In this document: positions 1-64,000 of the stretch, piece by piece
Layout: each line of letters starts with the position of its first letter
Position numbering within the stretch: position 1 is the first letter of the stretch
Assembly (NCBI RefSeq): GCF_020171365.1
Contig: NZ_JAIUZO010000002.1
Location: 1,612,001-1,676,000, forward strand
Length of the DNA: 64,000 bases
Origin: Qipengyuania gaetbuli
GTDB lineage: Bacteria > Pseudomonadota > Alphaproteobacteria > Sphingomonadales > Sphingomonadaceae
Reading direction: 5' to 3'
The notes under the pieces: model-generated
What the model saw: only the letters and a program-made list of their open reading frames with translations
What the model was told of the DNA's origin: nothing
The model's database searches: none
Made by a program: the position numbers and the translations under genes

Positions 1-53
1 AACGCGGCGAGGCCCGAAATGGCGGCAACGATGAAGAGCAGCGGCCTGATCAT
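1..53 (-). CDS. Partial exported or membrane protein, N-terminus only
   Basis: Only the first 17 codons are in the window; the gene runs off the left edge. The readable N-terminus is MIRPLLFIVAAISGLAA, which looks like the start of a signal peptide or membrane anchor. The ATG lies 24 bp beyond the stop of the 251-residue membrane protein that follows ispG, on the same strand, so it is probably the third gene of that transcript. The Shine-Dalgarno is weak. Function cannot be told from this fragment. Confidence 0.5.
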   Translation of the reverse strand, partial: MIRPLLFIVAAISGLAA

Positions 54-77
54 GGACGCAAACCTAGCGGGAAGGGA

Positions 78-833
78 TTAAACCGCCGTAAAGCCCGCGT
101 CGTCGCCCTTCTCAAGCGGTTCGGACAGCGGACGGTAGCCGTGATGGATCGCGGTGCCCCATGCGCCCGCCAGCAGGCCGACGACGAGACTGTCGAACAC
201 CATCAGCGCCCAGACCAGTGCCTTGTCCGCGCCCATCGCCCAGGCGTGGTTTTGCGAATGAAGCCACATCAGCGGAACGAGGACGATTGCCGAGAAGATC
301 ACGATCCGCAGCCCCGCGCCCCAGCCAGAGCGATAAAGCGAGGCAAGCGTTGCAGATTGGTCGCCGACCAGCCCAGCGATGAACATGACCAAGATCGGCA
401 GGGTAATGATGCTGAAGGCGATCGAGACTGCCTGCACGGCCATCTCGCCATAGTGCGCAGTGCCGATTTCGAGACCTGCGCTCGCCAGTCCCACCACGAT
501 ATTGGCGACCAGCGCGATGCCGAAGACCTTCCACGCGATGCCCTTCATCGACCACCAGGGCAGCCCCTCGCGCTGCGCGGCCCAGAAGCGGATCGCGGCA
601 AGGATGGCGATCAGGTAGCCGGCGAGCTTGGCATAGCCGAAGGCCCAGCGCGTCTCGCCGTTCGATACCGTACGCGCGGTCTCGATATCGTCGAACATGC
701 CCAGGTTTATCTCGGCTACGTGCTGGATGAATTCCGGCACGATCGCGATGAGGGGGATGACCGGCGCAAGCAGCCAGATGCGGCCGCTGTCGCGCAGGAC
801 ATCAACGATGCGGCGCGCGAATGCCTTGATCAC
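78..833 (-). CDS. Multi-pass inner-membrane protein, unknown function
   Basis: A 251-residue hydrophobic protein with about six membrane segments, beginning near residue 20 ([17 protein letters not shown]), with further helices through the middle and a last pair before the polar C-terminal tail. The GTG start is chosen because it overlaps the ispG stop by four bases (GTGA), typical of translational coupling. The frame stays open upstream into ispG, but that part reads as Arg/His-rich noise. It is co-transcribed with ispG; nothing in the sequence links it to isoprenoid synthesis. I do not recognise the family with confidence. Confidence 0.75.
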
Positions 834-1969
834 TCGGCGGCGACCGCGTGCGGATCGAAAGCGACCGCGTCTCCGGCCTCGATGGCGGCGGCCTTTTCCT
901 CCACCAGCCGGACGATGTGGTCGAGCATGTCCTCGTTCTCGATGTGGTGATCCTTCACGCCCGAGAGATAGACCATGTGCTTGCCATTGCCGCCGCCCGT
1001 CAGGCCGATGTCGGTCTCGCGCGCTTCGCCCGGACCATTGACGACGCAGCCAAGGACCGAAAGGCTCATCGGCGTCTTGATGTGTTCGAGGCGCTTTTCC
1101 AGCGCCTCGACCGTGCGGATGACATCGAAGCCCTGGCGCGAACAGCTGGGGCAGGAGACGACGCGCACGCCGCGGGTCCTGAGGCCCAGCGCCTTCAGCA
1201 TTTCGAAGCCGACTTTCACTTCCTGCTCCGGCTCGGCGGACAGCGACACGCGGATCGTGTCGCCGATGCCGGCCCACAGCAGGCTGCCGATGCCGATGGA
1301 GGATTTGACCGTCCCGCCGATGAGACCGCCCGCTTCGGTGATGCCGAGATGCAGCGGACAATCCACTGCCTCGGCAAGGCCGTGATAAGCGGCGACCGCG
1401 AGGAACACGTCGGACGCCTTCACCGCGACCTTGTATTCGTGGAAATCATGGTCCTGCAGCAGCTTGATATGGTCGAGCGCGCTTTCGATCAGCGCTTCGG
1501 GGCAGGGCTCGCCGTATTTTTCCAGCAGGTCCTTCTCGAGGCTGCCCGCGTTCACGCCGATGCGGATCGCGCAGCCGTTCGCCTTGGCGGCTCGCACGAC
1601 TTCGGCGACGCGTTCGGAAGAACCGATATTGCCCGGATTGATGCGCAGGCAGGCCGCGCCCTTGTCGGCCGCTTCGAGTGCGCGCTTGTAGTGGAAGTGG
1701 ATGTCCGCGACGATCGGGACATTCGCTGCCTTGGTGATCTTGTCGAAATTCGCGGTCGCTTCCTCGGTCGGGCAGGAGACGCGAATGATGTCCGCGCCCA
1801 CGTCCTCGCAGCGGCGGATCTGGTCGATCGTCGCCCCCACGTCTTCGGTGGGCGTATTGGTCATGGTCTGCACGGTAATCGGCGCATCGCCCCCGACAGG
1901 GACATTGCCGACCATGATCTGGCGGGACTGGCGGCGCTCGATAGTGCGCCAGGGACGTACGGAAGACAT
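830..1969 (-). CDS. ispG: 4-hydroxy-3-methylbut-2-en-1-yl diphosphate synthase
   Basis: IspG (GcpE) converts MEcPP to HMBPP in the MEP isoprenoid pathway, in the cytoplasm, using a [4Fe-4S] cluster. The 379-residue protein has the N-terminal TIM-barrel signature ([12 protein letters not shown]), [12 protein letters not shown], and the C-terminal cluster motif with Cys273, Cys276 ([11 protein letters not shown]) and Cys308 plus Glu315 ([10 protein letters not shown]). Start taken at MSSVRPW; an ATG 20 codons upstream gives a less typical N-terminus. First gene of a leftward transcript; its stop overlaps the GTG of the next gene. Divergent from the ZntB gene across 69 bp. Confidence 0.97.
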
Positions 1970-2038
1970 GGGGGCGATATAGAGGCGCTTCGATGAAGGG
2001 GCAATGACAGGCCGCACGACTTGGGGCATGAGACGCGC

Positions 2039-3040
2039 ATGAGCGAAGCGACCGACGAATTCTCGACCCAGACCCCGCTACTGTTCGGGCGCGTGATGGA
2101 CGGCAGGGGCGGGGCCCGGCCGATCGGCTGGGACGAAGCGCAGGGCTGGACGCCGCAGTCGCCGGGCGAAGTGCTGTGGCTCCACTTGCGCCGCGATTTC
2201 GCGGGCACGCGCCTGTGGCTCGAAAACGAACTCCGCATGCCCGAGCCCACCGCAGAACTGCTGACCAGCAACCAGACCCGGCCGCGCGCCTTTCGCGAGG
2301 GTGAGACGCTGGTGGCGACGCTGCGGGGCATCAACTTCAATCCCGGTGCCGAGCCGGAAGACATGATCTCCATGCAGTTGTGGAGCGACGGACAGCGCCT
2401 GATAACCCTGCGCCGCGCGCCGATGCAGACCCCGCGCGAGGTCATGGGAATGCTCGACCGCGGCGACGGCCCACTCGATGCAGGGGCCACAATCACGCTG
2501 CTGGCGGAATTGCTCATCACCCGGATGAGCCAGTCGATCGTCGACATGAACCAGGTGCTGGACGACCTCGAGGACGAGGACCCGGAGAAGGACCCGGAAG
2601 GGATGCTGAAGCGCATCTCCACCATCCGGCGCAATTGCCTCAGCCTCAAGCGTCACATGGCTCCGCAGCACGAGGCGCTGGAGCAGATCAGCCGCGATTC
2701 GCCCGACTGGTTCGAGGAAGAGGACCGCCGCGAGATCGCTGAAAGCATCGCGCGCCTGCGCCGCTATCTCGACGACATCGACATCAGCAAGGAAAGCGCC
2801 GTCGTGCTGCAGGACGAACTGCGTGCCCGCAGCCTCGCCAGCAGCGAACATGCGACCTACATGCTGACCATCGTGGCGGGCATCTTCCTGCCGCTGTCGT
2901 TCCTGACCGGCCTGCTCGGCATCAATGTCGGCGGCATGCCGGGGATGGACGATCCGGATGCATTCTGGGCCGTCGTGGCGCTATGCCTCGTGCTGTTCGT
3001 GTGCCTGATCGTCGTCTTCCGCCGCCTGCGCTGGCTCTAG
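2039..3040 (+). CDS. zntB: ZntB-like CorA-family metal transporter
   Basis: A 333-residue 2-TM-GxN transporter. The long N-terminal cytoplasmic domain carries the Arg-rich helix region ([18 protein letters not shown]), and two membrane helices sit at the very C-terminus ([20 protein letters not shown] and [19 protein letters not shown]). The pore motif reads GIN followed by VGGMPG, as in ZntB zinc transporters rather than the GMN of CorA magnesium channels, so zinc is the likely cargo. ATG at 2039 is used because the six codons before it are not conserved-looking. It ends 3 bp before the convergent nrsF gene. Confidence 0.88.
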
Positions 3041-3043
3041 GCC

Positions 3044-3691
3044 CTACCAGCGCACCAGCGCGGGCACGGCGATCCGGCCGACGAGCCCCATCAGTGCGAC
3101 CGGCGCGACATGCCAGATGCCGAGGTGGCCGATGCTGTCGATCGGGCAGGCAAGGCCGTAGGCGAAGCTGCCGATGGCGCCTGCCGCAATGCCGGTGAAC
3201 AATCCTGCAGCACCCAGCGAGACAGGCGCGCCGCGGCGTAGCCACAGCACCAGCGCTGTCGCCGTCACGAGGCCGAAGCCAGCGCCGGCAAGGAAGCACT
3301 CGAAGCCGTAGGGATCGCTCGATACCGCCGCGTAAAGGCCGCCGGCACCTAGCGCGAGCAGGGCGGTCAGAGGCAGGAGGCCGAGCATGGCCGTCGACCA
3401 GCGCGCACCTTCGTGGCGGTTGCCGACGCGCGGGCTGGCCATGGAGAGGACCGCGCCTGCCGCTGCCACGCCGAGTAGGCCCAGCATGCCATTGGCGATG
3501 AAGAAGATGCTCGACGCAGCGCCGCTGGCGATGCCGCGCCACAGCCCGTCGACCAGTTCGACGAGCACCACGGTGGCGAGCGCGGACAGCGCGACCAGCA
3601 GCGCGCCGTGCCAGAAGCGGATCGGGGCGACGGGGGCGAGATCGTCCGCCAGTTCGTCGATCAGCGGATTAGGGACCCGGTTCATTGTCAT
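3044..3691 (-). CDS. nrsF: NrsF-family (DUF1109) membrane anti-sigma factor
   Basis: A 215-residue protein with about six membrane helices and a short polar N-terminus, matching the DUF1109/NrsF family that holds ECF sigma factors inactive at the inner membrane. Helices run from FWHGALLVALSALATVVLV to the C-terminal ALMGLVGRIAVPALV. Two conserved-looking cysteines (in GFECFLAG and GLACPIDS) fit the NrsF pattern reported as needed for metal sensing in Caulobacter. The ATG overlaps the sigma-factor stop by four bases (ATGA), so the pair is translated together. It is the last gene of the leftward bufA1 arm and presumably releases SigF under copper or other heavy-metal stress. Confidence 0.9.
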   Translation of the reverse strand: MTMNRVPNPLIDELADDLAPVAPIRFWHGALLVALSALATVVLVELVDGLWRGIASGAASSIFFIANGMLGLLGVAAAGAVLSMASPRVGNRHEGARWSTAMLGLLPLTALLALGAGGLYAAVSSDPYGFECFLAGAGFGLVTATALVLWLRRGAPVSLGAAGLFTGIAAGAIGSFAYGLACPIDSIGHLGIWHVAPVALMGLVGRIAVPALVRW

Positions 3692-4218
3692 TCGGCCTTT
3701 TCTACGAGCGCGGACAGCTTCTTCAGCCCGCGATGGATGTTCACCTTGACCAGGCTTTCGCTCTGCCCGGTCCGTTCTGCGGCTTCCGCGATGGAAAGCC
3801 CCTCTATCTTCACCAGTTCGATGACCTCGACCTGCCGGTCGGGCAGGTGCACGAACAACCTCTCGAGGCTCATGCGGGCCATCACCGCCTCTTCCTCGCT
3901 GTCTTCGGCGGCATCGTGGTCACCCAGCCCGTCTTCCGCGCTGCGGTAGACCTTGCGCAGGTGATCGACCCAGCGATAGCGCGCGATGGCAGCCAGCCAG
4001 GGGTAGAAGGCGCGGGTGGGGTCCCAGGTGGCGCGCTTGGCATGGACCGCCATCATCACTTCCTGCACCAAATCGTCGAGTTGGGCGGGCGGCACGCGTT
4101 TCCTGAAATAGCGCGCCAGCCACAGCTGCACTTCGCCCAGGAGAACGCGGTACATCTCGCGGTCGCCCCTCTGCGCGGCCGCCATCATGTGCGCCATGCT
4201 GGCTTCGTCGGCGATCAT
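3688..4218 (-). CDS. sigF: ECF sigma factor, SigF type
   Basis: A 176-residue extracytoplasmic-function sigma factor. Region 2 spans about residues 20-85 (LDDLVQEVMMAVHAKR, then FYPWLAAIARYRWVDHLRK) and region 4 about 115-170 (LPDRQVEVIELVKIEGLS, then AERTGQSESLVKVNIHRGLK). Start MIADEAS is chosen for the GGAGGGG Shine-Dalgarno seven bases upstream. It sits between doxX and nrsF on one strand, matching the Caulobacter sigF-nrsF pair that controls bufferin genes under metal stress. Two exact SigF-type promoters lie between bufA1 and bufA2, so it probably drives both arms and its own transcription. Confidence 0.92.
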   Translation of the reverse strand: MIADEASMAHMMAAAQRGDREMYRVLLGEVQLWLARYFRKRVPPAQLDDLVQEVMMAVHAKRATWDPTRAFYPWLAAIARYRWVDHLRKVYRSAEDGLGDHDAAEDSEEEAVMARMSLERLFVHLPDRQVEVIELVKIEGLSIAEAAERTGQSESLVKVNIHRGLKKLSALVEKAE

Positions 4219-4243
4219 TTCTGCCCCTCCGCAAGCATGGCTA

Positions 4244-4702
4244 TCACGCCGCCCGCCGCGAGGCGAGGAGCGCGTCAAGCGACAGCGCCCCGCCGCCGCG
4301 CGAGACGAGAATCGCCGCCATGGCAACCCAGGCGACATGCGTGCTCCACCAGGCTTCCGGATAGACGAAGACCTGTATGACAACCGTCATTCCCAGCAGC
4401 GACAGCGCGGCAAAGCGCGTGAACAATCCGGCGACCAGAAGGGCGGGAAACAGGTGCTCGGCATAGGTAGCCAGGGGAGCCGCAATGTCGGCGGGCAGGG
4501 GCAGGCCGGTATATTCGTATTCGAACAGGAAGACGGCATTGTCGCTGACGGTCAGCGCCGTGCCGTCCTCCACCTTGGTGCGGCCCGATCGCCAGAAAAT
4601 CCCGGCCAGAGCCACGCGGGTGAGAAGCAGTGCGAGGCTTTCCGGCCCGCGCGATGCGAGCCAGGCGGCCAGGCGGTCGTAGGGGGTCAGTACTCGCTGC
4701 AT
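4244..4702 (-). CDS. DoxX-family membrane protein of the bufferin locus
   Basis: A 152-residue DoxX/DoxD-type protein with four membrane segments: LALLLTRVALAGIFW, an extracytoplasmic stretch, the AEHLFPALLVAGLFTRFAA helix, MTVVIQVFVYPEAWW, and HVAWVAMAAILV. The FPALLVAGLFTRFAAL and VFVYPEAWWSTH signatures are typical of DoxX proteins found beside bufferin and HvfX-type metallophore genes (BufD). Its role there is not established; maturation, export or electron transfer have been suggested. It lies 48 bp downstream of bufA1 and 25 bp before sigF, in the same leftward transcript, with GAGGTGAG as Shine-Dalgarno. Confidence 0.85.
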   Translation of the reverse strand: MQRVLTPYDRLAAWLASRGPESLALLLTRVALAGIFWRSGRTKVEDGTALTVSDNAVFLFEYEYTGLPLPADIAAPLATYAEHLFPALLVAGLFTRFAALSLLGMTVVIQVFVYPEAWWSTHVAWVAMAAILVSRGGGALSLDALLASRRAA

Positions 4703-4750
4703 GTCTCACCTCGTCATGGGCTGGCCGGGCAGGCGGGAGGGACGCTTGGC

Positions 4751-5038
4751 TCAGCGCTTCACGGGCGTGAGCGAACCCTTGCCCTTGGGCGTGGAGATGG
4801 TCTCGCAGCTGCCCTTCTTGACCAGCTTCCAGACATCGCCCTGCCAGTCGCGGGTGGACGTGCCCGCGCAGCTGGTGCCGGGACCGGCGGCACAATCGTT
4901 CTCGCCTGCCTTGGCGACGCCGTAGCACTTCTCCATCGCGTGTTTCTTCTGCGCAGCGGCGGGGCTGGCGGTGAGCGTGGCGGCGATGCCGGCGGTCAGG
5001 GCAAGGCCCGCAAGGCGGGCGATCGATTGATTGTGCAT
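4751..5038 (-). CDS. bufA1: BufA1-type (DUF2282) bufferin precursor
   Basis: A 95-residue exported small protein. Residues 1-30 form a signal peptide ending AAAQ. The mature part holds four cysteines at 38, 49, 57 and 78 ([18 protein letters not shown], then [15 protein letters not shown], then GSCETI), the DUF2282 pattern. Known BufA1 proteins are ribosomal peptides whose cysteines are modified by an MNIO enzyme so that the product binds copper in the periplasm. Start chosen for the GAGAG Shine-Dalgarno. It heads the leftward arm behind an exact SigF-type promoter. No bufB or bufC lies in this arm, so modification must come from the rightward arm or elsewhere. Confidence 0.9.
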
Positions 5039-5099
5039 GGCAAGTCTCTCTTGTTCTCGAATGCTGTGTCGGGGCGGGGGCGCCGCAACTGGCAGGTCA

Positions 5100-5125
5100 T
5101 TCGGGGCGAGAGGCCGGGCGGTTAC
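5100..5125 (-). promoter_or_regulatory. SigF-type ECF promoter for bufA1 arm
   Basis: On the minus strand this reads GTAACC (5125-5120), 16 bases, then CGAA (5103-5100), identical to the sigma-F consensus I recall for Caulobacter. It lies 62 bp upstream of the bufA1 ATG with correct orientation. A mirror copy facing the other way starts 23 bp to the right. Confidence 0.85.
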
Positions 5126-5148
5126 GCCGGTTTGCGAAAAAAGTGCCT

Positions 5149-5174
5149 GTAACCGGTCGCTGGCCGGGGGCGAA
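5149..5174 (+). promoter_or_regulatory. SigF-type ECF promoter for bufA2-bufB-bufC arm
   Basis: GTAACC at 5149-5154, exactly 16 bases, then CGAA at 5171-5174. The spacing and both hexamer/tetramer elements match the copy driving bufA1, so two independent exact hits sit in one 150-bp intergenic region. It is 50 bp from the bufA2 ATG. Confidence 0.85.
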
Positions 5175-5223
5175 GGATACCGGGTGCACCGACGCACGCA
5201 TCAGATCACAAGGAATGGATGCC

Positions 5224-5511
5224 ATGAACCTCGCTACCCGCAAGACCGCCACTGCCGCCGCCGCCGCGGCCTTTGCCCTTTCGTCGATGAGCGCGCTTGC
5301 CGCGCCTGCCCCTGCCGGCAGCAGCGGTTCGGCGATTGCCGCCGACGATACCGTCCACTGCTACGGCGTGCACAGCTGCAAGGGCCAGGCCGACTGCGCC
5401 ACCAGCGAGAACGCCTGCAAGGGCCAGAACGAATGCAAGGGCCACGGCTTCAAGGCGATGAAGGCGGGCCAGTGCCTGACCAAGGGCGGGACGATCGGCG
5501 ACATCGGCTGA
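5224..5511 (+). CDS. bufA2: BufA2-type Cys-rich bufferin precursor
   Basis: A 95-residue exported peptide. An N-terminal signal sequence of about 27 residues (Ala-rich, ending SALAAPAP) is followed by a Gly/Ser linker and a Cys-rich core with six cysteines at 46, 52, 58, 65, 71 and 84, spaced nearly every six residues ([20 protein letters not shown]). CKGQ/CKGH repeats are typical of BufA2-type precursors next to DUF692 enzymes. ATG 5224 is preferred over 5215 because AAGGA then sits ten bases upstream. It shares little sequence with BufA1 apart from the CYGV motif. First gene of the rightward SigF arm. Confidence 0.88.
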
Positions 5512-5544
5512 TCCTCACTGCCCCAAGTGGGCGGCCCGGCGTGC

Positions 5545-5559
5545 GGGGGATCCTCCCCC
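5545..5559 (+). terminator. Possible attenuator hairpin between bufA2 and bufB
   Basis: GGGGGA (5545-5550), three-base loop TCC, TCCCCC (5554-5559): a perfect six-pair stem with only a weak following T tract (TTCGTG). It lies 33 bp after the precursor stop and 58 bp before the bufB ATG. A partial terminator or mRNA 3'-end stabiliser here would give excess precursor over enzyme, as is common in RiPP operons. Function is inferred. Confidence 0.4.
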
Positions 5560-5617
5560 TTCGTGTCCCCCAACGTCCCTCGCCGGGTCGCCTTTTCCCT
5601 TGCTGCCGGAGACACCC

Positions 5618-6445
5618 ATGACGAGCATCGCTCCCTTCCACGGCTTCGGCCTCGGCCTCAGGCGGACGCATTATGCGGACTTCCTCGAAGGCGACGTGCC
5701 GGTCGATTTCGTCGAGGTGATCTCGGAAAACTACATGGTGGAGGGCGGCAAGCCGCTGCGCATCCTCGAACAGGTGCGCGCGCACCATCCGGTGATCCTC
5801 CACGGCGTTTCCATGTCGATCGGCTCGGCCCACGGGCTGGACCGCGATTACCTGGCCAAGCTGAAGGCGCTGGCCGACCGGATAGAGCCGCTCTGGGTGT
5901 CCGACCATTTGTGCTGGACCCGGAACAGCGCCCATAATTCGCACGATCTCCTGCCCATGCCGCTCACGCGCGAGGCGCTGGAGGTGGTGTGCGAGAATAT
6001 CGACCGTGCGCAGACCGCGCTGGGCCGCGTAATGCTGTTCGAGAACCCGTCGAGCTATCTCGCCTTTCCGGAGGACGAGATGGCGGAATGGGAATTCCTT
6101 TCGGAAATGGCACGGCGCACCGGGTGCTACCTGCTGCTCGACGTCAACAACGTCCATGTCAGCGCGCGGAACCATGGTTTCTCGGCGAGTGACTACATCA
6201 CCGGACTGCCGCTCGACCGTGTACGGCAGATCCATCTTGCCGGACACACGCCGGGCGAGATCGTCATCGACACGCACGACCGCGCAGTCTGCGGCGAGGT
6301 GTGGGCGCTTTTTGCGGAAACCATCGCCCGCACCGGTCCGGTCGCCACCATGATCGAGCGCGACGACAAGATTCCACCGCTGGCCGAATTGCTCGGCGAA
6401 CTCGACCACGCCCGCGCACTGGCGGCGCAGCGGATCGCGGCATGA
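5618..6445 (+). CDS. bufB: DUF692/MNIO bufferin-modifying enzyme
   Basis: A 275-residue DUF692 protein, now called multinuclear non-heme iron oxidative (MNIO) enzymes, with a TIM-barrel fold. Metal-binding motifs are in order: VEVISENYM, HPVILHGVSMSIGS, WVSDHLCWT, HDLLPMP, LFENPSSY, LLDVNNVHVSARNHGF, IHLAGHT, DTHDRAV and MIERDD. These enzymes oxidise precursor cysteines to heterocycles in the cytoplasm before export. Start MTSIAPF follows a GGAG Shine-Dalgarno. Its stop overlaps the bufC start (ATGA), so enzyme and partner are coupled. It is the only DUF692 gene in the window and could serve both precursors. Confidence 0.94.
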   Translation: MTSIAPFHGFGLGLRRTHYADFLEGDVPVDFVEVISENYMVEGGKPLRILEQVRAHHPVILHGVSMSIGSAHGLDRDYLAKLKALADRIEPLWVSDHLCWTRNSAHNSHDLLPMPLTREALEVVCENIDRAQTALGRVMLFENPSSYLAFPEDEMAEWEFLSEMARRTGCYLLLDVNNVHVSARNHGFSASDYITGLPLDRVRQIHLAGHTPGEIVIDTHDRAVCGEVWALFAETIARTGPVATMIERDDKIPPLAELLGELDHARALAAQRIAA

Positions 6446-7194
6446 GCGGGCTTGCCGAGGCGCAGGACGCGATGCTGGCGCGTATCCTCGACGAGGACCT
6501 GCCGCTTCCGGCAGGCTGGACACCGCGCCATGCAGCGGGCCTTGCGGTCTATCGCAACAACTACCGCTCCGCGCTGGTCGAGGCGCTGCGGTCGACTTTC
6601 GAGCGCACCGCACGGCTGGTCGGCGAGGACAGTTTCGAGCGCGCCGCCGCGCATCACGTGATTACCCACCCTCCGACCAGCTGGACCCTCGACTTTGCAG
6701 GCGAGGGGTTCGATGCGACCTGCGCGCAGCTGTTCGCGCGGGACCCCGAGGTTGCCGAACTCGCCTGGCTGGAATGGGCCATGCACTGCGCCTTCGTCGC
6801 GCGCGATGCGGCAAGGCTCGACGGGGCGGGGTTTGCTGCAGCGACGGCGAGCTACGGCGATGCGGACTGGGCCGGATTGCGGCTGCGCTTCGTGCCCGGC
6901 ATCGCTCTACGCACGCTCCGTCACGACGTGAAACGTCTCTGGTCAGACGGGGACGCGCACCTTCTGGAAGAGGTCGCCTGCTGCATCGTCTGGCGCGAGG
7001 GCGAGTGGCCCGTCTTCCAGCAGCTGCCCCTGCCCGAAGGCGAGGCGCTGTCCGCCATGATGGAGGGCGCAAGCTTCGCCGAGGCCTGCGAGCTGTTGTC
7101 CGGCCTGCTGGGCGAGGAAGAGGCACCGGCCGCCGCCGGGGCCATGCTCGCGCGCTGGCTGGCCGAAGGGCTGGTCGAAGGCCTCGCTCAGTAA
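6442..7194 (+). CDS. bufC: DUF2063 partner protein BufC
   Basis: A 250-residue protein with the DUF2063 (HvfC/BufC N-terminal) domain in residues 1-100: GLAVYRNNYRSALVEALRST followed by FERTARLVGEDSFERAAAHH and HPPTSWTLDFAGEGF. Such proteins bind the precursor leader and assist the MNIO enzyme. The C-terminal half is alpha-helical and variable, ending AAGAMLARWLAEGLVEG. Translationally coupled to bufB by a four-base overlap. Its end overlaps the convergent SDR gene by seven bases, closing the bufferin locus. Confidence 0.9.
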   Translation: MSGLAEAQDAMLARILDEDLPLPAGWTPRHAAGLAVYRNNYRSALVEALRSTFERTARLVGEDSFERAAAHHVITHPPTSWTLDFAGEGFDATCAQLFARDPEVAELAWLEWAMHCAFVARDAARLDGAGFAAATASYGDADWAGLRLRFVPGIALRTLRHDVKRLWSDGDAHLLEEVACCIVWREGEWPVFQQLPLPEGEALSAMMEGASFAEACELLSGLLGEEEAPAAAGAMLARWLAEGLVEGLAQ

Positions 7195-8153
7195 GCGAAG
7201 CTTTCGCCCACCATTTCCTCGCTCATCGCCCACAGGCGGTCGGCATTGCCCTTGTCGATGGCATAGCTGCGCACGCCGCCGCTGGGGCTTTCGTCGTCCT
7301 GGTCGGCCACGTGGCAATTCTCGCAATAGAGCCCGCCTGCGCCTTCCAGCTCTTCCGCCGTGGCTGCCCAGCAGGTCGTCGCCGCGCCCTGCGGGATGGA
7401 CTTGAACGGCTCGGGCGTCTGGCCCGATGCTTCGGCGTTCTTGCGGATACGCTCCATCAGATCGGCCATGTCCTGTTCGGTCATGTGACGGCTGAGATTG
7501 GTCATGATCCCGCCCGGGTGAAGCGAATAGGCATGGATGCCCTTGTCGGCGAGCCGGTCTTCGAGGCCAACGGCGAACAGCACGTTCGCGGTCTTGGACT
7601 GGCCGTAGCTCTGCCATTTCTCGTATTCGCGGCGCTCGAAATTCGGATCGTCGAAATCGACCGGCGCGATGTGGTGGCCGCGGCTCGACAGGTTGACGAT
7701 GCGCGGACGCTCTCCCTGCTCCAGCAGCGGGACGAGGTGGTTGGTCAGCACGAAATGCCCGAGGTGGTTGGTGCCGAACTGCATCTCGAACCCGTCGGCG
7801 GTCTTGGCCTGGTCGCAGGCCATGACGCCCGCGTTGTTGATCAGCAGGTCGATCTTGTCGAACCGTTCGTTCGCTTCCTTCGCAGCCGCGCGGACGCTGG
7901 CGAGCGATGCGAGGTCGCAGACCAGCGTTTCCACACTGGCGCCGGTTTCCTGCGAAATTTCCGATGCCGCCTCGGCCAGCTTGCCTTCGTCGCGGCCCGA
8001 CAGGATCAGATGCGCGCCTTTCGCGCCCATGGCCCGCGCCGTTTCGCGCCCGAGGCCCGAATAGGCGCCGGTGATCAACACCGTCCTGCCGGTCAGGTCC
8101 TTGCCTTCGAGGACTTCGTCCGCCGTGCTTTCGTAACCGAACTTGCTCATCAT
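7188..8153 (-). CDS. Short-chain dehydrogenase/reductase, retinol-dehydrogenase-like
   Basis: A 321-residue SDR. It has the NAD(P) motif TGAYSGLGRE near residue 28, DLLINNAGVMA, the NLSSRGHHIAP strand with catalytic Ser, and the YGQSK catalytic Tyr/Lys motif, followed by HPGGIMTNLSRHM. The extra C-terminal segment (GLYCENCHVADQDDESPSGG) is typical of the WW-domain-oxidoreductase or retinol-dehydrogenase-like bacterial SDRs. Substrate unknown. It is convergent with bufC and separated from the upstream channel gene by a hairpin, so probably monocistronic. Confidence 0.9.
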   Translation of the reverse strand: MMSKFGYESTADEVLEGKDLTGRTVLITGAYSGLGRETARAMGAKGAHLILSGRDEGKLAEAASEISQETGASVETLVCDLASLASVRAAAKEANERFDKIDLLINNAGVMACDQAKTADGFEMQFGTNHLGHFVLTNHLVPLLEQGERPRIVNLSSRGHHIAPVDFDDPNFERREYEKWQSYGQSKTANVLFAVGLEDRLADKGIHAYSLHPGGIMTNLSRHMTEQDMADLMERIRKNAEASGQTPEPFKSIPQGAATTCWAATAEELEGAGGLYCENCHVADQDDESPSGGVRSYAIDKGNADRLWAMSEEMVGESFAY

Positions 8154-8195
8154 CCTGTCTCCTCTTGGGCAGGAGGTGGCTTAGCACAAAGGTAA

Positions 8196-8227
8196 GGGGG
8201 CGCGAGACCTTATCGTCCCGCGCCCCC
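8196..8227 (-). terminator. GC-rich hairpin downstream of the channel gene
   Basis: GGGGGCGCG (8196-8204) pairs with CGCGCCCCC (8219-8227) around a 14-base loop. Read on the minus strand it follows the channel stop at 8252, but the U tract after it is poor (TTACCTTTG), so termination is likely yet not certain. Confidence 0.5.
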
Positions 8228-8251
8228 TCCTTGCGTCCCCTTGGGGTCTCG

Positions 8252-9493
8252 TTATGCGCCCGGCGGCAGTGGATCGTTGGCCGAGCCCGCCTTGCGCTTC
8301 TTCGGCTTCGGAGCAGCGCCTGCGGCGCCTGCCAGGTCGCTATCCATCTGGTCGAGCTTGCGTGCCGCCCAGTCGCGTCCGCCGAGGCCGAAGGCGAGTG
8401 CGCCTGCAACCGCGACGCCTGCGATCAGGATGGTCAGCGCATTGGCCGGGATCATCCCGCCGATGCCGGTGAACTGCAGGCCCATGAAGACGAACAGGAT
8501 GATCGTCGCCCAGCGCACGATGGTCGCCGCGGTCGCGTTCTCCCCGTCGCCCGAGATGAGCCGGGCCAGCAAATTGGCGATGAAGAAGCCGAAAGCGATC
8601 ACCACCGCACCGAAGATCACCTTGCCGCCCAGTTCGAGCACGGCATCGAGGATTGCGGTCAGTTCGGGAAAGCCCAGCAGCCTGGTCGCCGCGATGGCGA
8701 AGAACAGGATGATGGCCACCTGCACGACGCGGGCGATGATGCTGGATGCGCGGGCATTTTCGCCCATCATCCCGCTTTCCGCCAGAGCCCTGTCGACGCC
8801 GAGGCCGGGCAGGACTTCCTTCAGCACCTGCACCACGAACTTGCTGATCAGGTAGCCGATGCCCAGCAGCACCGCGGCCGCGATGATGTTCGGGATGGCG
8901 TTGAAGATCAGCTGCAGCATGGAGCTGGCAGGCCGCGAGATGCTCTCGATATTGAGTGCATCGAGCGCCATGATCGCCACGAAGATCACGATCACCGCAT
9001 AGACGATAGTCGCGATCGTGTTGCTGATCGCGGTGTTGCCGGTGACATTGTCGACCCCGCCGCGATTGGCCCATTTGTCGAAATCGACCGTCTGCAGCGT
9101 GGTGACGATGAGATCGCGCACGATCCGCGCGACCATCAGGCCGATGAAGAAGATCAGTCCAGCGCCCACCAGGTTCGGGATGAAGGCGACCACGTTTTCG
9201 AGCAGGCTGTCGACCGGCCCTGCCACTGCGCCGAGGCCCAGCACCTGCAGGATTACCAGCAGGCCGAACAGCCAGATCAGCAGCGAGACGATTTTGCCGA
9301 GCGATGCCCCCAGCGACGAACCGCTGCCGGTGCCGCGCTGGAAGAAGGATATGTTGTCGACCAGCTTGGCGAATGCCCACTTGGCCGCTTTCGCCGCAGC
9401 CCAGGTTACGAGCAGGACGATGAGTGCAAGTCCGACCTTTTCGATGACGGTCATCGCCACCTCTTCGTCGAAGCGATATCTACCGATTTGCAT
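8252..9493 (-). CDS. MscS-like channel with TM-helix repeats
   Basis: A 413-residue membrane protein built from repeated conserved-TM-helix units, as in CmpX/YkuT-like mechanosensitive channels. Paired repeats such as ENVVAFIPNLVGAGLIFFIG and FNAIPNIIAAAVLLGIGYL, each followed by a helix and Asp/Gly turn, are plain in the sequence. The last segment (ALTILIAGVAVAGALAFGLG) ends in the Gly-rich GGRDWAARKL motif of the MscS pore region, but no large soluble beta domain follows; the C-terminus is Lys/Pro-rich. Start MQIGRYR has a GGAGAGG Shine-Dalgarno. Likely role is inner-membrane osmotic release. Confidence 0.85.
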   Translation of the reverse strand: MQIGRYRFDEEVAMTVIEKVGLALIVLLVTWAAAKAAKWAFAKLVDNISFFQRGTGSGSSLGASLGKIVSLLIWLFGLLVILQVLGLGAVAGPVDSLLENVVAFIPNLVGAGLIFFIGLMVARIVRDLIVTTLQTVDFDKWANRGGVDNVTGNTAISNTIATIVYAVIVIFVAIMALDALNIESISRPASSMLQLIFNAIPNIIAAAVLLGIGYLISKFVVQVLKEVLPGLGVDRALAESGMMGENARASSIIARVVQVAIILFFAIAATRLLGFPELTAILDAVLELGGKVIFGAVVIAFGFFIANLLARLISGDGENATAATIVRWATIILFVFMGLQFTGIGGMIPANALTILIAGVAVAGALAFGLGGRDWAARKLDQMDSDLAGAAGAAPKPKKRKAGSANDPLPPGA

Positions 9494-9602
9494 GAAACCT
9501 CTCCCCATTGGTTCCCCTACGGCATGGCCTATCACGCTGTCGGAAATATCCAAAAATCCACGAAAGACTGGAGTGGATAACTTTGGCTGCTATCACGCTC
9601 GC

Positions 9603-10706
9603 ATGAGAGGATTTTTCACCCGCTTCGCTATCGCGGCTTCGGGCTTCGCGCTCGCCGTTTCGTACCCCGTCTCGGCGCAGGACCATGCGCAGGCCGGATG
9701 GTCGCTCGCCATCCATGGCGGGGCAGGCACCATCGCGCGCGACAGCATGACGCCCGAAGAAGACGCCGCGCACCGCGCCGCCTTGCAGGCCGCGCTCGAT
9801 GCCGGCGCGAAAGTGCTGGCCGATGGCGGCAGCGCGCTCGACGCGATTGAGGCAGCGATCCTGATCATGGAGGACGAGCCGCGCTTCAACGCGGGCAAGG
9901 GCGCGGTCTACACCTGGGACGCGACGCACGAACTCGATGCCTCGATCATGGACGGCCGCACGCGCGATGCCGGCGCGGTCGCAGGCGTCACCACCGTGCG
10001 CAATCCCATCCTCCTCGCGCGCAAGGTGATGACCGACAGCCCGCACGTGATGCTGTCGGGCAAGGGCGCGGAAACATTCGCTGCCGAACAGGGCATCGAG
10101 CTGGTTCCGCCGAGCTATTTCGATACCGAGTTCCGCCTGAAGGCGCTGGAGCGGATGAAGGCGAAACAGCTGTCCGCGCTCGATGTCGACCTGAAATTCG
10201 GCACCGTCGGCGCGGTGGCGCTGGACCGGCACGGCAACATGGCCGCAGGCACTTCCACCGGCGGGATGACGGGCAAGCGCTGGGGCCGCGTGGGCGATGC
10301 GCCGATCATCGGGGCCGGCACCTATGCCGACGACCGCGCCTGCGCCGTGTCGGCGACCGGCTGGGGCGAATTCTTCATCCGGGTTGGGGTGGCGCACGAG
10401 ATCTGCGCGCGCCTGCGCATGGAGAAGGCCGTGGGTGCGATGAGCGCCGCCGACAGGATTCCGACGCTGGTCGCGCTGGACCATCACGACGGGCCCGAGA
10501 TGCCCGAAGTCGCGATTCCCGAAGGTGCGGCACAGGACATAGCCGATGCCGTGATGAACGATGTCAAGGCGCTGGGCGGCGACGGTGGGGTGATCGTCGT
10601 GACGCCCGAAGGCCACGCGCTCTACAGCTTCAATACCGCCGGCATGTACCGAGGCCGCGCCACCAGCGCAGGCGTCAACGAAGTCGCCATCTACGGCGAC
10701 GAATAG
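9603..10706 (+). CDS. iaaA: Exported isoaspartyl peptidase/L-asparaginase
   Basis: A 367-residue N-terminal-nucleophile hydrolase of the plant-type asparaginase family, with a signal peptide of about 24 residues (FAIAASGFALAVSYPVSAQ). The N-terminal subunit starts with LAIHGGAGTI and includes EDEPRFNAGKGAVYT. Autocleavage should occur before Thr201 in the FGTVGAVALD motif, making that Thr the nucleophile of the C-terminal subunit; the substrate loop STGGMTGKRWGRVGD follows. It would remove isoaspartyl residues or asparagine in the periplasm. The Shine-Dalgarno is weak. Stands alone between divergent and downstream gaps. Confidence 0.93.
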   Translation: MRGFFTRFAIAASGFALAVSYPVSAQDHAQAGWSLAIHGGAGTIARDSMTPEEDAAHRAALQAALDAGAKVLADGGSALDAIEAAILIMEDEPRFNAGKGAVYTWDATHELDASIMDGRTRDAGAVAGVTTVRNPILLARKVMTDSPHVMLSGKGAETFAAEQGIELVPPSYFDTEFRLKALERMKAKQLSALDVDLKFGTVGAVALDRHGNMAAGTSTGGMTGKRWGRVGDAPIIGAGTYADDRACAVSATGWGEFFIRVGVAHEICARLRMEKAVGAMSAADRIPTLVALDHHDGPEMPEVAIPEGAAQDIADAVMNDVKALGGDGGVIVVTPEGHALYSFNTAGMYRGRATSAGVNEVAIYGDE

Positions 10707-10911
10707 CTCCGAGTCGCAGGGCCGGTTGGCGGTTCGCGAAAGACGCGATTGGTCACGCTTTTCAGGCGTTTGCGCCCCTCTTTTGACTCTGAGGACGGCA
10801 AGGCGCAGCCTGCCGCCAGCGTTGGGGGACGAAAATCCATCACAACGGGCCGCATAAGGTCCTGACGCCGAAGTCACGGGTCGTTCAACTCGTCACCTAG
10901 GAGTCACAACC

Positions 10912-11361
10912 ATGAAATCACTTACCAAAGCCGTGCTCGCCGCGGGCGCGCTGCTTGTCGCCATGCCGCAGGCTGCCGTGGCGCAGGACCAGTACCCGCT
11001 CAAGGGCGCGGAGTGGATCGAGGTCACCGGCATCAGCCTCGAGGACGGCGGAGGCCTCCAATATGCCAACTGGCTGGCAAGCGAATGGCGCAAGCGCATG
11101 GACTATGCCGTCTCGCAGGGCTGGATCGAAAGCTACGAGATCTGGTCGAACGCGTATGCGCGCCAGGGCGAGCCCGACATGTGGCTCCTCACCCGCTTCG
11201 ACGAATTCGAAAGCAACGATGAATTCGAAGCACGCAACAAGCAGATGCGCGCCTTCATGCAGCGCAACATCCAGCAATTGCAGGCCGAAAGCGGCGACCG
11301 GGCGAAATACCGCACCGTGCTCGGCGATGTGCTGATCAAGCGCCTCGTCTGGCGCGACTGA
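10912..11361 (+). CDS. Exported protein of unknown function, 149 residues
   Basis: The N-terminus is a clear signal peptide (MKSLTKAVLAAGALLVAMPQ, cleaved after AVAQ at about residue 25). The mature part is acidic and aromatic, with LQYANWLASEWRKRMDYA, GWIESYEIWSNAYA, EPDMWLLTRFDEF and a C-terminal DVLIKRLVWRD. No cysteines are present. The compact alternation of helix and strand resembles dimeric alpha-beta barrel-like small proteins, but that is a guess. AGGAG lies nine bases before the ATG. It is the only gene between iaaA and the shared terminator with pheA. I do not recognise a named family. Confidence 0.75.
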   Translation: MKSLTKAVLAAGALLVAMPQAAVAQDQYPLKGAEWIEVTGISLEDGGGLQYANWLASEWRKRMDYAVSQGWIESYEIWSNAYARQGEPDMWLLTRFDEFESNDEFEARNKQMRAFMQRNIQQLQAESGDRAKYRTVLGDVLIKRLVWRD

Positions 11362-11375
11362 CGATTGCCCCCCGG

Positions 11376-11410
11376 GAGAAGGCGGGTCGCCCTGCGGCCC
11401 GTCTTCTCTT
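11376..11410. terminator. Bidirectional hairpin between convergent genes
   Basis: GAGAAGGCGGG (11376-11386) pairs with CCCGTCTTCTC (11398-11408), an 11-pair stem with one G-T wobble and an 11-base loop. It lies between the convergent 149-residue gene and pheA and can serve both, though T tracts are short. Confidence 0.55.
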
Positions 11411-11419
11411 GCCCTGCGC

Positions 11420-12313
11420 CTACCCGCGCTTGCGGGCGCGCGGATAGCTGCCGAGCAGGCGGACCTCGTTGGTCTGGAATGCCAGTTCCTCCAGCGCGGT
11501 ATCGACCCGCGCATCGCCCGGCGCGCCTTCGATATCGGCGAAGAACATGGTGGCCGCGAAGCTGGCGCCCTTCTGGTAGCTTTCCAGCTTGGTCATGTTG
11601 ACGCCGTTCGTGGCAAAGCAGCCCAGCGCCTTGTAAAGCGCGGCAGGGATGTTCTTCACCTCGAAGATGAAGGTCGTCATCGCATCGACACCGGCGAGCG
11701 CGCCCGGCGCGAGTTGTTCCTTCGCCAGCACGACGAAGCGCGTGGTGTTGTCATGCGCGTCCTCGACCGCGTCTTCCACGATCCTGAGGCCGTAGAGATC
11801 GGCAGCGAGCGGCGGGGCGATGGCGGCGATATTCGCCTCGCCGGTTTCCGCCACATAGGCCGCCGCGCCCGCCGTATCGGCATAGCTCATGCCGGTGATG
11901 CCGCGCGCGCGCAGGAATTCGCGCGACTGGCCGAGCGCCTGCGGATGGCTGTAGGCCGCCTCGAACGGACCGTCGCCGACCGCCATCAGCGCATGGGTGA
12001 TACGCATGAAATGTTCGGCCACGATCGCCAGCCCGCTTTCAGGGAGCAGGAAGTGGATATCCGCCACGCGGCCATGCTGGCTGTTCTCGATGGGGATCAT
12101 CGCACAGCCGGCCGCGCCGCTCTTCACCGCGTCGAGCGCATCCTCGAAGCTGAAACAGGGCAGGGGCAGCGCTTCGGGCGCGAACTGCATCGCCGCCTGG
12201 TGCGAATTGGAACCGGGCGCACCGCCGAAAGCGATGGCGCGCGCGGGTTCCTCGGCGGCGGCGGCGCGCATGGAATCGACCATGGCGAGGGCTGGCTTGG
12301 CAAAATTACGCAT
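11420..12313 (-). CDS. pheA: Prephenate dehydratase
   Basis: A 297-residue monofunctional prephenate dehydratase, making phenylpyruvate in phenylalanine synthesis. The catalytic domain has FGGAPGSNSHQAA, IPIENSQHGRVADIHFLL, YSHPQALGQSREFL and the active-site motif NTTRFVVL. A C-terminal ACT domain (FEVKNIPAALYKALGCFATN, then VNMTKLESY) gives feedback control by phenylalanine. No chorismate mutase domain is present. The first 25 residues are less conserved, so the start could be a few codons further in. Divergent from the cytochrome c gene. Confidence 0.95.
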   Translation of the reverse strand: MRNFAKPALAMVDSMRAAAAEEPARAIAFGGAPGSNSHQAAMQFAPEALPLPCFSFEDALDAVKSGAAGCAMIPIENSQHGRVADIHFLLPESGLAIVAEHFMRITHALMAVGDGPFEAAYSHPQALGQSREFLRARGITGMSYADTAGAAAYVAETGEANIAAIAPPLAADLYGLRIVEDAVEDAHDNTTRFVVLAKEQLAPGALAGVDAMTTFIFEVKNIPAALYKALGCFATNGVNMTKLESYQKGASFAATMFFADIEGAPGDARVDTALEELAFQTNEVRLLGSYPRARKRG

Positions 12314-12446
12314 GGGAGGCCGCTGCTAGGCACCAGTTGCACCCATCGCAAGCGCTATTGCACAGGGCGGACTTGCACGAAGGCGCGCACGGCACTAGAG
12401 CGGCGCGCAACCATAGACCACACGGATTCTCGCAGGTTCTCACGCA

Positions 12447-13148
12447 ATGGACGACCGTTTCAACACCGCCGCCGGTTGGGTACTCTTCTCCGGCATCGTG
12501 GCCCTCGGGGCATCGATCGCTTCGGGCATGTATTTCCATGCCGACAGCCATGACTATCCCGAAGGCAAGGATTTCGGCTTCTTCATCGAAGGTGAAGCCG
12601 AAGAAGGCGGCGCCGATTCCGGTCCGGATCTCGGCACGCTGCTTGCTGCGGCGGACGCGACGGCCGGCGAAGCCGTCTTCGCCAAGTGCAGTGCCTGCCA
12701 CACGATCAACCAGGGTGGGGCCAACGGCATCGGCCCGAACCTGTGGGGCGTCCTCGGCACCCCGCTCGGCGGGCATGCTGCCGGTTTCGCCTACAGCTCG
12801 GCGCTGAAGGACAAGGGCGGCACCTGGGACTATGCCAACATGGACGCATGGCTCGCCAACCCGCGCGGTTTCGCCAACGGCACCAAGATGAGCTTTGCCG
12901 GCCTGTCGAAGCCGGAAGACCGCGCCAACATCATCGCCTACCTGAAGGCGAACGGTGGCGGCCCCGACTATCCGGCCCCGGCCGCTCCGGCCGAAGAAGC
13001 CGCGGCTGACGCACCCGGCGCAGGCGAAGGCCCGGTCGAAGGCGCACCGGTCGACGGCGCCGAAGCTGCCGGCGCGATGAGCGCGGACCAGCCCGTCGCT
13101 GCAGCCAATGCAGCCACCGACGCTGGCGGCGCGACCAAGATCGACTGA
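12447..13148 (+). CDS. Membrane-anchored class I cytochrome c
   Basis: A 233-residue CycM-like cytochrome. A single N-terminal membrane segment (AGWVLFSGIVALGASIASGM) is left uncleaved as an anchor. An acidic linker leads to the heme domain: CSACH at residues 81-85 binds heme c, GIGPNLWGVLG follows, and the axial Met is in GTKMSFAG. The C-terminus is a long Ala/Pro/Glu-rich tail. It should shuttle electrons between the bc1 complex and terminal oxidase on the periplasmic side. Followed at once by a strong terminator, so it is monocistronic. Confidence 0.93.
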   Translation: MDDRFNTAAGWVLFSGIVALGASIASGMYFHADSHDYPEGKDFGFFIEGEAEEGGADSGPDLGTLLAAADATAGEAVFAKCSACHTINQGGANGIGPNLWGVLGTPLGGHAAGFAYSSALKDKGGTWDYANMDAWLANPRGFANGTKMSFAGLSKPEDRANIIAYLKANGGGPDYPAPAAPAEEAAADAPGAGEGPVEGAPVDGAEAAGAMSADQPVAAANAATDAGGATKID

Positions 13149-13180
13149 GCTTTCCGGCTTCAGGAAGATTTGACGAAAGG

Positions 13181-13203
13181 CCCCGCTTCGGCGGGGTTTT
13201 TCT
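13181..13203 (+). terminator. Rho-independent terminator after cytochrome c
   Basis: CCCCGC, TTCG tetraloop, GCGGGG (13181-13196), then a run of T residues. A textbook intrinsic terminator 33 bp after the cytochrome stop. Confidence 0.92.
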
Positions 13204-13209
13204 TTGCCC

Positions 13210-13875
13210 TCAGGCCTCGCCCTTGAAGCCCTGGGCGATGACGTACCACTCGCTCGAGCCCTTGCGGCTGGCGGGCGGCTTGGCGTGCTTGACCGTCTTG
13301 AAGTGCTTCTTGAGCAGGGCGAGCAGGTCCGCATCGGTCCCGCCGGCCAGCACCTTGGCAAGGAAGGTCCCGCCCTTGTCGAGGTTCTCGACCGCGAACC
13401 ATGCGCCCGCCTCGACGAGGCCCATGGTGCGCAGATGGTCGGTCTGCTTGTGGCCGACGGTGTTGGCGGCCATGTCGCTCATCACGAGGTCCGCCTTGCC
13501 GCCCAGCGCCTCTTCGAGCACGCGCGGCGCATCGTCGTCCATGAAATCCATCTGGAAGATCGTCACGCCCTCGATGGGTTCGACTTCGAGCAGGTCGATG
13601 CCGACCACCTGTGCCTTGGGCCGCAGTTTGCGCACCACCTGGCTCCAGCCGCCCGGCGCAATGCCGAGATCGACCACGCGTTCGACGCCTTTGAGCAGGC
13701 CGAATTTCTCGTCCAGCTCGATCAGCTTGTAGGCCGCGCGGCTGCGATAGCCTTCCGCCTTGGCCTGCTTGACGTAAGGGTCGTTCAGCTGCCGCTGCAG
13801 CCAGCGCGTCGACGACGCGGTGCGTTTCTTGGCGGTGCGAACCCGCGTGTCGCGATCCTTGCCCGACCTAGACAT
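13210..13875 (-). CDS. rlmE: 23S rRNA (uridine-2'-O)-methyltransferase
   Basis: A 221-residue RlmE/FtsJ methyltransferase acting on U2552 of 23S rRNA. The SAM site is VVDLGIAPGGWSQVV; the K-D-K-E tetrad is visible as SRAAYKLIE (Lys), MSDMAAN (Asp), FLAKVLAG (Lys) and SSEWYVIA (Glu). The N-terminus is basic, as usual for rRNA binding. The ATG has GAGGGA upstream and overlaps the ppx/gppA stop by eight bases, so both are in one transcript, an arrangement common in alphaproteobacteria. Confidence 0.95.
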   Translation of the reverse strand: MSRSGKDRDTRVRTAKKRTASSTRWLQRQLNDPYVKQAKAEGYRSRAAYKLIELDEKFGLLKGVERVVDLGIAPGGWSQVVRKLRPKAQVVGIDLLEVEPIEGVTIFQMDFMDDDAPRVLEEALGGKADLVMSDMAANTVGHKQTDHLRTMGLVEAGAWFAVENLDKGGTFLAKVLAGGTDADLLALLKKHFKTVKHAKPPASRKGSSEWYVIAQGFKGEA

Positions 13876-15103
13876 CCTGTTCCCTCATCCTTTGCAGTGC
13901 GGCGCGGCTGCGCTCGCCATCGGCATCGGCGGCCATCAGGCTGCGCAGGATGCCTTCGCGGATCCCGCGGTCGGCCACGCCCAGCGTCTGCGAAGGCCAG
14001 ATGTCGAGGATCGATTCGAGAATGGCGCAGCCCGCCACCACCAGGTTTGCGCGGTCATCGCCGATGCAGGGCAGTTCCTGCCGTTCCGCCCCGCTCATGC
14101 GGGAAAGGCGCGTGGAGATATCGCGCATGGCTTTCGATTCGAGGATCAGCCCGTCGACCGCGCGCCGGTCGTATTGCGGCAGCTCCAGATGCAGGCTGGC
14201 AAGCGTGGTCACTGTCCCGCTGGTGCCCAGCAGGCGGATCGGGTGCTTGCCCCGCGCGTGTTGGGCGATGCGCTTGGCGAAGGGCTTGAAACTGTCGCCC
14301 ACGGTGCGGCGCATGCGCATGTAGCGGTCGAGCCGGGTTTCCAGGGTCTCGTCCGATCCGGTCACCGTGTCGGTGAGCGAGACGACGCCCCAGGGCACGC
14401 TCATCCAGTCGAGGATGCGCGGGACCGCGCCGCTCGGCTCCACCAGCACCAGTTCGGTCGAGCCGCCGCCGATGTCGAAAATCACCGCCGGGCCGGGACC
14501 GTCTTCGAGCAGGATGTGGCAGCCCAGCACGGCGAGGCGTGCCTCTTCCTGTGCGGAGATGATGTCGAGCACGATGCCCGTTTCCTGCCGCACGCGTTCG
14601 ATGAACTCCTCGCCGTTGGAGGCGCGGCGGCAGGCTTCGGTCGCGACCGAGCGGGCGAGGTGGACATGGCGGCGGCGCAGCTTTTCCGCGCAGACGTGCA
14701 GTGCGGCCAGCGTACGCTCCATCGCCGCGTCCGACAGGCGGCCGCTGGCGGCCAGCCCTTCGCCGAGGCGCACCACGCGGCTGAAGGCGTCGATGACCGT
14801 GAAATTCTCGCCCGAGGGGCGGGCGATCAGGAGGCGGCAGTTGTTGGTGCCGAGGTCGAGCGCGGCATAGGCCTGCCGCCGCTGGAAACCGCGTTCCGCG
14901 GGCGCTGCCTGCCGGTTGTTTTCGATTGGGTTGGCCTGCTTGTCCGCCGCGCGCGGTTTCGCAGGCCGCGGGGCCGGCTTTCTGCCGGGCTTGCCATCGG
15001 GCCGGGAGGGGCGCTTGTAGCGGAAATCGGCTACCTTGCCGGACGTGCCGCCCCTGTTCTTACCAGGCCCCCTTTTACTGTCCGGCGGAGAATGATCCGC
15101 CAT
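13868..15103 (-). CDS. ppx: Ppx/GppA exopolyphosphatase-family phosphatase
   Basis: A 411-residue ASKHA-fold phosphatase acting on polyphosphate and/or pppGpp. An unusual basic, Pro/Lys/Arg-rich N-terminal extension of about 75 residues precedes the core, which starts AALDLGTNNCRLLIA. Further motifs are RVVRLGEGLAASG, the catalytic-Glu region IDIISAQEEARL, FDIGGGSTELVLV and LLGTSGTVTTLASLH. Start MADHSPP is chosen over an ATG 14 codons upstream. The polycationic tail may aid binding to polyphosphate or RNA. It is upstream of and overlaps rlmE. Confidence 0.92.
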   Translation of the reverse strand: MADHSPPDSKRGPGKNRGGTSGKVADFRYKRPSRPDGKPGRKPAPRPAKPRAADKQANPIENNRQAAPAERGFQRRQAYAALDLGTNNCRLLIARPSGENFTVIDAFSRVVRLGEGLAASGRLSDAAMERTLAALHVCAEKLRRRHVHLARSVATEACRRASNGEEFIERVRQETGIVLDIISAQEEARLAVLGCHILLEDGPGPAVIFDIGGGSTELVLVEPSGAVPRILDWMSVPWGVVSLTDTVTGSDETLETRLDRYMRMRRTVGDSFKPFAKRIAQHARGKHPIRLLGTSGTVTTLASLHLELPQYDRRAVDGLILESKAMRDISTRLSRMSGAERQELPCIGDDRANLVVAGCAILESILDIWPSQTLGVADRGIREGILRSLMAADADGERSRAALQRMREQDV

Positions 15104-15282
15104 GGGGTGTCTTCTTTCTATCCTCCCGCACGAACCAACGCGCACGGGGACTTGCCGCCGACGCTAGCGCCACATGACGTTTCGGGCAAGCAGAAGGGTT
15201 GACCGGGCGCGCCAGCGAAACTAAGTGCGCCCCCTCTCCCGGAGCGGCGCGCGATTCTCGGCGCCCCGACCGGCGATGCTGA

Positions 15283-15356
15283 TGCCCCGTCGTCTAATGG
15301 TAAGACTACGGACTCTGACTCCGTCAATTGAGGTTCGAATCCTCACGGGGCATCCA
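15283..15356 (+). tRNA. tRNA-Gln(CTG)
   Basis: A full cloverleaf can be folded: acceptor TGCCCCG/CGGGGCA, anticodon stem ACGGA/TCCGT around loop CTCTGAC with anticodon CTG, and T arm GAGGTTCGAATCCTC. The discriminator base T and an encoded CCA end at 15356. Reads CAG codons. Transcribed divergently from ppx. Confidence 0.97.
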
Positions 15357-15469
15357 CTTCTCCCACATTGACAGCGCGACTGGCGCAGCACCTCCGGGCC
15401 GATCTTTACGACTTGCGCATGGATTCGTGTTAGCTTGCCGAGAATTCGCAAGTAATCCGAAAGCAAGTC

Positions 15470-16159
15470 ATGCACGCCCGCCTCCTTCTTGTTGCCCTGT
15501 TCTGCATTTCTTCGCCCGCATTTGCGCAGCTTTACTTCGGCAAAGCGGTAGCGGTGGACGGGGATACGCTGGAGATGACCGGCGTGCGCTTCGTGCTGGC
15601 GGGTGTCGATGCCGTCGAGGCGCGGCAGACGTGCAAGCGCGGCGATGCGGAATGGAACTGCGGCGAATATGCGACCGCCGCCCTGCAATCGCTGGTCGAG
15701 GGCAAGAACGTCAGCTGCAAGCAGGCCGGGACCGATGCCTATGGCCGTGTCATCGCCAGGTGCGAAGCTGATGGACGCGACCTCGGGCAGGAAATGGTCC
15801 GGATGGGCTATGCGCTCCACATACCCGAAGAAGGTCCGGCCTATGCGGAGTGGGAGGATTTCGCCCGCGGCAAGACGGTTGGCATCTGGTCGGGCGAGTT
15901 CATGCAGCCGTCCGAGTTCCGCGTGAGCGACCGGCAGACCAGCGACGAACTCGCTGCCATGCTCGCCGCACGAAAGCGGCGTCTCGAAGCCTTGCCCGCC
16001 AGCAGGCAGGCGACCGCCGGGGTCTATTATCGCGGCTGCCGCGAAGTGCGGGCCGCCGGCAAGGCGCCCCTCTATCGCGGTGAGCCCGGCTATCGCCCCG
16101 AGATGGACGGTGACGGCGACGGGGTGGCCTGCGAACTCTACGGCCCGCGCCGACGCTGA
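15470..16159 (+). CDS. Secreted SNase-like nuclease with excalibur domain
   Basis: A 229-residue exported protein. Signal peptide is about residues 1-19 (ending PAFAQ). Residues 20-140 form a staphylococcal-nuclease-like fold: GKAVAVDGDTLEM, FVLAGVDAVEARQTC, then DAYGRVIARC and MVRMGYAL. Arg/Glu/Asp catalytic positions appear partly kept. A C-terminal excalibur-type calcium-binding motif (YRPEMDGDGDGVACE) is preceded by a CREV region. The pairing of nuclease and excalibur domains occurs in extracellular nucleases. Activity is probable, not proven. Confidence 0.85.
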   Translation: MHARLLLVALFCISSPAFAQLYFGKAVAVDGDTLEMTGVRFVLAGVDAVEARQTCKRGDAEWNCGEYATAALQSLVEGKNVSCKQAGTDAYGRVIARCEADGRDLGQEMVRMGYALHIPEEGPAYAEWEDFARGKTVGIWSGEFMQPSEFRVSDRQTSDELAAMLAARKRRLEALPASRQATAGVYYRGCREVRAAGKAPLYRGEPGYRPEMDGDGDGVACELYGPRRR

Positions 16160-16199
16160 GGCTCCATCGGCGCTGGATTCCCCGCGCGGCCTCGGCTAA

Positions 16200-18667
<2,468 letters not shown>

Positions 18668-18669
18668 TC

Positions 18670-19017
18670 TCAGGCCGCCTCGGCGTTCCGTTCGGCATGG
18701 GCGAGCCTGCCCGAAACCTTGTAATCGGGGGGGCAGCCGAAGGCTTCTGCCTGGAGGTTCGACGCCTTCTGGATCTTCCGCAATTCCCGTGTCGCCTGGC
18801 CGATGTCGTTGCGCGTGCCGATCATCTTGGTCAGGCCGTCACCGGCACTTGCGAGTGCTCCCTGTGCGGCGAGAACAGGAAGGCTGGATGCCTTGCTGAC
18901 CTCGACAATGCTTGCGCACAGTTGCGCCAGGCGCATGACCGCGGTGTCGACAGCCTCGACGGAAGCCTGCGTGTCGCTGGCGATGACCCTGCCTGCTGCT
19001 GCTTTGATATCGTGCAT
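18670..19017 (-). CDS. Small helical protein, unknown function
   Basis: A 115-residue, mostly alpha-helical, weakly amphipathic protein without signal peptide or membrane span. It contains ASVEAVDTAVMRLAQLCASI and LRKIQKASNLQAEAFGCPP, ending in a polar tail. Start MHDIKAAAG is chosen for AAAGGA eight bases upstream; earlier in-frame ATGs lack one. It lies between a membrane-anchored LuxR-type regulator and a small membrane protein on the same strand. The helical pattern could suit a binding partner for the regulator, but this is speculation. Confidence 0.7.
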   Translation of the reverse strand: MHDIKAAAGRVIASDTQASVEAVDTAVMRLAQLCASIVEVSKASSLPVLAAQGALASAGDGLTKMIGTRNDIGQATRELRKIQKASNLQAEAFGCPPDYKVSGRLAHAERNAEAA

Positions 19018-19064
19018 CGAATGATCCTTTCGGTTTGTTGCCATCAATCGGTGCAGTGATGAGG

Positions 19065-19559
19065 TCACGAATTGGCGAACTCGGCCATGTCGGAAAGGCC
19101 CAAAACGGTTAGAAAGACGAGGCAGCTCAGCATCGTGGCAACAGCTGCGATGCGCACCATCCAGATCATGCGCCGGACCTTGGGCGCGTCATTCCTGGAG
19201 CCGCCGAGTGGCGGGAGTATCGACTGGCTGAGTGCAGACTTGGCGGACGTGCGGAGAGGTGGGGCCTGAATGAAGGCATTCGAAAAATCCACCAGCTCTG
19301 CGTTGGGGTCGAGCATGAATTTGGGGCTGGTACCTTCGTGCTCCCGCTCGATTTCCTGCAAGCGTGCAACTGCTGCCAAGCGGTTGTTGACCTGCAAGAT
19401 GTCCATCACGGTCGCGATGTGCTGTTCGACCGTGCGATGGGAAATTCCCAATTGGTGAGCAATCTGCTTCGCCGTGAGTCCTCGCCTGACAAGCTCGATG
19501 CAGTCGGCTTGCCGTGGGGTCAGATTGGCAGCTTTCGCCAGATCGAACTTGGTTTCCAT
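19065..19559 (-). CDS. LuxR-type HTH protein with C-terminal membrane anchor
   Basis: A 164-residue protein with an unusual layout. Residues 12-70 are a GerE/LuxR-type helix-turn-helix (LTPRQADCIELVRRGLTAKQ, then IAHQLGISHRTVEQHI). A polar linker follows, and residues 132-155 form one membrane helix (MVRIAAVATMLSCLVFLTVL). There is no receiver or autoinducer domain, so it looks like a tail-anchored DNA-binding regulator. Start METKFDL is chosen over an ATG 13 codons earlier. Head of a three-gene leftward cluster of lower G+C than its surroundings. Target and signal unknown. Confidence 0.85.
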   Translation of the reverse strand: METKFDLAKAANLTPRQADCIELVRRGLTAKQIAHQLGISHRTVEQHIATVMDILQVNNRLAAVARLQEIEREHEGTSPKFMLDPNAELVDFSNAFIQAPPLRTSAKSALSQSILPPLGGSRNDAPKVRRMIWMVRIAAVATMLSCLVFLTVLGLSDMAEFANS

Positions 19560-19637
19560 TACTGATCCATAATGGACCCGATTTCCCGGGATTGGCAAGC
19601 TAAAGCAATGGTTTGATAAGTTACCGTCGCAGATCCG

Positions 19638-20249
19638 TCAGCCCGCCGGTACCAGCTTCTCCACGAGCGCCCTGAGTTCGCTTGGCGTGGTGTGGCCGGC
19701 GACGATCTCGTGATAGCCGATCCCCGCCTTGCGCAGCGCTTCCTTCTTCACCGCATCGCGCGCGGCGGCGCTGCCCTGGTGGTGGCCGTTGCCCTGGTAT
19801 TCGAGCGCGTGGCGCACGCAGCATTTCTCGTCCATCAGCGCGAAGTCGACCCGCTTGGAATTGACCGCGAAATAGGCTTTGCGGTCGGGTGAGGAGAGGA
19901 ACTCGCCAAGCGACACCTGCGCCATCACCTGCCAAGCCGAATTGCGGGCGATCACAGCCTCGTCCAGCGCCTTGAACACGACTGCCTCGGGCCGGTTGAG
20001 CAGCGAGCGGGATTTGAAATCCGCTCCCATGACCGTGCGCAGCTGCTCGGCTGCCGAGGCGAGCGCGGGATCGTCGCCCGCCTTGGGCACGATCTTCAAA
20101 TTGGGACGGTAGCCGCTACGCCGCTTGCGATAGGGTTGCTTTTTTCCGGCGTTGTTCCATTGGGTCGCCAATAAAACGAGAATGACGATAACGCCGAGAA
20201 TAATAAGCTTCGGATCGTCCAATACTGAAGAGAACAGTTTCTCGAACAC
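19638..20249 (-). CDS. DUF2726-containing membrane-anchored protein
   Basis: A 203-residue protein with an N-terminal membrane helix (KLIILGVIVILVLLATQW), a basic linker, and a DUF2726 domain over residues 65-200 (LLNRPEAVVFKALDEAVIA, VSLGEFLSSPDRKAYFA, VDFALMDEKCCVRHALEYQG). That domain is distantly like the restriction-endonuclease/Card fold, with VDFAL...ALEYQG placing acidic residues near a Lys/Gln. The GTG start follows GGGAGGTGA. Its function in bacteria is not known. Monocistronic, divergent from the RidA genes. Confidence 0.82.
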   Translation of the reverse strand: MFEKLFSSVLDDPKLIILGVIVILVLLATQWNNAGKKQPYRKRRSGYRPNLKIVPKAGDDPALASAAEQLRTVMGADFKSRSLLNRPEAVVFKALDEAVIARNSAWQVMAQVSLGEFLSSPDRKAYFAVNSKRVDFALMDEKCCVRHALEYQGNGHHQGSAAARDAVKKEALRKAGIGYHEIVAGHTTPSELRALVEKLVPAG

Positions 20250-20436
20250 GATTCGTCACCTCCCTTCGAAACAATATCGAATTGAACGCTAAGAGAAACC
20301 GGTTATTTCTTTCCTGCATCCTCCCTCTCTCCGTGCCTCATGTCGCCGGATGACACCTTCTCCGCTCCGCCCGCGCTTGACAGTTTCGCCTGCTGCGTCA
20401 GTCTCCGTGGAGGTCGCGACCACAGGGGAGGTGCCG

Positions 20437-20910
20437 GTGACACGAACTAAAGCATTCGCAGGGGCGCTCGCAGCGCTCGTGATGGCAACGGGCGCGCAGG
20501 CGCAGGAGGCGAAGCGCACGCTGATGCCCGAGAACGACGAGGCGCGCGCCTTCCAGGAGGCGGTCGGCTATTCCGATGCGGTCATCCACGGCGACACGGT
20601 GATCCTGTCGGGCGTGGTCGCAGTGCCGATGGAGGGCGACGATGGCATGGAGCCGAGCTTCGTGCGCGTGTTCGACGCTATCGGCCGCACGCTGGAGCGG
20701 GCCGGGGCGAGCTGGGACGACATGATCGAGATCGAGACCTTCCACACCGACCTTGCCGGCCAGAACAATGCGTTTGCTGAGGTGAAGAACCGCTACATCA
20801 AGGCGCCATTCCCTGCGTGGACCGCGATCGGCATCAGCGCGCTCTACGAACCGACGGCATTGGTCGAGGTCAAGGTGACCGCGCAGCTGCCGCAAGGCGG
20901 GGAGGACTGA
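20437..20910 (+). CDS. Exported RidA-family protein lacking the key arginine
   Basis: A 157-residue RidA/YjgF fold protein with a signal peptide (FAGALAALVMATGAQAQ). Core motifs are VGYSDAVIHGDTVILSGVVA, DAIGRTLERAGASWDDMIEI and VEVKVTAQLP. RidA normally uses an Arg in a PAR(S/T) motif to bind its imine substrate's carboxylate; here the motif reads PAWT, so Arg is Trp. The GTG start has AGGGGAG seven bases upstream; ATG 20350 would precede the signal peptide. It sits 3 bp before a second exported RidA that keeps the Arg. Confidence 0.85.
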   Translation: MTRTKAFAGALAALVMATGAQAQEAKRTLMPENDEARAFQEAVGYSDAVIHGDTVILSGVVAVPMEGDDGMEPSFVRVFDAIGRTLERAGASWDDMIEIETFHTDLAGQNNAFAEVKNRYIKAPFPAWTAIGISALYEPTALVEVKVTAQLPQGGED

Positions 20911-20913
20911 GCC

Positions 20914-21369
20914 ATGCGCAGCCTCATCGCATTCGCGCTCGCCGCCTTGGCAACGCCCGCACTGGCGCAGGAAGCCGCGCCGCCGGTCTTCACGCCTTCG
21001 GAACTGCCCTATCCCTTCTCCAGCGCGGTGCAGGTGGGCGATGTGCTCTACCTGTCCGGCGACATCGGCGCGGACGAGACGGGCCGCGCGGTCGTGCCCG
21101 GCGGGATCGAGGCCGAAACGCGCGCCATGTTCGCGCGCATCGGCAAGACGCTGGAGGCGCATGGCCTGGGCTATGCAGACCTGTTCAAGTGCACGGTGAT
21201 GCTGGCCGACATGGGCGAATGGCCTGCCTTCAATGCGATCTATGCGACCTATTTCGAGAAGGGCCGCTATCCCACGCGCTCCGCCATGGGTGTGAACGGC
21301 CTGGCGCTGGGCGCGCGAGTGGAGATGGAATGCTGGGCGTGGAACCCGCAAGAGACTGCGGGGGAGTGA
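20914..21369 (+). CDS. Exported RidA-family protein with catalytic Arg
   Basis: A 151-residue RidA-fold protein with a clear signal peptide (MRSLIAFALAALATPALAQ). Core motifs are PFSSAVQVGDVLYLSGDIG, MFARIGKTLEAHGLGYADL and the substrate motif PTRSAMGV with Arg in the usual place, then VEMECWAW. Cytoplasmic RidA removes reactive enamine/imine; an exported form must act on something in the periplasm. Starts 3 bp after its paralogue and 12 bp before a VTT-like membrane gene, all in one operon. Confidence 0.88.
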   Translation: MRSLIAFALAALATPALAQEAAPPVFTPSELPYPFSSAVQVGDVLYLSGDIGADETGRAVVPGGIEAETRAMFARIGKTLEAHGLGYADLFKCTVMLADMGEWPAFNAIYATYFEKGRYPTRSAMGVNGLALGARVEMECWAWNPQETAGE

Positions 21370-21381
21370 TAAGGCCGGGCG

Positions 21382-21999
21382 ATGGAAGAATATCTCCTCT
21401 TCTTCGCCCTCGTGCTCGGTGTGAACCTGCTGCCCGCCTTCGGGCCGCCGACCTGGTCGATCATCGCGCTCTATGCCTTCAACAGCGACATGGCGCTGGC
21501 CCCGCTGGTAGGCCTCGCGGCGCTGGCGGCGGCAAGCGGGCGGTTCCTGCTGGCCCATGCGACGCTTGCCTTGGGGACGCGGTACCTGTCGGCGAAGACC
21601 CACGCCAACCTTGCCGCCGCGCGGCAGGCGCTGGAACGGCGGCGGCGCAACAGCCTCCTGGCGCTCGGCCTCTTCGCGCTGTCGCCGGTGCCGTCGGCCC
21701 AGCTGTTCGAGGCGGCGGGGCTGGCGCGGCTGAAGCTGCTGCCCTTCACGACGGCCTTCTTTGCAGGGCGCGTGGTGTCCTATACCATCTACGGCCTGAC
21801 CGCGCAGGGTATCCGGTCGACCAGCATGGGCGAGGTGCTGCGCGAAGAGCTGTCCAGCCCGCTCGGCATTGCGCTGCAGGTGGCGATGCTGGGCGCGCTG
21901 GTCCTCTTGGCGCAGATCGACTGGGGGCGCCGGCTGGGGCTGGAAGGCGAGGGCAGGCCGGAAGGAACATTCACGCAAGGAGAGAACCATGAGCGATGA
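21382..21999 (+). CDS. DedA/VTT-like membrane protein
   Basis: A 205-residue protein with about five membrane segments. The GPPTWSIIALYAF motif early on and LSPVPSAQLFEAAGLARLKL later match the two re-entrant signature regions of DedA/VTT (SNARE-associated) proteins, which move lipid carriers such as undecaprenyl phosphate across the membrane. The typical Arg (FAGR) lies in FFAGRVVSYTIYG. Last codons overlap the next gene start by 11 bases. Same operon as the RidA pair. Family assignment is moderate as the match is distant. Confidence 0.72.
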   Translation: MEEYLLFFALVLGVNLLPAFGPPTWSIIALYAFNSDMALAPLVGLAALAAASGRFLLAHATLALGTRYLSAKTHANLAAARQALERRRRNSLLALGLFALSPVPSAQLFEAAGLARLKLLPFTTAFFAGRVVSYTIYGLTAQGIRSTSMGEVLREELSSPLGIALQVAMLGALVLLAQIDWGRRLGLEGEGRPEGTFTQGENHER

Positions 22000-22393
22000 A
22001 ACCGAACGCAACCGTGCCCTTGTCACAAAGGCCTACGACGGACTTGCCAAGGGCGATCCGACCCATTTCACGGCGCTGTTCGCGCCTGACATCGAATGGC
22101 GCGTGATGGGCTCTTCCGCCTGGTCGAAGCACCTGAAGGGGCTGGAGGCGGTCCAGCGGGATCTTGTCGGACCGCTCTTTGCGCGGATCGACGGCCCCTA
22201 TCTGACCACTGCGGAACTGGTCCTTGCCGACGGCGACCGCGTGGCGGTGATAGCCAAGGGCAATGCCGCAACCGTCGACGGCGGACGCTACGACAACGAT
22301 TACTGCTTCGTCTTCCGGATGCGTGATGGAATGATCGTGGAGGTGCGCGAGTACATGGACACGATCCTGGCCGACAAGGCTCTCGGCAGCTGA
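21989..22393 (+). CDS. SnoaL-like (NTF2 fold) protein
   Basis: A 134-residue SnoaL/ketosteroid-isomerase-like protein. NTF2 fold signatures are ALVTKAYDGLAKGDPTHFTA, LFAPDIEWRVMG, DGDRVAVIAKGNA and the C-terminal GMIVEVREYMDT. AAGGAGAG precedes the ATG. It overlaps the DedA-like gene by 11 bases. This fold covers isomerases, hydrolases and ligand binders, so substrate cannot be told. Followed by a 100-bp gap with a TTGACA box at about 22434 before the HPF-like gene. Confidence 0.88.
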   Translation: MSDETERNRALVTKAYDGLAKGDPTHFTALFAPDIEWRVMGSSAWSKHLKGLEAVQRDLVGPLFARIDGPYLTTAELVLADGDRVAVIAKGNAATVDGGRYDNDYCFVFRMRDGMIVEVREYMDTILADKALGS

Positions 22394-22493
22394 TCCGGCG
22401 AAGCGATCCGGGGAAGGGGCGAAATCGCTTTGACATTGCCCTGTCGCACCCCATGTCGGAATAAGAGAACCACAACCGAGAGGAGCACGCACC

Positions 22494-22838
22494 ATGCAGG
22501 TCCAGTTCAATTCCGACAGCAGCGTCATGGGCACGGCCAACGTCGCCGAACGCATCGAGACCAAGGTGCGGGACAAGCTGGCGCGGTTCGAGGAACGGCT
22601 CACCCGGATCGAGATCCACGTCCACGATGAAAACGCGCACAAGCACGGCCATGACGACAAGGCCTGCACCATCGAGGCACGCCCGCGTGGTGGCCGCCCG
22701 ATCGGCGTGACCGAGGGTGCATCCACGGTGGACGATGCGGCGCGCAAGGCTGCGACGACGCTGGCGCAGCGGCTCGACCGGCATTTCGGCAAGAGCAATC
22801 GCCACGGCCACGACCCGCGCCCTGAAAAGGTGATGTAG
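22494..22838 (+). CDS. HPF/RaiA-family ribosome-associated protein
   Basis: A 114-residue protein of the HPF/YfiA fold: MQVQFNSDSSVMGT, then RIETKVRDKLARFEERLTRI and EIHVHDENA. The central loop is rich in His (HKHGHDDKACTIEARPRG), and AARKAATTLAQRLDRHFGK forms the second helix. It lacks the C-terminal dimerising domain of long HPF, so it resembles short HPF or RaiA-type factors that act on idle ribosomes. Monocistronic or paired with the small membrane gene downstream. Confidence 0.85.
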   Translation: MQVQFNSDSSVMGTANVAERIETKVRDKLARFEERLTRIEIHVHDENAHKHGHDDKACTIEARPRGGRPIGVTEGASTVDDAARKAATTLAQRLDRHFGKSNRHGHDPRPEKVM

Positions 22839-22872
22839 TCGAGGGCAATCGTTCGTGGGGGGAGATCGAGGG

Positions 22873-23217
22873 ATGAACTGGGCAAAGCCGCTGCTGATCG
22901 TGGCAGCACTCTACAATATCGTGATCGGGGCCGGATCGCTGTTCGGCCCCGAAGCACCCGTCGAAACGCGGGTGGTCGGCCTGCTCGTGCTGTGCTTCGG
23001 CGTCGTCTACGCCGTGGTCTCGCGAGATGTGGAGCGGTTCAGGCCGGTCCTGTGGGCAGGCGTGCTCGGCAAGCTTGGCGTGGTGGCGCTGATGGGGCCG
23101 GAGGTCGCATCAGGTGCGCAACCCTCTGCCGTCGGCTGGATCCTTGCAGGCGACGCGCTCTTCATGCTCGCCTTTCTCGCGATACTGCTGGGGAAGGGGC
23201 GCTCCGCCTCGGTCTGA
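22873..23217 (+). CDS. Small four-helix membrane protein, unknown
   Basis: A 114-residue hydrophobic protein with four predicted helices: LLIVAALYNIVIGAGSLF, VVGLLVLCFGVVYAVVS, PVLWAGVLGKLGVVALM and AVGWILAGDALFMLAFLAIL. ATG 22873 is preferred for GAGGG just upstream; an ATG six codons earlier gives a charged extension. It has no charged pore or catalytic motif. It follows the HPF-like gene by 34 bp and probably shares its transcript. Family not recognised. Confidence 0.75.
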   Translation: MNWAKPLLIVAALYNIVIGAGSLFGPEAPVETRVVGLLVLCFGVVYAVVSRDVERFRPVLWAGVLGKLGVVALMGPEVASGAQPSAVGWILAGDALFMLAFLAILLGKGRSASV

Positions 23218-23374
23218 GCCACCCACCCACGCCCTGCCGCGTGCGAATCCCGCCTCGTCACGATTTTGTGGGATTGCGAAACATCCAAACAGGCGCGGCG
23301 TTCGTATCTTGAAGCACCAGCCGGGTGAGCCGGCTGCGATTGTGCTTATTTCACACGCATAAAAGGGTACGAAC

Positions 23375-23953
23375 ATGAACAAGCTGACCATTGCGCTCGC
23401 CTCTGCCGCATCGCTCGCGATTGCCGCATGCAGCGATCCCGTCGAGGAAACCGCTCCGGCCGAAGACACTGCGATGGCCGACCAGATGGCCAACGATACC
23501 GCCACCGCCGGCACGATCGTCGAAGTGGCGCAGGGCAACCCCGATTTCTCGACGCTGGTGAGCGCCGTTACTGCGGCCAACCTCGGCGAAACGCTTTCGG
23601 GCGACGGTCCCTACACCGTCTTCGCTCCGACCAACGACGCCTTTGGCAAGATCCCCGAAGCCACGCTGACCGAGCTGACCACGAACGACACCGAAACCCT
23701 CGGCAGCATCCTCACCTACCACGTGGTGCAGGGCAATGTTGATGCCGCAACGCTGACCAAGGCCATCGAGGATGCGGGCGAAGCCGGCTACACGATCACC
23801 ACCGTCAATGGCGGCACGCTGACCGCCAAGGTGGTCGACGGCAACGTCGTCCTGACCGATGCGGCCGGCGGCACCTCGACCGTCACCGCGACCGATGTCG
23901 CAGCATCGAACGGCGTAATCCACGTGATCGATACCGTGCTGATGCCGCAGTAA
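23375..23953 (+). CDS. Fasciclin (FAS1) domain lipoprotein
   Basis: A 192-residue protein. Lipobox AIAAC near residue 20 (LAIAACSDP) marks it as a lipoprotein, then an acidic linker leads to a FAS1 domain: DFSTLVSAVTAANLGETL, GPYTVFAPTNDAFGKI, LGSILTYHVVQGNV and ASNGVIHVIDTVLMP, all family hallmarks. FAS1 lipoproteins aid cell-surface adhesion and stress survival. Monocistronic, with a terminator 23 bp after the stop. Confidence 0.93.
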   Translation: MNKLTIALASAASLAIAACSDPVEETAPAEDTAMADQMANDTATAGTIVEVAQGNPDFSTLVSAVTAANLGETLSGDGPYTVFAPTNDAFGKIPEATLTELTTNDTETLGSILTYHVVQGNVDAATLTKAIEDAGEAGYTITTVNGGTLTAKVVDGNVVLTDAAGGTSTVTATDVAASNGVIHVIDTVLMPQ

Positions 23954-23975
23954 GCTGGGGCCAACCGATAACGAA

Positions 23976-24003
23976 GGGCGGCTCCTCGCGGGCCGCCCTT
24001 TTT
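23976..24003 (+). terminator. Rho-independent terminator after fasciclin gene
   Basis: GGGCGGC (23976-23982) pairs with GCCGCCC (23992-23998) with a nine-base loop, followed by TTTTT. A strong intrinsic terminator. Confidence 0.9.
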
Positions 24004-24068
24004 GCGTCCGGCCTTGTCCGGCGGAAAGCCTGTGGCATGATAGCGGGGCAGTCCATGGGGAGGGCAAG

Positions 24069-24473
24069 ATGAGCGAGAGCGAACTCTTCGACGTGATCGA
24101 GGGCGTCCACACCATTTACGCGGCGCTACTCGGCATGGTGATCACCATCAACTTCGCGATGATCGTGGCGGTCTGGACCTTCCTCCACCGTGCTTCGCTC
24201 TCGCTGAGGGTCGCGGCCTTCGTTTTCTACCTAGTCGGCATGGGCCTCCTCACCGCCATGCTGGTGCAGCAGGCGCATATCAGGGACCACGCGCTTAGTT
24301 CGCTGAGGAACGTGCCCGAAACGGATCACAGCCATTTCATTGCGCTGTTTCTCTCCACGCAGGACGATGTCTGGTTCCGGGTGGTTTGGATCGCGCAGCA
24401 CATGGCACCGGCCTTGCTTGTACTGGGTGTCGCCTACCTGCTGTTCGCCTGGAAAGGGCGACCGGTGGAGTAA
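24069..24473 (+). CDS. Membrane protein of unknown function, 134 residues
   Basis: Four predicted membrane segments (YAALLGMVITINFAMIVAVW, LRVAAFVFYLVGMGLLTAM, then a long polar loop with HIRDHALSSLRNVPETDHSH, and the C-terminal MAPALLVLGVAYLLFAW). Charged residues in the loop and the His pair could bind metal, but this is conjecture. It is convergent with the next gene, 3 bp apart. No known family seen. Confidence 0.7.
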   Translation: MSESELFDVIEGVHTIYAALLGMVITINFAMIVAVWTFLHRASLSLRVAAFVFYLVGMGLLTAMLVQQAHIRDHALSSLRNVPETDHSHFIALFLSTQDDVWFRVVWIAQHMAPALLVLGVAYLLFAWKGRPVE

Positions 24474-24476
24474 CGC

Positions 24477-25022
24477 CTATCGGCCCTGCGCTGCGAGCGC
24501 GGCGGCTAGGTCGATGGTCTTCGCATTGCCGATCGTTTCCTGCTCTGCCGGACGCGGCGCGGGCGGGGGAGCCGGGCGCTCCGCGAGCGCCATGGGCGCT
24601 TCGGCCCGGGTGGGGCCTGTCCGCGGCCGGGGTTCCGGCTCGGTGGTAAATGCGATCAGCGCTTCCTCGCGGGCGAGGCGGGCGATGTCCTCCTCGCCAT
24701 ATTTGATAGCGTAGTCGCTAGCCGGACCGCTGGCCTCGCGGCTCTCGCGCCACCAATGGGCATGCGCGGTGTTGCGCAAACGTCCGCGGAGCGAGAGTTC
24801 GGCGACCTCTACCGTGCCTTCGGGCGTCTCGAGAGCATATTGGTCGGGCGGGCGCTTGGTCGAATGCGCGGCCTGGTCGAGCGCCGAAAACGGCTGCGCT
24901 TCGGGCAGGCTGTCCTGCGTCTCGGGCTTCAGGATGGGAGCGTCGCCGATCGCTGCGCCGCTGACCGCCCCTGCCACAGCGACCAGTACGAAGGCTCCGA
25001 TGATGTGCGGTGCGAACTTCAT
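24477..25022 (-). CDS. N-terminally anchored protein, unknown function
   Basis: A 181-residue protein with an N-terminal membrane helix or signal (APHIIGAFVLVAVAGAVSGA). The rest is charged, with LSLRGRLRNTAHAHWWRES in the centre and a Pro/Ala/Arg/Glu-rich tail (PAPPPAPRPAEQE). Disorder is likely at the C-terminus. An EcfG-like promoter (GGAAC-N17-CGTT) lies only nine bases upstream of the ATG, so it may be leaderless or nearly so. No named family recognised. Confidence 0.7.
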   Translation of the reverse strand: MKFAPHIIGAFVLVAVAGAVSGAAIGDAPILKPETQDSLPEAQPFSALDQAAHSTKRPPDQYALETPEGTVEVAELSLRGRLRNTAHAHWWRESREASGPASDYAIKYGEEDIARLAREEALIAFTTEPEPRPRTGPTRAEAPMALAERPAPPPAPRPAEQETIGNAKTIDLAAALAAQGR

Positions 25023-25030
25023 GCCGGTTG

Positions 25031-25056
25031 AACGAGAAAGCCCGTGGCGAGGTTCC
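25031..25056 (-). promoter_or_regulatory. EcfG-like general-stress promoter
   Basis: On the minus strand GGAAC (25056-25052), 17 bases, CGTT (25034-25031). This matches the alphaproteobacterial EcfG (general stress) consensus. Distance to the ATG at 25022 leaves almost no leader. Confidence 0.5.
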
Positions 25057-25210
25057 CTTCGCGTTCTGCGTGGTTAACCGGATGACGCCTTCATGGCTTG
25101 TTTAGGACGCACGGTAAGCGGCGCGCAAAGGTTCATCCCTAGAGTTAACGCCATGGTGATGTTCTGCGGCTAGGAGAGCCGCGGCATCCGCGAGGACAAT
25201 GGGGTAGGAT

Positions 25211-26107
25211 ATGCATGAACTGGAGCGCCTGTTCGCGGCAGCGGACGGCGAGGCACGCTGGGAAGACGGTCTGCGTGACCTGTTCGAGGCGGGCGATCTC
25301 GACAAGGCGCACGACCTGCTCGCGCAGGCCCTGACGGATCTCGATACCGAGCTGACCCGCGAATGCCTCGCGATCACGCCGGAACACGTGTCGCTGTCCG
25401 GCTGGTCCGAACTGGTCGAAGCCATCGCGCTGCACGAAGGCAAGCCGATCACCGGCGTGACCCTTGCCATCGCCAACGATGCGGACAGCACCTTCGAGAA
25501 GGGCCAGATGCACCGGCCCTACATGATGCTCGGCCTCTATTCGGACGAGGGCTATGCCTTTTCAGCCGCCGATGTGGCGGGCCTCATCGCCGAAACGCGG
25601 TGCGAGGACGGCCCCGCATGGGCCGGCCATGACGAGGATATCGAAGTCTATCTCGATTGTGAGGGGCTGGACCTCCTCAACACGCGCCTCCTGTTCCACA
25701 AGCAGCGTCATTTCTTCCGCGACGATGCGCCCGAAAGCGCCCCGCGGCGCTATGTCGAATACGTGGTCGCCTGCTGGTGGCGGGCCCTGCTGTTCCAGCA
25801 GGCGGTTGCCAGCGAATGCGCCATTCATGGGCTTCCCGGCGGGATCCCGGTGATTGCCGGGATGGTGGACCTGCGCCCCGATGTCGTCTGCGTGCACGGT
25901 ATCGGTGCCCGCAATCCGGCAGCGGACCGCGAGAGCGAGGAAGCCACCGAGATGGCGGAGATCATCCCGGCCAATTTCATCGCCCGCCGCACAGTCGAGG
26001 ACGTGAAGGAATTCACCGGGGCCGACCTGCGCCGCAAGGTCGCCGAAACCGGTCAGGAGGACGATCCGGTGAAGCGCGGCTTCGTGGCGCGTTTCTTCGG
26101 CCGCTGA
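25211..26107 (+). CDS. Cytoplasmic protein of unknown function, 298 residues
   Basis: A soluble acidic protein without signal or membrane span. N-terminal 60 residues are helical (MHELERLFAAADGEARWED), then motifs such as ITGVTLAIANDADS, YMMLGLYSDEGYAFSAADV, DIEVYLDCEGLDLL and a C-terminal GFVARFFGR. Cysteines are scattered without a metal-site spacing. It lies alone, with its own 188-bp upstream region. It does not match a family I know; the sequence looks like a conserved order-specific protein. Confidence 0.7.
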   Translation: MHELERLFAAADGEARWEDGLRDLFEAGDLDKAHDLLAQALTDLDTELTRECLAITPEHVSLSGWSELVEAIALHEGKPITGVTLAIANDADSTFEKGQMHRPYMMLGLYSDEGYAFSAADVAGLIAETRCEDGPAWAGHDEDIEVYLDCEGLDLLNTRLLFHKQRHFFRDDAPESAPRRYVEYVVACWWRALLFQQAVASECAIHGLPGGIPVIAGMVDLRPDVVCVHGIGARNPAADRESEEATEMAEIIPANFIARRTVEDVKEFTGADLRRKVAETGQEDDPVKRGFVARFFGR

Positions 26108-26188
26108 GGCAGAACCTGCAAACAGTCTTGGAAAGCATGACCGCGCTGCGCTAGCGTCCGCTTCTCGATTGCGGGGAGAGGACCACCG

Positions 26189-27112
26189 ATGATCAGCCTG
26201 CGTGCACGCCTTGCCGAACTTGCCTTGCCGCTGCTCGGCATCAAGCGGTTCTTTTCCCAGCCCGACCGCATGGACGAGCGGCTCGCCAAGATGCGCCAGG
26301 CCAAATCGCCGCGCCCCGCTGCCAAGTGGCAGAAGCGGTTCACGATCGAGGAAGATACCTCGCGCAGCTACCCGTTGGTGACGCTGACGCCGATCGGCGG
26401 GCCGAAGCCGCACGCCCCGCACCTGCTTTACTTCCATGGGGGCGGCTACGTCATGGATATTGCCGCGCTGCACTGGGAGGCCATTGCCTCGCTGTGCGAC
26501 CGGCTCGGCGCTTCGGCCAGCGTGCCGATCTATCCGCTCGCGCCCGAAGTGACGGTGACCACCACGCTGCCAGCGATGCGCGCCCTGTATGACGAGCTGG
26601 CGGGGGAATTCGGCGCGGAAAACATCGCGGTCGGCGGCGACAGTGCCGGTGGCGGCATGGCGCTGGCACTGGTGCAGGACCTCAAGCAGGACGGCCAGCC
26701 ATTGCCCGGCAGCCTTGTCCTGTTCTCGCCCTGGCTCGATGCTACCGCGTCGGGCGAGGGGATGGACGCCATCGAACCGCGCGACAAGATGCTGGCGCCT
26801 TCGGGGCTGGAGGCCTGCGGGACGCGCTATGCAGGCGGCCTTCCGCTCGACGATCCGCGGCTGAGCCCGCTGTTCGGCGATCTCACCGGTCTGCCGCCTG
26901 TGGCAGTCTTCGCCGGGACCTCCGATATCCTCGTGTCTGACGCGCGGCGTTTGCGCGAAAAGCTGGGTTCGCTGGGAGAGCCGCCGGCGGTGTATCGCGA
27001 GGCGGAGCGCATGCAGCACGTCTGGATGCTGCTGCCGATCCCGGAAGGGCGTGCCGCGCTGGACGAGACGGCAGCCTTCCTGCGCCATGTCCATGTGAAG
27101 GATGCCCTGTGA
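26189..27112 (+). CDS. Alpha/beta hydrolase, hormone-sensitive-lipase family
   Basis: A 307-residue esterase/lipase. The oxyanion-hole HGGG motif is in LLYFHGGGYVMD, the nucleophile elbow is GGDSAGGGMAL (Ser), Asp is in FAGTSDILVSD, and His in RMQHVWMLL, completing the triad. That arrangement defines the bacterial HSL (family IV) esterases. No signal peptide, so it is cytoplasmic. Its stop overlaps the following lipoprotein gene by four bases (GTGA). Substrate likely short- to medium-chain esters. Confidence 0.93.
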   Translation: MISLRARLAELALPLLGIKRFFSQPDRMDERLAKMRQAKSPRPAAKWQKRFTIEEDTSRSYPLVTLTPIGGPKPHAPHLLYFHGGGYVMDIAALHWEAIASLCDRLGASASVPIYPLAPEVTVTTTLPAMRALYDELAGEFGAENIAVGGDSAGGGMALALVQDLKQDGQPLPGSLVLFSPWLDATASGEGMDAIEPRDKMLAPSGLEACGTRYAGGLPLDDPRLSPLFGDLTGLPPVAVFAGTSDILVSDARRLREKLGSLGEPPAVYREAERMQHVWMLLPIPEGRAALDETAAFLRHVHVKDAL

Positions 27113-27531
27113 AACTTGCAGCGATCCTGATGCCGCTCCTCCTGCTCGCCGCCTGCAACGGAGCGGAGCAGGGCAATTCGGCCCAGACCGAGGCATTCGA
27201 CGGCATTGCCGCGAGCGAGACGGTATACCTGACCGGCACCGAACCCTTCTGGAGCGCGGAGATTGCCGGTGGCGAGGCGTTCTACAAAACCCCCGAGAAC
27301 ATCGACGGCCTGCGCTTTCCGGCCGGTCGGTTTGCGGGCCTCAACGGGGTGGCCTTTTCCGGCATGGCGGACGGACAGCGGTTCGATGCGACCGTGACGC
27401 CGGGCGAATGTTCTGACGGGATGAGTGACCGGACCTATCCCTTCACCGTTACACTCCTGCTTGGCGAAGAGCAGCGCACGGGCTGCGCGTGGACGGACCT
27501 CCAGCCCTATTCGGGACCCGAAACACCCTGA
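27109..27531 (+). CDS. Lipoprotein of COG3650-like type
   Basis: A 140-residue lipoprotein with lipobox LLLAAC near residue 16. The mature part contains TGTEPFWSAEIAGG and GECSDGMSDRTYPFTVTL and a C-terminal GCAWTDLQPY, the pattern of the COG3650-like periplasmic proteins of unknown function. Two Cys in the C-terminal half could form a disulfide. The GTG start overlaps the hydrolase stop, so the two are coupled. Followed by a DUF3429 gene 43 bp on. Confidence 0.8.
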   Translation: MKLAAILMPLLLLAACNGAEQGNSAQTEAFDGIAASETVYLTGTEPFWSAEIAGGEAFYKTPENIDGLRFPAGRFAGLNGVAFSGMADGQRFDATVTPGECSDGMSDRTYPFTVTLLLGEEQRTGCAWTDLQPYSGPETP

Positions 27532-27574
27532 CGCGGTTTAAGGCGCGAAGGTTCGTTCGCAGCGGAGGGGTACG

Positions 27575-28027
27575 ATGAGAGAAATTCCCGGTCTTGCACG
27601 GGTGCTCGGCCTTTCGGGCCTCTTGCCGCAGGCGGCCTGCCTGATCGCGCTGGTGTTCGGCCCGCCCGAATGGCGCGAACCGGCCCTGCGCATCGCGGCA
27701 ATCTACGCGGCCCTCATCCTCAGCTTCCTCGGAGGTTTGTGGTGGGGCATTGCCGCAGGCGCGCCGGCTGCCGAACGGCGCAGGGCGCTGGGCTGGCTGT
27801 GGATCGCGGCTGTCACGCCGAGCCTGGTGGCGCTCGCCTGCTTCCTGCCGTGGGCATTCGGCTGGCGCTGGCCCGAACCCTCGCTGGTCATGCTCGGCGC
27901 GGCATTGCTGATCAGCCTCGGCGTCGATGCGCGCCTCGGCTCGCTCGCGCCGCGCTGGTGGATGGCGCTGCGTGTCCCGCTGTCGGTGGGGCTGGGGGCG
28001 ATGACCATAGCCATCGCCCTGACCTAG
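27575..28027 (+). CDS. DUF3429 membrane protein
   Basis: A 150-residue protein with about five membrane segments: SGLLPQAACLIALVFGPPEW, AAIYAALILSFLGGLWWGIA, LWIAAVTPSLVALACFLP and the C-terminal ALRVPLSVGLGAMTIAIAL. The ILSFLGGLWWG motif is typical of DUF3429. Function is not known. Ends 10 bp before the convergent S41 protease gene, with no obvious hairpin between. Confidence 0.88.
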   Translation: MREIPGLARVLGLSGLLPQAACLIALVFGPPEWREPALRIAAIYAALILSFLGGLWWGIAAGAPAAERRRALGWLWIAAVTPSLVALACFLPWAFGWRWPEPSLVMLGAALLISLGVDARLGSLAPRWWMALRVPLSVGLGAMTIAIALT

Positions 28028-28037
28028 TTAAGTGCGA

Positions 28038-29453
28038 TCAAAAGATACCCGGCACGTCGCGCTGGGCGGCGGTCGGCCAGGCCGGCTGCAGCAGTTCCTT
28101 GCGCGTTCCGACCGACTGGACCGACGGATCCGAACCGCGACCGGTAATCGCAGTGCAGCTGCGCCCCGCGAGGAAGTCGAGCGCCACGCTGATCGATGCC
28201 TCGCTCGGGTCGCTGAAGGGTTTGAAGATACCGTCGTCCGCGCGGCAGGTGGCTTGCATCACGCCGGCAAGGCCGCTGAAATATTCGCCGTTTCCGGCCG
28301 AATTGACCGTCTTGAACGCGACTGCACGAAGGCGGTCGTCGCAGGCCGAACGGTCGAAGGCGAACTGGCCCACGGGCTTGCCATAGGTGTTGGTGCCGAT
28401 CAGCGCGAGATTTCCGCCGAGGTAGGGAATGAACGAGTTCGTCACCAGCTCGCTCGCCGAAGCGGTGCCCGCGCGCCCGATGACGGCAAGCTTGGTCACG
28501 GCGATCTGTTCGGGCTGGTTCTGGAACAGGTCGGTCGAGTTTTCCGAAGACTTGGAATCGCGCAGCACAGTGCGCGAGAAGACCTGGCCCTCGCGCCCGT
28601 CGGCCATCAGGTCGCCGAGGAGCTCGGCCACCGAGACGAGGCCGCCGCCATTGTACCGCAGGTCGAGAATGACCTTGGTGATCCCGCGATCGCGGAACTG
28701 CTGGAACGCGGCGCGCAGCTGTGGGCCGGCATCGGACACGATGAAGGTGCGCAGGTTGACGTAGCCGACCTCGCCCGTGCCGTCGTTGAGGATCTGGACG
28801 CCGTAGCGGTCCGAAATCGGATCGAGCGGGTATTCCGTCTTGGTGACCGATACGGTCTGATCGACGTTGCCATTGCGGATGACGAAGGTCCGCGTCACGC
28901 CCGGATCGGACGGCCCCAGTGCCTGGCTGACCGCGGTCGGCCCGCCCGATGCCATCAGCGATGCGACCGACTGACCGTTGATCGAGATGATCTCGGTACC
29001 GCGATCGAAGCCCGCCGGGAAGGCCGGACCGGTTTCGAAGGATTCCGCGACATAGACCCGGTTCGCGCTGGTGTCGTAGATCAGGCGGATGCCGAAGCCG
29101 GCGTTCGACCCGTTGTTGATGAGGTCGTTCTCTTCCTTGATCGAGGTCAGGTAGGTGAAGAACCGGTCCTTGTTCTGCGCCCGGGCGGGCGCGACGAGAG
29201 CATCGATATAGGTCTGGACGTCCGAATAGTTCGCCTTGTTGACTGTGTTGTCGAGCAGCTCGGGGAACAGGTACCATTCGTCGAGAACACCGCGCACCCA
29301 GTCCTGCCGGGCCGAAAGCGAGCAGGTGTCCGTGCCGCCTCCGGAAGGCGGCGGGGTGGGCGTGCCGCCGCCACCGCTGGGGCTGTCCCCGCCGCCGCAA
29401 GCGGCAAGCGAGATGGCAAGTACCGAAGAGATGATGGCGCGACCCATGGACAT
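28038..29453 (-). CDS. S41 (CtpA-like) peptidase lipoprotein
   Basis: A 471-residue secreted protease. Lipobox Cys19 (LAISLAACGGG) anchors it, followed by a Gly/Pro-rich linker. The PDZ-like region (about 115-205) includes GFGIRLIYDTSANRVYVAES. The S41 catalytic core has ITKVILDLRYNGGGLVSVAE, Ser334 in GTASASEL and Lys359 in NTYGKPVG, spaced 25 residues apart like the Ser-Lys dyad of CtpA. Start at MSMGRAII has GGAGGAA upstream; the frame remains open upstream but is not coding. It likely degrades or processes periplasmic proteins. Confidence 0.93.
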   Translation of the reverse strand: MSMGRAIISSVLAISLAACGGGDSPSGGGGTPTPPPSGGGTDTCSLSARQDWVRGVLDEWYLFPELLDNTVNKANYSDVQTYIDALVAPARAQNKDRFFTYLTSIKEENDLINNGSNAGFGIRLIYDTSANRVYVAESFETGPAFPAGFDRGTEIISINGQSVASLMASGGPTAVSQALGPSDPGVTRTFVIRNGNVDQTVSVTKTEYPLDPISDRYGVQILNDGTGEVGYVNLRTFIVSDAGPQLRAAFQQFRDRGITKVILDLRYNGGGLVSVAELLGDLMADGREGQVFSRTVLRDSKSSENSTDLFQNQPEQIAVTKLAVIGRAGTASASELVTNSFIPYLGGNLALIGTNTYGKPVGQFAFDRSACDDRLRAVAFKTVNSAGNGEYFSGLAGVMQATCRADDGIFKPFSDPSEASISVALDFLAGRSCTAITGRGSDPSVQSVGTRKELLQPAWPTAAQRDVPGIF

Positions 29454-29690
29454 GCGAAAAATTCCTCCCAGAACGACCCGAATTCGGTCCGTATTTGCAA
29501 CTGCAAACTGCGCAATTAACCCCTCCTGAGCAAGAGCACCGCCTGAGTTATCGTCTTTCGGGGGAAAACAAGGCCGTTTTCGCCTGAAAACAGTGCAAAT
29601 TAGCGCCTGTGTAGTGGCCTTTGCTCCGTCGGTGTGCCTAGTCTTTGTCCTCGATATGCGAATTTGGCAGTAGAAGACGGAGTTGAAGTT

Positions 29691-30272
29691 GTGAGTACGG
29701 GCGTGCCCGCATGGATCCAGCAGGCGATCGGCAACGGCGAAGTAAAGGCCGGGCTGACCGCTGCTATGGTGGCCGAAGAGAAAGCTCTCGGCCGCGGCGG
29801 CTTTACCCTGTCCAGCCCGGCGTTCCGCCATGGCGGCGAACTCGACCCTAGCTTCACGGCTTGCGAGGACGATGCCGTTGCACCGCCGCTCGAATGGACC
29901 GCGCCGCCTCCCGGCACGCAGGAACTCGTGCTGGTAGTCGAGGACGTGGAGCGCGGCGACGTGCACTGGCTCGTCTGGGGCCTGCCCGGGCAGAAGGGCG
30001 CGCTCTTCGAAGGTGAGGTGCCGCCGCGCACCGGCAAGAATGCCCGCGGCAATTCGGAATGGCTGCTGCCCGACCCGCCCGTGGGGGTGGAGCATCATTA
30101 TGCCTTCCAGCTTTTCGCACTGGACCTGCCGCTGACGCTGATGCCCGGCGCCACGCATGCAGATCTGGTCAGGAACATGGAAAACCATGTCACCGCACTC
30201 GCGATCCTCAGTGCCCGTTTCGAAGGTCACGAGGTCGAGGAATGGGATGCCGAGGATGAATTCGACATCTGA
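29691..30272 (+). CDS. YbhB/YbcL (PEBP) family protein
   Basis: A 193-residue protein of the phosphatidylethanolamine-binding-like YbhB/YbcL family. The ligand-site motifs are FTLSSPAFRHGG, ELVLVVEDVERGDVHWLVWG, ARGNSEWLLPDPP and HHYAFQLFALDLPL. The GTG start 8 bases after GGAG is preferred; no signal peptide is seen, so it is cytoplasmic. It may bind small anionic ligands. 36 bp before the SWIB gene, probably in one transcript. Confidence 0.9.
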   Translation: MSTGVPAWIQQAIGNGEVKAGLTAAMVAEEKALGRGGFTLSSPAFRHGGELDPSFTACEDDAVAPPLEWTAPPPGTQELVLVVEDVERGDVHWLVWGLPGQKGALFEGEVPPRTGKNARGNSEWLLPDPPVGVEHHYAFQLFALDLPLTLMPGATHADLVRNMENHVTALAILSARFEGHEVEEWDAEDEFDI

Positions 30273-30307
30273 TAATACCAAGCATAGCCAAGTGAAAGGA
30301 ACCTGAA

Positions 30308-30559
30308 ATGGCTGGCAAGAACAACGCACTGCAAAAGCCGGTGAACCTGACGCCGGAACTCGAAGCCGTCGTCGGCAAGGGTCCGATGACCCGCGCCCAG
30401 GTGACGTCGAAGGTGTGGGACCACATCAAGGCGAACGGCCTGCAGGACTCGAAGGACAAGCGCATGATCAATCCCGACGCCAAGCTCGGCGCGGTGATCG
30501 GCAAGGACCAGATCTCGATGTTCAAGATGACCGGTGCCGTTTCCAAGCACATGAGCTGA
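30308..30559 (+). CDS. SWIB/MDM2 domain protein
   Basis: An 83-residue protein that is nearly all SWIB domain: NALQKPVNLTPELEAVVG, PMTRAQVTSKVWDHIKANGL, MINPDAKLGAVIGKDQISMF and KMTGAVSKHM. SWIB domains are typical of eukaryotic chromatin remodelers and DNA topology proteins; bacterial single-domain copies occur in Chlamydiae and alphaproteobacteria and are thought to bind DNA or topoisomerase. Strong terminator follows. Confidence 0.94.
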   Translation: MAGKNNALQKPVNLTPELEAVVGKGPMTRAQVTSKVWDHIKANGLQDSKDKRMINPDAKLGAVIGKDQISMFKMTGAVSKHMS

Positions 30560-30583
30560 TCGCTCGAAGGTCTGACAACAAAG

Positions 30584-30616
30584 GCGGCGTCGCGACCAGT
30601 TCGCGGCGCCGCTTTT
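30584..30616 (+). terminator. Rho-independent terminator after SWIB gene
   Basis: GCGGCGTCGCGA (30584-30595) pairs with TCGCGGCGCCGC (30601-30612), 12 pairs including one G-T, five-base loop, then TTTT. Confidence 0.9.
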
Positions 30617-30625
30617 CTTTGCGCG

Positions 30626-30916
30626 CTATTCCTCGTGCACCTCGACACCCTTCCAGAAGGCGATGCGGTCCTTGATCTCGGCAGCCGCTTCCTTGGGGTC
30701 GGGGTAATACCACGCCGCGTCCGGTTTGATCGCGCCGCCGGCATTGACCGAATGGTACTGCGCCGTACCCTTCCACGGGCACACGCTGGTCCGCTCGCTC
30801 GGCACCAGCGCGCTGCGCGCCACGTCGGAGGCCGGGAAATAGTGGTTCCCCTCGACCACCACCGTATCGTCGCTGCGCGCGATTTCCTCGCCGTTCCAGC
30901 TTGCCACTACAGTCAT
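30626..30916 (-). CDS. DUF427 protein
   Basis: A 96-residue DUF427 protein: VVVEGNHYFPASDV, SERTSVCPWKGTAQYHSV and AWYYPDPKEAAAEIKDRIAF are its signatures. Fold is a small beta barrel; the CPWKG Cys and the Tyr pair are nearly invariant in the family. Start chosen for AAAGGA upstream. Role unknown. Convergent with the SWIB operon across a terminator, divergent from the dipeptidase. Confidence 0.92.
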   Translation of the reverse strand: MTVVASWNGEEIARSDDTVVVEGNHYFPASDVARSALVPSERTSVCPWKGTAQYHSVNAGGAIKPDAAWYYPDPKEAAAEIKDRIAFWKGVEVHEE

Positions 30917-30995
30917 CGCGCAGTCCTTTCCAAACCCTGTTCCATGGGTAATAGAGCCATCGAGAACCCGTTGCGTTCCGAAAGGGAGAATTAGC

Positions 30996-32267
30996 GTGAA
31001 CCGCATCGCCGCCGCACTGCTTGCCACCACTGCCGTCCTCGCCATGCCGGCAGCAGCGAAAGAGACTCCGGAACAGGTGGCGGCTGCCGCGCTCGAGGCA
31101 GCGCCGGTGTGGGACGGGCACAACGACGTGCCGATCCAGCTGCGCGGGCGGTTCGACAATCTCATCAACGATTTCGATTTCGTCGATACGCTCGACACGC
31201 AGGATGGCGACCGGGCGGCCATGCACACCGATCTCGTCCGGCTGGAAAAGGGCGATGTCGGCGCGCAGTTCTGGTCAGTCTATGTCAGCGCCGCGCTGCC
31301 CGAGCCCGAAGCCGTACAGGCGACCATCGAGCAGATCGACGTGACCAAGCGCCTGATTGCGCGCAACCCGGACAAGCTCGCGCTCGCGCTGACCGCCGAC
31401 GATGTCGCGAAGGCCATGGCAGAGGGCAGGATCGCCTCGCTGATGGGTATGGAAGGCGGCCATTCGATCGGCAACAGCCTCGCTGTGCTGCGCCAGATGT
31501 ACGACCTTGGCGCGCGCTACATGACGCTCACACACTCGACGACGCTCGACTGGGCGGATAGCGCGACCGATGCGCCGCGCCATGACGGGCTGAACACTTT
31601 CGGCAAGGACGTCGTGCGCGAGATGCAGCGCATGGGGATGCTGGTCGACCTCAGCCACGTGAGCGAAGCCGCGATGCACGATGCGCTGGACGTGTCGGGC
31701 GCGCCGGTCATCTTCAGCCATTCGGGCGCCCGCGCGATCAATGGCCACTTGCGCAACGTGCCCGACAGCGTGCTTGCCCGCCTGCCGGAAAACGGCGGCG
31801 TCCTAATGGTGGTCGCGCTGCCCTGGTTCATCAACGAGGAACTGCGCAACCACTCGGCCAATCGCTCGGCCGAAGAAGCGCGGCTGAAGGCGCTGTTCCC
31901 GGGCCTGCCCGACAATGTCGAGGCGGGGCTGGCGAAATGGGACGCCACCAATCGCCCGCCGGTCTCGACCGTGGCCGACATGGCCGACCACATCGACCAC
32001 ATCCGCAAGGTTGCAGGCATCGACCACATCGGCATCGGCGGGGACTATGACGGCATGCCGACCGGCCCCGTGGGTATGGAAGACGTGGCTGGTTATCCAG
32101 CGCTGTTCGTCGAACTGGCGAAACGCGGTTATTCGCAGGCGGACCTCGAAAAGATTTCGAGCCGCAACATGATGCGCGCCATGCGCGAGGCAGAGGCTTT
32201 CGCCGCAAGCCGCCGCGACATGGCGCCGATCGAATATCCGGTGGGCAAACCCCGCGACGTGGAGTGA
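30996..32267 (+). CDS. Exported M19 (renal-type) dipeptidase
   Basis: A 423-residue zinc dipeptidase, with a signal peptide (NRIAAALLATTAVLAMPAAA). Metal ligands are His and Asp in WDGHNDVP, Glu in SLMGMEGGHSIG, and His in VDLSHVSEAAM and IFSHSGARAI; TLTHSTTLDWAD is the family's substrate region. The GTG start follows GAAAGGGAG. It would cleave dipeptides, including those with D-residues, in the periplasm. Confidence 0.95.
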   Translation: MNRIAAALLATTAVLAMPAAAKETPEQVAAAALEAAPVWDGHNDVPIQLRGRFDNLINDFDFVDTLDTQDGDRAAMHTDLVRLEKGDVGAQFWSVYVSAALPEPEAVQATIEQIDVTKRLIARNPDKLALALTADDVAKAMAEGRIASLMGMEGGHSIGNSLAVLRQMYDLGARYMTLTHSTTLDWADSATDAPRHDGLNTFGKDVVREMQRMGMLVDLSHVSEAAMHDALDVSGAPVIFSHSGARAINGHLRNVPDSVLARLPENGGVLMVVALPWFINEELRNHSANRSAEEARLKALFPGLPDNVEAGLAKWDATNRPPVSTVADMADHIDHIRKVAGIDHIGIGGDYDGMPTGPVGMEDVAGYPALFVELAKRGYSQADLEKISSRNMMRAMREAEAFAASRRDMAPIEYPVGKPRDVE

Positions 32268-32283
32268 AGCGGGGCGGGGCGGG

Positions 32284-32511
32284 TCAGTCCTGCGCCTGCA
32301 GTTCCGAGCCCAGCTTCAGCACTTCGTCGCCGTCTTCCTGCTTGATGAGATACGCGGGGTTGTCCTCGCTCCCGTCTCGCGTGACTTCGGAGTCCTTGAG
32401 GGTCCGGGTGACCTCGCGTTCGAACCGTTCCTTAATCTGGCCCTTGGCCATCCCGTTGCCCCAGTCCCACTTGACGTACTGGTCGGTGCGGAAACTGTTC
32501 GAATTGCTCAT
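32284..32511 (-). CDS. DUF2945 (HVA1/TUDOR-like) protein
   Basis: A 75-residue protein: YVKWDWGNGMAKGQIKERF and SEDNPAYLIKQEDGDEVLKL match DUF2945, the hypervirulence-associated TUDOR-like domain. Members often belong to the general stress response in alphaproteobacteria. The EcfG-like promoter upstream of the preceding gene (17 bp before) fits that. Small, acidic, soluble. Confidence 0.9.
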   Translation of the reverse strand: MSNSNSFRTDQYVKWDWGNGMAKGQIKERFEREVTRTLKDSEVTRDGSEDNPAYLIKQEDGDEVLKLGSELQAQD

Positions 32512-32528
32512 CAGGTCACCTCGGTATC

Positions 32529-32831
32529 TTAGTTTTCAATAACTTCGATCCCGTCCTCTTGGGTAACTTCGTCGTTGCCAACCGGTTCCTCGCCGGTGCC
32601 GAGGATGCTGTCGGTGCTGTCGCCTTCCTCTTCCATCGAGGAAATTTCGCCGCTGATGGTGGCTTCTTCCTCGACATCGCCCTGCGTCATCGCCGGAACG
32701 ATCCAGACGACCGACATCAGGATGATGGCCAGGATCAGGCCGCCTGCGAGCACGTAACGCACGACGCCTTCCTTGGAGCCGCCGCTGGCTTCCACATCGT
32801 CGATATGGATTTCGTCACCTTCCTTGTGCAC
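32529..32831 (-). CDS. Small single-span acidic membrane protein
   Basis: A 100-residue protein: polar N-terminus (MHKEGDEIHIDDVEASGG), one membrane helix (LAGGLILAIILMSVVWIV) and a highly acidic C-terminal tail rich in Glu and Asp. Such proteins are common in Erythrobacter-type genomes without known function. It heads a two-gene transcript with the DUF2945 gene behind an EcfG-like promoter. Confidence 0.78.
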   Translation of the reverse strand: MHKEGDEIHIDDVEASGGSKEGVVRYVLAGGLILAIILMSVVWIVPAMTQGDVEEEATISGEISSMEEEGDSTDSILGTGEEPVGNDEVTQEDGIEVIEN

Positions 32832-32877
32832 GTGAATACTCCCTGTTCTCCGCGACCGCGCGGGATTCAGGGGTTTC

Positions 32878-32902
32878 TACGGTCAGATGTGACGAATGTT
32901 CC
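32878..32902 (-). promoter_or_regulatory. EcfG-like promoter, one mismatch
   Basis: Minus strand GGAAC (32902-32898), 16 bases, CGTA (32881-32878). The -35 and spacing match EcfG; the -10 has A for T. It lies 47 bp upstream of the 100-residue membrane protein gene. Confidence 0.45.
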
Positions 32903-32910
32903 GCGCCCGC

Positions 32911-33735
32911 TCAGTCGCGCAGCAGCTCGTTGATGCCGGTTTTCTCGCGCGTCTGGGCATCGACCGTCTTCACGATCACCGCGCAGGCGAGGCCGGGGCC
33001 GCCATCCTTGCCGGGCAGCGTGCCGGGGACGACGACTGAGAACGGCGGCAGGTGGCCGCGAATGACTTCGCCGGTGTCGCGGTAGACGATCTTGGTCGAC
33101 TGGGTGATGAAGACGCCCATCGAAACCACGCAGCCTTCGCCCACGATCACGCCCTCGACGATTTCGCTGCGCGCGCCGATGAAGCAATTGTCGCCGATGA
33201 TGGTCGGGTTCGCCTGCATCGGTTCAAGCACGCCGCCGATGCCTGCGCCTGCCGAGATATGGCAGTTCTCGCCGATCTGCGCGCAGCTGCCGATGCTGGC
33301 CCAGGTGTCGACCATGGTGCCCTTGCCGACATAGGCGCCGATGTTGACGAAGCTCGGCATCAGCACGCAGCCGGGCGCGATATAGGCGCCTTCGCGGGCC
33401 ACGGCGCCCGGCACCACGCGGAAGCCTGCTTCGCGGAAACGGGCATCGTCCCAGCCGGCAAACTTGCTCGGCACCTTGTCGAAGGCGGGATGGCCGGCGC
33501 TGCCGCCTTCCATCACGCGGTTGTCGTTGAGGCGGAAGGACAGCAGGACCGCCTTCTTGAGCCACTGGTTGACCTGCCAGCCGCCCTTGCCGTCAGGCTG
33601 GGCTACGCGGCCTTCGCCGCTGTCGAGCAGCTTGAGGGCAGCCTCGACCGCAGCGCGCACGTCCGCGCTCTGCGGCGTGACGTTGGCGCGGTCTTCCCAC
33701 GCGGCTTCGATGGCGGTTTCTAGCTCGGCGCTCAT
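32911..33735 (-). CDS. dapD: Tetrahydrodipicolinate N-succinyltransferase
   Basis: DapD, 274 residues, adds a succinyl group from succinyl-CoA in the lysine/meso-diaminopimelate pathway. It shows the left-handed beta-helix hexapeptide repeats ([20 protein letters not shown], then [20 protein letters not shown], then [20 protein letters not shown]). The N-terminal helical region has [16 protein letters not shown] precedes the ATG. DapE and DapB are encoded elsewhere in the window. It stands at the end of a possible transcript from the kinase gene. Confidence 0.97.
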
Positions 33736-33784
33736 GCTGGTCTCCGTAAGAATATGCGGAGCGGTCGTTAGCAGCCTTGCCGCG

Positions 33785-34864
33785 CTAGTCCATCCCCGCC
33801 GCTTGGGCGAATTCGTAGGCGCGGTCGACCAGCGGACCGACGCGTTCGCTCATTGCCTTGGCATGGGCGGAAGATGCCGTGCCGTCGATGACGCGCTTCT
33901 TGATGCCCTGCATGATGCCGGCGAGCCGGAAGAGGTTGTAGGCGAAGTACCAGTCCATCGGCGGCACCGGATAGCCGGTGCGCGCGACGTAGCGGTCCAC
34001 CGCCTCTTCCTGCGTGGGAATGCCCAGTTCGGCGAGGTCGAGGCCCAGCAGGCCCGCACGCCCGTCGGCCGGATTGTGCCAGTTCAGCATGAGATAGCTG
34101 AAGTCGGCGATGGGATCGCCCAGCGTCGAAAGCTCCCAATCGAGCACGGCGAGGACGCGGTTGGCGTCCTTCTCGAAGATCATGTTGTCCAGGCGGTAGT
34201 CGCCATGGACCACGCTGCTCTCGTGCTGCGGCGGGATGGTCTGGGGCAGCCATTCGATCAGCCGCTCCATCTTCGCCATGTGCTCGGTTTCGGAGAGTTT
34301 GTACTGCTTCGACCAGCGGGCGATCTGTCGCGCGCAATAGTCGGTCGGCTTGCCATAGTCGCCGAGGCCGATTTCCTCCGGTTTCTGGAGGTGCAGGTCG
34401 GCCATGGTGTCGATCATGGCATTATAGATTTCGCGCCGGTCCGACGGGGCGACGCCGGGCAGTGACCCGTTCCACAAGCTGCGCCCGTCGGCGAGGCCCA
34501 TGACGAAGAACTTCGACCCCAGCACCTCCGGATCCTCGCACAGGCCGTAGGTCTTCGGCACGGGGAAGCCGGTCGGCCCGAGCGCGTGCATGGCCTTGTA
34601 TTCGCGGTCCACGGCATGCGCGCTCGGCAGCAGCTTGCCGAACGGCTGGCGCCTGAGGACATAAGAGCGTCCCGGCGTATCGATCCGGTAGGTCGGGTTC
34701 GACTGTCCGCCCTTGAACTTGGAATAGCTGATCGGCCCTTCGAAGTCGGACACGTTCGCCTCGAACCACGCGGTCAGCGCGTCGAGGTCGAGCCGGTCGC
34801 GTTCGGGCACCTCGATGGTGCCGACCATTTCCTTGTCGAAATCGATTTCCGGACCCGTCGCCAT
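33785..34864 (-). CDS. APH-like kinase of the ACAD10/11 type
   Basis: A 359-residue aminoglycoside-phosphotransferase-fold kinase. Motifs are [34 protein letters not shown] with the ATP Lys region, [15 protein letters not shown] (Asp/Asn catalytic loop) and [13 protein letters not shown]. Members of this family (mammalian ACAD10/11 kinase domain, bacterial LvaA) phosphorylate 4-hydroxyacyl-CoA. Here the kinase and acyl-CoA dehydrogenase halves are encoded as separate genes, with an alcohol dehydrogenase between. Start overlaps the preceding stop by one base. Confidence 0.85.
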
Positions 34865-35952
34865 CAGTCGAACACCACCACGCTGCGGGCCGAATGCCCG
34901 GCCTTCATCTTCTCGAATCCCTCGTTGATCTTCTCGAGCGGGATGCGCTCGGCGATGATCGTGTCGAGATCGAGCAGGCCGCGCATGTAGAAATCGACGA
35001 GGCGCGGCAGGTCCACCGGGAAGTGGTTCATGCCCATGATCGCGCCCTGCAGCTTCTTGCCCGACAAAAGATCCATCGCGCCGAGCCCGACCTTGCAGTC
35101 GAGCGGCATCATGCCGAGGATCGTGGCCGTCCCGCCGCGGCGCAGCAGCTTGACCGCGAGATCGGCGGATGCCTGCCGCCCGACCGCCTCGATCGCGTGA
35201 TGCACGCCGCCGCCGGTGAGCTTCATCACCTGGTCGACCGCATCGGCCGACATGGCGTCGAAGGCATGGGTTGCGCCGAGGACCATGGCCAGTTCGCGCT
35301 TTTCCGCAATCGGGTCGAGCGCGATGACCTTGCCGGCGCCCGCGATCTTGGCCGCATTGATGGCTGCAAGACCCACGCCGCCGCAGCCGACCACGGCCAC
35401 GGTTTCACCCGGCACGACCGAGCAGGCGTTGAAGATTGTCCCGGCGCCCGTCGTCACAGCGCAGCCGATCACGGCGGCACGGTCCAATGGCATGTCCTTG
35501 TCGATCGCCACGCAGGCGTGCTCGTGGATCAGCATCTGCTCGCAGAAGGCGGACAGGTTGAGCATCTGCGCAACCGGGCCGCTGCCGTCGGCGCGCATGA
35601 TGCGCGGGGCCTGGTCCTGTGCGCGGCGCGTGTCGGCGCCCATGCACAGCGCCATGCGGCCCGTGACGCAGAATTCGCAGTGGCCGCAGAAGGCCGAGAG
35701 GCAGGAAACCACGTGGTCGCCCGGCTTCACGGTCTTCACCTCGCTGCCGACCGCCCGGACCACGCCTGCCGCCTCATGCCCCGGAATCGCCGGGAGCGGG
35801 TGCGGGTAGGAGCCTTCGATGAAGTGCAGGTCCGAATGGCACAGGCCGCAGGCCTTGGTGTCGATCAGCACCTCGTGCGGACCGGGATCGGCGAGTTCCA
35901 CCTCGCCGATCGTCAGCCCGCCCACGGCTTCGAGGATTGCAGCCTTCGCCAT
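34864..35952 (-). CDS. Zinc-dependent medium-chain alcohol dehydrogenase
   Basis: A 362-residue class III-like MDR. Catalytic zinc ligands are CGLCHSD, GHEAAG and CAVTTGAGT; the structural zinc lobe reads CGHCEFC...GRMALC. The NAD site is VAVVGCGGVGLAAINAA. C-terminal RIPLEKINEGFEKMKAG is typical. Likely oxidises a hydroxyl on a fatty or hydroxy acid in the pathway of its neighbours. Start and stop each touch the adjacent genes by one base, so expression is tightly coupled. Confidence 0.93.
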   Translation of the reverse strand: MAKAAILEAVGGLTIGEVELADPGPHEVLIDTKACGLCHSDLHFIEGSYPHPLPAIPGHEAAGVVRAVGSEVKTVKPGDHVVSCLSAFCGHCEFCVTGRMALCMGADTRRAQDQAPRIMRADGSGPVAQMLNLSAFCEQMLIHEHACVAIDKDMPLDRAAVIGCAVTTGAGTIFNACSVVPGETVAVVGCGGVGLAAINAAKIAGAGKVIALDPIAEKRELAMVLGATHAFDAMSADAVDQVMKLTGGGVHHAIEAVGRQASADLAVKLLRRGGTATILGMMPLDCKVGLGAMDLLSGKKLQGAIMGMNHFPVDLPRLVDFYMRGLLDLDTIIAERIPLEKINEGFEKMKAGHSARSVVVFD

Positions 35953-37286
35953 CAGCGCGCCACTCCCATGTCGCCCGAGCTGAGGTTGTCATTGCCCGTG
36001 GTCGGAGCCTTGCCATCGCGCAGGGCGTTGGCGGTGGGGCCGGCCTTGGGCAGGTGCTTGGCGAATTCCATGCGCGCGATGGAGCGGGCGTGGACCTCGT
36101 CCGGACCGTCGGCCAGGCGCAGCGTGCGCTGGTGGGCATAGGCATTGGCAAGGCCGTAATCGTCCGACACGCCGCCGCCGCCATGGGCCTGGATGGCATC
36201 GTCGATGATCTTCAGGGCCATGTTCGGCGCCTGCACCTTGATCATGGCGATTTCCTGCTTGGCCGCCTTGTTGCCGACCTTGTCCATCATGTCGGCCGCC
36301 TTGAGGCAGAGCAGGCGGGTCATGTCGATGTCGATACGGGCACGCGCGACGCGCTCTTCCCAGACCGAGTGCTTGTAGATCGGCTTGCCGAAGGCCTCGC
36401 GCTCCTGGAGGCGCTGGCACATCTTGTGGAGCGCTTCCTCTGCAACGCCGATGGTGCGCATGCAGTGGTGGATACGGCCCGGCCCGAGGCGGCCTTGCGC
36501 GATCTCGAAGCCGCGGCCTTCGCCCAGCAGCATGTTGGTGACAGGGACGCGCACGTCCTTCAGTTCCACTTCCATGTGGCCGTGCGGCGCATCGTCATAG
36601 CCGAACACCGGCAGGTGGCGCAGGATGGTCACGCCCGGCGCATCCATCGGCATGAGGATCATCGACTGGGCGGCATGGCGGCCGGCCGAGAAATCGGTCT
36701 TGCCCATGACGATGGCGACCTTGCAGCGCGGATCGCCCACGCCCGAGGACCACCACTTGCGGCCGTTGATCACGTATTCGTCGCCGTCACGTTCGATCCG
36801 GCATTCGATGTTGGTCGCATCGGAAGAAGCGGTGAAGGGTTCGGTCATGAGGAAGGCCGAACGGATTTCACCGTTCATCAGCGGGGTGAGCCACTGCTCC
36901 TTCTGCTCGCGCGTGCCGTAGCGGTGGAACACTTCCATGTTGCCCGTGTCGGGGGCGGAACAGTTGAACACTTCGGATGCGAAACCGATGCGGCCCATTT
37001 CCTCGGCGCAGAGCGCATATTCGAGATTGGTGAGACCGGGGCCTTCGAATTCGAACGTGTCGTCGACATGGTGGTGGCTGTCGTTGCGCGGCGGCATGAA
37101 CAGGTTCCAGATGCCTTCGGCCTTGGCCTTGGCCTTGAGGTCTTCGACCACCTGGATGACTTTCCAGCGTTCGCCCTCGGCATCCTGCGCCTTGTAGGTC
37201 GCGACGGCGGGGCGGACATTGGCCTCGATGAAGTTCCTTACCCGGTCGCGCCAGTAGGTTTGCCTTTCGGTGGGTTCGAAATCCAT
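35952..37286 (-). CDS. ACAD10/11-like acyl-CoA dehydrogenase
   Basis: A 444-residue flavoprotein of the acyl-CoA dehydrogenase family. [12 protein letters not shown] near residue 60 resembles ACAD11; [15 protein letters not shown] and [19 protein letters not shown] form the FAD site. The region that holds the catalytic Glu in ordinary members (YEGT) here reads [13 protein letters not shown], as in ACAD10/11, which handle phosphorylated 4-hydroxyacyl-CoA. Start MDFEPTERQ chosen. Ends with a one-base overlap into the alcohol dehydrogenase gene. Confidence 0.9.
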
Positions 37287-37360
37287 CGTGTAATCCTCTC
37301 TTCGAAAAATCCGTTGCGTGATGAAACTGGCAGAGCTTTTCAGCCTCGCCAAGGGGGAAA

Positions 37361-38797
37361 TCAGGGTACCATGGTGCCGCCGTCGATATCGCCGCGTGCG
37401 GCAAGGTCGAGCGCGCGCACGCGTGCCTCGTGTTCCTCGCGCCCGATCGGGAAGCGGCCGAGCCAGTAGGCCGCGAACAGGGCGAGCACGACGGCCGCCC
37501 CGCCGTAATACAGGATGATGTGCTCCAGCACTTCGGCAGGCACGCTGCCCTGCTTCACATCCGATGCGAGGCCCGCTGCGGCAACGATCTGGCCAGTCAG
37601 GAAAATGCCGACGCCGGTGGCGCATTTCTGCACGAACCAGTTGCCCGCATAGAACGCGCCTTCGGCCCGGCGGCCCTGCCGTTCCTCGAACGCCTCGACG
37701 ATTTCGGCGATCATCGAGGTGGCCGAGATCATCGTGACGACGCCCAGCATGTTGGCGAAGAACAGGAACAGATAGAACAGGGCGGTCGAGGCGGTGCCGC
37801 CCGGCTGCGGCCAGGCGCCGGCAAGGAACAGGACGTAGGGCGTAAGGCCCACGACCATGGCGGCAATCGCGCTCCAAGAGGCGCTCTTGGGCTTGCCGTA
37901 ACGGCGGTGCAGCGGCCCGACGATGAAGAACATGACGATGACCGAGAAGAACAGCACGACCGGGTAGAGCTTCAGCGCCAGCCCGTTGAACTGCCACACG
38001 AACAGGTTGACGTAGTTCGAGATCGAGAAGGTCATCCCCTGGCTGACATAGGCCGCCAGCGCGCCGAGGCCCCAGATCAGGAAGGCGCGCTCGGAAAACG
38101 CCTCGATGATCTCGCCGAAAATGCCGCGGAAGGTGAGCGGGGTGGGCTTCACTTCGGGCAGGTGGGCGACGAGTTGGTGCTGGCCCCAGGCCGATCCGAC
38201 GACCGAAATGACGATCAGTGCCGCGCCGAATATGCCGTAGATCATGTAGCCGTCACGCTGCAGCAGCGCTTCGGGCGTCGGCATGAAGACGTAATAGGCC
38301 ATGACCATCATCAGGAGGCCGCCGGTCCACCCGGACAGGAAGCGGTAGCGGAACAGCGTCGTGCGATCGTCGTAATCGGAGGTGATTTCCGGGACGAGGC
38401 TGACCGACGGCACCTCGCAGGCCGACAGCAGGATGCGCACCACCACGGCGATGCCGAACAGGCCCCACCAGCTCGGCGCCTCGCCCGTCGGTGGGGACCA
38501 CAGCATGACCCAGACGATCGCCAGCGGGATCGGTGCGGCATAGAGCCACGGCAGGCGGCGGCCCCAGCGGGTGTAGGTCCGGTCCGACAGCGCTCCGAGC
38601 ACCGGGTCGACCACGGCGTCCACCAGCAGCGCCAGCACCAGCGCAAGGCTGACCATCCCGGCATCCATGCCCAGGACCTGGTTGTAATAGAGCAGCAGGA
38701 AGAAGCTGAAGCCTGAATCCTTCACCCCGAAGGCGACCGATCCGAAGCCGTGGATCAGCTTGAGCCGCTGGGGCAGGGGGCCGGTAACGAATGGCAT
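37361..38797 (-). CDS. GPH-family (MFS) cation symporter
   Basis: A 478-residue 12-helix transporter. Signature motifs of the glycoside-pentoside-hexuronide family are [39 protein letters not shown] and the SEIT-like [17 protein letters not shown]. Helices repeat through the length; the C-terminus is cytoplasmic and charged. Substrate unknown, but neighbouring catabolic genes suggest an organic acid or related compound. It overlaps the upstream SDR stop by one base and precedes the ACAD gene by 74 bp. Confidence 0.9.
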
Positions 38798-39660
38798 CAG
38801 GCGTTTGCTTGGGCCTGTTCCGCCATCGCTTCGAGTGCTGCGAAGAGGCCGGGCTCTTCGGGATCCCAGCTATGCCGCGGGCCCAGCGTGATGCCGCCAT
38901 CGACGATCATCGATGCGCCGGTCATGAAACCTGCCGCATCGCTTGCCATGAAGGCGACCGCTTCGGCGATATCGCGGGGCTGGCCGCCGCGCGCGACCGG
39001 CTGGGCGTTGGACGACATCTGCGCGATCGCCGCATTGGCCTGTCGGCGCAAATCGCCCTCGATCCCCAGCGTTGCGGTGAAGATATTCGTGTTGATGAAG
39101 CCGGGCTGCACCGCGTTCACGCGGATACCGTGCTGGGCAAGATCGGTCGCCGCGCACTTGGTAAGGTGCAGCACGCCTGCCTTGGCGACGGCATAGGCGG
39201 TCGGCGAATAGCCAGGGCCCACGGCCGCCACGCTCGACACGTTGACGATGCTTGCGCCCTTGCGGCCCTTCATGTGCGGGACGGCATAGCGGATGCCGAA
39301 GGCGACCGAGCGCAGGAGGAGGTGGAAGGTCCGGTCCCACTCGTCCGGCTCGATCTCGTCGATCGCAGCACGCGCGCCGCCCGCGCCGGCATTGTTGAAC
39401 ACGACATCGATGCCGCCGGTCTCTGCCGCGGCGCCGTCCATCAGCGCCTTGATCGATGCAGGGTCGCACACGTCGCAGTGCCGGTAACGGACATCGCCGT
39501 CGGTCGCGGCTTCCAGGGCGCGTCCGCCTTCATCGTCGATATCGCTGGCGAAAACGGTCGCGCCCTCGCTTGCGAAAAGGCGCGTCGCTTCAGCGCCGAT
39601 GCCCGATGCGGCACCGGTGATGATGACGGTCCGGCCCGAGAATCGGTTGGTGTCGGCCAT
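38797..39660 (-). CDS. SDR-family oxidoreductase
   Basis: A 287-residue SDR: VIITGAASGIGAEATRLFAS (cofactor), VVFNNAGAGGARA, IVNVSSVAAVG (Ser), SPTAYAVAKAG (Tyr/Lys) and MTGASMIVDGGITL at the C-terminus. GAGGGAGAG precedes the ATG. First gene of the leftward catabolic transcript. Probably oxidises a hydroxyacyl or alcohol intermediate. Confidence 0.93.
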   Translation of the reverse strand: MADTNRFSGRTVIITGAASGIGAEATRLFASEGATVFASDIDDEGGRALEAATDGDVRYRHCDVCDPASIKALMDGAAAETGGIDVVFNNAGAGGARAAIDEIEPDEWDRTFHLLLRSVAFGIRYAVPHMKGRKGASIVNVSSVAAVGPGYSPTAYAVAKAGVLHLTKCAATDLAQHGIRVNAVQPGFINTNIFTATLGIEGDLRRQANAAIAQMSSNAQPVARGGQPRDIAEAVAFMASDAAGFMTGASMIVDGGITLGPRHSWDPEEPGLFAALEAMAEQAQANA

Positions 39661-39789
39661 GCTTTCTCTCCCTCGAATCCGAGGCTTTCAGCTTAGGCGC
39701 ACGGCACCTGCCGTCAACGTAATCCGCCTGACGCTACGGCATGGCGCTCCGCCGCGATGGGCCTTGCGGCGCGAGGCCGAATCACCCTA

Positions 39790-39802
39790 ACGTAAACGTC
39801 AA
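39790..39802. promoter_or_regulatory. Candidate operator between divergent catabolic operons
   Basis: ACGTAAACGTCAA: the half-site GTAAACGTCAA matches the right arm of the MerR-type (LiuR-like) fatty/branched-chain acid operator as I recall it (TTGACGTTTACGTAAACGTCAA is 22 bases when complete); the left arm is degraded. Sits 39 bp upstream of the ACAD ATG. Confidence 0.3.
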
Positions 39803-39840
39803 GTCGCAAGACCCGAGAGATTGAAGAGAGGAGCCCCCCG

Positions 39841-41022
39841 ATGTCCGATCCGGATGCATTCCGCGCCGACGTGCGCGCATGGCTGGAAGCCAATTGCCCC
39901 CCCGAAATGCGCGAGCCTGTCCGTGACGAGGCCGACGTCTACTGGGGCGGCCGCAATGCCACCTTCAAGAACGATGCGCAGAAGGCCTGGTTCGAGGCCT
40001 GCCGCGACAAGGGCTACACCGTCCCCGAATGGCCCAAGGCCTATGGCGGTGCCGGCCTGACGCCGGCCGAAGGCAAGATCCTGCGCCAGGAAATGTCGCG
40101 CATCGGTGCGCGTCCCCCGCTCTCGAGCTTCGGCATCTGGATGCTCGGCCCCGCGCTGCTCCACTTCGGCACCGAAGGCCAGAAGCAGCGCTTCCTCAAT
40201 GAAATCGCCGCCGGCAAGATCCGCTGGTGCCAGGGCTATTCGGAACCGGGCAGCGGCTCCGACCTCGTGTCGATGCAGACCTATGGCGAGGACAAGGGCG
40301 ATCACTGGGTGGTCAACGGCCAGAAGATCTGGACCTCCTATGCCGATGAAGCCGACTGGATCTTCTGCCTCGTCCGCACGGACAAGGAGAACAAGTACCA
40401 GGGCATCACCTTCATGCTGTTCGACATGGCGAGCGAAGGCGTCTCGACCAAGCCGATCAAGCTGATTTCGGGCAACAGCCCGTTCTGCGAAACCTTCATG
40501 GACGATGTGAAGGTGCCCAAGTCCTATGGCGAGGACATCCCCGGCTACGTCGGCCAGATCAATCGCGGCTGGGACGTGGCGAAGTACCTGCTCGGCCACG
40601 AACGCGAGATGATCTCGGGCGCCGGCGGCGGCGATCGCACCAGCGCCATCGGCGCGGCGATGAAGCGCATGGCGGGCGAACTCGACCCCGTACTGCGCGC
40701 GCAGCTGGCAATGTTCGACGTCGATGCGCTGGCCTACAGCGCGATGGGCGAGAAGTTCCTCGACGAGATGAAGTCGGGCAAGGGCCATCCCGCCCAGCCG
40801 AACATGATGAAATACGTCGGTACCGAGCTGAACAAGCAGCGCCACGAACTGATGATGTCGGTCGGCGGCAGCCGCGCTCTCGAATGGGAGAGCGAGGACA
40901 CCGGCGGCGGCAAACCGTCGCGCAACTGGCTTCGCACGAAGGCCAATTCGATCGAGGGCGGCACGAGCGAAGTCATGCTCAACGTCATCTCGAAGCGTAT
41001 CCTCGACCTGCCGGGAGCCTGA
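39841..41022 (+). CDS. Acyl-CoA dehydrogenase, catalytic-type subunit
   Basis: A 393-residue FadE-type enzyme. Motifs are IRWCQGYSEPGSGSDL (substrate/FAD), WVVNGQKIWTSYADEADWIF and the C-terminal SIEGGTSEVMLNVISKRIL, where the Glu of IEGG sits at the catalytic-base position (YEGT of MCAD). GAGAGGAG precedes the ATG. It lies 3 bp before a shorter ACAD, suggesting a heteromeric alpha2beta2 enzyme like the mycobacterial steroid/lipid FadE pairs. Confidence 0.94.
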   Translation: MSDPDAFRADVRAWLEANCPPEMREPVRDEADVYWGGRNATFKNDAQKAWFEACRDKGYTVPEWPKAYGGAGLTPAEGKILRQEMSRIGARPPLSSFGIWMLGPALLHFGTEGQKQRFLNEIAAGKIRWCQGYSEPGSGSDLVSMQTYGEDKGDHWVVNGQKIWTSYADEADWIFCLVRTDKENKYQGITFMLFDMASEGVSTKPIKLISGNSPFCETFMDDVKVPKSYGEDIPGYVGQINRGWDVAKYLLGHEREMISGAGGGDRTSAIGAAMKRMAGELDPVLRAQLAMFDVDALAYSAMGEKFLDEMKSGKGHPAQPNMMKYVGTELNKQRHELMMSVGGSRALEWESEDTGGGKPSRNWLRTKANSIEGGTSEVMLNVISKRILDLPGA

Positions 41023-41025
41023 TCC

Positions 41026-42165
41026 ATGCCTCTTTATCACGACGACGACCAGGCGATGCTGGCCGAAACCGCCAGCCAGTTCATGGCCGAGGAAGGTGCC
41101 ATCGCCAAGCAGCTGCGCCACTGGCGCGACCGTAATTGCAAGGACGGCTTCGGCCACGGGCTGTGGAAGCAGTTCGCCGAAATGGGCTTCACCGGCATGC
41201 TGGTGAGCGAGGATGACGGCGGCCTCGGCATGGGCAGCTACGAAGCGGGCATCGTGCTCGAGGAAATCGGGCGCAATCTGACGCCTTCGCCCTTCCTCGC
41301 CAGCTCGGTGCTGGCAGCGACCGCGCTGAAACATGCCGACGATGCGGCGCGCCAGCGCTGGCTGCCGGGCCTCGTGTCGGGCGACCTCGTCTATTCGGTC
41401 GCGATCGACGAAGGTGCCAAGCACCGTCCCGAACGCATCAAGACCCGCGCCGAGAAATCGGGCAACGGCTTCCGCCTGACCGGCCAGAAGGACTTCGTCC
41501 TCCACGGCGCCAGCGCGGACATGCTGGTGGTCGCGGCGCGCACTTCGGGCGCCGATGACGATGCTGACGGCATCACCCTGTTCGCCGTGCCCAAGGATGC
41601 GGCGAACATGAGCCACGACGCGGTCCGCCTCGTCGACAGCTCGATGGCCTCGCACACGAAGTTCGAAGGCGTGGAGCTCGACGGCGATGCCGTTATCGGC
41701 GAAGTCGATGGCGGGCGCGAAGTGCTCAATGCCATGCTGACCGCCGGACGTATCGGCGCTGCTGCAGAAGGCGTGGGCGTGGCCCGCGGCGCGATGGACA
41801 TGACCGTCGACTACCTCAAGCAGCGCAAGCAGTTCGGCAAGCTGATCGGCGAATTCCAGGCGCTGCAGCACCGTGCCGCGCATCTCTATTCCGAAGTCGA
41901 GATTGCCCGTGCGGTCACCATGAAGGCAGCCCAGCTGCTCGACGGCGGCAGCGAGAAGGCGGATCTCATGGCCTCGGTCGCCAAGGCGAAGGTCGCCAAG
42001 GCCGCAGGGCTCGCGGTGCGGGAAGGCGTGCAGATGCACGGCGGCATCGGGATGACCGACGAATACGACATCGGCCTCTACATGAAGCGCGACCGTGCGC
42101 TGCAGGAATTCCTCGGCGACATGTATTACCACGCGAGCCGCGTGGCGGACATGAGCGGCTACTGA
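41026..42165 (+). CDS. Acyl-CoA dehydrogenase partner subunit
   Basis: A 379-residue ACAD-family protein. Core motifs are LVYSVAIDEGAKHRPERIKT in place of the usual FAD/substrate loop, RLTGQKDFVLHGASADMLVV, and VQMHGGIGMTDEYDIGLYMK near the end. The C-terminus lacks a YEGT-type catalytic Glu motif, fitting the non-catalytic partner of a heteromeric enzyme. Same operon as the preceding ACAD and the following SDR. Confidence 0.9.
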   Translation: MPLYHDDDQAMLAETASQFMAEEGAIAKQLRHWRDRNCKDGFGHGLWKQFAEMGFTGMLVSEDDGGLGMGSYEAGIVLEEIGRNLTPSPFLASSVLAATALKHADDAARQRWLPGLVSGDLVYSVAIDEGAKHRPERIKTRAEKSGNGFRLTGQKDFVLHGASADMLVVAARTSGADDDADGITLFAVPKDAANMSHDAVRLVDSSMASHTKFEGVELDGDAVIGEVDGGREVLNAMLTAGRIGAAAEGVGVARGAMDMTVDYLKQRKQFGKLIGEFQALQHRAAHLYSEVEIARAVTMKAAQLLDGGSEKADLMASVAKAKVAKAAGLAVREGVQMHGGIGMTDEYDIGLYMKRDRALQEFLGDMYYHASRVADMSGY

Positions 42166-42179
42166 GCGGGAGAGACGAC

Positions 42180-42986
42180 ATGACACTCGAAGATATGTTC
42201 AGCCTCAAGGGCCGTAATGCCCTCGTCACCGGCGGCAGCCGCGGCATCGGCCGGATGATCGTGGAAGGCTTCCTCGCCGCCGGCGCAGAACGGGTCTACA
42301 TCACCGCGCGCAAGGGCGGCGAACTGCACGAGACGGCCGCAGAACTGGGCGACAAGGTCGTGCCGATCCAGGGCGACATCTCGACGCTCGAAGGCATCGA
42401 CGAGCTGGTGGCCGAGATTTCGGCGCGTGAGGACCATCTCGACATCCTCGTCAACAATGCGGGCGCGGCATGGGGCGCGGACTACCTCGACTTCCCCGAA
42501 GAAGGCTGGGACAAGGTCATGGACCTCAACGTCAAGACGCCCTTCTTCCTCACGCAAAGGCTGCACGGCCTGCTGACCGCCAACGCCAGCCAGGCAAAGC
42601 CGGGCAAGGTGATCAATATCGCCAGCATCGACGGCCTGCGCATCAATCCGTGGGAGACCTATTCCTACCAGGCCTCGAAGGCGGCGCTGATCCACCTGAC
42701 GCGGCGCATGGCGGCGCGGCTGGTCAAGGACCACATCTACGTCACCGGCATCGCGCCGGGCGCCTTCCCGTCGAACATGAACAAGGTCGCGCGCGACATG
42801 GCGGATGAAAGCGCCAAGGGCATCCCGAACAAGCGCGTGGGCGACAAGTTCGACATGGGCGGCAGCGCGGTCTACCTCGCCAGCCGCGCAGGCGACTACA
42901 CGGTCGGGGAGACCATCGCGGTCGACGGCGGCATCGTGAACGCCCACCTGCCGACGCACTTCGCCGACCCGGCAGGCGGCCGGTAA
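42180..42986 (+). CDS. RhlG-like SDR oxidoreductase
   Basis: A 268-residue SDR: ALVTGGSRGIGRMIVEGFL, DILVNNAGAAWGADYLDFPE, VINIASIDGLR, WETYSYQASKAAL (Tyr/Lys) and VGETIAVDGGIVNAHL. The WGADYLDFPEEGWDK stretch is like RhlG-type ketoacyl reductases. Third gene of the rightward ACAD operon; a strong terminator follows. Confidence 0.93.
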   Translation: MTLEDMFSLKGRNALVTGGSRGIGRMIVEGFLAAGAERVYITARKGGELHETAAELGDKVVPIQGDISTLEGIDELVAEISAREDHLDILVNNAGAAWGADYLDFPEEGWDKVMDLNVKTPFFLTQRLHGLLTANASQAKPGKVINIASIDGLRINPWETYSYQASKAALIHLTRRMAARLVKDHIYVTGIAPGAFPSNMNKVARDMADESAKGIPNKRVGDKFDMGGSAVYLASRAGDYTVGETIAVDGGIVNAHLPTHFADPAGGR

Positions 42987-43030
42987 GCGGCATCAAAGCA
43001 AGGTTCGGGCCAAGGTCCGGCTACGAGAAA

Positions 43031-43056
43031 GCCCCGCCGAAAAGCGGGGCTTTTTT
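43031..43056 (+). terminator. Rho-independent terminator of the ACAD operon
   Basis: GCCCCGC (43031-43037), loop CGAAAA, GCGGGGC (43044-43050), then TTTTTT. Confidence 0.95.
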
Positions 43057-43137
43057 CGTTTCGGCTCAGGTGAGGCGAGCGTCCGGTATTGGGCGGTGCA
43101 TAACCCGACTTGCCCTGACAAGAAGCAAATCGCTTCC

Positions 43138-43914
43138 TCAGAAGATCTTCCGCACGTTGAGCGACATGCCGAAATCGCGGCTGGAATCGAGGAACGAGGT
43201 TCCCACGCGCCCGGAAAGCGCCACGGACTTCGAAATCATCGAGCCGTATTCGACTTCCAGATCCAGCGTGTCGAATTCCTGCCCTTCATAGGAGTGGGAA
43301 TACTTCACATCCCCGAGAGTCCAGGTTGCATTGGCGAAAAGTCGCGCAAACAGCGCGCGCACTTCGCTCCGATTGATATCGTCCCGCGCTTCGTCGCCTG
43401 CGATCGAGAAGTAGTGCTTGTAGCCGACGAATGCGAAGGTCTGCTGGTTGAACGCATAAACGGCACCCACCACGGGGTTCACTTGCCACTTTCCAGAACC
43501 CGTCAGGTCGCTGCCTGCTGTCGGCACTACGACTTCGACGGCCGAGAGAATGCTCACAGGGCCGTTCGTATTCACGTTACGCACCCGAAGGTTCAGATCC
43601 CCCACATCGGTCTCGCTGAACCCGGGGCCACTCAGTGTGGTGAACGGCAATTCGACATTGCCACCCCATTTCGAGTTGAATGCGAGGTCATATTTCAGGG
43701 CCAGCGTGAAAGTTTCGAGGTCTGCATCCAGGTTGTTGTACTGGAAGATTGCCTCGGCCTTGGTGATGTTATCCTTGGGATTCACGCCCGGCGCAGTTCC
43801 CTGCTCGTCGCTCGCGGGGCTCGCCTCCTGAGCTATCGCCGCCTGAGGAACCGCCACACTAACCGCCAGGGCCATGGCCATCGAAGACAGGGTCGATCCA
43901 GTTCCGAGTTTCAC
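43138..43914 (-). CDS. Outer-membrane beta-barrel (phenol-MetA-like) protein
   Basis: A 258-residue exported protein: signal peptide (MAMALAVSVAVPQAAIAQ region), then alternating beta strands such as ETFTLALKYDLAFNSKWGG and FAFVGYKHYFSIAG, ending in Phe (NVRKIF), as do BAM-inserted proteins. The ETFTLAL...WGGNVELPFTT pattern resembles the MetA-pathway-of-phenol-degradation/transporter family of barrels. GTG start with GGAG upstream is preferred. Third gene of the META-OMP-OMP group, 49 bp after the second. Lower G+C. Confidence 0.75.
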   Translation of the reverse strand: MKLGTGSTLSSMAMALAVSVAVPQAAIAQEASPASDEQGTAPGVNPKDNITKAEAIFQYNNLDADLETFTLALKYDLAFNSKWGGNVELPFTTLSGPGFSETDVGDLNLRVRNVNTNGPVSILSAVEVVVPTAGSDLTGSGKWQVNPVVGAVYAFNQQTFAFVGYKHYFSIAGDEARDDINRSEVRALFARLFANATWTLGDVKYSHSYEGQEFDTLDLEVEYGSMISKSVALSGRVGTSFLDSSRDFGMSLNVRKIF

Positions 43915-43963
43915 GATATTTTTCTCCAAGCCAGCGACAAACAAATGGCAAGTGTCCGCTTGT

Positions 43964-44908
43964 TCAGAAGCGGTAGGCAAAGCCGATCAGCGGCCCTTGA
44001 ATGGTGATACCCAGATCGACCGCAGAAGGGGTTCCGACCTCGCCACTGGTCCTGTCGACGTTGAGAACCCGATACACGAACTGGAACGAGGTGTTCGACC
44101 AGGCTTCGTAGGAGGCACCCGCCGCCACGTTCCAGGTGAAGTCGGAGCTCACGCCGAAGCCGCCGACATCCGCCTGGCCGAGGAGCTTCCAGCGGGGTGA
44201 AAGCTGGTGCTGGTATCTCGCGCCGATGATCGGATCGGCCCAACGGTCACCGGTCGCCACCGTGGTCGAGAAGAAAGGCGTCGTGATATCGGCCTCTATC
44301 TCGGCATCCCACCGCCTGATCCCGCCATAAAGATCGACTGATCCGCTTTCGAGTTCGACGCGGCGAACCAGCGTTGCTTCAAGGATGCTGGCATTGATGT
44401 CTGCATCGACATCGCCAATCACGATATCGACCCCTGCACCCAGGTCGGCGAACATGTAGTCGACCGAGACGCCCCAGCCGGAACGGTGCCTGACTTCTCC
44501 GCGAATAAGGCCTCCGAATTCGAAGAGATCGAGCAGGTCTCCTGTGTCCAGCACGAATTGGCCGTCACTCGATCCGACACCGATGTTTCCGGATACGTTG
44601 GGTATCCAGACGTAGGGGCTGACTATGAATGTCAGCGCCTTGCCTTCCGGATCGGTGCCCGGTTCTTCGGCATTATTCTCGTTTCGCGACTGGTCGTCCA
44701 TGATCGATCCGGTGCCAGCGACCGATGCGTCGCTCGACGCAGGCAGAATGGACAGGTCGGCGGTGGCATCCATGACCGCGCTCGGTTGCACCTCGTTGAT
44801 GGGCAGTGCGACAGATACCGCCTCTTCTGCGGCATGGAGCGGAGTTGATGCCAGGCCCCCGCATAGGGCCGCGAGCATCAGGTATTTGCGATCACAATGA
44901 AATTTCAT
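43964..44908 (-). CDS. Outer-membrane beta-barrel protein, unknown
   Basis: A 314-residue exported protein. Signal sequence is about residues 1-24 (LAALCGGLASTPLHAA), followed by an acidic linker and a barrel: FIVSPYVWIPNVSGNIGVG, EFGGLIRGEVRHRSGWGVSV, DRWADPIIGARYQHQLSPRW and terminal IGFAYRF, ending in Phe. The YVWIPNVSGNIGVG start is seen in many uncharacterised OMPs of this class. Start overlaps the META lipoprotein stop (ATGA). Confidence 0.78.
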   Translation of the reverse strand: MKFHCDRKYLMLAALCGGLASTPLHAAEEAVSVALPINEVQPSAVMDATADLSILPASSDASVAGTGSIMDDQSRNENNAEEPGTDPEGKALTFIVSPYVWIPNVSGNIGVGSSDGQFVLDTGDLLDLFEFGGLIRGEVRHRSGWGVSVDYMFADLGAGVDIVIGDVDADINASILEATLVRRVELESGSVDLYGGIRRWDAEIEADITTPFFSTTVATGDRWADPIIGARYQHQLSPRWKLLGQADVGGFGVSSDFTWNVAAGASYEAWSNTSFQFVYRVLNVDRTSGEVGTPSAVDLGITIQGPLIGFAYRF

Positions 44909-45375
44909 TCCGGCTCTGTCTCGTCGGTAGCGCTGGTGGGAATCCAGACATAGGAAGCCGAACCATCCGCGAGCGAGGTGACGAGGTTCTCTCCGTCGAT
45001 AGTGAACTTGGCGAACCTCTGAATGTCCGCGGTGACCTTGTCGCTGTTCGAAGCCGGCGGGCACATGGCTTTCGTGACACCCATATCCGAGATCGCGAAT
45101 TCTCCGCCTGTCCCATCGTGATGGCTTGAAGCGGTCCACTGGCCGAAGCCGCGATTGCAATCCAGCTGCAGGGACGCCCGCCCGTCAGGCTGCAAAAGCA
45201 TGGTGTAGGCCTCGGCATCGCCAATCCGGATGCTGCTGGAGGGATAGCGAATTTCCTCCAGGCGCCACGACGTGCCCTCGAGGCTGGTGTCGGGTTTCAT
45301 CTGGCTGTCCGTTCCGACGCAAGCCGCCAAGACTAGCGAGGAATAGCCGACGAACGAAAGCTTGGGGGACTTCAT
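44905..45375 (-). CDS. META (HslJ-like) domain lipoprotein
   Basis: A 156-residue lipoprotein; lipobox LVLAAC at about residue 19. The mature part is a META domain: GTSWRLEEIRYPSSS, LQPDGRASLQLDCNRGFGQW, MGVTKAMCPP and VTADIQRFAKFTIDGENLV. HslJ-like proteins are heat-inducible and linked to novobiocin resistance in E. coli. First of three envelope genes; stop overlaps the next ATG. Confidence 0.88.
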   Translation of the reverse strand: MKSPKLSFVGYSSLVLAACVGTDSQMKPDTSLEGTSWRLEEIRYPSSSIRIGDAEAYTMLLQPDGRASLQLDCNRGFGQWTASSHHDGTGGEFAISDMGVTKAMCPPASNSDKVTADIQRFAKFTIDGENLVTSLADGSASYVWIPTSATDETEPE

Positions 45376-45677
45376 CCAATCACGCTCCTGCCAAGTCTGC
45401 GAATGGTGAGAAAACAGGATGAGTCAGAAACTGACGGGATAGCCGAAGCTAGGAAAGCTACGTTCTATCACCGGAGTTTCTGGACTCTCATCCTGCCTTC
45501 GGTGGGAGCCGATAAATCGCACCAGGTTTTGGCCCGATGCAACACGATGCCTACCCAATTTGGGCGAAGACGCGATCCATCAGCCCTATGTCATTCAAAA
45601 GAGGCACGATCTGAATTTTGCTTCGCAGAAATTCTTAGCCAATTGGCCGAGTCACGGAGATGGGCTGAACCGGCTGC
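45376..45677. other. About 300 bp with no recognisable gene
   Basis: Lower G+C than the surroundings. Frames that stay open on the plus strand (45403 onward) continue into the antisense of the VOC gene and show no family resemblance. No hairpin with T-tract, tRNA or repeat seen. Upstream promoter region of the META operon must lie here. Confidence 0.5.
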
Positions 45678-46094
45678 TCAGGTCGCGAAGATCATGTCGT
45701 CGCTGGCGAAGGCTTTCATTTCCAGCGCATTGCCGCTGGGGTCGCGGAAGAACATCGTCGCCTGTTCCCCCGGCTGGCCCTTGAAACGGATGGTCGGCTC
45801 GATGGCGAAGTTCACGCCCGCGGCGGTCAGCCGGTCGGCCAGCGCCTGCCAGTCCTCCATCGTCAGGACCACGCCGAAATGCGGCACCGGCACGTCGTGC
45901 CCGTCGACCGGATTGCTGGCCCGGTCCCCGCTCTCGCCGCCGGTATGGGCGACGATCTGGTGGCCGTAGAAATCGAAATCGATCCATTCGTCCGAACTGC
46001 GGCCTTCGCGGCAGCCCATCAGGCCGCCGTAGAAGGCGCGGGCCTCGGCAAGATCGCGGACGGGAAAGGCGAGATGGAAGGGGCGCAGGCTCAT
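45678..46094 (-). CDS. VOC-family (glyoxalase-like) protein
   Basis: A 138-residue vicinal-oxygen-chelate protein: [52 protein letters not shown] and [15 protein letters not shown]. Metal ligands His (FHLAF), His (HFGV) and Glu (LEMKAF) are in place. Either ATG 46094 or 46103 is possible; neither has a strong Shine-Dalgarno. Dioxygenase, lyase or resistance function cannot be told. Confidence 0.9.
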
Positions 46095-46171
46095 GCCATG
46101 CATCTAGCACGTCCGTTCAGGCTCGACACTGCCAAAATGAACCTTTACCGGCACTTGCGAAAGGTGGGCGC

Positions 46172-46831
46172 ATGAAGGTCATCATCGGCAACAAGAATTA
46201 TTCGAGCTGGTCCCTGCGCGGCTGGCTGGCTGCCAAGCAGTCGGGCCTGTCCTTCGAGGAAATCGTCGTGCCGCTGTTCGGCGAGAACTGGGAAGCGACC
46301 CGTAAGGGCGGCGAGATCCAGCCCTCCAGCGGCAAGGTGCCGATCCTGTGGGACGGCGACACGGTGGTGTGGGACAGCCTCGCGATCCTCGAATATCTCT
46401 CGGACAAGGTCGGGCGCGACCGGTTCTGGCCCAAGGACGATACGGCGCGCGGCATGGCCCGCTCGATGGTCGCGGAAATGCACTCCTCCTTCCAGGCGCT
46501 GCGCAGCGAATGCCCGATGAACGTGCGCAAGCGCTTCGACGGGTTCGAGCCGAGCGAGGAATGCACGGCAGACATCCTGCGCATCCTCGGCCTGTGGGCG
46601 GAAGCGCGCAGCCGCTTCGGCAGCGGCGGGCCGTTCCTGTTCGGCACTTTCGGCGCGGCGGACGTGTTCTTCGCCCCCGTAGTGTCACGGTTCATCAGCT
46701 ACCAGATCGCCGTCCCGGGCTTTGCCGCCGCCTATATGCAGGCGGTGTGGGAGCACGAATGGATGCAGGCATGGATTGCAGCTTCGGAAAGCGAAGAATG
46801 GGTCATCGAGCAATACGAAACCGTTTCCTGA
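46172..46831 (+). CDS. Glutathione S-transferase family protein
   Basis: A 219-residue GST: N-terminal thioredoxin fold NYSSWSLRGWLAAKQSGL with the Ser catalytic region, KVPILWDGDTVVWDSLAI with the GSH-binding Pro and Asp-Ser pair, then helical C-terminal domain (FGTFGAADVFFAPVVSRF). The last 34 bases overlap the start of the S1/P1 nuclease gene. Confidence 0.93.
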   Translation: MKVIIGNKNYSSWSLRGWLAAKQSGLSFEEIVVPLFGENWEATRKGGEIQPSSGKVPILWDGDTVVWDSLAILEYLSDKVGRDRFWPKDDTARGMARSMVAEMHSSFQALRSECPMNVRKRFDGFEPSEECTADILRILGLWAEARSRFGSGGPFLFGTFGAADVFFAPVVSRFISYQIAVPGFAAAYMQAVWEHEWMQAWIAASESEEWVIEQYETVS

Positions 46832-47691
46832 CCGCACTGGCGGCGCTGCTGGCGCTGCTGCCCGTCCAGGCGAGCGCGTGGGGTTTCTATGCCCACCGCA
46901 CCACGGCGGACATCGCACTGGAAAACGTGCGCCCCGAAACGCGCGCCGGCATCGCGCGCCTGATGCGCGCCGCGCCGCAGCTGGGCGTGCCGCAATGCGA
47001 CCTTGCCGACTTGCAGGATGCGAGCGTGTGGCCCGACTGCCTGCGGTCCGAGGGCTGGCGCTGGGGCTATACCTTCGCCTGGCATTACCGCACCGCGCCG
47101 GTGTGCGAGGCCTATAACCCGCGCTCCAACTGCTCGGGCGGCAATTGCATCCTTGCCCAGATCGAGCGCAACCAGCGCATTCTTGCCGACGAGAGCCTGC
47201 CAGCCAACGTGCGGCTGGAAGCGCTCGCTTTCCTCGTGCATTTCATCGGCGATGTGCACATGCCGCTGCACTCGGGCGACCACGAGGATCGCGGCGGCAA
47301 CGATATCGACACGGCTTACGGCATCGCGCCAGGGCTCAATCTCCATTGGATCTGGGACGGCCCGCTGGCAGAGCGTGCGATCACTTCTGCGCCGAGCCCG
47401 CTGGTGCGCCGCTATTCCGCGCAAGAGCGCGCAGAGCTTGGCGGGGGCAGCCCTGCCGACTGGGGCCGCGAGAGCTGGGAGACGAGCCGCGATTTCGTCT
47501 ACCCGACCGCTTTCGATCGCCCACCTTGCGAGGGCGAGGACCTGCCGGACGAAACCGCGCTGACGCAGGAGGATATCGAACGCGCCATCCCCATTGCCCA
47601 GCGCCGCGTCACGCAGGCGGGGATCCGCATGGCCGAATTCCTCGATGCCGCCTTCGCGCCGGGGCCGCTGCCCGCGCCGGAGCGCGACTAG
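46798..47691 (+). CDS. S1/P1-type nuclease, exported
   Basis: A 297-residue zinc nuclease with signal peptide 1-27 ending ASA. In this family the mature N-terminal Trp binds zinc; here Trp28 follows the cleavage site (WGFYAHRTTADIA), with His33 next. Further ligands are in FLVHFIGDVHMPLHSGDHED (His, Asp, His, His) and LHWIWDG. It degrades single-stranded nucleic acids outside the cytoplasm. The start overlaps the GST gene; no clear Shine-Dalgarno, suggesting coupling. Confidence 0.92.
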   Translation: MGHRAIRNRFLTALAALLALLPVQASAWGFYAHRTTADIALENVRPETRAGIARLMRAAPQLGVPQCDLADLQDASVWPDCLRSEGWRWGYTFAWHYRTAPVCEAYNPRSNCSGGNCILAQIERNQRILADESLPANVRLEALAFLVHFIGDVHMPLHSGDHEDRGGNDIDTAYGIAPGLNLHWIWDGPLAERAITSAPSPLVRRYSAQERAELGGGSPADWGRESWETSRDFVYPTAFDRPPCEGEDLPDETALTQEDIERAIPIAQRRVTQAGIRMAEFLDAAFAPGPLPAPERD

Positions 47692-48155
47692 GGCACGCGG
47701 CTCGTCGGGTAGGGCGTGCCGTCCTTCCTGAAATAGCCTTCGGGCGTGAACACCATGTCGATATCGGGGTATTCGCCCCGGTCTTCATCTCTATCGCCGC
47801 CACTGATCGCGACGAACACGCACGGCTCGCCAGAGCGGTTGTGGAGCCGGTGTCCGTCCCGCACGCCCGCCGGCCAGGCGAGGATATCGCCCGGCACCAC
47901 CTTTGTCTCGCCCCCGTCCTCGATCAGCACGGCCTCGCCCTGCAGCATGACGACCAGCTCGTCCTGCCCCTCGTGCCAGTGGCGCTGCGAGGAATAGGCG
48001 CCGGGTGCCAGCGTCACGTGGCTCGCGCCCAGTTTCGTAAGGCCGGAAGGCGGCGCGAGGCGGCGATACCAGCGCCCCTCCACCTCCGCGTCGAAGGGCG
48101 GGGGATAGCCCGTCGCATTGGTCTGTGGGATCGCATCGAGATCGAGCTTGGGCAT
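47688..48155 (-). CDS. Cupin-domain protein
   Basis: A 155-residue cupin. Motif 1 is SSQRHWHEGQDELVVMLQGE, with two His and Glu as metal ligands; motif 2 is PGDILAWPAGVRDGHRLHNR. FTPEGYFRKDGTPYP at the end is typical of a common cupin subgroup. Convergent with the S1/P1 gene with a four-base overlap, divergent from dapE. Substrate unknown. Confidence 0.9.
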   Translation of the reverse strand: MPKLDLDAIPQTNATGYPPPFDAEVEGRWYRRLAPPSGLTKLGASHVTLAPGAYSSQRHWHEGQDELVVMLQGEAVLIEDGGETKVVPGDILAWPAGVRDGHRLHNRSGEPCVFVAISGGDRDEDRGEYPDIDMVFTPEGYFRKDGTPYPTSRVP

Positions 48156-48184
48156 CGGGGCGCACTCCTGCTAGCGCTGCGTAC

Positions 48185-49321
48185 ATGACCCAAGTTCTCG
48201 ACCTCGCCAAGCGGCTCCTTGCCGCACCCAGCGTGACCCCGGCCACCGGCCCGGTTTTCGATGCGATGGAGGCGATGCTCGCCCCGCTCGGCTTCGAGGT
48301 GACGCGGTTCCGGCGCGGCGATGGCGAACCCGGATCGCCGGAAGAGGCGGTGGAGAACCTCTTCGCCATCCGCCGCGGCCCTGAAGGTTCGCGCCACTTC
48401 GCCTTTGCAGGCCACCTCGACGTGGTGCCGCCGGGCGATGGCTGGACCAGCGCGCCGTTCGAGCCGGAAGAACGCGGCGAACTGCTGTACGGACGCGGGG
48501 CGGTGGACATGAAAGGCTCGATCGCCTGCATGGTCGACGCCGTGGCTAATGTGCCCGCAGAGGCCGGCACCATCAGCTTCATCATCACCGGCGACGAGGA
48601 AGGTCCCGCGCTTCACGGTACCCGCGCGCTGATCGACTTCATGAAGGCCGAAGGCCACCAGCCCGACCTTTGCCTCGTGGGCGAGCCGACTTCGGTCAAC
48701 CGGCTGGGCGACATGATGAAGATCGGCCGGCGCGGGTCGGTCAACATCTGGCTGGAAGTCGAGGGCACGCAGGGCCACGTCGCCTATCCGCACCTCGCGG
48801 ACAACCCGATCCCCAAGCTGGTCGCCATGCTCGCCGAACTCGATGCGCTGGTGCTCGACGAAGGGACCGACTGGTTCCAGCCGAGCAATCTGGAAATTAC
48901 CGAGATCGACACGCCGAACCGTGCGCACAACGTCATTCCCGCCAAGGCGAAGGCGCGCATCTCGATCCGCTTCAACGACTGCCATTCGGGCGCCTCGCTG
49001 TCGGAGATGGTAGGAGCGATCGCGCAAAAGCACGGCGGGCAGGCGCTGCCGATCATCTCGGGCGAGCCGTTCCTGACCCCGCCGGGCGAATTTTCGGACA
49101 TTATCGCGCGCGCGGTGAAAGCAGAGACGGGCCTCGATCCCGAACCCTCGACCACCGGCGGAACCTCGGACGCGCGGTTCCTGCGCGCCGTGTGCCCGGT
49201 GATCGAATTCGGCCTGTGCAACGCAACCATGCACAAGCGGGACGAGGCGGTGGCCATCGAGGACCTTTCCACGCTAAGCCGCATCTACGCAGCAATCGCG
49301 AAAGACGCGCTGGCACTGTAA
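48185..49321 (+). CDS. dapE: Succinyl-diaminopimelate desuccinylase
   Basis: DapE, 378 residues, M20 zinc peptidase of lysine/mDAP synthesis. Ligands: His and Asp in FAGHLDVVPPGD, Asp in GRGAVDMKGSIA, GluGlu in ITGDEEGPALHG, Glu in VGEPTS and His in NATMHKRDE. The dimerisation segment includes GTQGHVAYPHLADNP. Start ATG at 48185 has no strong Shine-Dalgarno. Confidence 0.97.
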   Translation: MTQVLDLAKRLLAAPSVTPATGPVFDAMEAMLAPLGFEVTRFRRGDGEPGSPEEAVENLFAIRRGPEGSRHFAFAGHLDVVPPGDGWTSAPFEPEERGELLYGRGAVDMKGSIACMVDAVANVPAEAGTISFIITGDEEGPALHGTRALIDFMKAEGHQPDLCLVGEPTSVNRLGDMMKIGRRGSVNIWLEVEGTQGHVAYPHLADNPIPKLVAMLAELDALVLDEGTDWFQPSNLEITEIDTPNRAHNVIPAKAKARISIRFNDCHSGASLSEMVGAIAQKHGGQALPIISGEPFLTPPGEFSDIIARAVKAETGLDPEPSTTGGTSDARFLRAVCPVIEFGLCNATMHKRDEAVAIEDLSTLSRIYAAIAKDALAL

Positions 49322-49345
49322 ATACTGGGATACGAGGGGATCGCC

Positions 49346-50584
49346 GTGCTGAGGACCTGGTTTGAAATTCCGCTGTGGCAGCGCGTGCTGACAGCGCTCC
49401 TGCTCGGTGTCCTGACCGGCTATTCCTGGGGCCCGGATGCGGAAAGCATCAAGTGGATCGGCGATTTCTTCATCAAGTCGATCAAGATGCTGGTGGTCCC
49501 GCTGATCTTCTTCAGCCTCGTGTCGGGCGTCGCCGCCATCGGCGATTTGCGCAAGCTGGGCGCAGTGGGCGGCAGGGCCATGCTGCTGTTCGTCGTGACG
49601 GGACAGATCGCGGTCTGGCTCGGCCTTGGCCTCGGCACCTTCTTTGCTCCCGGTGCAGGCGTCGATACCAGCGCCATCCAGAAGGGCGCGACCCCCGAAC
49701 CCAATCCCACGACCGCGGTCGACATGATCCTCTCGATCGTGCCCGAAAGTCCGGTGCAGGTGATGGCGGATGTCGCGGTCCTGCCGCTGATCGTCTTCTC
49801 GCTGCTCGTCGGCATCGGCATCCTGATGGCCAAGGAAGAGGGCGAGCCGGTCCAGAAGATCTTCGATAGCGGCGCGGTCGTCATGCAGAAGGTGACGATG
49901 GTGGTGATGGAACTCACCCCTTTCGGCGTCTTCGCGCTGATGGCCTGGGTCGCCGGCTCGCTCGGCATGGATGCCCTGCTCAGCCTCGCGAAGCTGGTGG
50001 CGCTCAATTACGCGGGCTGCCTCGTGATCATCTTCGTGATGTATTCGGCGATGATCAAATTCCTCGCCAGGCTGCCCGTGCGGGACTTCTTCCGCGGCAT
50101 CATCGACGCGATGGCGGTTAGTTATTCGACTGCCTCGTCTAACGCGACGCTGCCCGTCACGCTGCGCTGTGCGGAACGTAACCTCGGCGTCTCGAACTCG
50201 GTCGCGGCCTTCGTCATCAGCCTTGGCGCGACGGTGAACATGAACGGCACGGCGATGTATCTCGGCCTTGCCACGCTGTTCGGCGCGCAGATCTTCGGCG
50301 TCGACCTGACGCTGGGCCAGTATTTCCTGATCTCGATCCTGGCGACGCTCGGCGCGGTCGGCGCGGCGGGCATTCCGGGGGCGGGCCTCATCATGATGGC
50401 GCTGGTCTTCGGCGCGGTCGGCGTGCCGCTGGAAACGATCGCCTTCGTCGCCGGTGTCGACCGGATCATGGACATGATGCGCACCACCACCAACGTGAGC
50501 GGCGATGCCGCCGTCGCGACAACTGTGGCCGTGATGACGGGCGAGATTGACAGACGCGAGATGGTGAGCGCAGACGACGTCTGA
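49346..50584 (+). CDS. Dicarboxylate/amino acid:cation symporter
   Basis: A 412-residue DAACS (SDF) transporter. The helical-hairpin Ser-rich motif reads STASSNATLPVTLR, and the NMDGT motif is NMNGTAMY. IPGAGLIMMALVFGAVGVPL and DRIMDMMRTTTNVSGDA (Asp, Arg, Asn of substrate/sodium sites) follow. The GTG start has GAGGGG. Followed 47 bp on by a second symporter of the same family. Probable substrates are glutamate, aspartate or C4-dicarboxylates. Confidence 0.93.
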   Translation: MLRTWFEIPLWQRVLTALLLGVLTGYSWGPDAESIKWIGDFFIKSIKMLVVPLIFFSLVSGVAAIGDLRKLGAVGGRAMLLFVVTGQIAVWLGLGLGTFFAPGAGVDTSAIQKGATPEPNPTTAVDMILSIVPESPVQVMADVAVLPLIVFSLLVGIGILMAKEEGEPVQKIFDSGAVVMQKVTMVVMELTPFGVFALMAWVAGSLGMDALLSLAKLVALNYAGCLVIIFVMYSAMIKFLARLPVRDFFRGIIDAMAVSYSTASSNATLPVTLRCAERNLGVSNSVAAFVISLGATVNMNGTAMYLGLATLFGAQIFGVDLTLGQYFLISILATLGAVGAAGIPGAGLIMMALVFGAVGVPLETIAFVAGVDRIMDMMRTTTNVSGDAAVATTVAVMTGEIDRREMVSADDV

Positions 50585-50631
50585 ACGGGCGATCCAAACG
50601 TCCCGAGCTTGTTCTTGAGTGAGGGACCCGG

Positions 50632-51951
50632 ATGGACCGCAAGCTTACGCTCTATATCCTCGTCGGCATGATCCTCGGGGTCATCGTCGGACAGGCGATG
50701 TATCTGACGATGGACCCGGCCGTGGTCGAGGGGCAGGTCGCCCCCTGGCTCAAGCTGCTGTCCGACATCTTCCTCAACCTCATCAAGATGCTGGTCGCGC
50801 CGCTGGTGCTGTCGACCATCGTGGTGGGCATCGCCCACATGGGCGATTCGGCGGCGCTGGGGCGGATCGGCGTGCGGGCGCTGACGTGGTTCATCCTCGC
50901 CAGCCTCGTTTCCATCGGCCTCGGCCTCGTGATGGTGAACCTGTTCCAGCCGGGCGTGGGCGCTCCGATACCCGATGCGGCGGAGGCCGCGGCGGCGGTG
51001 GGCGAGGTCAAGGAACTGAAGGCGACCGAATTCATCCTGTCGATCTTCCCCAAGAACGCTTTCGAGGCGCTGGCGACCAACAATATCCTCCAGATCCTCG
51101 TCTTCTCGATCTTTGCCGGCGTCGCGCTGTCGGCCATCGGCAAGCGGGGCGAGGCGCTGGTGAAGGGCGCCGATGCGCTGGCGGAAATGATGCTGCAGGT
51201 GACGGGCTATGTCATGCGCTACGCCCCCATCGCGGTGTTCGGTGCGCTGGCAAACGTGGTCGCGGCGAGCGGGCTCGACATCCTCGGCACCTATCTCCAG
51301 CTGCTGCTGGAATTCTATTTCAGCCTCGTGCTGCTGTGGATCATCCTGCTCGGCATCGGGGCGGCCTTCCTCGGGCGGCGCATCGTCACGCTGGTCCGCT
51401 ACATCCGCCAGCCGTTGCTGATCGCCTTCTCGACCGCGTCGTCGGAAGCCGCGCTGCCCAAGCTGTTCGAACAGCTCGACCGCTTCGGCGTGCCGCGCCG
51501 TATCTCGGGCTTCATGCTGCCGCTCGGCTATTCGTTCAATCTCGACGGCAGCATGATGTACATGAGCTTCGCGACGATCTTCATCGCGCAGGCTTATGGC
51601 ATCGACCTCAGCGTCGGCACGCAGATCATGATCATGCTGACGCTGATGATCTCGTCGAAGGGCATCGCCGCGGTCCCGCGCGCCAGCCTGGTGGTCATCA
51701 CCGGCACGCTCGCCATGTTCGGCCTGCCGGTCGAAGGCGTGGCGATCATCCTCGCGATCGACCAGTTCCTCGACATGGGTCGCACGGCGACCAACGTCGT
51801 TGGCAATGCGGTGGCGACCAGCGTCATCACCAAGTGGGAAGGCATGCTGGAGGTCGAGGAGCCGCCCTTCGTCGAGCATCCGCACGCCCCCTCGCATACC
51901 GCAGCTGGCGGCAAGGCGGGGCTGGAACTCGATCCGGAGAATTTCGGCTAG
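50632..51951 (+). CDS. Second dicarboxylate/amino acid:cation symporter
   Basis: A 439-residue DAACS member. Hairpin motif STASSEAALPKLFEQL, NMDGT-like NLDGSMMYMSF, MISSKGIAAVPRASLVV and DQFLDMGRTATNVVGNA are present. It differs from its neighbour at the Ser-rich and NMDGT motifs, resembling DctA-type C4-dicarboxylate transporters. Likely a separate substrate range. Same strand as the first copy. Confidence 0.93.
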   Translation: MDRKLTLYILVGMILGVIVGQAMYLTMDPAVVEGQVAPWLKLLSDIFLNLIKMLVAPLVLSTIVVGIAHMGDSAALGRIGVRALTWFILASLVSIGLGLVMVNLFQPGVGAPIPDAAEAAAAVGEVKELKATEFILSIFPKNAFEALATNNILQILVFSIFAGVALSAIGKRGEALVKGADALAEMMLQVTGYVMRYAPIAVFGALANVVAASGLDILGTYLQLLLEFYFSLVLLWIILLGIGAAFLGRRIVTLVRYIRQPLLIAFSTASSEAALPKLFEQLDRFGVPRRISGFMLPLGYSFNLDGSMMYMSFATIFIAQAYGIDLSVGTQIMIMLTLMISSKGIAAVPRASLVVITGTLAMFGLPVEGVAIILAIDQFLDMGRTATNVVGNAVATSVITKWEGMLEVEEPPFVEHPHAPSHTAAGGKAGLELDPENFG

Positions 51952-51966
51952 GGCAGGGGCGCCTGA

Positions 51967-52398
51967 TCAGTCCGGCTTCGGTGCCGGTTCTTCCGGCGTT
52001 TCCGCATCGGCTGGCGGCGTGTCGCAATTCTTCTCGCAACTAGTGGTCCGGGAAGGACGGAAACTGCCGCTCAGCTTCAGCCGTGCGCCGCCCTGGACCT
52101 GGTAGGTCTTGGCGTCGGTATTTTCGAGCGGATCGCCTTCGGGGATCGTCCCGGCATAGCCCGTCCTGCCGGTTCGCGAAGTATTGCCCGCGTTTGCCGA
52201 ATTGGCCGAGCGAAGCGCCTGTGTGGCCGAATTGATGCTGCCCGAAATAGCCTCGCCGAGCGAGGATTGCGTCGCTGCCTGTCCCGAACTGCCGGACAGG
52301 ATCACCGCTTCCTCGGCCGCCACCTGGGCCGATGCCGGGGGGCCAGCGACCGCGCCAGTGGCGATTACCGCCAACGCTGCAAGGTGTCGTGCGTTCAT
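51967..52398 (-). CDS. Exported protein of unknown function, 143 residues
   Basis: Signal peptide (HLAALAVIATGAVAGPPASA) then a Ser/Ala/Gly-rich segment (LRSANSANAGNTSRTGRTGY) and a C-terminal LSGSFRPSRTTSCEKNCD with two Cys, ending in a Pro/Glu-rich tail. Low-complexity suggests a disordered surface or periplasmic protein. GGGAGG precedes the ATG. No family recognised. Downstream of nth in the same direction, 67 bp apart. Confidence 0.7.
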   Translation of the reverse strand: MNARHLAALAVIATGAVAGPPASAQVAAEEAVILSGSSGQAATQSSLGEAISGSINSATQALRSANSANAGNTSRTGRTGYAGTIPEGDPLENTDAKTYQVQGGARLKLSGSFRPSRTTSCEKNCDTPPADAETPEEPAPKPD

Positions 52399-52465
52399 GT
52401 CGGAACCTCCCGCTGCTTGCGCAGATAATGCGCCTTTGCCGCGCGATTGGCAAACGGGAGAGCAG

Positions 52466-53128
52466 TCAGCCCTTGGCGGCGGCGCGACCGGGCTTCTCCA
52501 GCACCTTCTTGCGGTAGCTGCACAGGTCCGCGACCTTGCATCGCCAGCATTCCGGCGTCCGCGCCTTGCAGACATAGCGGCCGTGCAGGATCAGCCAGTG
52601 ATGCGCGCCGAGCCGGAACGGCTGGGGCACGCGCTTTTCCAGCTTGGCCTCGACATGGTCGGGGGTCTTCCCCTTGGCGAGGCCGGTGCGATTGCCGACG
52701 CGGAAGATGTGCGTGTCGACCGCGAAGGTTTCCTGCCCGAACCAGCAATTGAGCACGACATTGGCGGTCTTGCGCCCGACGCCGGGCAGGCGGACCAGAT
52801 CCTCGCGCGTGTCGGGCACCTCGCCGCCGTATTCGTCGACCAGCAGCTGGCTCAGCGCGATGACGTTTTTCGCCTTCGAATTGAACAGGCCGATGGTCTT
52901 GATGTGCTCCTTGAGGCCGTCCTCGCCCAGTTCAATCATTTGTGCAGGCGTTGTGACCTCGCGAAACAGCGCCCGCGTGGCCTTGTTCACCCCGACGTCG
53001 GTCGCCTGCGCGGACAGGGCGACGGCCACCACCAGCTGGTAGCAATTGCCGTATTCGAGCTCGGTTTCGGGCGAGGGATTGTCCTCCGCCAGGCGGCGGA
53101 AGAACTCGAAGATCTGGTCTTTAGTCAT
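52466..53128 (-). CDS. nth: Endonuclease III
   Basis: A 220-residue base-excision repair DNA glycosylase/AP lyase. Helix-hairpin-helix with catalytic Lys is VRLPGVGRKTANVVL; the catalytic Asp is in VDTHIFRVGNR. A [4Fe-4S] cluster is bound by CKARTPECWRCKVADLC (C-x6-C-x2-C-x5-C, first Cys included). Starts 5 bp after the ion channel gene end. Confidence 0.96.
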   Translation of the reverse strand: MTKDQIFEFFRRLAEDNPSPETELEYGNCYQLVVAVALSAQATDVGVNKATRALFREVTTPAQMIELGEDGLKEHIKTIGLFNSKAKNVIALSQLLVDEYGGEVPDTREDLVRLPGVGRKTANVVLNCWFGQETFAVDTHIFRVGNRTGLAKGKTPDHVEAKLEKRVPQPFRLGAHHWLILHGRYVCKARTPECWRCKVADLCSYRKKVLEKPGRAAAKG

Positions 53129-53132
53129 GCTG

Positions 53133-53996
53133 TCAGCGTCGCGGCCCCCGTCCGCGTTCGAGCGCGGCGATCTTGGCCTCGATCTTGTCGTCCTCGATAT
53201 CGAGCTCTTCCAGATGCTTGCGCATGTCCTCGATCAGGTGATCGCGGCGGCGTTGCATGGCATCCGAAAAAGCGGCCACGATGATGCCGGTGGGCATAGC
53301 GACGAAGGCGATCCCCGACATGGCCAGCCCGGCTGCGAAGAACTTGCCGAGCGGGGTGATCGGGGTCACGTCGCCATAGCCGACCGTGGTCAGCGTGATC
53401 GTCGCCCAATAGAGCGCGCGCGGGATCGAACCGAAGGTGTCGGGCTGGATGTCGCCTTCGATTATGTAGAGCGCGGTCGCGCCGAACAGCACCAGCACGA
53501 AAGCAACGGCGGCGGTGATGATGAGGTCGTCCACCCGGTCGACCACTGCCCCCCACAACTCCTTCACCGCGTAGGAGAAGCGCCCGAATTTCGCGACGGC
53601 GAAGACCCGCAGCAGTCGGAAAGTGCGCAGGATCGCGGCGTCGGCGACCATCAGCGGAGCAAGCGTTGTCACGACCACGAGCAGGTCGATCAGGCCGATC
53701 GGCGAACGGATGAAGTGCCAGCGCTTGGTCCATTTCCCTTCGCTCCCCGGCTGTTCCGCCGCGGCATAGATGCGGGCAAGATACTCGAGCAGGAAGATAA
53801 ATCCGAAGGCCACTTCGGTGCGCAGCAGGGCGGTGTGCCATTCGGGCGGCAGGCTCGGCTCCGTAGCGAGCGCCGCAGTAATGACGGCCAGCAGGATAGT
53901 GAGGATCAGCAGGCGGTTGAGCACTGTCAGCCGCCCGTCGGGATGCGCACCGACGAAGAGCTGCTCATGCAGGAAAGTCCTCAGCCCCGCCATCAT
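53133..53996 (-). CDS. Voltage-gated-type potassium channel
   Basis: A 287-residue six-helix channel: S1 VLNRLLILTILLAVITAAL, S4 with spaced Arg/Lys (LRTFRLLRVFAVAKFGRF), pore filter TLTTVGYGDVTP and S6 GLAMSGIAFVAMPTGII. The C-terminus (LEELDIEDDKIEAKIAAL) is a coiled coil for tetramer assembly. Either of two adjacent ATGs may be used. Selectivity filter TVGYGD predicts K+. Confidence 0.93.
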   Translation of the reverse strand: MMAGLRTFLHEQLFVGAHPDGRLTVLNRLLILTILLAVITAALATEPSLPPEWHTALLRTEVAFGFIFLLEYLARIYAAAEQPGSEGKWTKRWHFIRSPIGLIDLLVVVTTLAPLMVADAAILRTFRLLRVFAVAKFGRFSYAVKELWGAVVDRVDDLIITAAVAFVLVLFGATALYIIEGDIQPDTFGSIPRALYWATITLTTVGYGDVTPITPLGKFFAAGLAMSGIAFVAMPTGIIVAAFSDAMQRRRDHLIEDMRKHLEELDIEDDKIEAKIAALERGRGPRR

Positions 53997-54006
53997 CGCC
54001 TGCCCG

Positions 54007-54735
54007 CTAGAGTTCGAGCACGTCCTCCATCCTGTATCGTCCCGGATCGCGCCCCAGCAGCCATTCAGCCGCCTTCAGTGCGCCCCGCGCAAAGATGGCA
54101 CGGTTTTCCGCGCTGTGCGAGAGGGTCAGGCGCTCCTCGTCTCCGGCTAGGATGACGCTGTGTTCGCCGGCCACCGTCCCGCCGCGCAGGGCGGCAAAGC
54201 CGATCGCGCCGCGCGCCCGTGCGCCGGTATGCCCGTCGCGCCCGCTTTCGCGGTTGGAGGCAAGATCGATCCCGCGCCCTTGCGCTGCCGCCTGGCCGAG
54301 CAGCAGCGCCGTGCCCGAGGGCGCGTCCACCTTGCGGCGGTGGTGCATCTCGACGATCTCGATGTCCCAGTCGTCCCCGAGCCTTAGCGCCGCTTCGCGT
54401 ACGAGGTGGGCGAGCAGGGTCACGCCGAGCGAGGTGTTCCCTGTCTGCAGCACGGGCACCGCGCGGGCTGCGCTGTCGATTGCGGCATGGTGCTGGTCTT
54501 CGAGGCCGGTGGTGCCGATAACGATGGGAATGCCTGCGCCGACAGCCGCGTGCAGGTTCGCCTGCAGCGCGCCGGGGGCAGAGAAATCGATCAGCGCGTC
54601 GGACGCATCGGCCAGTCCCGCCACATCGCCGCCCTTGTCCATGCCGCCCGCCCATTCATGGCCGGAGGCATCGATCACGCGGTACAGCGCGTCGCCCATC
54701 GCGCCCTTGCTGCCGATAATCCCGAAACTTGGCAT
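54007..54735 (-). CDS. dapB: 4-hydroxy-tetrahydrodipicolinate reductase
   Basis: DapB, 242 residues. Dinucleotide site FGIIGSKGAMGD; TTGLEDQHHAAI and the substrate loop EIVEMHHRRKVDAPSGTALL are conserved. C-terminal LTLSHSAENRAIFARGAL. AAGGAGG precedes the ATG at 54735. Converts HTPA to THDP in the lysine pathway. Upstream of the K+ channel on the same strand; divergent from the sirtuin gene. Confidence 0.97.
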   Translation of the reverse strand: MPSFGIIGSKGAMGDALYRVIDASGHEWAGGMDKGGDVAGLADASDALIDFSAPGALQANLHAAVGAGIPIVIGTTGLEDQHHAAIDSAARAVPVLQTGNTSLGVTLLAHLVREAALRLGDDWDIEIVEMHHRRKVDAPSGTALLLGQAAAQGRGIDLASNRESGRDGHTGARARGAIGFAALRGGTVAGEHSVILAGDEERLTLSHSAENRAIFARGALKAAEWLLGRDPGRYRMEDVLEL

Positions 54736-54760
54736 TGCCCCTCCTTGGGTTTCCGTGTTC

Positions 54761-55471
54761 ATGGAACCTATGGTCGCTCTGCGCAACATCGTCGTCCTGA
54801 CGGGCGCCGGGATTTCCGCCGAAAGCGGGATCGACACTTTCCGTTCGGCAGGCGGACTGTGGGAACGGCACCGGGTCGAGGACGTCGCGACTCCCGAAGG
54901 CTTTGCCCGCGATCCTGAACTGGTCCAGCGCTTCTACGATGCCCGGCGCGCCGCAGTGCAGGAGGTCGCCCCCAATGCCGCGCACGAGGCCTTGGCCCAG
55001 CTCGATGCGGAATGGGGCGGAGACCTGCTCATCGTCACGCAGAATGTCGACGATCTGCACGAGCGGGCAGGCGCTCGCCGCGTGCTCCACATGCACGGCG
55101 AACTGCTGAGCGCCTTGTGCCCCATCTGCGAGCGGCGGCACCGCTGGACCGGTCCGCTGGTCGACCGGCCCGCCTGCCCGACCTGCGAGGCGCATTCGCT
55201 GCGCCCCGATGTCGTGTGGTTCGGCGAGATGCCTTACCAGATGGACCGCATCTATGCCGCGCTGCGCCAGGCGGACCTGTTCGTGTCGATCGGGACAAGC
55301 GGCGCGGTCTATCCCGCCGCCGGCTTCGTGCGCGATGCGCGCGACCTCGGTGCGCGGACGCTCGAACTCAACCTCGACCGCAGCGAGGGCTCGCACTGGT
55401 TCCACGAATCGCGCCAGGGGCGCGCCGGCGAGCTGGTGCCGCGCTGGGTCACCGAGATACTGGGAGGATAG
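54761..55471 (+). CDS. cobB: Sir2-family NAD-dependent protein deacylase
   Basis: A 236-residue sirtuin. NAD motif VLTGAGISAESGIDTFR; TQNVDDLHERAG; catalytic His in VLHMHGEL; zinc Cys pairs CPIC and CPTC; RPDVVWFGEMPY and FVSIGTSGAVYPAAGF. Removes acetyl, succinyl or other acyl groups from lysines. Start ATG at 54761 or 54770. Its own Shine-Dalgarno is weak. Confidence 0.95.
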   Translation: MEPMVALRNIVVLTGAGISAESGIDTFRSAGGLWERHRVEDVATPEGFARDPELVQRFYDARRAAVQEVAPNAAHEALAQLDAEWGGDLLIVTQNVDDLHERAGARRVLHMHGELLSALCPICERRHRWTGPLVDRPACPTCEAHSLRPDVVWFGEMPYQMDRIYAALRQADLFVSIGTSGAVYPAAGFVRDARDLGARTLELNLDRSEGSHWFHESRQGRAGELVPRWVTEILGG

Positions 55472-55480
55472 GAGCAGGGA

Positions 55481-55930
55481 ATGTCACGCCGCGCACTCAT
55501 CGCCTGCCTGCTGCTGGTCCTGCCCTATGCCTATGTCGCCTGGTACTGGGCAGTCCGACTGTTCTTCTGCCACGATTGCAGAATTTCCGGCGACATGATC
55601 TTCTATACGCTGGTGCTTCTGTTCGCGACGCCGATCGTCCTGATCGCGGTCGGCGGAACGGCCTTCTTCAGCGCGAAAAGGGGTGTCGAGGACAGCCTCG
55701 CCCGACAGGATTACGCCGGGGCCGGAGTGAGCGGCGGCTGCGCGGTGCTGGGGCTGAAGGCGCTGGTGGCCGGCGGGGTCCTGCTCGCGGCATTCCTGTT
55801 CTACTGGCTCGATACGCCCGAACCGGGCCGCGACAGGCTGGGCCGGATCTGCGAGGAAAGCGCTAACGGCTCGCGCATCCACTGCAGGCCGGATCCTTCG
55901 CGATCGAAAAAGCCCTGGTCGCTGGACTGA
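55481..55930 (+). CDS. Membrane protein of unknown function
   Basis: A 149-residue protein with membrane segments ALIACLLLVLPYAYVAWYW, IFYTLVLLFATPIVLIAVGG, and LKALVAGGVLLAAFLFYWL, and a Cys pair in FFCHDCRISG. The C-terminal 23 codons lie within the convergent ThiF gene's 3' end. Located 10 bp after cobB on the same strand. Unrecognised family. Confidence 0.65.
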   Translation: MSRRALIACLLLVLPYAYVAWYWAVRLFFCHDCRISGDMIFYTLVLLFATPIVLIAVGGTAFFSAKRGVEDSLARQDYAGAGVSGGCAVLGLKALVAGGVLLAAFLFYWLDTPEPGRDRLGRICEESANGSRIHCRPDPSRSKKPWSLD

Positions 55931-56633
55931 GGCCGTCGAGCAAATAGACTTTGCTCCAGTCGGAGCGGCCGAAGGCGCTTGTCCCGTCGAGCAATATGCG
56001 CACTGCCTGCATCGCGGCAAAGGTCGCGACCCAGCCGGCCATGGCGCCCAGCATTCCGTCTTCGGCGCAGGTGTCGCAATCTTCCGCATCGAAGGCATCG
56101 CCCACGAAACAGCGATAGCAGGCTTCCTCGTCGAGGTGCCCGGCAAAGGCACCCACCTGTCCCTGGAACCTGCCCACCGCAGCCGACAGCAGCGGGACGG
56201 CGGCGCGCACGCAAGCATCCGACACGGCGAGACGGGTGGCGAAATTGTCCGTCCCGTCGAGCACGAGGTCCGCGTCGGCGACGAGGGCGTCGACATTCTC
56301 GGCATCGATCCGGCGGTCGCTGATCTCCACGTCGAGCGCCGGGTCGAACAGCTTCACCCAGCGCTTGGCGCAGGTCGCCTTGCCGAAGCCGATATCGCGT
56401 TCGTTGTAGAGCGTCTGGCGCTGGAGGTTGCTGGCATCGACCTTGTCGTCATCGACCAGGGTAAGCTTCCCGATTCCTGCCGCGGCCAGATATTGCAGCG
56501 CGGGCGAGCCGATCCCGCCAAGCCCGACCAGCACGAGATGCTTTTGCGCCAGGGCCACCTGTCCGGCGCCGCCGATCTCGGGAAGCACGATATGGCGCGC
56601 GAATCGCTCCAGCCGGTTTTCGGGCAGGCTCAT
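55863..56633 (-). CDS. ThiF/MoeB/HesA-family adenylyltransferase
   Basis: A 256-residue E1-like enzyme activating the C-terminus of a ubiquitin-like sulfur carrier (ThiS or MoaD). Nucleotide motif LVGLGGIGSPALQYLAAAGI, DDKVDASNLQRQTLY and DLVLDGTDNFATRL; zinc Cys pairs CYRCF and CSGC near the end. No rhodanese domain. Start GTG/ATG overlap (ATGA) with upstream DUF983 gene. Confidence 0.93.
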   Translation of the reverse strand: MSLPENRLERFARHIVLPEIGGAGQVALAQKHLVLVGLGGIGSPALQYLAAAGIGKLTLVDDDKVDASNLQRQTLYNERDIGFGKATCAKRWVKLFDPALDVEISDRRIDAENVDALVADADLVLDGTDNFATRLAVSDACVRAAVPLLSAAVGRFQGQVGAFAGHLDEEACYRCFVGDAFDAEDCDTCAEDGMLGAMAGWVATFAAMQAVRILLDGTSAFGRSDWSKVYLLDGLSPATRAFSIAKDPACSGCASR

Positions 56634-57070
56634 CGCTCGGCTCCGTCACCTTCCGGCAGGCGCTCCTTGCGGAAGCCATGCATCCCGTTCCACCACTGCA
56701 GGCCAATGACTGCGCCCTTGGAAGGCTGGAGCAGCGCGACCAGCATCACGATTGCCAGCGGTATGATGATGGCGAGGAGGGCAAGCGCGCCCAGTTCCCA
56801 CTTCGTCACCAGCGCGATGATCACCGGGGCGAGCAGGTGGCCGGTCACGAAGATGCCGATGTAGGCGGGAAGATCGTCGGCCCGCTGGCCCGAGATGTCG
56901 AGCGAACAGGCAGAGCACGTGTCGACCGGCTTCAGCCAACGGCGGAAAAGCTTGCCTTCGCCGCAGCGCGGGCAGCGATGGCGCACGCCGCGCAGTAGGG
57001 CCGCAAACAGGCTGGCAGGGAGGTCGTAGCCCAAGGCACTCGGCCGGTTGGCTTCTGGGGACAGGCTCAT
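56630..57070 (-). CDS. DUF983 membrane protein
   Basis: A 146-residue protein. Two zinc-like CxxC motifs (CPRCGEG and CSACSLD) precede two or three membrane helices (AYIGIFVTGHLLAPVIIALV, LALLAIIIPLAIVMLVALL). The C-terminal KGAVIGLQWWNGMHGF is family-typical. Function unknown; linked to oxidase or respiratory genes in some relatives. Stop overlaps ThiF start. Confidence 0.92.
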   Translation of the reverse strand: MSLSPEANRPSALGYDLPASLFAALLRGVRHRCPRCGEGKLFRRWLKPVDTCSACSLDISGQRADDLPAYIGIFVTGHLLAPVIIALVTKWELGALALLAIIIPLAIVMLVALLQPSKGAVIGLQWWNGMHGFRKERLPEGDGAER

Positions 57071-57180
57071 GGAAAGCCTGTTGGCAGCATGTGGAGGGAC
57101 TGTCGACAGGCCTCTGCGACAGGCCCGTCGATCGTCAGCTTTTCCTTGCCCGGGGTGCGATCCGAAGGGTCAGGAAAAAA

Positions 57181-58638
57181 TCAGCTCTCCAGCTGGCGCA
57201 GCAGGCTGCGCACGTCGCCGTCCATATCGGCATCGCGCTCGCGGAGGTCCTCGATCAGGCGGACGGCATGGATCACGGTGGAGTGATCGCGGCCGCCGAA
57301 CTTGCGCCCGATTTCGGGATAGCTGCGCGGGGTCAGCACCTTGGAAAGATACATCGCGACCTGGCGCGGGCGGACGACCGCGCGCGCACGGCGCTTGGAC
57401 GACATCTCGCTGCGGTCGATGCGATAGAACTGGCAGACCGTGCGCTGGATCTCGTCAATCGTGATCCGGCGGCGGTTGGCCGACAGGATGTCGGTCAGCT
57501 GTTCTTCGGCGAGCTGGAGCGAGACTTCCTGGCCGGTCAGCTGCGCATAGGCGATCAGCTTGTTGAGGCCGCCGACCAGCTCGCGCACATTGCGCGTGAT
57601 GGTGCGGGCGAGGAATTCGATCACGTCTTCCGGCACCGCCAGAGGCGCGAACTTGCTCAGCTTGGAATGCAGGATCTTCTTGCGCAGCTCGATGTCGGCG
57701 GGCTGGATGTCCGCGACGAGGCCCATCGACAGGCGCGAGAGGAGGCGCGGTTCCACCCCGTCGAGCGCCTGCGGCGCACGGTCGGCAGCGAACACCAGGC
57801 GCTTGCCTTCAGCCAGCAGCGCATCGATCGTGTAAAGCAGTTCTTCCTGCGCCGACGCCTTGCCGATGATGAACTGGATGTCGTCCACCAGCAACAGGTC
57901 GAAGCTGCGCAGGCGGGCCTTGAATTCGATCATCCGGTTGGCCTTCAGCGCCTGGACGAATTCGACCATGAAACGCTCGGCGCTGCAGTAGAAGATGCGG
58001 CTGCGCGTGTGGGCCTTCAGGAAGGCATGGCCGATGGCGTGCAGCAAGTGCGTCTTGCCCTGGCCGGTGGCGGCCTTGAGGTAAAGCGGCGAGAACTGCG
58101 GCTTTTCGGTCGCGGCCATGCGCTGTGCGGCATTGAAGGCAAGCACGTTCGCCTCGCCCGTCACGAAGGCGGCGAAGCTGAGCGAGGCGTCGAGGCCCAC
58201 CGAGGAGGTGAAGCCCTGGTCGCCCAGCGTGTCCGCGCCGATCGCCATCATCGAATGATCGCCATCATTGGCCGGACGACGGCCGTCGCCGTGCAGGCGT
58301 AGGTCGGCGACCTGGCGGCGACCCGGATGGACCGAGATGTTCACCCGGCGCACTTCGCTGCGGGCGATCTTCCATGCCAGGCTCAGCCGGTCGGCAAAGC
58401 GGTCCTTGACCCAGTTGGCGCTGAATTCGGTCGGCAGGAACAGGTCCAGCGTACCCGTTTCCGGATCGATCTTGCCGAGCTGGATCGGTTTGATCCACTG
58501 GCTGTGCAGTTGATGGCCGAGATCCTTGCGGAGCCCCTGGCTGATGTCAGCCCAATCGGCTGCCAGGTTTACCGCCTCGAGATCCTCCATTTCGTCTTTT
58601 GCCTTCCGCTTGTTCGCAAGGTCACCCGTCTTGACCAT
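57181..58638 (-). CDS. dnaA: Chromosomal replication initiator DnaA
   Basis: DnaA, 485 residues. Domain I (residues 28-105, with HSQWIKPIQLGKIDPETG), a linker, AAA+ domain III with Walker A in GQGKTHLLHAIGHAF and Walker B LLLVDDIQF, and the DNA-binding domain IV with VVRPRQVAMYLSKVLTPRSY and GGRDHSTVIHAV. Start MVKTGDL has GGGGG 12 bp upstream. Lies downstream of rpsT, the usual alphaproteobacterial order. Confidence 0.97.
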   Translation of the reverse strand: MVKTGDLANKRKAKDEMEDLEAVNLAADWADISQGLRKDLGHQLHSQWIKPIQLGKIDPETGTLDLFLPTEFSANWVKDRFADRLSLAWKIARSEVRRVNISVHPGRRQVADLRLHGDGRRPANDGDHSMMAIGADTLGDQGFTSSVGLDASLSFAAFVTGEANVLAFNAAQRMAATEKPQFSPLYLKAATGQGKTHLLHAIGHAFLKAHTRSRIFYCSAERFMVEFVQALKANRMIEFKARLRSFDLLLVDDIQFIIGKASAQEELLYTIDALLAEGKRLVFAADRAPQALDGVEPRLLSRLSMGLVADIQPADIELRKKILHSKLSKFAPLAVPEDVIEFLARTITRNVRELVGGLNKLIAYAQLTGQEVSLQLAEEQLTDILSANRRRITIDEIQRTVCQFYRIDRSEMSSKRRARAVVRPRQVAMYLSKVLTPRSYPEIGRKFGGRDHSTVIHAVRLIEDLRERDADMDGDVRSLLRQLES

Positions 58639-58921
58639 AGTGAATTCAACCCCCGGTGCCCGGCCTTGGCGACCGGATGTGCTTTTTATTCGGCATGGGC
58701 GGACGGCACGGCTCCGCCGTTGCCCGGAATCGCAGGATTCCCGGGCGCTCCCCCCATTTGGCCATCGATGTGAAAACTCGGGCTGTCCCCCCCGAGCAGA
58801 GCTATTTGATAAGTCGCCGCGGCGATGAGTCGCAAGGGGGATAAGTGCAAAAAATCTGAAATAAACTTGTTGACTCGCTGAACCCCGCAGGCCGCCGTTC
58901 AAACCCCTGTTTTTCCGTCAA

Positions 58922-58935
58922 TGTGAACATTCACA
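58922..58935. promoter_or_regulatory. Palindrome TGTGAA-CA-TTCACA upstream of dnaA
   Basis: A perfect 6+6 inverted repeat with a two-base spacer, 284 bp upstream of the dnaA start. Spacing is shorter than the CRP site TGTGA-N6-TCACA. A binding site for a dimeric regulator of dnaA is possible. Confidence 0.35.
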
Positions 58936-59023
58936 GGATGCGAATCGTTGGAAACGCTGGGTTTTGATTGCGGGCCGGTGACGGTGCGGCAGGGAATTGC
59001 GTCAGCAGTGTGCCGGATATGTC

Positions 59024-59053
59024 AAAGGGGCCGACACCTGACGTGCCGACCCC
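59024..59053 (-). terminator. Terminator after rpsT
   Basis: Minus strand GGGGTCGGCA (59053-59044) pairs with TGTCGGCCCC (59036-59027), with a seven-base loop, then TTT. Ten pairs, two of them wobble. Confidence 0.75.
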
Positions 59054-59093
59054 TTGTCGATTCCATGGTCCGGCGTTGCCGCCGGAGGCCGAA

Positions 59094-59354
59094 TCAGAGA
59101 GCTGCGACGCGCTTCGACAGGCGGCTCATCTTACGAGCCGCGGTGTTCTTGTGCATGACGCCGCGAGCAACGCCGCGAGCCATTTCCGGCTGCGCGTTGA
59201 GCAGGGCGGTCTTGGCCGCTTCCTTGTCGCCGCCTTCGATGGCCAGTTCGACCTTCTTCACGAAGTTGCGGATGCGGCTCATGCGGGCACCGTTGATCTC
59301 GGCGCGCTTGTCGTTGCGGCGGATGCGCTTCTTGGCTTGCGGCGTATTGGCCAT
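59094..59354 (-). CDS. rpsT: 30S ribosomal protein S20
   Basis: 86 residues, basic: [19 protein letters not shown], then [19 protein letters not shown], and [19 protein letters not shown]. All S20 signatures present. Binds 16S rRNA early in assembly. Upstream of dnaA. Confidence 0.97.
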
Positions 59355-59564
59355 GTCTGTCCTCGGTCGGGCCGCACGTTACGGGCGGCGAAATCTTGTC
59401 TGGTCGTATCGAAAGAGGCGGATGCCCCGCCGGAAAGCGGCGCACTTAGCGGTGAGGGCCCGAATCGTCAAGCACATCGTCGCATGACATGCTGCCCGGG
59501 TCAGGAACCGCGTGCATCGCCTCCTGTTGCACCTATATGGGTAGGCCAGCCGAAAGGACAATGC

Positions 59565-59963
59565 GTGAGTGACAAGCTGATCAAGAGCGAGGCCGAATGG
59601 CGCGAGACGCTCACCCCCGAGCAGTACCATATCCTGCGCGAGAAGGGCACGGAACGGGCCTTCACCGGCAAGTATGACAAGAACAGGCAGGAAGGCGAAT
59701 ACCACTGTGCTGCCTGCGGCCAGCTGCTGTTCGAAAGCGACGAGAAATTCGACAGCGGCTGCGGCTGGCCGGCCTTCAGCGCGCCAGCAGACGGCGCAGC
59801 GGTCGAAGAGCATCGCGACACCAGCCACGGGATGATTCGCACCGAGGTCGTCTGCTCGAAATGCGACGGCCACCTCGGCCATGTCTTTCCCGACGGCCCC
59901 GGCCCGACGGGCCTGCGCTATTGCATCAACTCCGCCGCGCTCGATTTCGAGCCGGAGGACTGA
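59565..59963 (+). CDS. msrB: Peptide-methionine (R)-S-oxide reductase
   Basis: 132 residues. Zinc is held by Cys48, Cys51 (CAACG) and Cys97, Cys100 (CSKC); catalytic Cys120 is in [14 protein letters not shown] and [10 protein letters not shown] are conserved. GTG start six bases after AAGGA; the nearby ATG is out of frame. Repairs methionine-R-sulfoxide in the cytoplasm. Confidence 0.96.
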
Positions 59964-60061
59964 CGGGGCGTCTCGGGGCGTTCAGCGGGGGTTGAGGCTC
60001 GCCATGCGAGATTGTGGCATCTATAGGGCACTGCCAGGCCGCATGAGGGATTTTGCGAAGA

Positions 60062-62239
60062 ATGGATAAGAGAGGCAGCCGGCGCAAGAAGGCCGCTCGA
60101 GCACAGCGGGCCCAGCGCGCCGAGGCCGACGGTCAACGCGAACCCGGCCGGTTCTGGCGCTGGACCAAAAGGCTCTTCGTCTGGGGTGGCGCGCTCGCGC
60201 TTGTCGGCGCGCTCTTCCTCGCCATCGCGGTCGGTTTTGCGGCCCGTTCGCTGCCCAGCTTCTACCAGCTGAAGGCCACGCAGAACGCGCAGACCATCGT
60301 CGTGCGCGCCCGCGACGGGACCGAGATCGTCGAGCTTGGGCCGAGTTACGGCAAGTGGCTGTCGCATGACGAAATCCCGCAAGTCATGAAGGACGCGATG
60401 ATCGCGGTCGAGGACCGGCGGTTCTATTCGCATCCCGGCGTCGATCCTTACGGCCTGACTCGCGCCGTCTACGTCTGGGCGACGGGCGAGGACCGGCTCG
60501 GCGCGACCTCGACGATTACCCAGCAGCTGGCGCGCAACGTGTTCCTGAACTCGAACCGCTCGCTCGACCGCAAGCTGCGCGAGGCGGTGCTGGCGATGGC
60601 GCTCGAATGGAAGTTCTCCAAGGAGCAGATCCTCGAGCTCTACCTCAACAAGGTCTATTTCGGCGGCGGTGCCTACGGCATCGATTCGGCCAGCCGGAAG
60701 TTCTTCAGCCACCCTGCCAACGAACTCTCGGTCGGCGAGGCGGCAATCATCGCGGGCCTGGTGAAAGCGCCTAGCCGCTATTCGCCCACCGCCGATGTCG
60801 ATGCTGCCGTCGGCCGCGCCAGCGTGGTGCTGCGCCTGATGAAGGAACAGAACTTCATTCCGCAGGACGCGACAGTCGACCCTTCGGAAGTCCGGCTGAA
60901 GGAAGAGGCCGCGCAGAATTCGGTGCGCTACTTCACCGACTGGGCGCTACCGCAGCTCGACCTGCTGCTGCCCGAGACGTTCGAGCCGATCGAGGTCTGG
61001 ACCACGCTGGATGTCGGGATGCAGCGCGCGGCCACCGCCGCGGTCCAGTCGAACGTGCCCGAAGGCTCGCAAGGCGCGCTGGTCAGCCTCGACCGCGACG
61101 GCGCGATCCTCGCGCTGGTGGGTGGGACGGATTACGTCGAGACCAATTACAACCGCGCGACGAATGCGCTGCGCCAGCCGGGATCGAGCTGGAAGCTGTT
61201 CGTCTATCTTGCTGCGCTCGAGGCCGGTTACACGCCGGAAGACCGGGTGGTGGACACGCCGGTTACCATCGGCGGGTGGAGCCCGCGCAATTCCACGGGG
61301 CGCAATATCGGCGAGACGGACCTGCGCACGGCGTTCGCCTATTCGGTCAACACCGTGGCCGCGCAGCTCGGCAACGAGGTCGGATTCGGCTCGGTCGCGT
61401 CGATGGCACGCCGTTTCGGCATCAGCACGCCGATCAACACCTATCCGGCCATGGTGCTCGGCTCGAACGAGGTTCGCCTGCTCGACATGACCCGCGCCTT
61501 TGCCGCCGTGTCGAACAAGGGTGCCTCGGTCGAACCCTATGGCATCGTCAAGGTGACGACCGCCGATGGCGAGACGCTTTACGAGCACAAGAAGTCGCGT
61601 AGCACGCAGCTCGTGCCCGACCACGTGGCGGCGGGCATGACCGACCTGTTGCAGGCCGCCGTCCAGACCGGCACGGGCCGCGCCGCGCAGATCGGACGAC
61701 CGGTGGCAGGCAAGACGGGGACCACCAGTTCGAACAAGGACGGCTATTTCGTCGGCTTCTCGTCCGGCATCACCACCGGCGTGTGGATGGGCCGCGACGA
61801 CAACAAGCGCGTCGGCGGGCTGCAGGGCGGTGCCGCCCCGGCCAAGGCCTTCGCTGCCTTCATGCGCTATGCCGTGAAGGATCGCCCGGTCGAGGAATTC
61901 GATACCGAACTCAAGTTGCCCGAATGGCAGCTGGAGGAGGATGACGAGTACTTCTTCGGCAGCCCGGACGACTATTATTACATCGACGAGCAGGGCAATC
62001 TGATCGAGCCCGGCCGACCGCCGGAAGGTCCCGACGGGCAGCTACCCTTCCCGGTAGACGGCGAACGTCCGCAACCGGTGCCGACCGATCCCACGCGCCC
62101 CCCGCTCCGTGAGCAGCCGCCGGTGCGCGGGCAGCCGGGTCGCGGGGCGGATGGCGCACCGCAGGCCATCGGGGACGACTTCCTCGACCGGGCTACGGGG
62201 CGCAACGAACAGCGCCAGCCCGAACGCCCCCGCCAGTAG
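60062..62239 (+). CDS. Class A penicillin-binding protein (PBP1A-like)
   Basis: A 725-residue bifunctional peptidoglycan synthase. Basic cytoplasmic tail, one membrane helix (residues 37-62), then a GT51 glycosyltransferase domain with Glu117 in VEDRRFYSHPG and TITQQLARN, and a transpeptidase domain with SSWK at 375-378, SVN at 428-430 and KTGT at 551-554. The C-terminus is a long Pro/Gln-rich tail. The ATG is preferred to the TTG three codons upstream. A terminator follows. Confidence 0.95.
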   Translation: MDKRGSRRKKAARAQRAQRAEADGQREPGRFWRWTKRLFVWGGALALVGALFLAIAVGFAARSLPSFYQLKATQNAQTIVVRARDGTEIVELGPSYGKWLSHDEIPQVMKDAMIAVEDRRFYSHPGVDPYGLTRAVYVWATGEDRLGATSTITQQLARNVFLNSNRSLDRKLREAVLAMALEWKFSKEQILELYLNKVYFGGGAYGIDSASRKFFSHPANELSVGEAAIIAGLVKAPSRYSPTADVDAAVGRASVVLRLMKEQNFIPQDATVDPSEVRLKEEAAQNSVRYFTDWALPQLDLLLPETFEPIEVWTTLDVGMQRAATAAVQSNVPEGSQGALVSLDRDGAILALVGGTDYVETNYNRATNALRQPGSSWKLFVYLAALEAGYTPEDRVVDTPVTIGGWSPRNSTGRNIGETDLRTAFAYSVNTVAAQLGNEVGFGSVASMARRFGISTPINTYPAMVLGSNEVRLLDMTRAFAAVSNKGASVEPYGIVKVTTADGETLYEHKKSRSTQLVPDHVAAGMTDLLQAAVQTGTGRAAQIGRPVAGKTGTTSSNKDGYFVGFSSGITTGVWMGRDDNKRVGGLQGGAAPAKAFAAFMRYAVKDRPVEEFDTELKLPEWQLEEDDEYFFGSPDDYYYIDEQGNLIEPGRPPEGPDGQLPFPVDGERPQPVPTDPTRPPLREQPPVRGQPGRGADGAPQAIGDDFLDRATGRNEQRQPERPRQ

Positions 62240-62263
62240 GCAGGCAGAACGAGCAAAGAAAAA

Positions 62264-62293
62264 GCCCTCCCGGCGCGAACCGGGAGGGCTTTT
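62264..62293. terminator. Bidirectional terminator between PBP and DegP
   Basis: GCCCTCCCGG (62264-62273), six-base loop, CCGGGAGGGC (62280-62289), T tract to the right and A tract to the left. Serves both convergent genes. Confidence 0.93.
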
Positions 62294-62317
62294 GCTTTGT
62301 GGCCTTCGCTAGTGCGC

Positions 62318-63874
62318 TCAGCGGCTCAGGCGAACCGCCACGTACTGGGCCGGGCGACCGCGGCGCTGGACGCGCAGCAGGACGGCCTCGCGGTTCTCGG
62401 CTTGCGCACCGCGCACGGCAGTTTCGAGGTCGGCAACGGCGGTCAGCGGGCGGTAGTTCGCGGACAGGATGATGTCGCCGCGCTGCAGGCCCTTGCGCGC
62501 CGCATCCGAGTTGCGGTTGACCGAAGCGATCACCACGCCGCGCGTATCGGCGCCAGCGCCCAGCTGGCGGGCAATCTGCGGCGTCAGTTCGAGCACCTGC
62601 AGGCCGAGGCGTTCCTCGATCACCGCATTGTCGCTCGGCGCCATGTCGTCTTCCTGTTCGGCATCGGGGTCGAACATCTGGCTCTGGCGCAGCTCCTCTT
62701 CGGTCGGACGCTTGCCCACAGTGACGTTGATGCGGCGGCGTTCGCCGTCGCGCACGACATCAAGCGGGATGGTCGTGCCCGGCGCGATATTGGCGACGAG
62801 GTAGGACAGCGTCTGGTCGGGCGTCACGTCGCGGCCATTGACCTTGAGCACGATGTCGCCCGGCTGCAGACCCGCGCGTTCGGCCGGCTGGCCGGCCTGG
62901 ACCGACTGGACGAACTCGCCGCGATTGCGCTGCAGGCCCAGCGAAGCGGCGACGTCTTCGGTCACCGGCTGGATCTGGATGCCGAGATATCCGCGTTCGA
63001 TTTCCACGCCGCGACGCAGCTTGTCGACGATGGGCGCGGCGGTTTCTGCGGGAATTGCGAACCCGATGCCCACGCTGCCGCCCGAAGGCGAATAGATGGC
63101 ATTGTTAATGCCGATGACATTGCCTTGCATGTCGAACAGCGGGCCGCCCGAATTGCCGCGGTTGATGGCCGCGTCGGTCTGGATGTAGCGGTCGTACGCG
63201 CCCGCGCCGGTGTTGCGCAGCACGCTGGAGACGATGCCGCTGGTCACCGTGCCGCCGAGGCCGAAGGGGTTGCCGATGGCAACGACCCAGTCACCCACGC
63301 GCGCCTGGCTCGAATCGCCGAATCTCACGAAGGGGAAGGGCTGGCTGCGGCTGACCTTGAGCACGGCAAGGTCGGACTGGGCGTCGGTGCCGACCAGTTC
63401 CGCCTCGTATTCGGTGCCGTCGGGCAGGGTGACGGTGATTTCTTCCACCGTGCCGCGGCCCGAAGGGCTGACGACGTGGTTGTTGGTCACGACATAACCG
63501 TCGGCCGAAATGAAGAAGCCCGAACCCAGCGACTGGCCTTCGCGGTACTGCGGCTCCTGCGGTTGCTGGCCGCCATTGCGGCGGTTGAACAGGTCTTCGA
63601 ACGGCGTGCCGGCAAAGGGGTTGCCGCCGTTACCGTTGGAAATCTCGATCCGCTGGCGGGTAGAGATGTTGACCACGGCAGGCTGCAGCTGTGCCGTCAG
63701 ATCGGCGAAGCTTTCGGGGGCCCCGGCACGCGGGACCACGCGGGCCATGTGGGAATCGTCGTTCTGGGCGACCTGCGCTCCGGCGGGATATCCGGCGAGG
63801 GAAAGAGCAGCGCCTCCGGCAAGCAGGGCGGCGGTTACGGAATATGCATATCGCACTGGCTTCACGTCCTTCAT
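62318..63874 (-). CDS. DegP/Do-family serine endoprotease
   Basis: A 518-residue periplasmic HtrA protease. Signal peptide about 1-33 (LAGGAALSLAGYPAGAQ); catalytic triad His133 (NNHVVS), Asp168 (SDLAVLK) and Ser242 (GNSGGPLF); two PDZ domains, about 290-380 (YLGIQIQPVTEDVA) and 425-515 (GVVIASVNRNSDAA). It refolds or degrades damaged envelope proteins. Upstream sequence to the window edge shows no clear gene. Confidence 0.95.
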   Translation of the reverse strand: MKDVKPVRYAYSVTAALLAGGAALSLAGYPAGAQVAQNDDSHMARVVPRAGAPESFADLTAQLQPAVVNISTRQRIEISNGNGGNPFAGTPFEDLFNRRNGGQQPQEPQYREGQSLGSGFFISADGYVVTNNHVVSPSGRGTVEEITVTLPDGTEYEAELVGTDAQSDLAVLKVSRSQPFPFVRFGDSSQARVGDWVVAIGNPFGLGGTVTSGIVSSVLRNTGAGAYDRYIQTDAAINRGNSGGPLFDMQGNVIGINNAIYSPSGGSVGIGFAIPAETAAPIVDKLRRGVEIERGYLGIQIQPVTEDVAASLGLQRNRGEFVQSVQAGQPAERAGLQPGDIVLKVNGRDVTPDQTLSYLVANIAPGTTIPLDVVRDGERRRINVTVGKRPTEEELRQSQMFDPDAEQEDDMAPSDNAVIEERLGLQVLELTPQIARQLGAGADTRGVVIASVNRNSDAARKGLQRGDIILSANYRPLTAVADLETAVRGAQAENREAVLLRVQRRGRPAQYVAVRLSR

Positions 63875-64000
63875 TTCCTCTTCGTCTGTATCTGCACGAA
63901 GATCACACCGCTTCTATGCGGGACCCGTGCAGGCGGTTCCTGCTGGCGAGACTGCCAAGGGGCGCTGAATGCCCGTTGAACGCGGTGTTGCGCGTTCGAC

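Follow-up and report, generated by a model that had tools for sequence, protein, structure and literature searches.

Can one MNIO-DUF2063 enzyme pair serve bufferin precursors of two families? Where a 2025 survey of MNIO clusters takes up the matter, whether an enzyme-partner pair acts on several precursors or on only some of them is given as an open question (PMC12452194). It is raised here by a divergent bufferin locus at positions 3044-7194 of the window, the 64,000-nucleotide (64 kb) stretch of Qipengyuania gaetbuli DNA under analysis, in which Pfam and NCBIfam profiles delimited a leftward bufA1-doxX-sigF-nrsF arm (map order nrsF-sigF-doxX-bufA1) and a rightward bufA2-bufB-bufC arm.

Two precursor genes and one enzyme pair

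The features of the locus were as follows:

3044..3691, minus strand: nrsF, anti-sigma factor (PF06532, 121.9 bits, E 4e-35)
3688..4218, minus strand: sigF-like ECF sigma factor (Sigma70_r2 and r4_2)
4244..4702, minus strand: doxX (bufD/HvfX-like), membrane protein (PF07681, 58 bits)
4751..5038, minus strand: bufA1, Buf1/DUF2282 precursor with 4 Cys (PF10048, 81 bits)
5100..5125, minus strand: predicted SigF-type promoter GTAACC-N16-CGAA toward bufA1-doxX-sigF-nrsF (motif; kept in relatives)
5149..5174, plus strand: predicted SigF-type promoter GTAACC-N16-CGAA toward bufA2-bufB-bufC (motif; kept in relatives)
5224..5511, plus strand: bufA2, Buf2 precursor with 6 Cys and Cys-Lys-Gly motifs (NF050166, 101.9 bits)
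5618..6445, plus strand: bufB, MNIO (DUF692) maturase, Buf2 side of the tree (NF050167, 378.8 bits)
6442..7194, plus strand: bufC, DUF2063 partner (PF09836, E 2e-19; Buf2 side of the C tree)

All seven genes reported in the first-pass annotation were found at these coordinates, their families were confirmed by the Pfam/NCBIfam scores, and so were its two cysteine patterns, with Cys at 38, 49, 57 and 78 in BufA1 and six Cys at 46, 52, 58, 65, 71 and 84 in BufA2. The promoters, the Buf2 type of the enzyme, its position as the sole MNIO found in the genome and the frequency of the layout in sphingomonads are additions to that annotation. Both sigF/nrsF (sigF start codon picked by eye) and bufB/bufC overlapped by 4 bp.

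BufA1 was assigned to the Buf1 (DUF2282) family (PF10048 cut-off 22.4 bits), BufA2 to the Buf2 family (NF050166 cut-off 60) and BufB to the Buf2-type maturases (NF050167 cut-off 310). Cys-rich precursors with signal peptides, called by eye from the sequence, thus adjoined MNIO and DUF2063 genes, the arrangement that defines a bufferin BGC. Three other products belonged to their Pfam families at scores below the NCBIfam equivalogs: NrsF (26.3 of 300 bits for NF042994), which is therefore described as NrsF-like and not as an orthologue by that model, DoxX (53 bits vs. a cut-off of 80 for the HvfX model NF050144) and the DUF2063 protein (24 bits vs. 142 for the HvfC model NF050145). The Cys residues of NrsF at 132 and 182 were close, by unaligned residue number, to the regulatory C131/C181 described for Caulobacter NrsF (PMC3511200). 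BufB matched 3bww, 8hci and MbnB in sequence; for BufC, a sequence search of the PDB at E 0.1 gave no match.

Paired SigF-type sites and spread of the layout

Both arms were headed by a perfect match to the Caulobacter SigF promoter motif, the upstream element that marks a SigF-NrsF operon, and these two GTAACC-N16-CGAA sites were the only ones in the 64 kb, both lying within the 185-bp gap between the arms. In 74 distinct loci, either composite (both precursor genes with a single enzyme pair, as in the window) or lacking bufA2, the strict motif was present on the left in 46, on the right in 46 and on both sides in 29; the relaxed GTAAC-N17-CGAA was present in 69, 65 and 65 respectively, one or both sites being missing in 9. 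Site density was 4.38 per kb in the gap vs. 0.019 per kb in the remainder of the loci, with 0 for a reversed-pattern control. The motif alone was unspecific at genome scale (24 matches vs. 18 for the reversed pattern in the window's genome; for three congeneric genomes, 18 vs. 10, 9 vs. 13 and 22 vs. 20). Another pair of SigF-type sites was located upstream of a gene for a MerA/Lpd-like FAD disulfide reductase, and was also seen in one of three relatives from the genus.

Neighbours were called from Pfam/NCBIfam coordinates and then with separate BufA1 and BufA2 profiles, since iterated profiles cross-recruit both families. Composite loci held 61 of the 195 surveyed BufB genes, mostly from sphingomonads, and 45 survey loci, the window included, had the same gene order and orientation. 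This identity of order and orientation, together with the shared promoter region and its two divergent SigF-type sites, places the layout beyond chance, and the composite is a recurrent sphingomonad layout, not unique to the window. Two types, nrsF-sigF-doxX-A1 / A2-B-C (type I) and doxX-A1 / sigF-nrsF-A2-B-C (type II), were apart in the sigF, doxX and nrsF trees, some nodes being weak. The number of loci classed as A2-B only is an upper count, because short contigs can hide an arm.

The Caulobacter crescentus SigF regulon is described as CC3252-CC3257 (nrsF, sigF, DUF2282, DUF692, DUF2063, DoxX) and CC2907-CC2905 (PMC3511200). It is like the window in gene families, promoter motif and SigF/NrsF control, the last represented in the window by the genes and the motif. 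The gene order differed, as the first-pass annotation had proposed: Caulobacter has two separate SigF-dependent operons, each precursor gene heading its own enzyme pair, whereas the window has one pair for two precursor families, with its sigF following bufA1 and doxX on their strand. The sphingomonad Buf1 operon A1-B-C-doxX-sigF-nrsF (11 loci of exact order) had SigF-type sites and doxX, sigF and nrsF genes clustering with those of the window, but carried Buf1-type B and C genes on the strand of A1. The Buf2 operon A2-B-C (35 loci of exact order) matched the rightward arm and its enzyme type; unlike the window, A2-only loci contained sigF in just 6 of 50 cases and nrsF in 7 of 50. The presence of sigF-nrsF beside a Buf2 cluster qualifies the published statement that sigma/NrsF genes are present in Buf1 BGCs and absent from those of Buf2 (PMC12452194).

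Head-to-head double loci (L293 in Caulobacter sp. S45, L288 in Sphingomonas, L294 in Asticcacaulis and L156 in genome G020) had divergent A1 and A2 arms like the window, but retained both enzyme pairs; both sides carried SigF-type sites in L288 and L293, the left side alone in L156. A locus of this kind is a possible ancestor of the composite.

Mosaic ancestry of the locus

In the BufB tree, which was midpoint-rooted and poorly supported at some deep nodes, the clade of Buf1 enzymes (44 tips, support 0.992) included none of the 53 composite BufBs and none of the 20 from loci lacking bufA2; the BufC tree agreed, placing their partners on the Buf2 side. The window BufB was likewise outside the clade of Buf1-operon enzymes, on the side of the A2-only enzymes, and had the Buf2 state at 8 of 8 positions diagnostic for Buf1 vs. 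Buf2 (mean 7.57 in composites and 8.0 in loci lacking bufA2). The sigF, nrsF and doxX genes of composites clustered with those of Buf1 operons. The locus is thus a mosaic, with a Buf2-side enzyme pair and Buf1-side sigF, nrsF and doxX. The earlier idea of a merged, self-regulated locus holds insofar as both precursor families, the maturation genes and the sigma/anti-sigma pair form one locus, its arms joined by paired SigF-type promoters; the merger is not singular, and the Buf1 enzyme pair is absent, a Buf2-type pair serving the mosaic locus.

The window's genome (99.99% complete) had one PF05114 match, bufB itself, so that bufA1 is left without a Buf1-type enzyme. Whole-genome searches of 31 other composite genomes found a single MNIO in 23 and an extra MNIO or MNIO fragment in the remaining 8; each of three genomes lacking bufA2, also searched whole, had a single MNIO.

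Twenty loci of Erythrobacter type carried a Buf2-type enzyme opposite bufA1 alone. In 19 of them a SigF-type site directly faced bufB, the short ORFs separating the two were all unlike BufA2, and BufA2 was absent from three such genomes searched whole. Their 20 BufBs grouped with those of two composites in a 22-member clade (support 0.991) and formed no supported clade by themselves (0.27); no shift toward the Buf1 state after bufA2 loss was found at the diagnostic positions. A second case, L149 (genome G192), had two BufA1 and a Buf2-type enzyme, with no BufA2 over the cut-off. The composites and their relatives without bufA2 suggest that one enzyme may handle both peptides.

Substrates and inducing stress

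From the gene content, promoter-like sites, conservation, enzyme ancestry, single MNIO and loss of bufA2 we infer modification, metal binding and induction, and consider it probable that SigF/NrsF drives both divergent arms of the composite locus and that its single Buf2-type BufB-BufC modifies BufA1 and BufA2 as metal buffers. NrsF, a membrane anti-sigma factor, would hold SigF until an envelope stress (metal or thiol stress is probable) frees it to fire both divergent promoters simultaneously. The leftward promoter would supply BufA1, DoxX and further SigF and NrsF (positive feedback and brake), and the rightward one BufA2 and the enzyme pair, which would turn Cys of both precursors into thiooxazole-type groups in the cytoplasm. 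Both modified peptides would then cross via Sec and buffer copper, or a soft metal, in the periplasm.

The stress may be other than copper (chromate, cadmium, gold or oxidants), with the peptides as general thiol/soft-metal buffers, an option that we regard as possible rather than likely and that is compatible with dual modification. Caulobacter SigF is reported to respond to chromium and cadmium (PMC3511200), for which reason copper is here only a presumed inducer, and the site pair before the MerA/Lpd-like reductase gene, recurring in one of three genus relatives, points the same way; Caulobacter Buf1, however, is reported to bind copper and to aid growth in its excess (PMC12452194).

It is rather unlikely that BufA2 alone is modified and that BufA1 acts in the periplasm as a 4-Cys peptide without modification, kept for a separate role that may be redox or structural. 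This possibility is raised in the published survey (PMC12452194), and enzyme and partner are both of Buf2 type, but the 20 loci that keep such an enzyme with BufA1 as their sole precursor argue against it. The four Cys of BufA1 were retained in 54 of 54 distinct composite sequences and 19 of 19 from loci lacking bufA2, and in the class sample an MNIO match accompanied DUF2282 in 133 of 135 genomes (one as a fragment only). In two near-complete genomes with DUF2282 and no MNIO (G051 and G128), the two central Cys, described as the modified pair in Buf1 (PMC12452194), were lost and the outer two kept. The incomplete genomes G398 (92%) and G566 (77%) had a 4-Cys DUF2282 protein and no detected MNIO, which is in favour of BufA2-only modification and makes Cys retention an imperfect sign of modification; the joint loss, seen in two of four MNIO-less genomes, both near-complete, is accordingly taken as supporting evidence. 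BufA1 is a homologue of BufA2 by hhalign (97.4%, E 3e-11), and its central Cys align with inner Cys of the latter.

Captophorins, thiooxazole metallophores, share with the window the MNIO and DUF2063 class of the proposed chemistry; the related enzyme pair FonBC failed to process those tested substrates in which Cys was followed by a charged residue, Cys-Lys ones included. The authors of that study infer from FonBC a Cys selectivity that is specific to the family (PMC12668002), as against the dual use proposed here. Such selectivity would count against a dual-substrate reading.

Modification of BufA1 by a separate MNIO elsewhere is conceivable where a composite genome has several matches (8 of 31) but very improbable overall, given the single match in the other 23 and in the window's genome, where it is excluded at PF05114 sensitivity. 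A Buf1 remnant that merely adjoins an unrelated Buf2 operon would fit the mosaic ancestry of the arms, but this hardly credible juxtaposition was rejected on the order, orientation and paired promoter-like sites conserved across dozens of loci.

Dual modification by BufB-BufC may extend further, with about even chances: the pair may be a substrate-promiscuous hub by which one SigF regulon has several bufferins of two families modified in cis and in trans, including, in some genomes, distantly encoded lipoprotein-anchored BufA1s. The window locus and its relatives without bufA2 are natural experiments in which the dual-substrate question is testable with few genes. If one pair accepts both families, the enzyme would be a useful tool for producing thiooxazole peptides. 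Enzyme clade could then not tell precursor family, and such a hub would uncouple the two, contrary to the view that MNIO subgroups match their precursors.

Gene content and occurrence of the locus

The divergent bufferin locus with two precursors and its own sigma/anti-sigma pair, described by the first-pass annotation, was confirmed: its seven genes occupy 3044-7194 of the window, between a CorA-family transporter gene and an SDR gene. The host genome is Qipengyuania-like (2.69 Mb, two contigs), and its BufB shares 95% identity with the Q. gaetbuli protein.

Features of the bufferin locus and its flanks (window coordinates, strand, feature)
2021-3040, CorA-family transporter gene, left flank
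3044-3691, minus, nrsF
3688-4218, minus, ECF sigma gene (sigF)
4244-4702, minus, doxX
4751-5038, minus, bufA1/DUF2282
5100-5125, minus, SigF-type site facing bufA1
5149-5174, plus, SigF-type site facing bufA2
5224-5511, plus, bufA2
5618-6445, plus, bufB/MNIO
6442-7194, plus, bufC/DUF2063
7188-8153, SDR gene, right flank

BufA1, BufA2 and BufB scored above the curated cut-offs of their family models. The NrsF, DoxX and DUF2063 proteins of the window matched their Pfam families and stayed below the cut-offs of the NCBIfam equivalogs NrsF, DoxX (HvfX) and DUF2063 (HvfC).

In a family sample of 199 genomes, 70 had a BufB match, 66 a DUF2282 match and 42 a BufA2 match over the cut-off. The survey set combined BufB surroundings from 67 of these 70 genomes, 20 BufA2 stretches sampled at class level and the 80 named relatives closest to the window's BufB. 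It comprised 195 BufB genes in 181 loci, the window included; it is skewed to relatives of the window, its subsamples share members, and on short contigs one arm may go unseen. Composite loci (bufA1 and bufA2 divergent, one BufB enzyme) accounted for 61 BufB genes, loci with A2-B only for 50, Buf1 operons for 29, adjacent double loci keeping both enzymes for 28, composites lacking bufA2 (“A2-missing” loci) for 20 and other arrangements for 7. Composites were present in 33 genomes of the family sample, one of which (G167) probably has a double locus broken up across contigs. Named holders included species of Qipengyuania, Pontixanthobacter, Parerythrobacter, Erythrobacter, Sphingobium, Novosphingobium, Croceicoccus and Sphingosinicella.

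One genome (G031) carried an A1-doxX-sigF-nrsF island (L357) and an A2-B-C operon (L115) on separate contigs. Sphingomonad-like loci, BufA1 included, were seen on a gamma- and a betaproteobacterial contig (L277, Luteimonas kalidii, and L286, Cupriavidus necator A5-1; BufB sharing 70% and 66% identity, respectively, with that of the window), possibly by horizontal transfer or contamination.

SigF-type promoter sites

The Caulobacter SigF recognition motif is given as GTAACC-N16-CGAA (PMC3511200). Exactly two matches were found in the window with spacers of 15-18 allowed, both N16, one facing each precursor gene; 0.17 were expected by chance, and two were reached in 1 of 100 shuffles. Over the whole genome the counts were 24 for the motif vs. 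18 for the reversed pattern, and three congeneric genomes gave 18 vs. 10, 9 vs. 13 and 22 vs. 20. The motif alone is thus unspecific genome-wide, and the argument rests on the position and conservation of the sites. Of 74 distinct composite or A2-missing loci, 69 carried the relaxed form GTAAC-N17-CGAA on the left and 65 on the right, with both sides occupied in 65 (46, 46 and 29, respectively, for the strict form). The density of the relaxed form was 4.38 per kb in the gap between the arms vs. 0.019 per kb outside it within these loci; the reversed pattern was absent from the gap. The leftward promoter would be expected to drive SigF and its brake NrsF as well, because their genes follow bufA1 on its strand.

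SigF-type sites were also seen elsewhere. Orphan BufA1 genes distant from the MNIO locus in five genomes (L352-L356; G041, G121, G180, G120 and G037) each had GTAACC-N16-CGAA just upstream, a lipobox-like N-terminus (by eye) and an acidic linker; from these sequence features they are probably lipoprotein bufferins, perhaps modified in trans. Three other orphans (L358-L360) looked similar and lacked the site. Outside the window, a second, overlapping pair of divergent sites (L016, G000:C2:1696031-1696104) was flanked by an SDR/NAD-epimerase gene and a MerA/Lpd-like FAD disulfide reductase gene; the same two genes (72% identity) and both sites recurred in G078 (L363). Among the matches listed for G198 and G146, the bufferin pair was the only close one.

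Mixed ancestry of the two arms

A midpoint-rooted FastTree phylogeny was built from 186 distinct BufBs. Of the 29 Buf1-operon enzymes, 28 fell in a single clade (44 tips, support 0.992), as did the 13 A1-paired enzymes from double loci; the other part of the tree took in every composite (53) and every A2-missing (20) BufB, together with the A2-only enzymes. The BufC tree showed the same split, with a composite-free clade of 44 (support 0.973). The sigF and nrsF genes of window-type composites, and more weakly doxX, clustered with those of sphingomonad Buf1 operons. By these trees the locus is a mosaic in which a Buf1 arm with regulators and a precursor has been joined to a Buf2 arm with the enzymes. 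The first-pass reading, two precursor classes merged into a self-regulated island different from the separate Caulobacter operons, held in outline, but had to be corrected for this mosaic origin and for the recurrence of the layout in relatives. A stage at which the Buf1 enzymes had not yet been lost seems to be represented by four head-to-head double loci in which both pairs remain (L156, L288, L293, L294). At 10 loci a second composite form had sigF-nrsF between its arms; it stood apart in all three gene trees (sigF, doxX, nrsF), so the arms may have been fused on more than one occasion.

A proposed single enzyme pair for two precursors

A single MNIO (PF05114) was counted in the window's genome, in 23 of the 31 other composite genomes and in all three A2-missing genomes searched; these three lacked BufA2 throughout. 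The 20 loci that lost bufA2 formed, with two composites, a clade of 22 BufBs (support 0.991); the 20 alone were not supported as a clade (0.27), so bufA2 may have been lost once or several times. Their enzymes had the Buf2-like state at all diagnostic positions; in 19 of the 20 a SigF-type site directly faced bufB, and no BufA2-like ORF was found between them. Another Buf2-type enzyme (L149) was preceded by two BufA1 genes, and its genome had no BufA2 over the cut-off.

The four Cys of BufA1 were kept in all distinct sequences from composite (54) and A2-missing (19) loci, and in 123 of the 124 distinct sequences encoded no more than 4.5 kb from an MNIO gene, the exception (L173) having an in-frame stop. 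As a control for this retention, two near-complete genomes of the same genus (G051, G128) had a DUF2282 gene and no MNIO was found; their proteins (L361, L362) kept the first and last Cys and had lost exactly the central two, the modified pair in Buf1 according to a figure legend (PMC12452194, Fig. 3). However, two incomplete genomes of the same family (G398, G566) had a four-Cys DUF2282 with no MNIO detected. An MNIO match accompanied DUF2282 in 133 of 135 genomes of the class sample, only a fragment in G530, where BufA1 continues into it within one open frame and both are therefore broken.

BufA1 and BufA2 proved homologous on profile comparison (97.4% probability, E 3e-11), with a common CYGV...C...C...C frame in which the four BufA1 Cys align with four of the six in BufA2, the central pair on inner ones. 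This likeness suggests how one enzyme could take both precursors. According to preliminary results mentioned in the Discussion of PMC12452194, recognition by the Buf1 BufB-BufC complex involves the signal peptide.

The locus is a variant of known bufferin systems and may already have been mentioned in print. Tandem precursor genes, and genomes in which several precursors go with one enzyme pair, are noted in the same MNIO survey, which calls for further studies (PMC12452194). The value of the locus is that it renders this published question, whether one enzyme pair acts on several precursors or on some of them only, testable.
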